From NCBI GenBank assembly GCA_017480525.1, contig JAFVAM010000050.1, positions 1-37,850 of the forward strand: a stretch of DNA of 37,850 nucleotides, in the 5' to 3' direction. The DNA is from Bacteroidales bacterium (GTDB lineage Bacteria > Bacteroidota > Bacteroidia > Bacteroidales > P3). Positions 1 to 37,850 of this stretch are shown here, piece after piece (position 1 is the stretch's first letter; each line of letters starts with the position of its first letter). The notes beneath the pieces were generated by a model. It searched no databases, was not told the origin of the DNA, and saw only the letters and a list, made by a program, of their open reading frames with translations. The position numbers and the translations under genes are program-made.

Positions 1-980
1 AGCTTGTGGCTGAGGTGTTCGAAGATGGCGTTGGCCAGGCCGAGGTTGCCTTCGGCGTTCTCGAAGTCGATGGGGTTCACCTTGTGGGGCATGGCACTGG
101 AACCCACTTCGCCAGCCTTGATGCGCTGCTTGAAATATTCCATGGAGACATAGGTCCAGACGTCGCGGCAGAGGTCGATAAGGATGACGTTGATGCGCTT
201 GCATGCGTCGAACCAGGCGGCCATCATGTCGTAGTTCTCAATCTGGGTGGTGAGCTGCTGGCGCTGGAGGCCGAGATGGTTGGCCACGAAGTCGTTGCCG
301 AAGGCGCGCCAGTCGACGGTGGGGAAGGCGGCGAGATGGGCGTTGAAGTTGCCCGTGGCACCGCCGAACTTGGCGGTGAAGGGGATGCGCTCCAGCTCGT
401 CGAGCTGGCGGCGGAGGCGGTAGGCGAAGACGCCCCACTCTTTGCCCAAGGTGGTGGGCGAGGCGGGCTGTCCGTGGGTGTGGGCCAGCATGGGGATGTC
501 CTTCCACTCCTCGGCACGGGCGTCGAGGATGGCCAGGATGTTGCGGTAGGCGGGGAGAAGCACCTCGTCGTGGCACTCTTTCATGGAGAGGGGCACGGAG
601 GTGTTGTTGATGTCCTGCGAGGTGAGGCCGAAATGGATGAACTCCTTGAGGTCGGCGAGGCCCAGCTGGTCGAACTTGCCCTTGAGGAAGTATTCCACAG
701 CCTTGACGTCGTGGTTGGTGGTCTTCTCGATGTCCTTGATGGCCTGGGCGTCGGCCTCGGAGAAGAGTCGGTAGATGTCGCGCAGTACCTCGGCCTTGGC
801 GGCGACAGTGGCGAGGGCAGGACGCTCGTCCTTCAGACGTTCGGCGAGGGCGATGAAATACTCCACCTCGACACGGACACGGTATTTTATCAGCGCGCCC
901 TCGGAGAAATAGCTGGCGAGAGGCTCGCACTTGGAACGATAGCGCCCGTCGATGGGCGAAACGGCATTGAGACTGTTCAT
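1..980 (-). CDS. purB: Adenylosuccinate lyase, 3' end cut by window edge
   Basis: Reading the minus strand from the ATG at 980 gives an open frame of about 326 codons that runs off the window, so the C-terminal quarter or so is missing. The enzyme splits SAICAR and adenylosuccinate, releasing fumarate, in purine and AMP synthesis. Visible signatures of the fumarase/aspartase superfamily are the start MNSLNAVSPIDGRY, then HFGLTSQDINNT, THGQPASPTTLGKE and the signature loop GSSAMPHKVNPIDFENAEGN. The loop serine and its MPHKVNP context are intact. It is probably transcribed alone: the next gene upstream on this strand ends 233 bp away. A pair of TCGGCCGAC repeats lies between the two genes, upstream of this start. 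Identity is very secure. Confidence 0.97.
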   Translation of the reverse strand, partial: MNSLNAVSPIDGRYRSKCEPLASYFSEGALIKYRVRVEVEYFIALAERLKDERPALATVAAKAEVLRDIYRLFSEADAQAIKDIEKTTNHDVKAVEYFLKGKFDQLGLADLKEFIHFGLTSQDINNTSVPLSMKECHDEVLLPAYRNILAILDARAEEWKDIPMLAHTHGQPASPTTLGKEWGVFAYRLRRQLDELERIPFTAKFGGATGNFNAHLAAFPTVDWRAFGNDFVANHLGLQRQQLTTQIENYDMMAAWFDACKRINVILIDLCRDVWTYVSMEYFKQRIKAGEVGSSAMPHKVNPIDFENAEGNLGLANAIFEHLSHK

Positions 981-1034
981 GGTATGTTGTATGTCTTTTT
1001 TTTACTTTCTGATTTTGTGAATCATTACAATAAC

Positions 1035-1067
1035 GCATCGGCCGACACTTTATTGCGTCGGCCGACA
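1035..1067. promoter_or_regulatory. Paired 13-bp direct repeats with palindromic core upstream of purB
   Basis: GCATCGGCCGACA (1035-1047) and GCGTCGGCCGACA (1055-1067) are spaced exactly 20 bp apart, about two helical turns. Each holds the palindrome TCGGCCGA. The pair lies 55-87 bp upstream of the purB ATG. The geometry is like a tandem operator, but the regulator is unknown and no clear -7 box was found beside it. Confidence 0.35.
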
Positions 1068-1212
1068 AACAAATTTTGAAAGAGACCAAGGCGGGCAGAA
1101 CGGCGAAAACGGTGTCCTGTCGTTCACCCGTTGCCAGGATTTGGCGGAACACAGCCGTCCAGTATTCTGGCACTTGCTGATGGGGGCGCGCCCGGCCTCG
1201 CCATAGTCACCC

Positions 1213-1791
1213 CTAAGACAGATTGATACCCAGAAACGACTGCAGGGCGCTGCGGTCGGTATCGGAGGCGCCGAGGGCAGTGGCCTGGGCCATCTCCTCA
1301 TCGGCCGAGGGACTTATGTTGAGGAACTTGCGCTCGAAATAGTCCTGCTTGATGTAGGCCAGCAGCAGATAGTGGATGGCCTTGGGTTCAATCATGTTGG
1401 CGGCGGCAAGATATTCGAGAGCCTTGTCGATGTCGGTACGCTGAGCGAGGAAAGGCTTCTTGCCGCGCAGGAGGCAGATGGATGCCATGAAGTAAGGCTC
1501 GGAAGAGGAATAGTTGGCATCGATGGCCTTTTCGAAAAGGGGCATGGCCTTGTCGTAGAGGCGGAGCTTGAGGAAGCACATGGCGGCATAGCCTGCGGCT
1601 TCCTGGTTGGAGGGGTCGGCGGCAAGGGCTTTGTTGTAGCCTTGCAGGTATTTGTTCACGAGGGGCAGCGCCATGTCGGCGAGGCTGGCGCTGCTGACAC
1701 TGACGGGCTGGTTGCACTGAGGGCACACCTTGGTGTCGGGTTCCAGGGGTTTGTCGCAACAGGGACAAAGATAGACAGAGGCTTGTGACAT
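1213..1791 (-). CDS. Zinc-ribbon and TPR-like protein of unknown function
   Basis: The 192-residue protein begins with a double-CxxC zinc ribbon (CPCC at about 9-12, CPQC at about 23-26). An alpha-helical tetratricopeptide-like part follows: one repeat includes AAGYAAMCFLKLRLYDKAMPLFEKA, broken here only by its natural helix pairs, and a second lies around residues 115-150. There is no signal peptide, so it should be cytoplasmic. It is the last gene of a minus-strand run that starts near 5001, with 81 bp between it and the 4-TM gene. Zinc ribbons joined to helical repeats often serve as protein-interaction modules, but nothing here shows a specific role. The family is not recognised. Confidence 0.8.
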   Translation of the reverse strand: MSQASVYLCPCCDKPLEPDTKVCPQCNQPVSVSSASLADMALPLVNKYLQGYNKALAADPSNQEAAGYAAMCFLKLRLYDKAMPLFEKAIDANYSSSEPYFMASICLLRGKKPFLAQRTDIDKALEYLAAANMIEPKAIHYLLLAYIKQDYFERKFLNISPSADEEMAQATALGASDTDRSALQSFLGINLS

Positions 1792-1872
1792 AACGATAAA
1801 CGATTGTATTGTTGTTGGGTTACACTATATGTAGAGTTTAACGGAATGGTATCTGTTGTGGGGGAACGGCGG

Positions 1873-2634
1873 CTACCGAGCCTGCACGGCGGCGTTGCGG
1901 AGGCGGACAAGGCCGTCGATTTCGGCACAGAGGGTCTGCACGGACGTTTTGTCTGCCTCCATGCAGGCCTGCTCGAGGTCCGGCAGGCGAGCCATGAGCT
2001 TCTCCTCGATGGGAGCAGCGGCAACGGAGGAATGCAGCGGGCTGGAAGCCACAAGGTCAGCCAGCTGGCTCACGCGGCGCTGCATGTCGCGGTCGGCACA
2101 CACGGCGGCGATGCCGCGCAGACGCTGCGAGGCATCCTTCACATAGACCAGCTCGCGCTCGTGGCGCTCCTGCTGCTCGGCGGTGTCGGCGTTGACGGCG
2201 ATGTTGGCCACAAGATAGATCAGCAGAGCAGCGACGAGGGGCGTGTTGATGAGCCATGTCTTCGCCATGCTCACCGGCGTTCCCGGCCAGGGCAGGAAGC
2301 CCTCTTCCGGCGAGGTCTCATACTTTTGGAAGAGCTGCACCATATCGCTGTTGAGCGACACGAGAATGAGGCATACGTTGACGACAAGCGTGACGGCAAA
2401 AAACAGCCCGGTGCCAAGATAGAGGGTGCGACGGGTGTCGGCCACGGCGCTATGGCGCCGCCCCTCGAAGGCAGGAGTGCAGAAGAGCAGCAAGAGGGCG
2501 AAATGGATGAAACCATAACTCACCCACACCGAAGGCGCCACCACGGCGATGCCGGAGAGGAGGGTGAAGAAGCAGACATTGAACATCGCTACCAAGACGA
2601 CGACAACAACAAACCAAGGTACCCAGTGCTTCAT
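1873..2634 (-). CDS. Four-helix integral membrane protein, unknown function
   Basis: The 253-residue protein has four hydrophobic segments, at about residues 5-30, 38-55, 72-93 and 128-148, followed by a soluble, charged and probably helical C-terminal half rich in Ala, Glu and Arg. It follows the SPFH gene with a 4-bp gap (stop of the SPFH gene at 2639, start here at 2634), so the two are almost certainly translated from one transcript. That makes it a plausible membrane partner of the SPFH protein. I do not recognise a named family. Confidence 0.8.
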   Translation of the reverse strand: MKHWVPWFVVVVVLVAMFNVCFFTLLSGIAVVAPSVWVSYGFIHFALLLLFCTPAFEGRRHSAVADTRRTLYLGTGLFFAVTLVVNVCLILVSLNSDMVQLFQKYETSPEEGFLPWPGTPVSMAKTWLINTPLVAALLIYLVANIAVNADTAEQQERHERELVYVKDASQRLRGIAAVCADRDMQRRVSQLADLVASSPLHSSVAAAPIEEKLMARLPDLEQACMEADKTSVQTLCAEIDGLVRLRNAAVQAR

Positions 2635-2638
2635 AATT

Positions 2639-3745
2639 CTACAAGGTGTTTAATATTTCTTTCTTTTTTTCCTCGAAGTCGGCGGCCGAAATAAGGCCCA
2701 TGTCGAGCATCTGTTTGAGTTTCTGCAGTTTGGCCATAGGATCGTCGGCAGTAGGCTGCTGGGGTGCTGCGGGCTGCTGTGCGGGCCATCCGCCCATCAT
2801 GCCGCCACCGCCCATGCCGTTCATCATGCCGCCCATCATGCCCATGGCACCGATGCCCATGCCCACACCCATGCCTGCCGCAGCCATACCGCCACCGCCG
2901 GGGTTGCTGGAGAGGTTCTTCATAACGTCCACCTGCTGTTGGGCCTGCCATGCGGGGTTGACCTGCGCACCCTGCATCACGTCCATGGCCATGCGCTGAC
3001 GGATGGCTTTCTCCATCTCCGGGTCGGCGGCCTCTATCTTGAGGTGGGCCACCGAGAAGGCCTCGAGCTGGAGGCCGTAGTCGTTGATGATGGGAGCCAG
3101 GAGAGGCTCTATCAGGGAGGCTATCTCGGCTCTGTGGCCGCTGGCCAGTGCAAAGACGGCCTTGCCAGTCTCCACCTTCAGGCGGTCGATGGCGTTGCTG
3201 ATAGAGTCGCTGATGTGCTGGAGGAACTGGTTGGCGAAATAGAGGTTGAGGTCGTCGGTGGAGGTCAGCGCTACATTGGCACCGATGAGCTTGGAGAGCA
3301 GCAGCGAAGGGTTGGTGACGTTCACCTTGTAGGATCCGTAGCCTTTGATGCGCAGCTCCTGATAGGTGGGGTCGAAATACTGTATCGGGTTCTGTGTGCC
3401 CCAGTTGATTTCCTTGCTGGGGGACATGCGGACAAAATAGACCACACAGTTGAAGGCCGACACGCCGCCGGAGAAGGCGTTGCGCAGGCGGCTGACGAAA
3501 GGGTAGTTCTGCGTGGAGAGTTTGTAGGTGCCATTGGTGAAGACCTGTTCGATGTTGCCACCTTTGACGAAGATGGCAACATCGCCGGGCATAACGACGA
3601 GGGTGGAGTTGGTGTTGAAATCCTCTTCGGGCTGACGCCACACCAGGAGGTCCTCGGGGCCGCTGTCCTTGATGACGTCTACCCAATGTTTCTTGCCGCC
3701 CACGTAGGCTTCCTCATTGGCGTTGCGATTATTGAATAGTCCCAT
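2639..3745 (-). CDS. SPFH-domain protein with C-terminal SHOCT motif (YdjI/virion-core-like)
   Basis: The 368-residue protein starts MGLFNNRNANEEAYVG. The frame is open further upstream, but that stretch overlaps the YidD gene on the same strand, and the MGLFN start suits the family. Residues ~40-280 look like the SPFH/band-7 fold of the YdjI group (for example KGGNIEQVF and a PTYQELRIKGYGSYKV-type segment). Next comes a Gly/Met-rich linker (~290-325, repeated GMMGG/GMGGGG). The last ~35 residues match a SHOCT motif (PMAKLQKLKQMLDMGLIS). SPFH proteins form membrane-associated oligomeric scaffolds; SHOCT is a short oligomerisation motif. It sits between the yidD-like gene and the 4-TM gene in one operon. 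The family call is good; the role is unknown. Confidence 0.88.
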   Translation of the reverse strand: MGLFNNRNANEEAYVGGKKHWVDVIKDSGPEDLLVWRQPEEDFNTNSTLVVMPGDVAIFVKGGNIEQVFTNGTYKLSTQNYPFVSRLRNAFSGGVSAFNCVVYFVRMSPSKEINWGTQNPIQYFDPTYQELRIKGYGSYKVNVTNPSLLLSKLIGANVALTSTDDLNLYFANQFLQHISDSISNAIDRLKVETGKAVFALASGHRAEIASLIEPLLAPIINDYGLQLEAFSVAHLKIEAADPEMEKAIRQRMAMDVMQGAQVNPAWQAQQQVDVMKNLSSNPGGGGMAAAGMGVGMGIGAMGMMGGMMNGMGGGGMMGGWPAQQPAAPQQPTADDPMAKLQKLKQMLDMGLISAADFEEKKKEILNTL

Positions 3746-3801
3746 ATCTGTTGTCTGTTTTTTTATCGTTATTGTTTTATGTTTCCTTTTCTCCCGACGG
3801 T

Positions 3802-4281
3802 TCAGGGCCAATCCTCGCGGTAGCTGTCGCCCTTGCAGGTGTGGAGGAGGCGGTGGAGGGTCATGGCGCAGCCCTTCAGGGAACCGTGGCGTTCCATGGC
3901 GAGGAGGCAGTATTCGGAACAGGTGGGCATGAGAAGGCAGTTGCGGCGCATGTCGTCGGGGGCATAGCGCTGATAGAGCCTCACGAGGCTTGCCACGAGG
4001 GGGCGCAGCGAGAGGAGAACCACCAGCAGCGAAGCCACGAAGAGGGAGGGCCAGAGGCTCCAGCGACCACCCAGCAGAGCGTGGAGTCCATAGCCAGCGC
4101 CGAAAGACACAGCCGCCACGGCACAAAAGACAAGCGCCAGCTGCAGCAGGGCGTGGCGCGGTCTCACCAGCGGATGGTGCAACACATAGTGGCGCACGGC
4201 ATCCTCGTCGTGGGGACCCTCTTGTTGCATAAGGGCGAGATCGACCTTGACCTCGCCCCATGTATTCCCTCGTATTGCCAC
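3802..4281 (-). CDS. yidD: YidD-family protein with an N-terminal two-helix membrane extension
   Basis: The last ~65 residues carry the YidD (membrane insertion efficiency factor) pattern: LVRLYQRYAPDD, then the hallmark MPTCSEYCLLAMERHGSLKG, and a basic-helix/Cys segment RLLHTCKG. Known YidD proteins are about 70-90 residues and assist YidC/Sec membrane insertion. This one is 159 residues, with two added hydrophobic segments (~47-70 and ~76-95) before the core. The start is GTG at 4281, 3 bp beyond the stop of the upstream gene; an internal ATG at residue 18 (MQQEGPHDE) is a possible alternative. It lies between a 1-TM protein and an SPFH protein, not beside rnpA/yidC where yidD is classically found, so its job may have shifted. 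Confidence 0.85.
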   Translation of the reverse strand: MAIRGNTWGEVKVDLALMQQEGPHDEDAVRHYVLHHPLVRPRHALLQLALVFCAVAAVSFGAGYGLHALLGGRWSLWPSLFVASLLVVLLSLRPLVASLVRLYQRYAPDDMRRNCLLMPTCSEYCLLAMERHGSLKGCAMTLHRLLHTCKGDSYREDWP

Positions 4282-4284
4282 AAA

Positions 4285-5001
4285 TCAGGAGTTCTTCTTC
4301 TCGCGAAGTTTCGACCTAAGACCCTGAATCTGGCGCTCGGTCTCGGCATTGCTCTCCATGGCACAGCTGCGCGTCACGCCCATGGCACTGATGAAGAACG
4401 AGTCGGCCACGACGGGACGGCGCGAGTATCTGCCGAGGCAGCCCTTGCCCAGCCAGAGTTTCTCCACAACACGGGTGGTATGCTCGAAGTTGGTGATGTC
4501 CTTGTAGAAGTACTCGTCGGTGGTCTCCTTGGTGTTGCCGTTGGTGGGGCTGAAAGTCATGCTGTAGAAGTAGACCTGCTCGCTGCCGCAGAAGACCCAC
4601 GTGAACTGGTAGTCGGAGGCATGCCACTTGTCGTCCTTGCCATAGCGGAGGAACACGCTGTTCTCATAGTCGTAGCCGTGGACAAGCAACGGTTTCACTT
4701 CGTTCACCATCGACTCGTCGATGCAGAGCTTCTTCAGCGCGCGCTGCTTGTCGCCATACTTCTCGAACAGGCTCTTGACCATGGCGTCGTATTCCTCGTC
4801 CGACAGCTTGGAGAGCGAGGCCAGGCAGCCCGTGGCGGTGAAATACTTGATGGCTTTTTTCTGCTCCGATGTGCGGGCACGCAACATGGTGGCCGGAGTC
4901 TCTGTCACCTCGGTTAGCTTCTTCGAACCCTTACGACCAACTATGTAATTCCAAACAAAATAGACTACCGCAAGGGCAATCAAAATCCAAATAATACCCA
5001 T
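4285..5001 (-). CDS. Single-pass membrane protein of unknown function
   Basis: The 238-residue protein has one N-terminal hydrophobic helix (about residues 3-20) followed by a positively charged stretch (GRKGSKK), so the bulk probably faces the cytoplasm. The soluble part has no motif I recognise. It heads a minus-strand cluster: its stop is followed within 3 bp by the YidD-like GTG start. A good -7 box lies 66 bp upstream of its ATG. It probably shares a process with the YidD-like, SPFH and 4-TM proteins, an inference from operon structure only. Confidence 0.8.
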   Translation of the reverse strand: MGIIWILIALAVVYFVWNYIVGRKGSKKLTEVTETPATMLRARTSEQKKAIKYFTATGCLASLSKLSDEEYDAMVKSLFEKYGDKQRALKKLCIDESMVNEVKPLLVHGYDYENSVFLRYGKDDKWHASDYQFTWVFCGSEQVYFYSMTFSPTNGNTKETTDEYFYKDITNFEHTTRVVEKLWLGKGCLGRYSRRPVVADSFFISAMGVTRSCAMESNAETERQIQGLRSKLREKKNS

Positions 5002-5066
5002 AATGTTGTATAAGTTTTTGTTTTACACCTCTTTCGGCTTCGGTGTTCTTGCCATAAACGATGGTG

Positions 5067-5074
5067 CAAAATTA
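5067..5074 (-). promoter_or_regulatory. -7 box for the SPFH/YidD-like operon
   Basis: On the minus strand this reads TAATTTTG, a full match to the Bacteroidota TAnnTTTG -7 element. A TTTG occurs upstream (5091-5094), but at a 16-bp gap, shorter than the usual 19-21. It serves the gene starting at 5001 and probably the five-gene run down to 1213. Confidence 0.6.
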
Positions 5075-5173
5075 CGGACATTTCGGTACACAAAAAAGAC
5101 ACCGACGTGACAGAACACTGCACATCGGCGTGAAAAAACTCTTCACTCGGGGAGGACCGTCAGCCTGCCATCG

Positions 5174-5443
5174 TCATACAAGAGCTTGAAAACATGCTGT
5201 GTAGATGGCGGCGAGAGGGGGGGTATTTTCGCAATCCTGATAGACCTTGCGGATGAAGTCGTATTCCAAGGCCTCGGAGATGAGGATAAGCCGGTCGATG
5301 TCGATGCTTTTGCGGGAGAAGATGTCGTAGATGTTGCGGCGGTGGCAGCAGATGCGGTCGGCGAACATGGTGACCGACATGCCGCGCTCGCGCAACACAC
5401 GTTCTATCTCTTTGCCAATGTGCACATCCTTGCGGGCTATCAT
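5174..5443 (-). CDS. Small helix-turn-helix DNA-binding protein
   Basis: The 89-residue protein looks like an XRE/Cro-type HTH. A first helix (GKEIERVLRERGMSVTMFAD) leads into the recognition turn RICCHRRNIYDIFSRKSID, then a third helix DRLILISEAL. It has no extra sensor domain, which is typical of small Bacteroidales regulators. It stands between the operon starting at 5001 (172 bp downstream) and the PHP phosphatase gene that ends 45 bp upstream of its ATG. It may be co-transcribed with that gene. Its target is unknown. Confidence 0.75.
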   Translation of the reverse strand: MIARKDVHIGKEIERVLRERGMSVTMFADRICCHRRNIYDIFSRKSIDIDRLILISEALEYDFIRKVYQDCENTPPLAAIYTACFQALV

Positions 5444-5488
5444 GGTTTGTGGGATTTTTCGATGGTTGCGGGGCTTTTTTCTTCTGCG

Positions 5489-6226
5489 TCAGAGGGTCTT
5501 GTTCAGGAAGTCGTATCTTTCCAGCACCTTCTCCACCTTGCGGTCGTGGGAGAGGTCGACGAGGGCCTGGGCATACATGGTGTTGTGGGTGTCGGTGCCC
5601 ATGAACTCCACCCATCCGGCCTCGAGCATACGGTAGGCGCGCTTCTTGGCATCCTCGCCATAGAAGCCTCCGAGGGAGAGGACGTTGATTTGGAAATAGA
5701 CACCTTGGTTTTTGAGCTGTTCCATGCGCGAGCCGAGGACGTTGAGGTAGGGGTAGCGCTCGGGGTGGGCCAGGATGACCTCATAGCCTTTCATCTGCAT
5801 GTCGAAAATGAGTTCGTCACAGCCCATCATCTGCTGGTGGAGGGAGAACTCGACGAGGACATACTTGTCGGCCACTTTGAGGAAGCGGGGGTTGTCGAGG
5901 CGAGGTTTGAAGCCGGTGTCAATGCGGTATTCGCCGCCCACACCAGCCAGCTCAATCTCGATGCCGGCTTCGATGGCCTGCCTCTTCATCTCCTCGTAGC
6001 GGCGAAGAATGTCGTCCTCCCGATTGGGGAAGCGGGGCACACAGAAATGGGGAGTGATGAACACTTTGTTGTAGCCCACGGCCTTGAGGGTGTTGAGGCA
6101 CTCCACGCTCTCCTCGATGCACTTGGAGCCGTCGTCGACCTTGGGGACGAGGTGGCAGTGCATGTCGGTGCCGAGGGCGGCGAAGATGGGGCGGGGTTCG
6201 TATTTGCGTTTGAAGAAACTGAACAT
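5489..6226 (-). CDS. PHP-domain tyrosine phosphatase, CpsB/YwqE type
   Basis: The 245-residue protein starts MFSFFKRKYEPRP; the open frame upstream is not homologous. The metal-binding motifs of the CpsB/CapC/YwqE phosphatases are present: DMHCHLVPKVDDGS (H23, H25, D31/D32), FITPHF, LAHPERY and the C-terminal GTDTHN. These Mn-dependent enzymes remove phosphate from tyrosine kinases that control capsule or exopolysaccharide export. No capsule genes are in the window, so it acts at a distance or has another target. It lies 82 bp after murA on the same strand. The gene symbol is left empty because naming varies (cpsB, capC, ywqE, tuaB-linked). Confidence 0.9.
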   Translation of the reverse strand: MFSFFKRKYEPRPIFAALGTDMHCHLVPKVDDGSKCIEESVECLNTLKAVGYNKVFITPHFCVPRFPNREDDILRRYEEMKRQAIEAGIEIELAGVGGEYRIDTGFKPRLDNPRFLKVADKYVLVEFSLHQQMMGCDELIFDMQMKGYEVILAHPERYPYLNVLGSRMEQLKNQGVYFQINVLSLGGFYGEDAKKRAYRMLEAGWVEFMGTDTHNTMYAQALVDLSHDRKVEKVLERYDFLNKTL

Positions 6227-6308
6227 GTTGTCTTTGTTTGTTAGTAAAAGGTTAGCCTTGGTTCTATCTGTTGAATGTATGTGTGTGTGTCTGTCTATTC
6301 TTTCACAG

Positions 6309-7628
6309 CTATTCCACGCGGCGTATCTCGGCGCCGAGCTTGGCGAGGCGCTGGTCGATGCGCTGATAGCCGCGGTCAATCTGCTCGATGTTGTCGATGC
6401 GGCTCTTGCCGTCGGCGCTGAGGGCGGCGATGAGCAGGGCCACACCGGCGCGGATGTCGGGCGAAGCCATGCGCACACCGCGCAGCTTATGCTCGCGGTC
6501 GAGACCTATCACCGTGGCACGGTGGGGGTCGCAGAGGATAATCTGCGCTCCCATGTCGATGAGTTTGTCGACGAAGAAGAGGCGGCTCTCGAACATCTTC
6601 TGGTGGATGAGCACACTGCCCTTGGCCTGTGTGGCCACGACGAGGGCTATGGAGATGAGGTCGGGGGTGAATCCCGGCCAGGGGGCATCGGCAACGGTCA
6701 TGATGGAGCCGTCCATGAAGCGCTCGATCTCGTAGTGCTCCTGGGCAGGGACATAGAGGTCGTCGCCTTTCTGCCACACCTCGATGCCGAGGCGACGGAA
6801 CACCTGAGGGATGAGTCCGAGATGCTGCACCTGGGCATTCTTGATGATGAGGTCGCCCTGTGTCATGGCGGCCATGCCGATGAAGGAACCCACCTCGATC
6901 ATGTCGGGCAGGAGACGGTGGTCGCAGCCGTGGAGTTCGCGGACACCGCGGATGGTCAGCAGGTTGCTCCCCACGCCGCTGATTTTGGCCCCCATGCTGT
7001 TGAGCATGTGGCAAAGCTGGTAGACGTAAGGCTCGCAGGCGGCATTCATGATAGTAGTGGTGCCACGGGCGAGGACAGCGGTCATGATGATGTTGGCCGT
7101 GCCGGTGACGGAGGCCTCGTCGAGGAGCATGTAGCAGCCCTTGAGTTTTTTGGCGCGGACGAGGTAGGCGTTGCGCTTGTACTCCACCTCGGCACCGAGG
7201 CGTTCCATGCCGATGAAGTGGGTGTCGAGGCGGCGGCGGCCTATTTTGTCGCCCCCGGGCTGGGGAACCACAGCCTGTCCGAAGCGGCTCAACAGGGGTC
7301 CCACGAGCATGATGCTTCCGCGCAGAGCGCCGGCCTGCTCGCGGAACTGCTGGCTTTGGAGCACCTCGAGGTTCACCTGGTCGGCCTGGAACTCGAAGGT
7401 GCGACCACTCTCGCAGGCCGAGGGCACATCCTCGCGAACACTCACGCCGAGAAGCTTCAGAAGGTCGATGAGTTTGTTGACATCGCGGATGTCGGGCACA
7501 TGTTCTATGCGCACCTTCTCCGACGTCAGAAGCACGGCGCACAACACCTGCAGAGCCTCGTTCTTGGCACCCTGCGGCACTATCTCGCCACGCAACTTGT
7601 GGCCTCCCGTAATCTCAAAACTGCTCAT
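6309..7628 (-). CDS. murA: UDP-N-acetylglucosamine 1-carboxyvinyltransferase with Asp at the catalytic Cys position
   Basis: The 439-residue enzyme catalyses the first committed step of peptidoglycan synthesis, moving enolpyruvate from PEP to UDP-GlcNAc in the cytoplasm. Visible landmarks are the N-terminal GAKNEAL (K22, N23), the active-site loop PGGDKIGRRRLDTHF, PWPGFTPDL and the C-terminal ASPDIRAGVALL. In E. coli the loop carries Cys115, the residue alkylated by fosfomycin; here the equivalent position is D127. This substitution is known from mycobacteria and Chlamydia and makes MurA insensitive to fosfomycin. It is two bases downstream of the DUF4290 gene, an arrangement common in Bacteroidota, so the two form an operon. 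Confidence 0.97.
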   Translation of the reverse strand: MSSFEITGGHKLRGEIVPQGAKNEALQVLCAVLLTSEKVRIEHVPDIRDVNKLIDLLKLLGVSVREDVPSACESGRTFEFQADQVNLEVLQSQQFREQAGALRGSIMLVGPLLSRFGQAVVPQPGGDKIGRRRLDTHFIGMERLGAEVEYKRNAYLVRAKKLKGCYMLLDEASVTGTANIIMTAVLARGTTTIMNAACEPYVYQLCHMLNSMGAKISGVGSNLLTIRGVRELHGCDHRLLPDMIEVGSFIGMAAMTQGDLIIKNAQVQHLGLIPQVFRRLGIEVWQKGDDLYVPAQEHYEIERFMDGSIMTVADAPWPGFTPDLISIALVVATQAKGSVLIHQKMFESRLFFVDKLIDMGAQIILCDPHRATVIGLDREHKLRGVRMASPDIRAGVALLIAALSADGKSRIDNIEQIDRGYQRIDQRLAKLGAEIRRVE

Positions 7629-7630
7629 GG

Positions 7631-8260
7631 CTACTGTTGCTGTTTTTTCTTCTTTTTCTTCTTTTTCTTCTCTCCGGCCTCTTTCTTGGCTACCACGGCG
7701 GCCATGGCGTCGAGATAGATTTTAGAGTCGCGGAACTGGAAGTCGGGCGACAGCGACACACGCCCATCGGATAGTTCCGAGAGTTGCTCGCGGATGAGGT
7801 CGTTGTCCACAGAGTCGCGGTTCCACTGCAGGTATTGGCGCTTCATAGTGTGGGCTATCTGTTGCGTGAGGACACTCTTCTCATCGCCCTCCGGCATCTC
7901 GGCCACAGCGCGGATCATGTCCTCCAGCGCGCGGCCATAGTGGCGATAGCGTATCTTGCTGTCTCTATGGCCTATGGCCTTGGGCTTCATCTCTTCGCCT
8001 TCCATGCGGTTGACGGGATAAGGGCAGTCCACATCGAGCGCGTAGTCGGCCATCAGCATCAGGTGGTCCCAGAGGATGTGGCGGTAGTCGGTGCGTTCCT
8101 TCACCTTGGGGTTCACCAAGGCCATGGTTTCCACAATGACATGCGCCATCTGCGTCCGCTCCTCGCGGTCGGCAATAGTCTTGGCGTAATCTATCATCTT
8201 TGCCACGTTACGCCCGTAGTCAGTGATTTTCAGTTGTTCCCGTTGAGTGTTATATTCCAT
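7631..8260 (-). CDS. DUF4290 family protein
   Basis: The 209-residue protein begins MEYNTQREQLKITDYGRNV and matches the DUF4290 family, found in Bacteroidota directly upstream of murA, as here (2-bp gap to the murA start). It is soluble and mostly helical, with conserved-looking stretches YRHILWDHLM and KIRYRHYGRALEDMI. The C-terminus ends in a run of nine lysines and three glutamines, encoded by repetitive AAG/AAA codons (7634-7670); such a tract is prone to replication slippage. Function is unknown; gene pairing suggests a link to cell-wall synthesis. Confidence 0.9.
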   Translation of the reverse strand: MEYNTQREQLKITDYGRNVAKMIDYAKTIADREERTQMAHVIVETMALVNPKVKERTDYRHILWDHLMLMADYALDVDCPYPVNRMEGEEMKPKAIGHRDSKIRYRHYGRALEDMIRAVAEMPEGDEKSVLTQQIAHTMKRQYLQWNRDSVDNDLIREQLSELSDGRVSLSPDFQFRDSKIYLDAMAAVVAKKEAGEKKKKKKKKKQQQ

Positions 8261-8363
8261 TTGGACAGTGTTGGTCTCAATTTCCGTTTTTCAATTCCTG
8301 TTTTTTTCTCTCTTCTTCATTCCGTGGGTCGATGCTTGCGGCAGCCTTCATCCCCACCCTCTC

Positions 8364-9026
8364 TCAAAACCGCCACGGCTCTCTGTAGAGTTCCATCGCG
8401 GGATACCTCCATCCATAGTAGGGATGTCCGAGTATTCCCAAAGCATCGTTGCCGTAGTGGTCGTGGACGATGTGGAAGTGCATCTCAAGCATCGAGGTCT
8501 CGCTGAGTTCGTAGGCACAGCCGCCGCTGAAGGTGGTGACCCCCACAGGGAGCGACGCACGCCAGGGACTCCAGAGGGGTTCATGCCAGCCATCGGTGTG
8601 CGACAGGGAAGCCCATAGCGTCAGGCGGTCGTTGACGCGGTATTCCGCCGCGACAGCCAAGGAAACCATCTGTGTGCCGCGGCGAACGGGCATCAGGCTC
8701 CGTGAGCCGCCCTGCAGCTCGTAGCTGTCGAGCAGCGACCCCACGGCAGCGAAGCCGCCGCGCAGCGTCAGGCGGTCGCTGGCGCGAAAAGCCACGCGGG
8801 GCATCGCCCACAGGTAGGCGTCGCCATGGCCGCCAACGGTGGCCACGGTGGTGCCCGCCGAGAAGTGGAAGTCCCATGCGCTGGCGCCGCTGTCGGCCCC
8901 CACACTCCAGGTCCCCGCTTCCGGGCGGTCGCTCCAGGTGTCGACCTCGGCAGCCGGACACCACTGCGCCCTCACGCTGAAAGTCAACGCCATAACCACA
9001 ATTGCGATGAATGCCTTTTTACACAT
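8364..9026 (-). CDS. Secreted, probable outer-membrane beta-rich protein
   Basis: The 220-residue protein has an N-terminal signal peptide (MCKKAFIAIVVMALTFSVRAQ, cleavage near residue 20). The rest alternates hydrophobic and polar residues with Gly and aromatics, as in small outer-membrane beta-barrels (for example RLTLRGGFAAVGS, RLTLWASLSH, TFSGGCAYEL). It ends in an aromatic residue (REPWRF), as many outer-membrane proteins do. It is transcribed after rluA and before the DUF4290 gene, with about 100 bp between it and DUF4290. I do not recognise a specific family. Confidence 0.7.
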   Translation of the reverse strand: MCKKAFIAIVVMALTFSVRAQWCPAAEVDTWSDRPEAGTWSVGADSGASAWDFHFSAGTTVATVGGHGDAYLWAMPRVAFRASDRLTLRGGFAAVGSLLDSYELQGGSRSLMPVRRGTQMVSLAVAAEYRVNDRLTLWASLSHTDGWHEPLWSPWRASLPVGVTTFSGGCAYELSETSMLEMHFHIVHDHYGNDALGILGHPYYGWRYPAMELYREPWRF

Positions 9027-9098
9027 AACAAACCTTTAACGCGATTGTTGTCATTATATTGTACCACACACAAATATTTTTCTCCCCTCCCCTTTTTT

Positions 9099-9968
9099 TT
9101 ATATCTCCATCAGTTTGAGGAAGGCCGAGGGAACGGGGGTCTCGAAGCGCAGGCGGCGACCGGTGACGGGGTGGGTGAAACAGAGGCGGAAGGCGTGGAG
9201 GCAGAGGCGGTTGACGGGCGAGAGGTCGTCCTTGTATCCATACATGGGGTCGTGGACCACGGGGTGCTGCAGGTCGCGCAGATGGACGCGGATCTGGTTG
9301 CGGCGGCCGGTGTCGAGCTTGAGTTCCACGAGGCTGTAGCGTCGAGAGGTCTGGCGCACCTCATAGTGGGTCACCGCCAGCTTGCCGCCGTTGTCGGTCG
9401 GCGAAGAAAGGACGCAGAACTCGCCGTCGGTGAACCAGCTCCTCACCTCCCCTTTCGGGGGGTCGATGTGTCCCCAGGCCACGGCCACATAGCGGCGGTC
9501 GGTGACGATGCCTTTCCAGTCCTCCTCAAACTTGCGGCTCACCTCCTTGCTTTTTCCGACGAGCATGAGGCCCGAGGTGTCGCGGTCCAGCCGGTGGACG
9601 ACATGGGCGTGGCATTTCTGGCGCGTGGCACCGAGATACTGGTTGAGGACGCTGATGACGGTCTTGTCGTTGGGGTTCTTGCTGTAGGAGAGCAGGCCCT
9701 CGTGCTTGTTGACAACGAGGAGGTGCTGGTCCTCGAAGACGATGTCGAGGTCGCGCGGACGCAGGCGGTCCTGGGCGGTGGCCTTCTCGATGCTCACCTT
9801 CATGCCCCGCTGCAGGGGAAAGTTGAACTGCGAGGTGCGGCGTCCGTTGACGAAGACGTTGTGTGCCAGCAGCTCCTTGACGCGGCTCTTCGATGTCTCG
9901 GGCATCTGGCTGAAAAGGAACGGCAGCAACTCCTGCGGCTCCTGCACGGTGTATTCTTGCTTCTTCAT
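9099..9968 (-). CDS. RluA-family 23S rRNA/tRNA pseudouridine synthase
   Basis: The 289-residue protein starts at MKKQEYTVQEP; an upstream open extension is not family-like. Residues ~20-55 form an S4 RNA-binding domain (SKSRVKELLAHNVFVNG). The catalytic domain follows, with HRLDRDTSGLML containing the active-site Asp, RYVAVAWG, and the late motif TGRRNQIRVHL. The family isomerises uridine to pseudouridine in rRNA or tRNA. Which position it modifies (RluC-, RluD- or RluA-like) cannot be told from sequence alone, so no symbol is given. Upstream lies a 585-bp gap shared with the divergently transcribed repeat-protein gene. Confidence 0.95.
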   Translation of the reverse strand: MKKQEYTVQEPQELLPFLFSQMPETSKSRVKELLAHNVFVNGRRTSQFNFPLQRGMKVSIEKATAQDRLRPRDLDIVFEDQHLLVVNKHEGLLSYSKNPNDKTVISVLNQYLGATRQKCHAHVVHRLDRDTSGLMLVGKSKEVSRKFEEDWKGIVTDRRYVAVAWGHIDPPKGEVRSWFTDGEFCVLSSPTDNGGKLAVTHYEVRQTSRRYSLVELKLDTGRRNQIRVHLRDLQHPVVHDPMYGYKDDLSPVNRLCLHAFRLCFTHPVTGRRLRFETPVPSAFLKLMEI

Positions 9969-10206
9969 GCTTGCATCTTTTTTCCCACATGAACGCCAGA
10001 CGGCACAATTTATTGCCTCACCGCAGCAGCAGGGTTGGCAGGAGGGCAGTCCTCGACGACCGATGTCCTCGGAGCGGTACAGGCCCGGCGGAGCGAGGTG
10101 GGGGTATGAGGATGAGATCTCTCGTCTTTCCGTTTTTTCAGTCTGCCAAAACAACGCAAATCATACCAATCGGACAAGTTTTTTCTCGGCCAAAGGAAAA
10201 AAGTCG

Positions 10207-10214
10207 TATCTTTG
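10207..10214 (+). promoter_or_regulatory. -7 box driving the long leader of the glycine-repeat gene
   Basis: TATCTTTG matches TAnnTTTG. The expected start point near 10220 would give a leader of roughly 330 nt before the ATG at 10554, which contains the structured element at 10304-10479. No exact TTTG -33 box is present; a T-run occurs at about the right distance. Confidence 0.6.
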
Positions 10215-10303
10215 CATCGTCGTTCCGTTCCCCGTAGCCGACGAAAAGACGGGCTGGGGGTGGGCGACAGGACATAATGAAAGACGTTGAGTTTCAGCGT
10301 TTC

Positions 10304-10479
10304 TATCTGCGCATATAGAACTTCGCAACTTCTAAACCTGATAGCATGATAGGATGCAATGGCTGAACGTCCACTGGCGAGGTATATACGTGTTTTCTGT
10401 GCATAGTATATGGCTCAGCGTGGGCTACGGCATTGCTTATCACTATCAGGGGCAATGCGAAGGCCTTATATGCGGGATA
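10304..10479 (+). ncRNA. Unidentified structured RNA element in the 5' leader
   Basis: The segment folds back on itself in nested perfect helices: TATC 304-307 with GATA 476-479; CGCATATA 310-317 with TATATGCG 467-474; CTTCGCA 321-327 with TGCGAAG 456-462; CCTGATAG 337-344 with CTATCAGG 443-450; TGATA 347-351 with TATCA 438-442; GCAATG 356-361 with CATTGC 431-436; GCTGA 362-366 with TCAGC 415-419; ATATAC 384-389 with GTATAT 406-411 (add 10000 to each). CCAC 371-374 with GTGG 420-423 could form a pseudoknot. An alternative hairpin GCATTGC/GCAATGC (430-458) would compete with the fold, as a switch might. It could be a cis-regulatory leader, a free small RNA or a mobile palindromic element. I match it to no known riboswitch. 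Confidence 0.6.
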
Positions 10480-10553
10480 AGCGATGATCACACTTAACCC
10501 GCGCTCTTTTTTTGTGTCTTGACAGAAACGGGAAAACAAACTCAAAAAAAGTC

Positions 10554-13028
10554 ATGACAAAAAGAAAATACACCATGAAAAGCCTCGCCTCCCTGCTGCT
10601 CATCCTGCTGGGCGGCACCGCAACCGCTGCGGCACAAGCCCCTGACACCTGGTACTCCCTGTCCACCAGCCGCACCGGCGACACCGTGCGCCTCAACGAC
10701 CTCGAACCCCACACCTGGAGCTACTACACCACCGAGAGCCCCATCCACAGCCTCAACCCCGTGGACGTGCGCATTGCCTACTATGGAAACGGAACAAATA
10801 CGGTGGCTACCTCCAACAATCCAGACCCAGGCAACACTTTCACAGCCTCGACCAACAACACTGTGAAGGTGGGCAACGACGCTTCAGAGAAAATCTTCGT
10901 ATACTACAAGACTCTGGAACGCGCCGACGGCGACGGCAGCGGCACCGGTCGCTGCCCCTACCGTACCATTGCCAACCCCTTCAGTGTACGCCCCACCTAC
11001 GGAACAGACAACACCACAAAATGGCGCGGCTTCTACAAATGGCGGCTGAAGAGCGCTCCCACAGGTGGCAACGTCTACAACGCTGCCGGTACCAAACTCG
11101 TCGCAAACAGCACGGTCGATGCCGAAGAAGAACTCTCATTCGAACTCTCCGGCACCAACAAATACATGAACGTGGAATTCGAGGCACTCTGGGCACGGGC
11201 CTACGTGAACCCCTCCTCAAACCAGGTCAGCAACGTGGAGCGTCAGTTTCGTGTGCTGACAACAAATAACCTTACGAGTGCAGTTGGCTATCCTGCCACT
11301 GTCTCTAACTGCTACCCGGACGGGACAAACAGCGGGGACTACACTGTAAATTTTAACACTAATGGTAGAACTACGTATACATGCTCCTACGATACCAAAT
11401 TTGAATACGTCAACCTCAGAATACGCAATCTGGACGGGAACGGGATAAACCTGACGATAGGGCGTGGCGTCACCTCTACAGACAACCGAAATGTTTATGG
11501 AATCAACAGCGGCTATTCCGCAAGCAATGTCAACACCTACGGCAATCTGGAATTCTCCCTGCGTATAGAGTCAGGCAACTATGGAAACTTGTATGTTTTA
11601 GGTAACAGCACCAACTACCGTGATTTCTATGGCACACCTACCATAAGGTGTACGCTTGGCTGCGACTACGACAGAGCTTATAGCAACACCGCGAACGACA
11701 ACAGCAAGCTGACAATTGCAACAGGCAATCAATACTATAACATTTACGGCGCTTCCGGTGCAAGATTTCCTTCCGCCGTCAACAAAAACCACCTTATGCT
11801 GGAATGGGTGATTAAAAGCGGAACCTTTAGCCGCACCGATCCAGGGACGGCTACAGCTGATCGAAGTATATACTTTGGTTGTCCAGGAGAACCTCAATAT
11901 GTCGGCAAAAGACGTCTAACTCTCGAAGGAGGGAGTGTGGCGAATATTGCCGGTTCTCTCAATCACTCTGATGCAAGAACAGGTGGTAACAGCGGATACA
12001 ACTACAATTCAACCTACACCGACTCAAGCGTCAACGATATGGTGAAAATCCGCGTCAGGGGCAACGCCATTGTGCGTGGCAGCATCTATGGTGCGGCGGA
12101 ATTTGCCGGTGCCGCAGGAGGTAGGCATTTCGTTTTCACAGGTGGAACCACAAAAGGATGGATTGCTGGAGGATGCAATGGTTCTCAGACCAATGGCGGT
12201 GAACTCTATGGCAACACTTTCATCTACTTTGGCGGCAAAGCAAAATGCAACAGCGGAGGCAGCACGACGACCATCAACTCGTCGACCGGTGGCAACATTT
12301 TCGGCGCCGGCAGCGGCATCACCGGCGGCGCCACTGTGGGCCAGGTGAGCCATTCCACTATCGTCATTGCCGACGACTGCGAGGTGGAGCGCAACGTTTA
12401 CGGCGGCGGCAACTACGGCTACGTCAACGCCGGCACAGGCCATGGGTCGGACATCTACATCCTTGGCGGCACTGTGACGGGCAAGGTCTTCGGCGGCAGC
12501 AACCAGCAGCAGGGACAGATTGTGAACATCACGATGAAAGGCGGCAAGGTGATAGGCGGTGTCTATGGCGGCAGCAACGAGAAAGGCACCGTGGCTGGAC
12601 CCGTCACCATCAGCATCGACGGCGGCACCGTGGGAGCTTCGGGCATCGACCCCGAAACCAGCGAGGAAGGCCATGTCTTCGGCTGCGGCTATGGTACGGG
12701 TACCGAGGTCAGCGGCAAGGTGAGCGTCACCATCGGTGCCGCTGGAGCAACGGCACACTCCGACAGCCCACTCATCAACGGCAATGTCTACTGCGGCGGT
12801 CACAATGCCGCTCATACCGTGGCTGCCGGCGACAACACATTCACCCTGACGGGTCAGAACGGCATGGTGATGGGTAGCGTCTTCGGCGGCGGTAAAGGAG
12901 AGACCGCCGTCATCCACGGCGACACCCACGTGCTACTGAAAGGCCACATCAATGTGAAGACCGATGTCTTCGGCGGAGGCCACAAAGGCAATGTCACCGG
13001 CTTCACCCACGTAAAAATCACCGACTGA
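10554..13028 (+). CDS. Secreted glycine-rich repeat protein, adhesin-like
   Basis: The start at 10554 gives 824 residues; an ATG at 10575 (MKSLASLLLILLGG) is the alternative and begins directly with the signal peptide, cleaved after AAAQA. The N-terminal ~550 residues are Thr/Asn/Tyr-rich and beta-prone. From about residue 580 a degenerate repeat recurs about every 25-40 residues: GNIFGAGSG, RNVYGGGNYG, GKVFGGSNQQ, GGVYGGSNEK, GHVFGCGYGT, GNVYCGGHNA, GSVFGGGKGE and TDVFGGGHKG. This suggests a beta-solenoid. Related Bacteroidales proteins usually continue to a T9SS sorting domain; this one stops inside the array with none. Codon use between ~11270 and 12040 looks more A/T-rich than in the repeats. 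It is the only plus-strand gene left of 14.9 kb. Confidence 0.85.
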   Translation: MTKRKYTMKSLASLLLILLGGTATAAAQAPDTWYSLSTSRTGDTVRLNDLEPHTWSYYTTESPIHSLNPVDVRIAYYGNGTNTVATSNNPDPGNTFTASTNNTVKVGNDASEKIFVYYKTLERADGDGSGTGRCPYRTIANPFSVRPTYGTDNTTKWRGFYKWRLKSAPTGGNVYNAAGTKLVANSTVDAEEELSFELSGTNKYMNVEFEALWARAYVNPSSNQVSNVERQFRVLTTNNLTSAVGYPATVSNCYPDGTNSGDYTVNFNTNGRTTYTCSYDTKFEYVNLRIRNLDGNGINLTIGRGVTSTDNRNVYGINSGYSASNVNTYGNLEFSLRIESGNYGNLYVLGNSTNYRDFYGTPTIRCTLGCDYDRAYSNTANDNSKLTIATGNQYYNIYGASGARFPSAVNKNHLMLEWVIKSGTFSRTDPGTATADRSIYFGCPGEPQYVGKRRLTLEGGSVANIAGSLNHSDARTGGNSGYNYNSTYTDSSVNDMVKIRVRGNAIVRGSIYGAAEFAGAAGGRHFVFTGGTTKGWIAGGCNGSQTNGGELYGNTFIYFGGKAKCNSGGSTTTINSSTGGNIFGAGSGITGGATVGQVSHSTIVIADDCEVERNVYGGGNYGYVNAGTGHGSDIYILGGTVTGKVFGGSNQQQGQIVNITMKGGKVIGGVYGGSNEKGTVAGPVTISIDGGTVGASGIDPETSEEGHVFGCGYGTGTEVSGKVSVTIGAAGATAHSDSPLINGNVYCGGHNAAHTVAAGDNTFTLTGQNGMVMGSVFGGGKGETAVIHGDTHVLLKGHINVKTDVFGGGHKGNVTGFTHVKITD

Positions 13029-13101
13029 AAAAAATTCTTTCCTCTCACGCCCTCTTCGGCAGGCAAAAAGCTTTCCGAAGGGGGCTTTCCCTTTGTTTCA
13101 A

Positions 13102-13117
13102 TGTTCCACGTGAAACA
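13102..13117. promoter_or_regulatory. parS: parS centromere-like site
   Basis: TGTTCCACGTGAAACA is a perfect copy of the ParB-binding parS consensus conserved across bacterial phyla. The dyad is extended by matching flanks, TTTCAA on the left (13096-13101) and TTGAAA on the right (13118-13123). It lies between genes, 73 bp after the glycine-repeat gene. ParB loading here would direct origin segregation, which fits the origin-like region 1.3 kb to the right. Confidence 0.9.
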
Positions 13118-13131
13118 TTGAAATCAGCAGG

Positions 13132-13162
13132 TTATCAACAATTCGGGCCGTAGATATCAACA
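13132..13162 (+). promoter_or_regulatory. Two DnaA-box-like 9-mers beside parS
   Basis: TTATCAACA (13132-13140) differs by one base from the classic DnaA box TTATCCACA. ATATCAACA (13154-13162) follows. The same TTATCAACA word recurs in the candidate origin at 14682 and 14759. Confidence 0.45.
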
Positions 13163-13228
13163 GCCTCGCAGGGGGATTGCATGCCTAATCGACAAATGCG
13201 GCAAGAATCGTTTTTTTTTGAAAATTCT

Positions 13229-14176
13229 TCACTTGATGATGCCCAGCTGCTTGCTCATCTCCAGCATGCGGACGATGGGGCGCTTGGCTTTCTCTATCAT
13301 CTCGTCGCTCATGACAATCTCCGGCTGCTCATCGCGCAGGCACTTGTAGAGTTTTTCCAAGGTGTTGAGCTTCATGTAGGCGCAGTCGTCGCAGGCGCAG
13401 CTTTTGTCGTCGCGCAGGGTGATGAACTCCTTGTCGGGATTTTCTTTCTTCATCTCGTAAAGGATGCCCGTCTCCGTGGCCACGATGAATCGCTTCTTGT
13501 CCGATGCCTTTATATAGTTGAGCATGGCCTTGGTGGAACCCACGAAGTCGGCCACTCTGAGAAGGGCGGCGTTGCACTCGGGGTGAGCCACCACCGGCGC
13601 ATCGGGGTATTCGGCCTTGAGCTTGAGGATGGCCTCGGCCTGCATGGCGTCGTGCACCATGCACACGCCGTCCCACAGCAGCATCTGCAGCCCGGTGACC
13701 TGGTTGATATAGCCACCCAGGTTCTTGTCGGGCGCAAAGATGATCTTCTGGTCCGCGGGAAGGGAACGCACCAGCTTCTCGGCGTTGCCGGAGGTGCAAA
13801 TAAGGTCGCTGAGGGCCTTGATTTCGGCGGAACAGTTGACATAGCTTATCACCATGTGGTCGGGATGCGCAGCCTTGAACTTGGCGAAGTCGTCGGCCTT
13901 GCAGCTCTCGGCCAGCGAGCAGGAAGCCTCCATGTCGGGCAGGAGCACCTTGCGATGTGGATTGAGAATCTTGGCCGTCTCGGCCATGAAGTGGACACCG
14001 CAGAAAACGATGATGTCCGCCGTGGCTTCTTGGGCGCGCTGCGCCAGGGCCAGGCTGTCGCCTATGTAGTCCGACAGTTCCTGTATCTCGTGGCGCTGGT
14101 AGTAGTGGCCGAGGATGACGGCGTTCTTTTCCTTTTTCAGTCGCAGTATTTCCTGCTTTAATTCTTCGTTGCTCAT
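13229..14176 (-). CDS. nadA: Quinolinate synthase
   Basis: The 315-residue enzyme condenses iminoaspartate with dihydroxyacetone phosphate to give quinolinate, the precursor of NAD. Its length fits the family. The N-terminal KNAVILGHYYQRHEIQELSDYIGDS is split in this note as ILGHYYQ and IQELSDYIGDSL. Cysteines matching the three [4Fe-4S] ligands are C86 (DMEASCSL), C172 (WDGVCMVH) and one of the C-terminal cluster CACDDCAYM (260-265). It acts in the cytoplasm, normally with NadB; nadB and nadC are not in the window. It is transcribed alone from a TAATTTTG promoter at 14217-14224 and lies between parS and the candidate origin. Confidence 0.97.
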   Translation of the reverse strand: MSNEELKQEILRLKKEKNAVILGHYYQRHEIQELSDYIGDSLALAQRAQEATADIIVFCGVHFMAETAKILNPHRKVLLPDMEASCSLAESCKADDFAKFKAAHPDHMVISYVNCSAEIKALSDLICTSGNAEKLVRSLPADQKIIFAPDKNLGGYINQVTGLQMLLWDGVCMVHDAMQAEAILKLKAEYPDAPVVAHPECNAALLRVADFVGSTKAMLNYIKASDKKRFIVATETGILYEMKKENPDKEFITLRDDKSCACDDCAYMKLNTLEKLYKCLRDEQPEIVMSDEMIEKAKRPIVRMLEMSKQLGIIK

Positions 14177-14216
14177 GATGATTATTTGTTCTCTTTTTGT
14201 GGTTCCTTTCGGGGTG

Positions 14217-14224
14217 CAAAATTA
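14217..14224 (-). promoter_or_regulatory. nadA -7 box
   Basis: The minus strand reads TAATTTTG (TAnnTTTG), 41 bp upstream of the nadA ATG. The following T-rich stretch at about -20 to -30 could supply the upstream contact, but no exact TTTG is at standard spacing. Confidence 0.6.
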
Positions 14225-14298
14225 CGAAAAAAAACTCAATTCCTCACAAATAAGCATAAACTGCTGATTAACAACCTACCATGTACTTACCAACTCCC

Positions 14299-14342
14299 TA
14301 CCAACTCCTACCCAAGTCCTACCATGGTAGGACTTGGTAGGG
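14299..14342. repeat. Palindromic intergenic repeat, copy 1
   Basis: A perfect 26-bp palindrome spans 14312-14337, centred on CCATGG, and is extended by a few more pairs after a one-base bulge. It follows tandem TACCAACTCC-type words. The 14-mer TACCAACTCCTACC (14299-14312) is repeated exactly at 32798-32811 in a second intergenic copy. It would form a cruciform in DNA or a stable hairpin in RNA. Confidence 0.7.
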
Positions 14343-14410
14343 GGATGACAGGGTCTTGGCAGGGGGTTCGTGGGGCATGGATGGCTACCTTTCTTCCATT
14401 TTCAACCATC

Positions 14411-14905
14411 CATTAAAAAAAAGAATAAATTCATTTAAATTTTTTTATTTTGATTTTTATGGTTGTTAATTTGGTTGATAAGTGGGCTAACGGTCTTTGC
14501 TGTTGTTTTCTTTTCATTGTTTTTTCCACAGGTTTTCCACAGGTTAATGTGCTGGTGCAAAGGTTTATGATGTTGTAATCAACTGTTTGTTGAAAACAGG
14601 TGGGAACAGGTTTTTGTTGAAAAGGCGATGTGCATTTAGCGAGGTGTAAAACTGTTGAAAAAAAGGAGGAAAACTCACCATTTATCAACAATCTTTCTTT
14701 TCCCGGTTTTTATGAACATTGATGTTGACAGCTTGTCAAGGGGCTTTCAACCATCGCGTGTTGATAATTCGATTGATGTTGATTATCTTCTGTTTAGCGA
14801 TGAGGGTAATAAAAGTGTTGAAAAGTTGTGATGGCTCATTATGAAAGAGTTCCGTTTTTGTCGTAATTTTGCAGTCGGAAAAAAGTTATAAACAACTACC
14901 TTTTT
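14411..14905. other. oriC: Candidate chromosomal replication origin (oriC)
   Basis: This gene-free stretch is part of the 729-bp gap between divergent nadA and rpiB. It opens with an unwinding-element-like tract (14411-14460, 46 of 50 bases A/T). DnaA-box-like 9-mers follow: tandem TTTTCCACA at 14522-14530 and 14533-14541; TTATCAACA at 14682-14690 and, inverted, at 14759-14767; TAATCAACA inverted at 14777-14785; and TGTTGAAAA at 14588-14596, 14615-14623, 14653-14661 and 14816-14824. Neighbouring genes point away on both sides, and parS is nearby. dnaA is absent, which does not exclude an origin because dnaA and oriC are not always adjacent. Coding strands look C-rich on both arms, so local GC skew is not decisive. 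Confidence 0.65.
14864..14871 (+). promoter_or_regulatory. rpiB-deoC -7 box
   Basis: TAATTTTG matches TAnnTTTG, 34 bp upstream of the rpiB ATG and on the right edge of the candidate origin. No TTTG stands at the standard -33 spacing. Confidence 0.6.
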
Positions 14906-15349
14906 ATGAAAGAAACAATCCCTATAGCCTGCGACCATGCAGGATACGAGCTGAAGCTGAAAGTCATCGCCCACCTAAAAGAGCGTGATTTTGATGTAAA
15001 GGACTGTGGCACTGACAGCACCGAGAGTTGCGACTATCCCGACTATGCCCACCGTGTGGGGTCGGCGCTGAACCGTGGCGAGTACCGTCGCGGCATTGTC
15101 ATCTGCGGAAGCGGCAACGGTGTGCAGATGACCGTCAACAAATACCCCGACGTGCGTTGCGCCCTCTGCTGGTCGCCGGAGATTGCCCACCTGGGCCGTC
15201 AGCACAACGACTGCAACTGCATCTCCATGCCTGCCCGATTCATCGATGAGGAAACGGCCATGCAGATTGTGGACGAGTTTCTGGACACCCCGTTCGAAGG
15301 CGGTCGCCATCAGCGCAGGGTGGAGAAAATCAACAAGATAATGGTATGA
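14906..15349 (+). CDS. rpiB: Ribose-5-phosphate isomerase B
   Basis: The 147-residue enzyme interconverts ribose 5-phosphate and ribulose 5-phosphate in the pentose phosphate pathway. RpiB/LacAB features are the N-terminal ACDHAGYELK (D10, H11), the catalytic Cys in GIVICGSGNGVQ (C67) and the RQHNDCN motif (H100, N101). Length is normal for the family. Its stop overlaps the deoC start (ATGA at 15346-15349), so the two are translationally coupled. Together they link pentose phosphates with deoxynucleoside breakdown. Confidence 0.95.
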   Translation: MKETIPIACDHAGYELKLKVIAHLKERDFDVKDCGTDSTESCDYPDYAHRVGSALNRGEYRRGIVICGSGNGVQMTVNKYPDVRCALCWSPEIAHLGRQHNDCNCISMPARFIDEETAMQIVDEFLDTPFEGGRHQRRVEKINKIMV

Positions 15350-16104
15350 GCGACGAGATGTTGGCCAGGGTCTTTGCGTGCATCGACAACACAACGCTCA
15401 ACGCTACCGACAACAACGCGTCGGTGGAAGAATTCTGCCGTCGCACCAAGAACCTGACAATCAACTCCGACCACTCCACGCTCAGCGTTGCCGCTGTCTG
15501 TGTCTATCCGCGTTTTGTAGGTGTGGCGTCGAAGGTGCTGGCGGGTAGTGGCATCAAGGTAGCCTCGGTGGCCGGTGCCTTCCCCCATGGACAGTTGCCG
15601 CTGGAGTTGAAGGTGGCCGAAGTGCAGTATGCTGTGGCTCAGGGGGCCGACGAGGTGGACGTGGTGTTGAGCCGCGGAGCCTTGCTGGCCGGCGAGAGGG
15701 ACACCGTGGTGCGGGAGGTTCAGGCCATGAAAGAAGCCTGTCAGGGACGCACATTGAAGGTTATTCTCGAAACAGGAGAACTCCCCTCCCCCACCCTCAT
15801 CGCCGACGCTGCCCAGCTGGCCATCGACGGCGGTGCCGACTTCATCAAGACCTCCACCGGCAAGATTGCCGTCGGCGCCACACTCGAAGCCGCAGAAACG
15901 ATGCTCCGTGTGGTGCAGGAAAATGCAAAAAAAAGGGCAAGAAAAGTCGGTTTCAAGGCTGCCGGAGGCATCCGCCTTCCCGAAGAGGCTCTTCGCTATG
16001 CCCGCTTGGCCCAACAGACGATGGGCGATGAATACCTCTCCCCTACCCTTTTCCGCATCGGTGCCAGCAGTCTGACCGACGAGCTGTTGAAAGTGCTGGC
16101 TTGA
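15346..16104 (+). CDS. deoC: Deoxyribose-phosphate aldolase
   Basis: The 252-residue enzyme cleaves 2-deoxyribose 5-phosphate to glyceraldehyde 3-phosphate and acetaldehyde, which salvages carbon from deoxynucleosides. Active-site residues are visible: the Schiff-base lysine in FIKTSTGK (K168), the second lysine in FKAAGGIR (K204) and the aspartate in ADEVDVV (D104). It overlaps rpiB by 4 bp. After its stop comes a hairpin (16136-16169) that lacks a downstream U-run on this strand. Confidence 0.96.
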   Translation: MSDEMLARVFACIDNTTLNATDNNASVEEFCRRTKNLTINSDHSTLSVAAVCVYPRFVGVASKVLAGSGIKVASVAGAFPHGQLPLELKVAEVQYAVAQGADEVDVVLSRGALLAGERDTVVREVQAMKEACQGRTLKVILETGELPSPTLIADAAQLAIDGGADFIKTSTGKIAVGATLEAAETMLRVVQENAKKRARKVGFKAAGGIRLPEEALRYARLAQQTMGDEYLSPTLFRIGASSLTDELLKVLA

Positions 16105-16135
16105 GGGGCAGCAATCCTCATCAAGAAAAAAAAAT

Positions 16136-16169
16136 CCACCGTCCTTGTTACTTTTCGCGGGGACGGTGG
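16136..16169. terminator. Hairpin between deoC and the sigma-factor gene
   Basis: A perfect 9-bp stem (CCACCGTCC / GGACGGTGG) encloses a 16-nt loop. The long A-run lies before the stem on the plus strand, so only minus-strand RNA would have a U-run after it. As a plus-strand terminator it is therefore weak; it may instead be a leader structure for the sigma gene 32 bp downstream. Confidence 0.45.
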
Positions 16170-16200
16170 GTATTATATTATCAAATGGAAACGTGGACCC

Positions 16201-16695
16201 ATGAACAGGGAAACAGACATCGCTCAACGCCAGTTTGTGCAGATGATGGAAAGGCAAAAGACTTTCATCTGGAGGATGTGCTATCGTGCTTGTGGTAGAG
16301 AAAAAGAGCGTTGCAAGGACTTGGTGCAGGAGGTATGTCTGGCATTGTGGCGTGGTTTTTCCAATCTTCGGGAAAAAGAAAACATCAAGTTGGAGAAAGC
16401 ATGGGTATGGTGGCACATCAGGACGCAGATTTCCCACCTTGAGCGGGAAAGAAAGGAGGACACCCTCCCCGACGACTACGAGAAGGCGGATGTCGATGCG
16501 CTCCTTTCGGAAGAGAGGAAGGAGGCATTGGAGGAAATCATGACCCCTTTGGGAAAGAGAGAGCGCGAGGTGGTGGCGATGCGGATGGAGGGATATGACT
16601 ATCAAGAAATTGGACAACAAATGGGAATCAGTGCAGCAGGGGCAAAACAAACAATGTACCGTGCGATGGAAAAAATGAAAAAAGAGTGCAAATGA
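16201..16695 (+). CDS. ECF-type sigma-70 family sigma factor
   Basis: The 164-residue protein has the two-domain ECF layout. Sigma region 2 is at ~15-85 (FIWRMCYRACGREKERCKDLVQE, here broken by its helix boundary after CKDLVQE; then LEKAWVWWHIRTQ). Region 4 is at ~105-160 (LGKREREVVAMRMEGYDYQE, IGQQMGISAAGAKQTMYRAM). It should direct RNA polymerase to a small regulon. It is the first gene of a four-gene operon: the next ORF overlaps its stop by 4 bp (ATGA). The partner is in the position of an anti-sigma factor. No -7 box is clear before it, so its own promoter may be ECF-type. Confidence 0.92.
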   Translation: MNRETDIAQRQFVQMMERQKTFIWRMCYRACGREKERCKDLVQEVCLALWRGFSNLREKENIKLEKAWVWWHIRTQISHLERERKEDTLPDDYEKADVDALLSEERKEALEEIMTPLGKREREVVAMRMEGYDYQEIGQQMGISAAGAKQTMYRAMEKMKKECK

Positions 16696-16991
16696 AAAAA
16701 GTCGAAATTGATGAAAAACAAGAATCTGCTTCGTTACACACAGGCTTCGAAGAAAGAATAAAGACGATGTCGATCGACGGACTGGACGAATGGATTGTGC
16801 GGTACAAGCGGCGCCGAAAGAAGATGGAGTATGTCTGCATGATGATGTGTGTGCTGGTTGTGCCTCTTTTGACCTATGCGTTCACCCCCGTCAAAGAAAA
16901 CGGGTATAGGATGAGAAGCACAGAAAAACTCGACAAAAAGACGATATACGAAGACGCATTGGAAACCTATAAAAAAGCAACAGAGCCATGA
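16692..16991 (+). CDS. Small single-pass membrane protein, possible anti-sigma factor
   Basis: The start is the ATG at 16692, overlapping the sigma stop; GTG at 16686 is an alternative. The 99-residue protein has an acidic, charged N-terminal part (~1-50, presumably cytoplasmic), one TM helix (MEYVCMMMCVLVVPLLTYAF, ~47-66) and a short charged tail. Size, topology and coupling to the ECF sigma gene are what anti-sigma factors show, but I see no known anti-sigma domain. The next gene overlaps it by 4 bp. Confidence 0.75.
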   Translation: MKKVEIDEKQESASLHTGFEERIKTMSIDGLDEWIVRYKRRRKKMEYVCMMMCVLVVPLLTYAFTPVKENGYRMRSTEKLDKKTIYEDALETYKKATEP

Positions 16992-17437
16992 AGATACAAT
17001 GGATAATCACAATAGTGGCGGCAGTGGGGATTTCATTTGCAGCTGCTCATGCCAAACAGTCGAAAGATGACCTTCGGGAAAAGGAACCCAATGATATATA
17101 TCTCCGGTTTGAACATGTTCCGGGGGTGGAGGTATCTTTTATTGAAAAAATGCAGGTAAATGACAGTTGTGCCGTCGATGCCACCATCCTGCGTGCCACC
17201 ACCGATGAGGGATGGAAGATTTTGAGCAAAGGATTTCATCTGCCGGCAGAAAAGGAATTTTTTCCAAAGGCACTCCCCGACTCGACATTGACCATCGGTT
17301 ATCTTTCCAAAACGACCGACCCGTGCGTGTCATGCGGTGACGACACGATATGCGACTTGGTGAGAATAAAACCTTGGGTGAGAAAAGTCTACGTGTTTCA
17401 TTGTCAGGACAAGAGAAACATTCCTACAATCAAATAG
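16988..17437 (+). CDS. Secreted protein of unknown function in the sigma operon
   Basis: The 149-residue protein begins with a signal peptide (MKIQWIITIVAAVGISFAAA, cleavage near HAK). The mature part resembles a small beta-rich domain with three cysteines near the end (DPCVSCGDDTIC), which could form disulphides or bind metal. It overlaps the membrane gene by 4 bp. It is exported to the periplasm or beyond. No family is recognised. Position suggests it senses or answers the signal that activates the sigma factor. Confidence 0.75.
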   Translation: MKIQWIITIVAAVGISFAAAHAKQSKDDLREKEPNDIYLRFEHVPGVEVSFIEKMQVNDSCAVDATILRATTDEGWKILSKGFHLPAEKEFFPKALPDSTLTIGYLSKTTDPCVSCGDDTICDLVRIKPWVRKVYVFHCQDKRNIPTIK

Positions 17438-17446
17438 TTAAAAAAA

Positions 17447-17950
17447 ATGAAAAAGTTGATCTTGACAGCAGCCTTTGCTGCACTGGCGGTTTGCGCCAAT
17501 GTCTCCTGCGACAGACAGGATGAAATCAGTTCGAATCAAACAGTTGGAGAAGAGAGTCTCCATATCGTCAATCCTGATGACATTCATTGGGCTATCTGGG
17601 ATACGGCAAGTGTGTTTCAGAGCAAAGAGAAAATGATGGAGATGCTGTGGTACCAGTGGGGCGATGTTGTTTTTCTCATCACTCATCCCGACAGTGCCGG
17701 TGTGGGAATCATCAGGTGCGACAATCCATCGGCACAGGTGTTCAGGGTCCATTTCGGGATGGAAGGAAGCAGAGACACAAAAGTGATTCCTTTCGTTACA
17801 AAATCCGAGGCCGAGCGCGATGAATGGAGAAAACAGAAAGAGGGGGAAGGTTATGTGATTGTGAGTTATGAGGACAAAGACGGATTCTTCTATGCCATGG
17901 CCTACACAAAAAAAGAATGGGAGGAAATTACGGGGCAACAGATTGAGTAA
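17447..17950 (+). CDS. Probable lipoprotein of unknown function, last gene of sigma operon
   Basis: The 167-residue protein starts MKKLILTAAFAALAVCANVS followed by CDRQ. The Cys at about residue 21 after Val-Ser fits a relaxed Bacteroidota lipobox, so it is probably a lipoprotein. The mature part has a hydrophobic/aromatic core (DIHWAIWDTASVF, WYQWGDVVFLITH) and a charged C-terminus. It lies 9 bp after the preceding secreted protein and before a strong terminator, closing the operon. Family not recognised. Confidence 0.75.
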   Translation: MKKLILTAAFAALAVCANVSCDRQDEISSNQTVGEESLHIVNPDDIHWAIWDTASVFQSKEKMMEMLWYQWGDVVFLITHPDSAGVGIIRCDNPSAQVFRVHFGMEGSRDTKVIPFVTKSEAERDEWRKQKEGEGYVIVSYEDKDGFFYAMAYTKKEWEEITGQQIE

Positions 17951-17975
17951 TTGTTTTTAAAAAAAGTAATCGGGA

Positions 17976-18010
17976 GTGGAAGGATACATTGAAAAGATGT
18001 ATTCTTCCAC
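17976..18010 (+). terminator. Terminator of the sigma-factor operon
   Basis: A 14-bp stem (GTGGAAGGATACAT with ATGTATTCTTCCAC, one G-U pair) encloses a 7-nt loop and is followed by GTTTATTTT. It lies 26 bp after the last gene. Confidence 0.8.
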
Positions 18011-18147
18011 GTTTATTTTAACAAATGGGGGCAGAATATATAATTTTGTATCAATGATTTACGAAAAAAAAAATTGCAGACGGCAAAAAAAATTGTCTAT
18101 TTAAGAATTTTTTTGTTATTTTGCATTTTAAAATATTTTAAAAAGAT

Positions 18148-19341
18148 ATGATGAAGCCCTTACAGCGAAAGTTAGCGCAATACACGGTTCCCCAGGAAAC
18201 CAAGGCCGCGGGAATCTATCCTTATTTTACTCCCATCACCTCCGAGCAGAACACCGAAGTCTATGTACAGGGACATGAAGGAAAAGTGCTTATGTTCGGC
18301 AGCAACAGCTATCTTGGACTCACCAACGACCCCCGCCTGAAGGAGGCCGCCAAACACGCCATCGACAAGTACGGCACCGGCTGTGCCGGCTCTCCATTCC
18401 TCAACGGCACACTCGACATCCATGTGCAGCTGCAGGACGAGCTGGCCGAGTTCCTCGGCAAGGACGGCGTGATGCTGTTCTCTGCGGGCTTCCTGGCCAA
18501 CAGTGGCGTCATTCCAGATGTGGTGGGTCGTGGCGACTACCTGTTCTACGACGAGCGCGTCCACGCCTCCATCATGGAGGGCAAGCTCATCACCTACGCC
18601 AACACGCAGAAATACAAGCACAACAACATGGAAGACCTGGAGCGCGTCCTGGCCAAGGCCCCGCTGGAGGCCTCCAAGCTTGTGGTCACCGACGGAGTCT
18701 TCTCCATGGAGGGCGATGTGGCCAAAGTCGACAAGATGGTGGACATCTGCAACCGCTACCAGGCCACGCTGATGGTCGACGAAGCCCATGGCCTCGGCGT
18801 CTTCGGTCGCGAAGGCCGCGGCACCTGCGACCACTTCGGCAAGCTGAAGGATGTGGAGCTCGTCATGGGCACCTTCTCCAAAAGTCTCGCCTCGGTGGGA
18901 GGTTTCATCGCTTCCGACAAGGAGACCATCAACTGGATGAAGCATTCGGTGCGCCCCTATATCTTCACTGCCTCCATCACTCCCGCCAGCACGGCATCGG
19001 TGCTCGAGGCTTTGCACATCATGCGCAGCGAGCCTGAGCGCAACGCAGCCCTGTGGGACAACCAACGCTACGCCTTCAAGGCTTTCAAGGACCTCGGCTT
19101 TGAGATTGGCGACACCGAGACCCCCATCATCCCCCTCTTCATCCGCGACAACAACAAGACCTTCACCATCACCCACGACCTGCTGGAGGATGGCGTCTTC
19201 GTCACGCCCGTGATTTCTCCCGCCGTACCCAGCGACGAGACCCTCATCCGTGTGGCTCTCATGGCTACACACACCCACCAGCAGATCGACATCGCCGTGG
19301 ATAAGATTTACAAGGCATTCAAGAAATTAGAAGTTCTCTGA
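18148..19341 (+). CDS. spt: Serine palmitoyltransferase (alpha-oxoamine synthase family)
   Basis: The 397-residue PLP enzyme belongs to the family of KBL, BioF, HemA and SPT. Visible: SNSYLGLTNDPR, GTGCAGSPFLNGTLDIH, the PLP-stacking His in DERVHAS (H139), MVDEAHGLG (D211, H214) and the PLP lysine in GTFSKSLASVGG (K245). In Bacteroidales the orthologue condenses serine with acyl-CoA to give 3-ketosphinganine, starting sphingolipid synthesis. KBL is the main alternative. The adjacent GNAT-like gene (16 bp downstream), absent from kbl-tdh operons, favours SPT. Upstream is TTATTTTG (18116-18123), a one-base variant of the -7 box. Confidence 0.85.
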   Translation: MMKPLQRKLAQYTVPQETKAAGIYPYFTPITSEQNTEVYVQGHEGKVLMFGSNSYLGLTNDPRLKEAAKHAIDKYGTGCAGSPFLNGTLDIHVQLQDELAEFLGKDGVMLFSAGFLANSGVIPDVVGRGDYLFYDERVHASIMEGKLITYANTQKYKHNNMEDLERVLAKAPLEASKLVVTDGVFSMEGDVAKVDKMVDICNRYQATLMVDEAHGLGVFGREGRGTCDHFGKLKDVELVMGTFSKSLASVGGFIASDKETINWMKHSVRPYIFTASITPASTASVLEALHIMRSEPERNAALWDNQRYAFKAFKDLGFEIGDTETPIIPLFIRDNNKTFTITHDLLEDGVFVTPVISPAVPSDETLIRVALMATHTHQQIDIAVDKIYKAFKKLEVL

Positions 19342-19356
19342 CCTTCATACCCCGTT

Positions 19357-20472
19357 ATGATAGAAGTACGCATCGTCAGTTCGCGAAGTGACCTCCGCAA
19401 ATTCATCGTTTTTCCCAACAAACTCTTCAAGGATGTACCCTCTTACATCCCGCCGCTCAACAGCGATGAGCGCGCTCTCCTCACCGACAAGAACCCCTCG
19501 TTGGAGCATTGCTCACGCGAGTTGTATCTTGCCCTGCGCAACGGCGAGGTGGTGGGACGCGTGGCCGCCATCATCAACCGCACTGTCAACGAGCACTGGA
19601 ACAAGAAGGCCGTGCGCTTCGGATGGTTCGATTTCGTGGAGGACTACGACGTCTTCTCCGCTCTGCTCGACAAGGTTGTGGAATATGGCCGTGCCAACGG
19701 CATGGATGAAATAGAAGGGCCTTTCGGTTTCACTGACATGGGCAAGGAATGCTGGGCCATCGACAACTTCGACGCCCGCCAGAACATGTCCACCCTCTAC
19801 AACCCTGAGTATTACATCAGGTTCATCGAACGTGCAGGCTACGAAATCAAATGCCGCTGGCAGCAGTACAGCATGCCTGCCTCGCAGCCTGTGCCCGACA
19901 AGGTGGCACGTATCAACAAGCTCATCATGGACAAGTACCATCTGCGCTTGGTCAAGGTGAAGCGCCGCAAGGACATCATGCCCTATGCATGGAAGTTCTT
20001 CCATACCCTCAACGACTCTTTCCATGATCTCTACGACTTCGTACCCCTCACCGAGCGCGAAATCAATGTCTATATTAAGGAATATTTCCCCTTCATCAAC
20101 CTTGATTTCGTCCATTTTGTGGTGGACGAGAACGACAATCTCGTGGCCTTCGGCCTCAGTGTCCCCGACCTCTCCAAGGCCTACCAGAAGGCCAACGGCA
20201 GCCTCTTCCCTTTCGGGTGGTTCCATCTGTTGAAGGCCCTGCGAAAGTTCGACACCATTGATCTCCTGCTCAACGGCGTCCACCCCGATTGGCAGAAGCG
20301 CGGTGTGCACAGCATTTACTACAGCGAGATGAACATCAAGGCCATAGAATACGGTGTCCACACCGCCTACACCAACCCCCAGATTATCGGCAACGAGGCC
20401 GTCAAAATCTGGGAGACACAATACAACACCACACCCTTGATGCAACGCGCCGTCTTCGGCAAGCGGATATAA
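19357..20472 (+). CDS. GNAT-like acyltransferase, candidate (dihydro)ceramide synthase
   Basis: The 371-residue protein has the layout of the GNAT-like family that sits next to bacterial spt genes. The opening LRKFIVFPNKLFKDVPSYIP matches their FxxFPxxLYxxxPxxVPP pattern, then ALRNGEVVGRVAAIINR carries the acyl-CoA-binding strand. A second GNAT-like half includes DENDNLVAFGLSVPD and NGVHPDWQKRGVHS. In Caulobacter a GNAT-superfamily protein encoded near spt acylates the sphingoid base (bCerS). I infer the same role here from context and these motifs. It lies 16 bp after spt, surely in one operon. A different N-acyltransferase function is possible. Confidence 0.6.
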   Translation: MIEVRIVSSRSDLRKFIVFPNKLFKDVPSYIPPLNSDERALLTDKNPSLEHCSRELYLALRNGEVVGRVAAIINRTVNEHWNKKAVRFGWFDFVEDYDVFSALLDKVVEYGRANGMDEIEGPFGFTDMGKECWAIDNFDARQNMSTLYNPEYYIRFIERAGYEIKCRWQQYSMPASQPVPDKVARINKLIMDKYHLRLVKVKRRKDIMPYAWKFFHTLNDSFHDLYDFVPLTEREINVYIKEYFPFINLDFVHFVVDENDNLVAFGLSVPDLSKAYQKANGSLFPFGWFHLLKALRKFDTIDLLLNGVHPDWQKRGVHSIYYSEMNIKAIEYGVHTAYTNPQIIGNEAVKIWETQYNTTPLMQRAVFGKRI

Positions 20473-20512
20473 GACCTATAATAAAAGGGAAAACATAATT
20501 GAAACATGCATA

Positions 20513-20562
20513 GCGATGCAACGAGGAAAAGGTTCCAAGCAAGAATCTCCTTGTTGCATCGC
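20513..20562. terminator. Inverted repeat between convergent genes
   Basis: GCGATGCAAC (20513-20522) pairs perfectly with GTTGCATCGC (20553-20562), with extra AGG/CCT pairing inside. It lies between the stops of the acyltransferase (plus) and SDR (minus) genes, so it probably ends both. No strong U-run follows on either strand. Confidence 0.55.
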
Positions 20563-20564
20563 GT

Positions 20565-21368
20565 TCAGCATTTATAGTAGCTGCGCAGAATGGACACCAT
20601 TTGGTTGCCCGTGAGGATGCGTTTGACGGCCACGGAGGCCCATTGTTCGAGGTTGGCCACCACGTGGCGCAGTGAGGGTCTCTTCTTCTCCACGATGCGT
20701 GCGATGCGGCGCGCCAACACATCCGGTTTCAACCCGCTGTTCTCCTCCTTCTCAATGATGGCGAGGCTGCGTTTGAACACGGGGCCGTAGTCGGGGTTGT
20801 CGAGGGTGGCCTGGCTGTTGCGGCGGCTGGCGGTGAAGCCCGTGGCGAAGTCGCCGGGTTCCACCATGCAGGCGCGGATGCCGAATCCCTTCACCTCGGC
20901 GGCAAGAGCCTCGGTAAAGCCCTCGATGGCGAACTTCGAGGCGGAGTAGAACCCTTGCCACGGCAGACCCATGACGCCACCGATGGAGCTGAGGTTGATG
21001 ATTTTGCCGCTGCGCTGTCGCCGCATGTGCGGCAGAACGGCCTGGCACAGGTTGACGCAGCCCATGAAGTTGGTCCCCATCTGGAGGTCGATTTCCTCCT
21101 CCGTGGCCAACTCCAGCGCCCCACCGATGCCCATGCCGGCATTGTTCACCAACACATCGATGCGCCCCTCGGTGGCAATAACATTTTCGACGGCGGAGCG
21201 CACCTGCTCCCGGTTGCGCACGTCGCAGGCTATATATTTGATGGCATGATGATTAGCGGGACGACGGCAGAGGCCGTAGACGGTGTGGCCCTTGGAGGAG
21301 AGTAGTTCGGCGGTAGCCAGGCCGAAGCCCGACGAGGCGCCGGTGATTATGATGACTTGGTGCTGCAT
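20565..21368 (-). CDS. Short-chain dehydrogenase/reductase, candidate 3-ketosphinganine reductase
   Basis: The 267-residue protein is a classical SDR: TGASSGFG nucleotide-binding motif (9-16), NNAG (75-78), N100, S128 and the catalytic YSASK (Y141, K145). The start ATG at 21368 fits a TACCTTTG box just upstream; an earlier TTG frame extension overlaps that promoter and is rejected. SDRs act on many substrates. Because it is convergent with and adjacent to spt and the GNAT-like gene, a 3-ketosphinganine reductase role is plausible: that step is missing between the other two, and an SDR does it in eukaryotes and Bacteroides. The position alone does not prove it. Confidence 0.8.
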   Translation of the reverse strand: MQHQVIIITGASSGFGLATAELLSSKGHTVYGLCRRPANHHAIKYIACDVRNREQVRSAVENVIATEGRIDVLVNNAGMGIGGALELATEEEIDLQMGTNFMGCVNLCQAVLPHMRRQRSGKIINLSSIGGVMGLPWQGFYSASKFAIEGFTEALAAEVKGFGIRACMVEPGDFATGFTASRRNSQATLDNPDYGPVFKRSLAIIEKEENSGLKPDVLARRIARIVEKKRPSLRHVVANLEQWASVAVKRILTGNQMVSILRSYYKC

Positions 21369-21389
21369 TTTTGTTGTCGATATTTTTTG

Positions 21390-21397
21390 CAAAGGTA
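21390..21397 (-). promoter_or_regulatory. -7 box of the SDR gene
   Basis: The minus strand reads TACCTTTG, 22 bp before the ATG at 21368, so the leader is very short. It is back to back with the TAATTTTG box at 21436-21443. Confidence 0.6.
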
Positions 21398-21435
21398 CTA
21401 AAAAAATACGATATAGCTATTTCAAAAAAAAATTG

Positions 21436-21443
21436 TAATTTTG
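21436..21443 (+). promoter_or_regulatory. -7 box of the DUF4175 gene
   Basis: TAATTTTG lies 18 bp upstream of the ATG at 21462. It decides the start: an in-frame TTG at 21441 falls inside this promoter and cannot be used. Confidence 0.65.
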
Positions 21444-21461
21444 CAGTTTGATTTCCTGCCT

Positions 21462-24400
21462 ATGGAGAAGCAGCGCGACATATTGCAGGCACTGGATGCC
21501 TTTATCCGCAAGTACTACAAGAACTTGCTGATACGTGGCGTGTTATATGCTGTAGGCATCGTGCTGACGCTGTTTCTGATTGCGGTGCTGCTGGAGCATT
21601 TTGGCTGGCTTCCGCCTTTAGCAAGGGGTTTGATTTTCTGGACAGGAACGGCATCTGTGGCCGCTGTCGTGGGTTGGCTTGTGGTGCGTCCTCTGCTGAA
21701 GATGCAGGGCCTTGGCCGTCGCATATCCCATTCCGACGCTGCCAAAATCATCGGCAGGCACTTTCCCGAGGTCTCCGACAAGCTGCTCAACCTGTTGCAG
21801 CTCATGTCCGGCAAGGAGGCAGACTCCGCCTCGTCCGACCTCATGATTGCCGCCATTGAGCAGAAAACCGCCCAACTTCGTCCCGTCCCTTTTCTGAATG
21901 CCATAGACCTTAAGGGTAACCGTCGCTATTTGAAGTATGCACTGCCCCCCCTGCTGGTGGTGGCAGCCTTGCTGGTGGCTGATCCACAGGTGGTCACCGA
22001 GCCGTCGAAGCGTTTGGTCAACTATAGCACAGTGTATGAAAAATCGGCTCCGTTCTACTTCACGATAGAGAACGATTCCCTTTGTGTCTGGCCTGGGCAG
22101 GACTATGTGCTTACGGTCGGCGTGGACGGTCAGGCCTTGCCCGCCGAAGCCTTTGTCAACGTCGAGGGTCGCCGCTACAGGATGGATCGCCTCTCCCCTA
22201 CCCTTTTCAAATATACGTTCCGTCAGGTGACACGTTCACAGACGTTTGCGCTCGAAGGCGCCGGTGTGGTGGACGGTGGCCATCTGCTTCGTATGTTGCC
22301 CAACCCGCAGGTATTGGAATTCCGCATGCTCCTCTCCTACCCTGCCTATACGGGGCGCGAGAGCGAGACAGTGGTCAACCTCGGCGATGCCGCCGTACCC
22401 GAAGGTACCCATGTGCGGTGGATTTTCCAGACCAAGGATGCCGACAGCGTTCATTTCGCCATGCCGGAGCGCCACCTCTCCATTGCCACCGACGGCAACG
22501 GACGCGCAGAATATGGCCTCCGTGCGATGGAGACTATGGACTATGGCCTTTCCGTCAGCAACAGCGACAATGTAGCCTCCGACACTCTGCGCTATGCCCT
22601 CTCGGTCATCGCCGACGCGGCACCGCAGATCTCTGTGGAGGAACTGGTGGACTCGCTCCGACTTGACCGACGCCTCTTCCGAGGACGCGTGAAAGACGAT
22701 TACGGATTTTCCAGGCTTGTTTTTGTCCACAGAACGGACAATCCCTCCGACACGGCACAAAAGGCCGTCAGCGAGGCCGAAATAGCCCTCCAGAAGGGAG
22801 AGACGGCGCAGGAGTTCTTCTTCTCTTTCAACGTGGCGGAACTCTCACTTTCGCCGGGCGACGTGTTGAGCTATTGGTTCGAGGTCTCCGACAACGATGC
22901 CATCCACGGCCCCAAGACCACGAAATCGAATCTGTTCGAAATGAAAATTCCTACCTCCGAGGAACTGGACCAGATGCTCGACAGGAACAGCAACGAAGTT
23001 CGCGAGAGCGCTGAAACACAGATGGGTGAATTGCAGAAGTTGCAGGAGGAAATCAACGAAATGATGCGCCGGCTGGTAGACAAAAAAGAACTCAACTGGC
23101 AAGACAGAAAGGACCTCCAGCAGATACAAGAGAAGCAGAAGCAGGTGCGCGACATGATGAAGCAGATGCAGCAGCAGATTCAGGAAAACAACCGGCTGGA
23201 ACAGAAATATCGCGAGCAGAGCGAACAGCTCATGGAGAAACAGCGCGAACTGGACCGCCTGATGAACGAGGTGATGGATGAGAAGATGAAGGAGACAATG
23301 GCGGAGATAGATCGCATGATGAAAGAACTGGACAAGAAAAAGGTTCAGCAGGAACTGGAGCATTTGAAGATGAGCAATGAGGAACTGGAGAAGCAGCTCG
23401 ACCAAAATCTGGAACTGATGAAGCGTCTGGAGGTAGAGAAGAAGGTGGAACAGACTATCCAGAAGATGGACAAACTGGCAGAGGAACAACGCAATGTTTC
23501 TCGTGAAACAGAACAGGCCAAAGGTAAGGAAAACGGACAGTTAGAACAGAAACAGCAAGAGATAAACGACCGTTTCCAGGAGTTGAAAAAGGATATCGAA
23601 CAGATTAAACAGGACTATAAGAATCTCGATTCGGGAACGGACTTCAAGGTGCCACAAGAACTCGAAAAACAGGTGGAGGAACACCAGAAAGCGGCCCAGC
23701 AGAACCTCCAGAAAGGGAAGAACAAAGAGGCCTCTAAACAGCAAAACAATGCCGCTGACGACATGGAGAAGCTAAGTGAGGCCTTGGCAGAAGCCCAGTT
23801 GGATGCCGAGCAGGATGAACTGGCAGAAGATGCCGAAGAGGTGCGTCAACTGCTGAAAAATCTTGTCCGCCTTTCGTTCAATCAGGAGGAACTTATCTCC
23901 GCTGTGGCATCTACATATATTCAGGACCCACATTATCAGACCATTATTTCTCGACAGAATCTCATTCGCGACGACTTCCGCAGTGTGGAGGATTCTCTGC
24001 GATCCATGGCCAAGAGGCAGCTGAAGGTGGCTTCGGCCATCACCAAAGATGTGGAGGCAGTCAATGCCAACATCTCACGCTCGCTCTCCGGCCTGCTCGA
24101 TATGAACCAGAGCTTCTATGGAACGAGTAAAAACTCAAGTGCCGCTGCATCAATGCAATATAGCATGACTTCGCTCAACAATCTTGCACTCGTTCTCGCC
24201 GAGAGCCTCGACCAGATGCAGAACCAGATGCGTCAGAACAGCCAAAAGAAAAAGAGCGGGCAGTGCAAGAACAAGAGCAACAGTCAGTGCAGCAATCCGG
24301 GACAAAGCAAGCCGTCGCCCAAGTCGATGCGCCAGATGCAGCAGGAACTCAACAAGCAGATGGAAGCCCTGAAGAAGCAGCTCGACAAGCAAGGCAAGAA

Positions 24401-24866
24401 ACCCGGCGAGCGCCACCAGATAGGACAAGGGCAGAGCATGAGCGAAGAGTTTGCCAAGATGGCCGCGCAGCAGGAGATGATACGCCGCATGATGCAGGAG
24501 TACGGCCAGGAGATGAAGCAGCAGAATGCTGGCAACAGCAAGTTGGCCAAGGAGATAGACCAGATGATGAAGCAGATGGAACAGACGGAGACCGACCTCG
24601 TCAATAGAACCATCACACAGCAGACCATTCGTCGCCAGCAGCAAATTATGACCCGTCTGCTCGAGCATGAAAAGGCCGAAATGCAGCGCGAGAAAGAGGA
24701 GCGGCGCGAGAGCCGCGAGGCTGGCGACCTCTACAGCCAGCCCTCTCCATCGGAACTGGAGAAATATCGCCAACAACTCCAGCCTGCCGACGATCAGCTC
24801 CGCACTCTTCCGCCGACGCTCTCTCCCTTCTATCGCGACAAGGTCAACGAATATTTCTATAAATAG
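21462..24866 (+). CDS. DUF4175 family membrane-anchored coiled-coil protein
   Basis: From the ATG at 21462 (MEKQRDILQALDAF) the protein has 1134 residues. Three hydrophobic helices stand at ~21-45, 55-77 and 150-170. Then come Ig-like beta domains (~180-490) and a very long coiled coil rich in Glu, Lys, Gln and Met (~495-800). A Gln/Met/Ser-rich helical region follows to the end, containing KKKSGQCKNKSNSQ and many MRQMQQE-like heptads. This is the architecture of DUF4175, a Bacteroidota-specific family. It is followed by HATPase, ybeY and mnmG genes. Function is unknown; the envelope-spanning layout suggests a structural or scaffolding part. Confidence 0.88.
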   Translation: MEKQRDILQALDAFIRKYYKNLLIRGVLYAVGIVLTLFLIAVLLEHFGWLPPLARGLIFWTGTASVAAVVGWLVVRPLLKMQGLGRRISHSDAAKIIGRHFPEVSDKLLNLLQLMSGKEADSASSDLMIAAIEQKTAQLRPVPFLNAIDLKGNRRYLKYALPPLLVVAALLVADPQVVTEPSKRLVNYSTVYEKSAPFYFTIENDSLCVWPGQDYVLTVGVDGQALPAEAFVNVEGRRYRMDRLSPTLFKYTFRQVTRSQTFALEGAGVVDGGHLLRMLPNPQVLEFRMLLSYPAYTGRESETVVNLGDAAVPEGTHVRWIFQTKDADSVHFAMPERHLSIATDGNGRAEYGLRAMETMDYGLSVSNSDNVASDTLRYALSVIADAAPQISVEELVDSLRLDRRLFRGRVKDDYGFSRLVFVHRTDNPSDTAQKAVSEAEIALQKGETAQEFFFSFNVAELSLSPGDVLSYWFEVSDNDAIHGPKTTKSNLFEMKIPTSEELDQMLDRNSNEVRESAETQMGELQKLQEEINEMMRRLVDKKELNWQDRKDLQQIQEKQKQVRDMMKQMQQQIQENNRLEQKYREQSEQLMEKQRELDRLMNEVMDEKMKETMAEIDRMMKELDKKKVQQELEHLKMSNEELEKQLDQNLELMKRLEVEKKVEQTIQKMDKLAEEQRNVSRETEQAKGKENGQLEQKQQEINDRFQELKKDIEQIKQDYKNLDSGTDFKVPQELEKQVEEHQKAAQQNLQKGKNKEASKQQNNAADDMEKLSEALAEAQLDAEQDELAEDAEEVRQLLKNLVRLSFNQEELISAVASTYIQDPHYQTIISRQNLIRDDFRSVEDSLRSMAKRQLKVASAITKDVEAVNANISRSLSGLLDMNQSFYGTSKNSSAAASMQYSMTSLNNLALVLAESLDQMQNQMRQNSQKKKSGQCKNKSNSQCSNPGQSKPSPKSMRQMQQELNKQMEALKKQLDKQGKKPGERHQIGQGQSMSEEFAKMAAQQEMIRRMMQEYGQEMKQQNAGNSKLAKEIDQMMKQMEQTETDLVNRTITQQTIRRQQQIMTRLLEHEKAEMQREKEERRESREAGDLYSQPSPSELEKYRQQLQPADDQLRTLPPTLSPFYRDKVNEYFYK

Positions 24867-24881
24867 TTTCCATATTTTTCG

Positions 24882-24889
24882 TATATTTG
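24882..24889 (+). promoter_or_regulatory. -7 box of the HATPase gene
   Basis: TATATTTG (TAnnTTTG) lies 23 bp before the ATG at 24913, just after the DUF4175 stop, so the HATPase gene can be transcribed on its own. Confidence 0.55.
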
Positions 24890-24912
24890 CATCGGTTTAA
24901 ACATCGTCTATA

Positions 24913-25362
24913 ATGAATGAATCATTTGTAATACAGTCTGATACCAACAACCTGCCCTATGTGGAGGATCGAGTGTTCCATTTCTGCCACGAATGCCACG
25001 TGGGAAATTACTACTCGACGGTATCGGTGGCCGTGTTGCAGGCGGTGTCCAACGCCATCGTACACGGCAACGCCTCCAATTCCGCGTTGTCGGTGAGCAT
25101 CACGCTGGGTACATGTACCGGAGGTCTCTTTGTGGAAGTCGCTGACCAAGGCAAAGGTTTCCACTTTGAGAACTATGGTGAGATTGACTCTGCAGAGGGT
25201 GGTGTGGGCATTTTTGTCATGAAGTCCCTTTCCGACCGCATGACTTTTTCCGATGGGGGACGCGTGGTGAGGATGGAGTTCGATGTGGCGGGTATCGATC
25301 CTGCCGATGCCTTGGAGCGCATTTCGTGTCTCCGTTCCCGGTTTGCACTTGTGCAGGCCTGA
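24913..25362 (+). CDS. HATPase_c protein, RsbW/SpoIIAB-like anti-sigma kinase type
   Basis: The 149-residue protein has the GHKL ATPase motifs and no other domain: the N box in QAVSNAIVHGN (N47, H51, N53), the G1 box DQGKGF (78-83) and the G2 box GGVGIFVMK (96-104). Stand-alone GHKL domains of this size act as anti-sigma factors or serine kinases of anti-anti-sigma proteins. No STAS partner is encoded nearby, so its target is unknown. The gene sits between DUF4175 and ybeY. Confidence 0.85.
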   Translation: MNESFVIQSDTNNLPYVEDRVFHFCHECHVGNYYSTVSVAVLQAVSNAIVHGNASNSALSVSITLGTCTGGLFVEVADQGKGFHFENYGEIDSAEGGVGIFVMKSLSDRMTFSDGGRVVRMEFDVAGIDPADALERISCLRSRFALVQA

Positions 25363-25493
25363 TGCGTAACGCGTTTTCCTTTCTTTTTCGGTGTGCATCT
25401 GTCCTCTGGGACGGAAATATCGCAAGGATTTTAGTGAAAATTTTCGTAAAATAAAGCGTAACTTGCAGTATAACATATAAATAGTATCGTAAA

Positions 25494-25937
25494 ATGTCAA
25501 TCCGTTTCTCTTCGCAAAATAGAAATTTTGAGCTTTGTGAGGTTGAAAAAACAAAAAAATGGCTCTCGGAGGTCATTTTCCGGCGTGGAAAGAAGGTGGG
25601 CAATGTGTCGTACCTTTTTTGTGACGATGAGTATATGATAGAGGTCAACCGCCAATACCTCAATCATGACACTTATACTGATATTATCACTTTCGACTAT
25701 GTAGTGGCCGATTTCATTTCGGGCGACATCTTTATTTCTATCGATAGGGTAGGGGAGAACGCACAGCAATTTGCCGTTGCATTTGAGGAGGAACTTCGCC
25801 GTGTGATTGTCCACGGGGTTCTTCATCTTCTTGGCCAGGGCGACAAGACAGACCATGAGGCTGCCGAAATGCGTCGGCAGGAAGAGGAGGCCTTGGCCTT
25901 GTGGAACGAGATGTTTCACGAGAAACAGATGCGCTAA
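25494..25937 (+). CDS. ybeY: rRNA maturation endonuclease YbeY
   Basis: The 147-residue protein matches YbeY, a zinc-dependent RNase for 16S rRNA 3'-end maturation and ribosome quality control. Motifs are VNRQYLNHDTYTDIITFDY, GDIFISIDR and the metal site HGVLHLLGQGDKTDHE. The first two His (H107, H111) are in place. The canonical third His of HxxxHxxxxxH is shifted: four extra residues lie before H121. It is followed at 12 bp by mnmG. Confidence 0.93.
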   Translation: MSIRFSSQNRNFELCEVEKTKKWLSEVIFRRGKKVGNVSYLFCDDEYMIEVNRQYLNHDTYTDIITFDYVVADFISGDIFISIDRVGENAQQFAVAFEEELRRVIVHGVLHLLGQGDKTDHEAAEMRRQEEEALALWNEMFHEKQMR

Positions 25938-25949
25938 ATATCATGTTCT

Positions 25950-27827
<1,878 letters not shown>

Positions 27828-27851
27828 GTCTCGGTAGTGAAAAATGAAAAA

Positions 27852-27879
27852 CCCCGTTGTTTCTTGTGGAACAACGGGG
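27852..27879. terminator. Terminator after mnmG
   Basis: A perfect 10-bp stem (CCCCGTTGTT / AACAACGGGG) with an 8-nt loop is followed by CTATCTTTTTT. An A-rich stretch on the other side lets it also serve the WbqC-like gene on the minus strand. Confidence 0.88.
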
Positions 27880-27902
27880 CTATCTTTTTTGTTCTATGTG
27901 TT

Positions 27903-28514
27903 TTACGTCACCTTTTTCAGGTATTCTCCAGCTTCGGGTCCGAGGTTGAACAGTAGGTCGAGAATGCTGAGGTTTGGAGCGAAAGGAAGCCTGTCGGAGA
28001 AGACTTGGTAGTAGGGTGGCATCGTCTCTGTGGGGTAGGGCACTTTGGGCGAAAATCGGTTCCTGTAGTCGTCGGTCCCCCCTGTCGAAGCTATCCAGTC
28101 TGTGGTCGTCTCGTAGCTGTCGGACAGGGAGAGTTTGCGGAGCACCCATCGTGTTGCCTCCCGGTCGAGTTCGTAGAGGTATTCGTATCCATTCGTCAGC
28201 AGCGCCACCATCTCGTCGCGATAGAACATGTAGTATGGCGACGCTGCATAGGCCGCCTCAATGGTCCTCAGGTGGATGGTTCTCCATGGTGTTTTGTCGT
28301 CGATTTTCACCTCCCCCGTGCGCGAATGGTTCGTTCGCACCACTGGCACGGTCAGGTTCCGTAGTCCTCCTGCGGTCATGATGACGGCACGGTTGCGGTA
28401 GGTCTGCTTTGGAAAGGTCTCGTAGAGTTCAAAGAGCCTGTCGCCGTCGTGGCGGGACAAGGCTGCAAGATAGGCCACTGGCGGGAAATAGGCTGTGGAA
28501 AACAGTGCCTTCAT
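27903..28514 (-). CDS. WbqC-family protein
   Basis: The 203-residue protein fits the WbqC family (MKALFSTAYFPPVAYLAAL, then FPKQTYRNRAVIMTAGGLRN in part, TVPVV and WRTIHLRTIEAAYAASPYYM). WbqC proteins are often linked to O-antigen or amino-sugar loci, though many Bacteroidales copies are stand-alone with no proven reaction. It overlaps the upstream gene by 4 bp (ATGA, 28511-28514), so the two are coupled. No polysaccharide cluster is in the window. Confidence 0.82.
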   Translation of the reverse strand: MKALFSTAYFPPVAYLAALSRHDGDRLFELYETFPKQTYRNRAVIMTAGGLRNLTVPVVRTNHSRTGEVKIDDKTPWRTIHLRTIEAAYAASPYYMFYRDEMVALLTNGYEYLYELDREATRWVLRKLSLSDSYETTTDWIASTGGTDDYRNRFSPKVPYPTETMPPYYQVFSDRLPFAPNLSILDLLFNLGPEAGEYLKKVT

Positions 28515-28924
28515 GCGCCGAGGATGATAGAGACCAACTCTTCGTTGTCAAAGAAGAAGTCAATGTTGCCCTCGTTGAAACTCACGCGCCGTTCACCCCA
28601 GTCCTCGTCGTCCACATCCTGCTCCGTGATGCCGTTCTTGACCATCAGGGACACAATCTCGCGTTCTCCCATGGCGAAGACCTTCTCGCCGAAGAGTGTG
28701 CACTCCTCGTTGGCCACGTCGATGCAGGCCAGGGTTGGGTTGTCTCCCTCGCAGAAGAGCGTAAGTCCCTCGTCATTGTATCTCAGCACCGTGGTACTCT
28801 CGTCGGCTGCGTTGTCGATGTTCTCCACCTCGCTGGCGGTGCCGAGGATTTCGACTACCTCCTCGACGGGCATGCCGAATTCTATGTCGCCGAGACCTTT
28901 TTTTAAGTTTATCGATAAATTCAT
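28511..28924 (-). CDS. Small acidic protein of unknown function
   Basis: The start is set at the ATG at 28924 (MNLSINLKKGLGDIEFGMPV); the open frame runs 20 codons further, across the promoter TATATTTG (28982-28989). The 137-residue protein is acidic and has no signal peptide. The GDIEFGMPVEEVVEILG segment recalls the repeat of outer-membrane assembly factor BamE/SmpA-like folds (short FG.s..EV...LG), but that is weak. It is coupled to the WbqC-like gene. Confidence 0.75.
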   Translation of the reverse strand: MNLSINLKKGLGDIEFGMPVEEVVEILGTASEVENIDNAADESTTVLRYNDEGLTLFCEGDNPTLACIDVANEECTLFGEKVFAMGEREIVSLMVKNGITEQDVDDEDWGERRVSFNEGNIDFFFDNEELVSIILGA

Positions 28925-28981
28925 GATATCTATGGTTTTATGTTCTCTTTTGGTGATACTATGGCTGCCGATAGGGCTTGA

Positions 28982-28989
28982 CAAATATA
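28982..28989 (-). promoter_or_regulatory. -7 box of the WbqC-like operon
   Basis: The minus strand reads TATATTTG (TAnnTTTG), 58 bp before the ATG at 28924. The rest of the gap to 29260 shows no gene; short open frames there lack any family signature. Confidence 0.5.
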
Positions 28990-29260
28990 CGATGTTTTTC
29001 TCATCCAGCCAAATTTTTCTTCATGTCGCACAGGGTGAATAGGGGCGTATAGGCACAGATGATGCGTGTGGGGGTATGTGGCTTACTGTAATCTGGCTAT
29101 TCGCGGTCGGCAACAATAGGCGCAAAAAAAAGAGAAACATCCCGGAGGCAGGGCCTTTTTTCTGTGCTGGCATTTGTCTGTCGGCTTATTTTTGTTTCTT
29201 TATAAAACGTTGTAAACTATTGTTTTATGTACAGCACTTGCGTTGTGTGACACAAAATAT

Positions 29261-29291
29261 TTTGTCCTTTCGCAAAAAAGTTGTACTTTTG
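29261..29291 (+). promoter_or_regulatory. Strong promoter of the tRNA-Lys pair
   Basis: A complete Bacteroidota promoter: TTTG (29261-29264), a 19-bp spacer, then TACTTTTG (29284-29291). The first tRNA begins 36 bp further on. Confidence 0.85.
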
Positions 29292-29326
29292 CAGCCTCAA
29301 TTTGTGGGCGGTAGCCTGCGGTTGTT

Positions 29327-29402
29327 GACTCAGTAGCTCAGTAGGTAGAGCACAACACTTTTAATGTTGGGGTCCTGGGTTCGAGCCCCAGCTGGGTCAC
29401 CA
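29327..29402 (+). tRNA. tRNA-Lys (UUU), copy 1
   Basis: This is 76 nt with encoded CCA. Acceptor GACTCAG pairs with CTGGGTC; the anticodon stem CAACA/TGTTG holds the loop CTTTTAA with anticodon TTT; the T arm GGTTCGAGCC is standard. MnmG, encoded 1.5 kb upstream, modifies this anticodon's U34. Confidence 0.97.
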
Positions 29403-29439
29403 AAGAGAAGCATCGGCTTTCTGTTGTGCTTCTTCTTTT

Positions 29440-29515
29440 GACTCAGTAGCTCAGCAGGTAGAGCACAACACTTTTAATGTTGGGGTCCTGGGTTCGAGCC
29501 CCAGCTGGGTCACCA
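29440..29515 (+). tRNA. tRNA-Lys (UUU), copy 2
   Basis: Differs from copy 1 by only one base in the D-loop region (CAGCAGG for CAGTAGG). It lies 37 bp downstream and shares the promoter at 29261-29291. CCA is encoded. Confidence 0.97.
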
Positions 29516-29530
29516 ACCACACGATGAGGA

Positions 29531-29549
29531 CCGGAACGACAGTTTCCGG
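29531..29549 (+). terminator. Terminator of the tRNA operon
   Basis: CCGGAA/TTCCGG stem with a 7-nt loop, followed by TTTTT. It ends only 10 bp before the ATG of the TPR gene, so that gene must use read-through, or a promoter I cannot see. Confidence 0.8.
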
Positions 29550-29558
29550 TTTTTCTGT

Positions 29559-31385
29559 ATGAAATGGATAGGTAACATACTGACGATAGGCCTGTTGGTG
29601 TTGGCTTTGGCCTGCCCTTGCGTCTCCGTTGCGCAGCAGTCGCAGGAGCAGATGGCTGCCTTTTTCTTCGACAAGGGCGAATACCAGCAGGCTGCGCAGC
29701 TCTACGAGTCGCTCTACAAACGCACCACCAACCGCTTCTACTACCAGCGCCTCTACGACACCTATCTCCGACTCGAGGAATACAAGGAGGCTTCGCACCT
29801 TGCCGAGAAACGTCTCAAAGAACACCCTGCAGAGCTTCGATTGCATGTCGACGTGGGAAATGTCTACTGGGTGCAGAAACAGGCCCGCAAGGCCGAAAAA
29901 CACTTCGACAAGGCCATCGCCGCCATCACCGCCAACCTCGCTCCCATCCCCGACCTCGCCATGGCCTTCCTCAATGCCGGCCGCCCCGACTACGCCGTGC
30001 TTACCTATCTCGCGGCCCGCGAGAAGACAAAGAACGAGCAGCTCTACTTCATCGAGCTGGTGGGCGTCTACCAGACCATGGGCGACTACGCCGCCATGAC
30101 CAACGAATATTTCAACCTCCTCGACAAGTCGCCGCAACTCATCTCCTCCGTACAGGTCAACATGCAGAAAGCCATGCTCGAGGCTCCTGACAGCCGCCTC
30201 TCCGAGGGTGTGAAGAGCGCCCTGGTCCAGCGCGTCCGCGAGCATCCCGACAACAAGGTCTATCTCGAGATGATGATCTGGTTCGCTATCCAGCAGAAGG
30301 ATTTCGCCTTCGCCCTCGCCCAGGCGCAGGCCGTCGATGCGCGTTTCCCCGACCTCGGCGGCGAGCAGCTTCTCCGCGTGGCCCGCATAGCCTTCCAGAA
30401 CGACGACCTCGATGTCGCCTCCCGCGCCTTCCGCCTCCTCCAGGCCAAGGGCAAGGACCACCCCCGCTATTTCGAGAGCCGTCTCGGCGAACTGGAGGTG
30501 GAGTTCGCCCGCATCAACCACAACTATTCTATTGAAAGCAAGGAATATCAGACGCTCCGCCGTCGCTATTCCGACGCCCTCGACGAACTTGGACGCAACG
30601 AGCGCACCGTACCCCTCATGCGCCATTTCGCCACCCTTTTGGCCTACCACGGCTCCGAGGTGCAGGCCGCCGTCGACCTCCTCGACGATGTCCTCGCGCT
30701 GCCGCGTCTGACCCCCTCCGTACGCGACGAGGTGAAACTCGAACTCGCCGACCTCCTCCTTTTCGCGGGCTCTGTGTGGGATGCCTCGCTGCTCTACATG
30801 CAGGTGGAGAAGGCCAACAAGAACGACATCCTTGGCGCACAGGCCAAGTTCAAGAACGCCAAGCTCTCCTACTACAACCACGACTTCGACTGGGCCAACT
30901 CGCAGCTCAAGGTGCTGCGCTCCTCCACCTCCAAGCTCATCGCCAACGATGCCATGGAACTCTCCCTCCTCATCTCCGACAATATGGAGGACGACAGTAC
31001 CTACACCATGCTCGAACGCTTTGCCGACGCCGACCTGCTGTTCTATCGCAACCAGCTCGACTCCGCCTGGGACGGCTTCGACGCCGTCTCGCGCGCTGTA
31101 CTCTCCCATCCCCTCTTCGACGAGGTCTTGATGCGCAAGGCGCAGATACGCATAAAACAAGCACGTTTCGCCGATGCCGACTCCCTCCTCCAGCGGCTGG
31201 TGGACCTCTATCCGTTCGACATCACGGCCGACGACGCCCTTATGCTCATGGCCGAAATCAACGAGGAACGCCTCTTCAACCCTGACAAGGCACGCCAGTG
31301 CTACGAGAAGATACTCCTCGACTATCCCTCCTCCCTCTATTCCGACCGCGCACGAAAACGATATAATGCATTGAAAGCAAGATGA
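29559..31385 (+). CDS. Secreted tetratricopeptide-repeat protein
   Basis: The 608-residue protein begins with a signal peptide (MKWIGNILTIGLLVLALACP, cleavage near VSVAQQ). Helical pairs in TPR style run to the end, for example AAFFFDKGEYQQAAQLYESL, LYDTYLRLEEYKEASHLAEK and RFADADSLLQRLVDLYPFD. The periplasmic TPR scaffold type is common in Bacteroidales; its partner is unknown. Its stop overlaps the ksgA start by 4 bp (ATGA). A terminator hairpin sits just before it, so expression may depend on read-through from the tRNA promoter. Confidence 0.88.
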   Translation: MKWIGNILTIGLLVLALACPCVSVAQQSQEQMAAFFFDKGEYQQAAQLYESLYKRTTNRFYYQRLYDTYLRLEEYKEASHLAEKRLKEHPAELRLHVDVGNVYWVQKQARKAEKHFDKAIAAITANLAPIPDLAMAFLNAGRPDYAVLTYLAAREKTKNEQLYFIELVGVYQTMGDYAAMTNEYFNLLDKSPQLISSVQVNMQKAMLEAPDSRLSEGVKSALVQRVREHPDNKVYLEMMIWFAIQQKDFAFALAQAQAVDARFPDLGGEQLLRVARIAFQNDDLDVASRAFRLLQAKGKDHPRYFESRLGELEVEFARINHNYSIESKEYQTLRRRYSDALDELGRNERTVPLMRHFATLLAYHGSEVQAAVDLLDDVLALPRLTPSVRDEVKLELADLLLFAGSVWDASLLYMQVEKANKNDILGAQAKFKNAKLSYYNHDFDWANSQLKVLRSSTSKLIANDAMELSLLISDNMEDDSTYTMLERFADADLLFYRNQLDSAWDGFDAVSRAVLSHPLFDEVLMRKAQIRIKQARFADADSLLQRLVDLYPFDITADDALMLMAEINEERLFNPDKARQCYEKILLDYPSSLYSDRARKRYNALKAR

Positions 31386-32149
31386 ATGAAGTAAAAGCAA
31401 AGAAGTTCCTCGGCCAGCATTTCCTCACCGACGAGGCCATCGCGCAGCGCATCGTTGACAGCCTTTCTGGTCGCTCTTCCAACGTCATCGAGATAGGCCC
31501 CGGCATGGGAGTGCTTACCAAGTACCTCATTGCCAAGACAGAATTGAATTTCCACGTTGTCGAGATCGACCGCGAGTCAGTCGCCTGGCTCCACGAACAC
31601 TATCCCTCGCTCGACATCATAGAGGGCGACTTCCTGCGTCTCGACCTAAACAATTTGTTCCATGATTCTTATGCCGTCATCGGCAACTTCCCTTACAACA
31701 TCTCGTCGCAGATTCTTTTCCGCGTCTTCGACTGCCGCCAGCAGGCCGTGGAGGTGGTGGGCATGTTCCAGAAGGAGGTGGCCGAAAGGGTGGCGGCGGG
31801 GCCGGGCAGCAAGACCTATGGCATCCTTTCTGTCTTGCTCTCAGCCTTCTACGACATCGAATATCTCTTCACCGTTTCCGAGCATGTCTTCAATCCGCCG
31901 CCCAAGGTGAAATCGGCTGTCATCCGGCTCACTCGCAACGGCGTAACTTCTTTGGAATGTGACGAGTCGCTCTTTGTCAAGGTGGTCAAGGCGGGCTTCA
32001 ACCAGCGTCGCAAGACCCTCCGCAATGCCCTCCGCTCGGCCTCGCTGCCGCTCGACAATGTTGACGACGCCTTCCTCTCCAAGCGTGCCGAACAGCTTTC
32101 TGTCGACGAATTCGTTTCCCTCACCAAATCCATACAGTCATGTCTGTAG
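31382..32149 (+). CDS. ksgA: 16S rRNA dimethyladenosine transferase
   Basis: The 255-residue SAM-dependent enzyme (KsgA/RsmA) dimethylates two adjacent adenines near the 16S rRNA 3' end during small-subunit assembly. Motifs are KKFLGQHFLTD at the N-terminus, the SAM-binding VIEIGPGMGVLTK, EIDRES, EGDFL and the catalytic GNFPYNISS. Length is normal. It overlaps the TPR gene by 4 bp upstream and the MntP-like gene by 10 bp downstream. Confidence 0.97.
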   Translation: MNEVKAKKFLGQHFLTDEAIAQRIVDSLSGRSSNVIEIGPGMGVLTKYLIAKTELNFHVVEIDRESVAWLHEHYPSLDIIEGDFLRLDLNNLFHDSYAVIGNFPYNISSQILFRVFDCRQQAVEVVGMFQKEVAERVAAGPGSKTYGILSVLLSAFYDIEYLFTVSEHVFNPPPKVKSAVIRLTRNGVTSLECDESLFVKVVKAGFNQRRKTLRNALRSASLPLDNVDDAFLSKRAEQLSVDEFVSLTKSIQSCL

Positions 32150-32724
32150 TCTCTTTCATCGTTATTGCCATTGCATTTGGAATCAGCGCCATGCTTCTCA
32201 TGCGACGTTGCACGGAGGAGGTTCCTGTGGCGCTCTCTGCAGGGTTGCTCATCTCGCTTACGTTGGCCGTCGTCCATGCCGCCATTTTTTGCCTGGGCAT
32301 CCTGGTGGGCAATGGTCTTCGCTTCTCACTTCCCGATGGTTCCTCCACTCCCTTCTGGCGCCAGAATGCGTTTTCCTTTCTCGGAATGGCAGTTTTTGTT
32401 GCCGTGAAAATGCTGTGGCCTTATATGGGCAAACGCACCCGTCCCATGGCCTTCGACCTCAATGCAGGCACGCTTCGTGTGCTGCTCTTCACTGTCGCCA
32501 CCGGCATCAATGGTTTCCTCTTGGGGATAGGCGTAGGATTTGTCGCCCTTCTCTCCGACCAACTCCACGCTGCCCTCTGGCCCTTGTTCACCGCGATATT
32601 CCTCTTCTCCTATCTTGGCATAATGTATGGCCGTCAGCGTGTTAAGCTCCGCCCACGTCGCTGGATGGCCGTGGCCGCCGTCATGCTTCTTTTTGTGGCC
32701 ATTGCCGCCGTTGTCAACGCCTGA
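32140..32724 (+). CDS. MntP-like membrane protein lacking the key acidic residues
   Basis: The 194-residue protein has six hydrophobic segments and the two-repeat layout of MntP manganese exporters. In MntP each repeat carries a conserved Asp (TM1 SxDAFAVS and TM4 SxDAxxVG). Here the equivalents are AIAFGISAMLLMRR (Ser in place of Asp) and ATGINGFLLGIGVGF (Asn). The fold is kept but both ion-coordinating acids are lost, so Mn export is unlikely; another cargo or a regulatory role is possible. It overlaps ksgA by 10 bp. If the alignment is wrong, it is an unrelated 6-TM protein. Confidence 0.7.
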   Translation: MSVVSFIVIAIAFGISAMLLMRRCTEEVPVALSAGLLISLTLAVVHAAIFCLGILVGNGLRFSLPDGSSTPFWRQNAFSFLGMAVFVAVKMLWPYMGKRTRPMAFDLNAGTLRVLLFTVATGINGFLLGIGVGFVALLSDQLHAALWPLFTAIFLFSYLGIMYGRQRVKLRPRRWMAVAAVMLLFVAIAAVVNA

Positions 32725-32762
32725 CGAACTTTGTTAACAAGTATTAAAAAGGGCGTATTCGG

Positions 32763-32850
32763 CCTACTATCGCCTTACCATTTGCCTACCATCTCCTTAC
32801 CAACTCCTACCATAGTGGGAGTTGATAGGGTGTTGGTGTGGGGTTTGTAG
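32763..32850. repeat. Palindromic intergenic repeat, copy 2
   Basis: This is related to copy 1: the 14-mer TACCAACTCCTACC (32798-32811) is identical to 14299-14312. An imperfect dyad spans 32801-32824 (CAACTCC ... GGAGTTG), followed by GGGTGTTGG words. It occupies the gap between the MntP-like and U32 genes. Confidence 0.65.
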
Positions 32851-32860
32851 CATGAAAATA

Positions 32861-32890
32861 CCCCTCTCATACCCATGGGTACGGGAGGGG
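32861..32890. terminator. Possible bidirectional hairpin
   Basis: CCCCTC (32861-32866) pairs with GAGGGG (32885-32890), with the palindrome TACCCATGGGTA inside. It sits between convergent genes, with no U-run on either side. Confidence 0.4.
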
Positions 32891-32913
32891 TAGGTGTGTG
32901 GGGTCGGAACGGG

Positions 32914-34743
32914 TCAGGAGAGGCTGAAGATGTGCATCTGGCATTCCTTGCAGTCGAACTCCAGCCGGAAGCGGTTGTCGTTGTTGCGGAGCACCAGGCC
33001 TTCGCCGTGGGCGAGGTTGACCCTCGGCTTGTGGGTGTTTTTGCCTTGCAGGCAGCAGCCCAGTTCGTAGCGCAGGCAGTAGCGGGTGGTCATGAGGATC
33101 TTGCCGTCATAGTCCCCGGTCTGTTCCACTCCGCGCTCTATCTCCTTTGTTCCATGTTTTTTATAGAATGTTTCAGCCTTTTGGTTGACGATGTTGGCCC
33201 GGTAGTCGACGCTTTCTGGCATCTGCAGGGTGGGGGAGGGGAGGGGTTTGGGGGTGTCCTCTGGGCGGAAATGCTTGATTCTATTGTCTATGAGTATCTC
33301 TATGGCTCTTCTGCGCATGTCGTTCAGCTGAAGTGCCGGAATGAAATACTGTCCCTCGGTGGCGTCCACCACTTTGAGGATTTCGAAAGGGGTGTTGCCT
33401 GTTTTCGACAGTTGTTTGACGATGAGGTTTGTCGATTTTATCTGGCTTTGTGCGGGCATGTGTTCCGACTTCAGTCCGGCGGTGGCGGTGACGCCGTCTT
33501 CGTCTTTCAGGTCGAGGGTGAAACCCCGCCGTGTGGCGCAGAAGAGCATCTCTACCTTTATCTTGCGCTCTGCGGACGGTTTCTCCAGCTGTTTCTCAAA
33601 CTGTTGGTCGTTGTTGCGCCATACCTTTGTCCCTATCTTTATTGTGGGCATCGTGTTGGGGGTGACGGTGCGGCCCTCCACCCTGTTCACGTTGAAGCCT
33701 TCGAGGTGTCCTTCGTTGTTGAAGAAACAGAGGCCGTCGCCGTTGGCGAGGGGTTCTGCTCCACTGATACTCAACGTATAGCGTCCGATGGTGGTCACCT
33801 CGCCGATGGGTTTGCCGATGGATTTCTGCGTGTCGAACGAGGCCATGGGCTGGCGTTCCTTGAGGAAGTAGTCCGTATAGCCGCGGTTGAAGGTGCGTTC
33901 TGGGTCGGGGGTGAAGCTGAAGGTGCATCGGCCGCTCGATGCGGGTTCGCGCTCCTCGTCCATCAGGTTGTCGAGCAGTTGGCGATAGTAGGCCGTGATG
34001 TTTTTCACGTAGCTCAAGTCTTTCAGCCTGCCCTCTATTTTGAACGACGTTATTCCCGCATCTATCATGGAACCAATATGTTTAGATGCGTCGAAGTCCT
34101 TGAGTGAGAGGAGGTGTTTTTCTTTTATCAGCAGGCGGCCGTCGGCGGTGTAGAGGTCGTAGGAGGAACGGCAGGGTTGCGAGCAGCACCCACGGTTGCC
34201 GCTGCGGCCTGTGAGGAACTGGCTCATGTAGCATTGACCGCTGTAGCTCACGCAGAGTGCACCGTGGACAAAGGCTTCGAGGTCCACATGGGTGGCTTCG
34301 CGGATGGCTTTCATCTCTTCTGTGGAGGTCTCTCGGGCGAGGATGGCACGTTTGAAACCTGCTTGTTCCATGAGTTTTATGCGCTCTGGCGTGTTGTTGT
34401 GGCATTGGGTGCTGGCGTGGAGTTCGATAGGTGGGAGGTCGCATTCCAGCAGACCGAAGTCCTGGACGATGAGGGCGTCGACTCCGATGTTGTAGAGTTG
34501 GCGGATCATTTTCACGGCGTCGTCCAGTTCGTTGTCGAAAAGGATGGTGTTGACGGTGGCAAATACCTTGCTGCCATAGAGATGGGCGTAGTTCACGAGT
34601 TGTTCGATGTCCTCGATGGTGTTGGTGGCGGCCGCTCGGGCGCCGAAAACCGGTGCACCGATGTACAGGGCATCGGCACCGTGGTTCACGGCCTCGCGTC
34701 CGAACTCCAGGTTCTTGGCGGGTGACAGTAGTTCTAATTTCAT
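32914..34743 (-). CDS. Peptidase U32-family protein, RlhA-like
   Basis: The 609-residue protein starts MKLELLSPAKNLEFGREAVN and holds U32 motifs: ALYIGAPVFGARA, LHASTQCHN, and the cysteine-rich HGALCVSYSGQCYMSQ ... SGNRGCCSQPCR. After residue ~380 a second domain (DUF3656-like) is present, as in E. coli RlhA, which hydroxylates C2501 of 23S rRNA; TrhP, which acts on tRNA U34, lacks it. Annotation as a collagenase-like protease is traditional but unlikely to be the function. The exact modified base cannot be told from sequence. It is divergent from aroB. Confidence 0.9.
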   Translation of the reverse strand: MKLELLSPAKNLEFGREAVNHGADALYIGAPVFGARAAATNTIEDIEQLVNYAHLYGSKVFATVNTILFDNELDDAVKMIRQLYNIGVDALIVQDFGLLECDLPPIELHASTQCHNNTPERIKLMEQAGFKRAILARETSTEEMKAIREATHVDLEAFVHGALCVSYSGQCYMSQFLTGRSGNRGCCSQPCRSSYDLYTADGRLLIKEKHLLSLKDFDASKHIGSMIDAGITSFKIEGRLKDLSYVKNITAYYRQLLDNLMDEEREPASSGRCTFSFTPDPERTFNRGYTDYFLKERQPMASFDTQKSIGKPIGEVTTIGRYTLSISGAEPLANGDGLCFFNNEGHLEGFNVNRVEGRTVTPNTMPTIKIGTKVWRNNDQQFEKQLEKPSAERKIKVEMLFCATRRGFTLDLKDEDGVTATAGLKSEHMPAQSQIKSTNLIVKQLSKTGNTPFEILKVVDATEGQYFIPALQLNDMRRRAIEILIDNRIKHFRPEDTPKPLPSPTLQMPESVDYRANIVNQKAETFYKKHGTKEIERGVEQTGDYDGKILMTTRYCLRYELGCCLQGKNTHKPRVNLAHGEGLVLRNNDNRFRLEFDCKECQMHIFSLS

Positions 34744-34773
34744 AACTTTTCTTTAACGTGTATTCCCCCCTTT

Positions 34774-34793
34774 TTATTGTCTGCAGGCAATAA
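34774..34793. promoter_or_regulatory. Near-perfect palindrome between U32 and aroB genes
   Basis: TTATTG and CAATAA flank a CTGCAG core (20 bp with one mismatched pair). It lies in the 79-bp divergent gap and could be an operator for either gene. Confidence 0.3.
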
Positions 34794-34822
34794 AACGGGG
34801 CGGCGGCGCGTTATTCCGACGT

Positions 34823-35854
34823 ATGAAACAGGGCAAGATACTCTTTGGCGGGCTGCGGTCGCTGGACCGCGAGTTGAACGGCGAGCCGTGGCGCGACGCC
34901 CGCTACACCATCCTTCTGGACGAGAACACGTTCCAATGTTGTCTTCCGGCATTGATTTCCTCTGTCGGTGTCTTGCAGGAGGCCGAGTTTATCGAAGTGC
35001 CTTCCGGCGAGGAGTGCAAGAGTCTCGAGGTTGCGGCGCAGGTGTGGCAGACGCTGCTCGAGGGCGGTGCCGACCGACGCCATGTGCTTGTATGTCTCGG
35101 AGGCGGATCGGTGTGCGACCTGGGAGGTTTTGTGTCGGCAGGTTTCAAGCGTGGCATTCGCCACATCCATGTGCCGACCACTCTGTTGGCGATGGTCGAC
35201 GCCGCTATCGGTGGCAAGACGGGTGTGGACTTCGGCGGCGTGAAAAACAGCATCGGCTTTTTCTTCCCAGCCGAACTAACTGTCATAGACCATGTGTTTT
35301 GCGACACGCTCGACACTGTCCAGACGCTTTGCGGAAAGATGGAGATGGTGAAGACTGCCGCTGTGGCGGATCCAGAACTCTTCCGTGGGTTGCTGGCCCG
35401 CGACGGCGACCTCCCGGTGCAGGCCATCAGGGAGGTGGCGCGGCTGAAGACGCGTGTGGTGAAGGCCGATCCCTATGACCTTGGAATCAGGAAGATACTC
35501 AATCTCGGCCACACCTTCGGCCATGCCATCGAGGTTTATAGAGGGATGCCTCACGGTCTCGCTGTCGGTGTCGGCATGAAGGTGGCCATGTATCTCTCGA
35601 TGAAGAAACTTGGATTTTCGGAATCGGTGTATGTCGCATACTCCCAGTGGTTTGAATCGCAAATGAATGCTGTCGGCTCGGTTGTTCCGAAGTTCACCCT
35701 GAAGGACATCGAACAGATGCTTGCGCTGATGCGCAACGACAAGAAGTGTGCCGACGGAGATTTGTGTTGCGTCTTGTTGCAGGAGTTGGGTGCCGCCGTC
35801 ATCGATGTGTATGTGTCGGACAACGAGGTGCGCGATGCCATGCTCCACCTTTAA
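34823..35854 (+). CDS. aroB: 3-dehydroquinate synthase
   Basis: The 343-residue enzyme makes 3-dehydroquinate from DAHP, the second step of the shikimate pathway; it needs NAD and a divalent metal. Motifs are LGGGSVCDLGGFVSAGFKRG, HVPTTLLAMVDAAIGGKTGV, FGGVKNSIG and LNLGHTFGHAIE, which holds metal-binding His. Length is typical. No other aro gene is nearby. It is transcribed away from the U32 gene. Confidence 0.97.
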   Translation: MKQGKILFGGLRSLDRELNGEPWRDARYTILLDENTFQCCLPALISSVGVLQEAEFIEVPSGEECKSLEVAAQVWQTLLEGGADRRHVLVCLGGGSVCDLGGFVSAGFKRGIRHIHVPTTLLAMVDAAIGGKTGVDFGGVKNSIGFFFPAELTVIDHVFCDTLDTVQTLCGKMEMVKTAAVADPELFRGLLARDGDLPVQAIREVARLKTRVVKADPYDLGIRKILNLGHTFGHAIEVYRGMPHGLAVGVGMKVAMYLSMKKLGFSESVYVAYSQWFESQMNAVGSVVPKFTLKDIEQMLALMRNDKKCADGDLCCVLLQELGAAVIDVYVSDNEVRDAMLHL

Positions 35855-35982
35855 AGTGTCTTCAGCACCTTTGCAGCGCAGGCTTTGGCGTTGCCACGCT
35901 GTATGCCGACATCCTGTTTTGCAGCCACTCTTTCTGGCATAGGTTCTGAAAAATTATTTCTCGCCATGTGGAAAAAAATTGT

Positions 35983-35990
35983 TATCTTTG
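35983..35990 (+). promoter_or_regulatory. -7 box of the rubrerythrin gene
   Basis: TATCTTTG (TAnnTTTG) lies 89 bp upstream of the ATG at 36080. The intervening leader shows no clear hairpin. Confidence 0.65.
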
Positions 35991-36079
35991 CATTTATTAT
36001 CCTTTGAACGTTTGTTCGGACAAGGAGATATAACGCAAACAGATAGAAATAATTATAAACCCTAAAACACAAAAGAGAC

Positions 36080-36784
36080 ATGACAAAGTACAAATGCAAG
36101 GTCTGCAACTGCATCTACGACCCCGCCGCCGGCGACCCCACGCAGGGCATAGCCCCCGGAACCCCTTTTGAGGCACTGCCCGCCGACTGGAAATGCCCCA
36201 GGTGTAAGAAGGGCAAGGAGATGTTTGAACCCATGGCAGAGGAGAAGAAGAACCCCTATGCCGGCACCCAGACCGAGAAAAACCTCATGGAGGCTTTCGC
36301 CGGCGAGAGCCAGGCTCGCAACAAGTACACCTACTTCGCTTCCAAAGCCAAGAAGGAAGGCTTCGAGCAGATTGCCGCTCTCTTCCTGCAGACGGCCGAC
36401 AACGAGAAGGAGCATGCCAAGCTGTGGTTCAAGGAGCTGAACGGCATCGGCACCACCGCCGAGAACCTGTTGGCTGCCGCCGAAGGCGAGAACCACGAAT
36501 GGACAGACATGTACGAAGGATTTGCCAAGACCGCCGAGGCCGAGGGTTTCCCCGAGCTGGCCAAGAAGTTCCGCGGTGTGGCCGCCATCGAGAAGCGCCA
36601 CGAGGAGCGCTATCGCGCCCTGCTCCACAATGTGGAGGCCAAGGAGGTCTTCGCCAAGAGCGAGGTGAAGGTGTGGGAGTGCCGCAACTGTGGCCATATC
36701 GTGGTCGGCACCAACGCCCCCGAAGTGTGCCCCGTGTGCAACCATCCCCAGTCCTATTTCGAAATCAACGCGCAGAACTATTAA
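36080..36784 (+). CDS. Rubredoxin-rubrerythrin-rubredoxin fusion protein
   Basis: The 234-residue protein adds an N-terminal rubredoxin to a standard ~190-residue rubrerythrin. The N-terminal domain has CKVC (C6, C9) and CPRC (C39, C42). The diiron four-helix bundle follows (~55-185: [14 protein letters not shown] at 109-112, [10 protein letters not shown]). A C-terminal rubredoxin-like domain has C201, C204, C217, C220. Rubrerythrins reduce hydrogen peroxide in anaerobes using electrons from rubredoxin; the built-in rubredoxin could pass electrons within the protein. It is a single-gene unit between a TATCTTTG promoter and a strong terminator. Confidence 0.95.
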
Positions 36785-36806
36785 CAAAGAAGAGGACTTA
36801 CATTCG

Positions 36807-36834
36807 AAGAGGCTCGCCGTTTGGCGAGCTTCTT
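36807..36834 (+). terminator. Terminator of the rubrerythrin gene
   Basis: A GCTCGCC/GGCGAGC stem is extended by AAGAG/TTCTT into a 12-bp helix with a GTTT loop, followed by a U-run. Confidence 0.9.
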
Positions 36835-36891
36835 TTTTCTGTCCTATTGGGTTGGCCGGGTTAACACTTTTCGCATCGTGGACAAAAATTT

Positions 36892-36923
36892 TTTGGCCAT
36901 ACGGGGGCTTTTGCGTATCTTTG
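36892..36923 (+). promoter_or_regulatory. Promoter of the hotdog-fold gene
   Basis: A full Bacteroidota promoter: TTTG (36892-36895), a 20-bp spacer and TATCTTTG (36916-36923). It gives a ~125-nt leader before the ATG at 37057. Confidence 0.8.
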
Positions 36924-37056
36924 CAAAACGCAGATTGATAGGTGGAGGGTGATGAATGGAACAAATTTTGTTTGATAATCAGTGTTTAAAGCAGACATAC
37001 GGTTCAATAATCAACAATTATACAAATCAACAATCAACAATTAAAAAGACATTTTT

Positions 37057-37452
37057 ATGGCAGTAACATCTATGCTCCGCGTTCGCATGAGCGCCAAGGA
37101 CGCCCACTACGGCGGCAACCTCGTTGACGGTGCCCACATGGTTCACCTCTTCGGTGACGTGGCTACCGAACTCCTCATCAAACAAGACGGCGATGAGGGC
37201 CTCTTCTGTGCCTACGACATGGTGGAGTTCAAGGCTCCCGTCTATGCTGGCGACTATATCGAGGCCTACGGCGAGATTACCCACGTCGGCAACACCAGCC
37301 GCAAGATGAAGTTCGAGGCCTACAAGGTCATCCGTACCCTTCCGGAAATCAGCGCCAGCGCTGCCGAAGTGCTGGAGGAGCGTATCCTCGTGGCCCGCGC
37401 CACCGGCACCTGTGTCACCCCCAAGGAGTGCCAGCGCTACAACAACAAGTAA
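37057..37452 (+). CDS. kal: Hotdog-fold protein, probable 3-aminobutyryl-CoA ammonia-lyase
   Basis: The 131-residue protein fits the hotdog family and closely recalls Kal: [20 protein letters not shown], then [39 protein letters not shown] and the [15 protein letters not shown] segment. Kal removes ammonia from 3-aminobutyryl-CoA, giving crotonyl-CoA, in the lysine fermentation pathway. Partners (lysine 2,3-aminomutase, Kdd, Kce) are not in the window, and the gene has its own promoter and two terminators, so the role rests on sequence resemblance recalled from memory. A general acyl-CoA thioesterase is the alternative. Confidence 0.7.
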
Positions 37453-37476
37453 GTCTTTCGTGCTTTTGTTGAAAAG

Positions 37477-37514
37477 ATTGCGGCCCGTCTGCTTTTTGGC
37501 AGGCGGGCCGCAAT
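37477..37514 (+). terminator. Strong hairpin after the hotdog gene
   Basis: A 16-bp GC-rich stem (37477-37492 with 37499-37514, one G-U pair) has a 6-nt loop. It lies 24 bp after the stop. Confidence 0.75.
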
Positions 37515-37528
37515 GTTGTTTGGTCTCT

Positions 37529-37547
37529 TGCAAGCTGGAAGCTTGCA
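37529..37547 (+). terminator. Second terminator hairpin
   Basis: TGCAAGCT/AGCTTGCA with a 3-nt loop, followed by GGCCATTTTTTTT. It lies between the convergent hotdog gene and the T9SS cargo gene. Confidence 0.75.
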
Positions 37548-37558
37548 GGCCATTTTTT

Positions 37559-37850
37559 TTATCTCACGATGAGCTTGCGGATGGCGGTGGTCTGCTCCGT
37601 GGCTATGCGCACGAAGTAGGCTCCCTGGGCAAGACCCGTGAGGTCAATGGTGCTGTGGGCTGTGAACTGCGCGCTGCGGGTGCTGTAGACCTCGCGTCCG
37701 TTCATGTCCACTATCGTCACCGTGGCGTTGCCCTCCACGCCCTCTATCGTCACGCTCGTCGTGGCGGGGTTCGGGTAGAGGCGGATGGCCGCAGAGGCCA
37801 CGTCGTCGATGCCTTCGGGCTGATGGACGTCGAGGGTGCGGAAGCTGGCG
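37559..37850 (-). CDS. 3' end of a T9SS cargo protein gene (C-terminal sorting domain)
   Basis: The frame is open to the window edge, so this is only the tail of a larger protein; the GTG at 37801 is not a real start. The ~97 visible codons end in a type A sorting domain: IRLYPNPATTSVTIEG, VTIVDMNGREVY, LTGLAQGAYFVRI and the terminal RKLIVR. The linker EGIDDVAS just before it is typical of Bacteroidales cargo. The sorting domain is cut off as the cargo crosses the outer membrane through the Por/T9SS system. The catalytic part lies outside the window. Confidence 0.93.
   Translation of the reverse strand, partial: ASFRTLDVHQPEGIDDVASAAIRLYPNPATTSVTIEGVEGNATVTIVDMNGREVYSTRSAQFTAHSTIDLTGLAQGAYFVRIATEQTTAIRKLIVR

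Follow-up and report, generated by a model that had tools for sequence, protein, structure and literature searches.

The window analysed here, a stretch of 37,850 nucleotides from a Bacteroidales genome, carries ahead of a gene for a glycine-repeat protein a segment (10304-10479) that had been read from the letters as a series of nested helices unlikely to arise by chance. The question that this locus raises is what kind of element the segment belongs to, the options put forward being a new riboswitch-like leader, a free small RNA and a mobile palindromic element. The explanation that fits our results best, and that we hold to be probable, is an undescribed family of cis-acting leaders in Bacteroidales which would work in the manner of a transcription-attenuating riboswitch.

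In order to compare the fold of the segment with chance, 200 dinucleotide shuffles were used. On the forward strand 10304-10479 has a minimum free energy of -72.4 kcal/mol against a shuffle mean of -49.0 kcal/mol (sd 4.1; z -5.67) and none of the 200 shuffles was as stable, while on the reverse strand the same segment reaches a z of -3.45 with 1 of 200 shuffles equally good. The helices were found as previously noted, and chance folding was rejected on the basis of these shuffles together with the covariation presented below. The promoter box of the TAnnTTTG type expected 5' of the RNA is present as well. As to extent, 10304-10479 describes the core correctly, but the whole unit is larger and runs from the promoter box to about position 10518. 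The features of the window copy, all on the forward strand (+), are as follows.

10207-10214 (+), promoter box of the TAnnTTTG type, TATCTTTG, read in the sequence
10219-10268 (+), 5' domain in the window fold, a stem-loop GTCG...CGAC around CCCC/GGGG and GCC/GGGC helices (the region 10217-10272 folds at -23.8 kcal/mol)
10271-10286 (+), GACATAATGAAAGACG, A-rich 5' strand of the outer A/U pairing, in duplex with the U-rich strand at about 10503-10518 (-21.4 kcal/mol with the T-run region)
10301-10482 (+), family core covering 175 model positions, match to covariance model R1 (130.5 bits, the window copy being itself part of the model)
10302-10308 (+), P0 5' strand, partner 10475-10481
10305-10310 (+), pseudoknot 5' strand, of the TGCG(G):(C)CGCA type seen in the family, pairing with about 10344-10350
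10311-10317 (+), P1 5' strand, partner 10467-10473
10321-10327 (+), P2 strand CTTCGCA, a candidate loop-loop contact, partner 10456-10462 (TGCGAAG)
10338-10344 (+), P3 5' strand, partner 10443-10449
10348-10361 (+), P4 5' strand, partner about 10431-10441
10368-10425 (+), P5 (10368-10374 with about 10419-10425) and the variable central hairpin P6, the latter taken from the window fold only
10472-10502 (+), terminator-like hairpin GCGGG-A-TAAG...CTTA-A-CCCGC, which forms on folding 10471-10530 (-16.8 kcal/mol)
10507-10513 (+), T-run of the terminator, doubling as the 3' strand in the outer A/U pairing, read in the sequence
10575-13028 (+), glycine-repeat gene with a signal-like N-terminus, from the list of open reading frames (start likely at ATG 10575, with an alternative in-frame ATG at 10554)

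C-rich and G-rich arms resembling the 5' domain were seen by eye in many, not all, of 60 copies viewed. The competing hairpin proposed within the core can indeed be read in the sequence at 10431-10458 (GCATTGC/GCAATGC): the P4 3' strand GCATTGC complements a GCAATGC located beside P2 as well as its P4 partner. Since the same letters appear by eye in many copies of the genus, this alternative pairing may be conserved.

In order to examine whether the helices are maintained in evolution, relatives of the core were aligned. The covariance model was built from 23 copies with the terminator excluded; these (A4) are the 29 copies of a MAFFT/RNAalifold alignment (A3) minus six with long insertions, truncation or odd starts. 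Once three weak reverse-strand hits had been dropped, the 127 hits left over represented 118 distinct copies, 100 of which were fitted to the model as alignment A5. In A5, standard pairs fill 97.9% of the pair cells compared to 35-45% when partners are slid, 731 cells are changed on both sides compared to 71-104 when slid, and both-side changes occur in 27 of 42 model pairs. Given that A5 is fitted to the model and leans towards it, two other views matter. The MAFFT/RNAalifold alignment of 29 copies shows compensatory changes in 17 of 38 pairs, and a mutual-information scan of the 93 full-length copies among the 100, with core columns taken from A5, places in P1, P2 and P3 the 13 best-scoring of the column pairs that are at least 75% pairable. 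The homologues thus strongly covary in the helices, as a structured RNA with a conserved fold would.

Taken one by one, the helices differ in how much they have changed. P1 is altered on both sides in 7/7 pairs (93.6% of cells paired) and P3 in 5/5 model pairs; P4 (98.7% paired) shows double changes in 4/9 pairs, P5 (99.3%) in 3/6 and P0 (97.7%) in 3/7. P2 is paired in 99.9% of cells with 5/7 pairs double-changed, and a perfect 7-nt complement is kept in 115 of 118 copies, either as CTTCGCA/TGCGAAG or as one of six further loop types. G-U pairs are common in the helices of the family. The CTTCGCA/TGCGAAG pairing, read here as part of the nested stack, could instead be a loop-loop contact between two small hairpins. 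However, the hairpins that such a contact needs, HPa and HPb, fail the swap test: HPa, with double changes in 1/3 pairs, gives p 0.11, and the own partner of HPb pairs worse than swapped partners.

Swap tests, in which each copy's own strand is compared with strands from other copies, favoured the own strand (all p<1e-5) for five pairings, namely P0, the pseudoknot, the terminator, the outer A/U pairing and a complement found after the terminator; they comprise 99 copies, with kinship among the copies uncorrected. For the pseudoknot, raised as a possibility in the sequence-only reading, own strands are better in 65/99 (p 2.5e-6). It is probably a pairing of the family core, TGCG(G)/(C)CGCA, joining the 5' flank of P1 to the bulge between P3 and P4. 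By eye, divergent copies keep it with changed letters, e.g. TTTGAC/GTCAAA in L245, and the pairing was not seen in L260. In the window copy it is a weak, by-eye reading in which G10344 is common to the pseudoknot and P3.

The relation of this RNA to known families was next assessed with Rfam 15. At gathering scores the whole window returned two tRNAs only, and a permissive search (E≤10) of 10200-10600 (401 nt) gave one unrelated miRNA model at E 0.25. Twenty divergent relatives yielded just SRP RNA and tRNA nearby, and a permissive search (E≤1) of two further relatives was empty. Hence a match to an existing Rfam model, which would have spoken against novelty, was found neither for the window copy nor for the relatives tried, and assignment to a known RNA family was rejected. 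The literature search returned nothing tied to this RNA; subscription papers and supplements were mostly out of its scope, and an earlier description is therefore possible. Judged by its sequence, the RNA is a family new to Rfam 15 and undescribed as far as searched.

By BLASTN (E≤0.01) the own genome contains five matching places, two of which belong to the same copy, and 27 of 61 genomes have a match if the own genome is counted. With the covariance model, 89 of 120 genus genomes gave one to nine matches each (own genome counted), among them 51 of the 62 good ones. In a sample of the order, matches occur in 62 of 393 genomes and 33 of 206 genera (own genome counted), and in a sample of the phylum in 2 of 296, these being the own genome and one weak match of 39.7 bits. 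The latter (L261 1501-1626) comes from another family of the same phylum, keeps the 7-nt P2 complement and may be a distant member or chance. A pattern scan of the genome_contigs collection gave at least 117 stretches; 80 of these were passed to the model and at least 48 matched (48 of the 80 modelled); their titles all name Bacteroidales, Bacteroidia or Bacteroidetes, and many come from the rumen or the gut. Among virus-classified contigs, 0/50 matched from a genus-type pattern and 6/51 from a second pattern, which also brought one phage record; phage records gave none with one query and one with another, and plasmids gave zero matches with two queries.

The surroundings of the core were then compared between copies. 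A promoter motif lies at most 150 nt upstream of the core in 110/118 copies against 56/867 control windows of 150 nt. After the core, a terminator-like hairpin followed by a T-run was called in 107/116 copies against 9/562 control windows, and the nine copies missed still show by eye a candidate arm and a T-rich run. The hairpin of the window copy was not called by the consensus scan, which accepts loops of up to 8 nt only. The P0 3' strand, GGGATAAGC, also provides the terminator hairpin with its 5' arm and loop. In the swap tests own strands are better in 89/99 copies for P0 and own arms in 66/99 for the terminator; since own exceeds swapped in both, the two pairings both appear to be kept, kinship being uncorrected. 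For the window copy the predicted energies of the two states are close to each other, -111.2 kcal/mol when folding freely and -107.2 kcal/mol with the terminator forced. The best reading of this arrangement is an attenuator layout in which P0 and the terminator hairpin would compete for one strand.

The mechanism that such a layout suggests is the following. When P0 holds the strand GGGAUAAGC, the terminator would be blocked and the gene transcribed; when P0 opens, GCGGG would pair with CCCGC and transcription would halt at the U-run. A signal stabilising the core, be it a small molecule, a protein or a physical condition, would then switch the gene on. That the RNA is a cis-acting structured leader we regard as very likely, and that attenuation occurs by the terminator as probable.

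If the RNA is a leader, the genes behind it should lie in a constant orientation, and this is what was observed. The longest nearby ORF is on the same strand in 97 of the 118 copies and on the opposite strand in 4, with none in 12 and a contig edge in 5, and the median distance from terminator to ORF start is 66 nt; ORFs were called by simple longest-ORF rules, by which individual starts may be wrong. The nearest upstream ORF is strand-neutral (49:47). This 5' leader position, together with the promoter box in 110/118 copies and the compensatory changes, makes the riboswitch-like leader, the first option of the sequence-only reading, the best fit. A conserved upstream ORF or leader peptide was looked for by eye; one ATG is maintained within the genus, but divergent families do not have it.

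The genes that follow the copies turned out to be unrelated. By a simple hydropathy rule, secreted-looking N-termini are found in 57 of 105 downstream proteins versus 21 of 96 upstream ones. The Pfam scan first covered 78 of 99 downstream ORFs, of which 22 carry a BspA-type leucine-rich repeat (LRR), the remainder being diverse and including kinases; later it covered 120 of 154 downstream and 120 of 201 upstream ORFs, and with 120 proteins each 53 Pfam families were found downstream versus 125 among upstream neighbours. For the glycine-repeat protein of the window no Pfam family was found (E≤0.01). Most riboswitch regulons share a pathway; unlike these, the genes behind this RNA do not, and a single ligand or pathway among them was not found. 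The genes served appear to be mostly accessory: surface or secreted proteins, signalling proteins and some defence genes.

As for the latter, on one virus-classified contig (L297 5255-11347, reverse strand) the RNA is followed by BrxP (PADLOC E 1.5e-259) and then BrxC (E 0) of a BREX system, and on another (L314 1-1572, reverse strand) it stands ahead of BrxP (PADLOC E 9.6e-178). The other firm defence matches are TerY (L067) and the first part of a type IIG enzyme (L074). A defence regulon as the general theme was not supported, as PADLOC gave 45 families downstream versus 35 upstream (120 proteins each), no clear excess. On a third virus-classified contig, L265, the start of the sequence after the RNA resembles that of L297 and L314. 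Separately, peptides of 55-61 aa with a motif like EYxAPMVExxxARVExGF lie directly behind the RNA in seven copies (L112, L037, L012, L048, L007, L334 and L336), followed in the first five by a larger lipoprotein-like ORF.

Some copies also have conserved segments past the terminator. In 42/99 copies, versus 7.4 expected from shuffles, a stretch there complements the 3' arm of the terminator with a score of at least 7 (the threshold, with G-U counted half), and its letters differ between copies (GATTCCC/GGGAATC, GATACCC/GGGTATC or GACTCCC/GGGAGTC). The window copy is without this complement (score 4.0), and among BspA-type copies it reaches 7 in 0/19. Furthermore, about 20 of the 118 copies have one of two related motifs just 5' of the ATG (the pattern hit 24 times, in four cases within genes). 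In copies such as L003, L213, L218, L090 and L076, a few bases separate the ATG from a conserved segment like GTTGCGCCCGACACGTATTAGGG, in which a CCC/GGG hairpin could mask an AGGG motif. These segments after the terminator point to a role in cis in the copies carrying them. Speculatively, in read-through transcripts the complement may hold the terminator in its open form or exert its effect at the start codon.

These data bear on the other explanations as well. In nearly all copies a promoter box and a terminator-like hairpin bracket the RNA, as would be expected if it were a trans-acting free small RNA, about 300 nt long and stopped by a terminator of its own, with a gene behind it that is incidental or has a separate promoter. 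However, such an RNA would not account for the next ORF being on the same strand in 97 copies and on the opposite one in 4, the median gap of 66 nt leaves little room for a second promoter, and the complement and start-codon motif lie beyond the point where it would end; this option is weakened accordingly and we consider it quite unlikely. The leader could instead act mainly on translation or RNA stability, through a bound protein or through temperature, with a U-run that is structural and pairs with the 5' A-run. Indeed, conservation of the T-run is not proof of termination, because the 5' A-run is a further pairing partner of this run, and the own A/U pairing is better than swapped ones in 72/99 copies; the complement in 42/99 copies and the motif just before the ATG in about 20/118 would suit such a role too. 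Nevertheless, a GC-rich hairpin directly 5' of a T-run, as called in 107/116 copies, is simply what an intrinsic terminator looks like, and a leader of this second type seems unlikely to us.

A mobile palindromic element, MITE- or REP-like, landing upstream of genes by chance, would explain why there are several copies per genome and why the RNA forms a long, imperfect palindrome whose A-rich end complements its T-rich end. In 20 copies from four genomes, within-genome identity (mean 0.72, 40 pairs) exceeds between-genome identity (mean 0.65), and 13 of the 20 have their nearest relative in the own genome (0.69-0.83). On the other hand, within-genome identity reaches at most 0.83 whereas the between-genome maximum is 0.91, and three copies of genome G001 are nearest to copies of G004 (0.84-0.91), two of them before similar BspA-type genes. 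Given that copies of one genome are at most 83% identical in these four genomes, recent mobility is unlikely, and the copies may have been duplicated long ago rather than recently, as far as their sequences tell. Two identical RNA copies were found in a fifth genome, G074 (L338 and L339), where two contigs share a 1.8-kb block of 99.9% identity around them; since the block reaches a contig end, the pair represents a block duplication or an assembly duplicate. Recently dispersed, near-identical copies were thus not found in the four genomes and the one identical pair checked. Moreover, G-U pairs are common in the helices and the orientation to the next ORF is constant, which both argue against a mobile palindrome, and we regard this option as highly improbable.

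The attenuating leader being the preferred reading, a broader one can be put forward tentatively: a new class of signal-sensing leader may place unrelated accessory genes across Bacteroidales under one shared type of control, with two stacked checkpoints. The terminator would come first, then, in mRNA that has been read through, the segment capturing the arm of the terminator, and the genes under this control would comprise variable surface proteins, eukaryote-like kinases, and restriction and BREX operons, some of them on virus-classified contigs. As far as we know, only a few of the regulatory RNAs in Bacteroidales of gut and rumen are understood, and mRNA leaders in these bacteria tend to be short. 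According to one B. thetaiotaomicron map, most mRNAs have a 5' UTR of 23 nt (PMC7366714). A structured leader of some 300-360 nt that recurs before unrelated surface, signalling and defence genes would represent a new control layer for the variable genes of common gut bacteria. The RNA is in any case an orphan RNA that can be tested directly.

Among published systems, candidate RNAs of Bacteroidetes come from the same phylum, and some are palindromic or terminator-like (PMC2864571, PMC8040213). The first report includes Bacteroidales-1, Bacteroides-1, Bacteroid-trp and Bacteroides-2; in its table the first three bear Rfam numbers, and none of them surfaced in the Rfam searches made here, while Bacteroides-2 is listed without a number and hence lies outside that comparison (PMC2864571). 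The palindromic HMP2 candidates considered here, 38-132 bp long, are set apart from the present RNA by described length, not by sequence (PMC8040213). To us, the family, its gene set and the complement after the terminator are new, whereas the kind, a riboswitch-type attenuator, is already known.

Type III toxin-antitoxin loci such as ToxIN consist of a promoter, a pseudoknotted RNA, a terminator and a gene, with tandem repeats of the antitoxin RNA before the ToxN nuclease. The present RNA shares the order of promoter, pseudoknotted RNA, terminator and gene; in contrast, tandem repeats were not found at 10150-10580, the window gene has no Pfam match, and the genes behind the RNA are diverse. 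The c-di-GMP riboswitches (GEMM) occur in multiple copies per genome ahead of diverse surface and extracellular genes, and in this respect they are similar; they differ in that an Rfam match is absent here and the genus is without a detected GGDEF protein. Indeed, such a protein was found in 0/120 genus genomes by a search that was positive in 8/14 control genomes, which makes c-di-GMP unlikely as the signal. Finally, transcription-terminating riboswitches carry in the 5' leader a conserved folded core and a terminator arm that competes with a core helix, and they are present in several copies per genome. This RNA departs from them in having neither an Rfam match nor a known ligand and in standing before genes that share no metabolic pathway, but it has the leader position, the folded core and the multiple copies per genome in common with them, and its terminator arm is predicted to compete with a core helix in a similar way.
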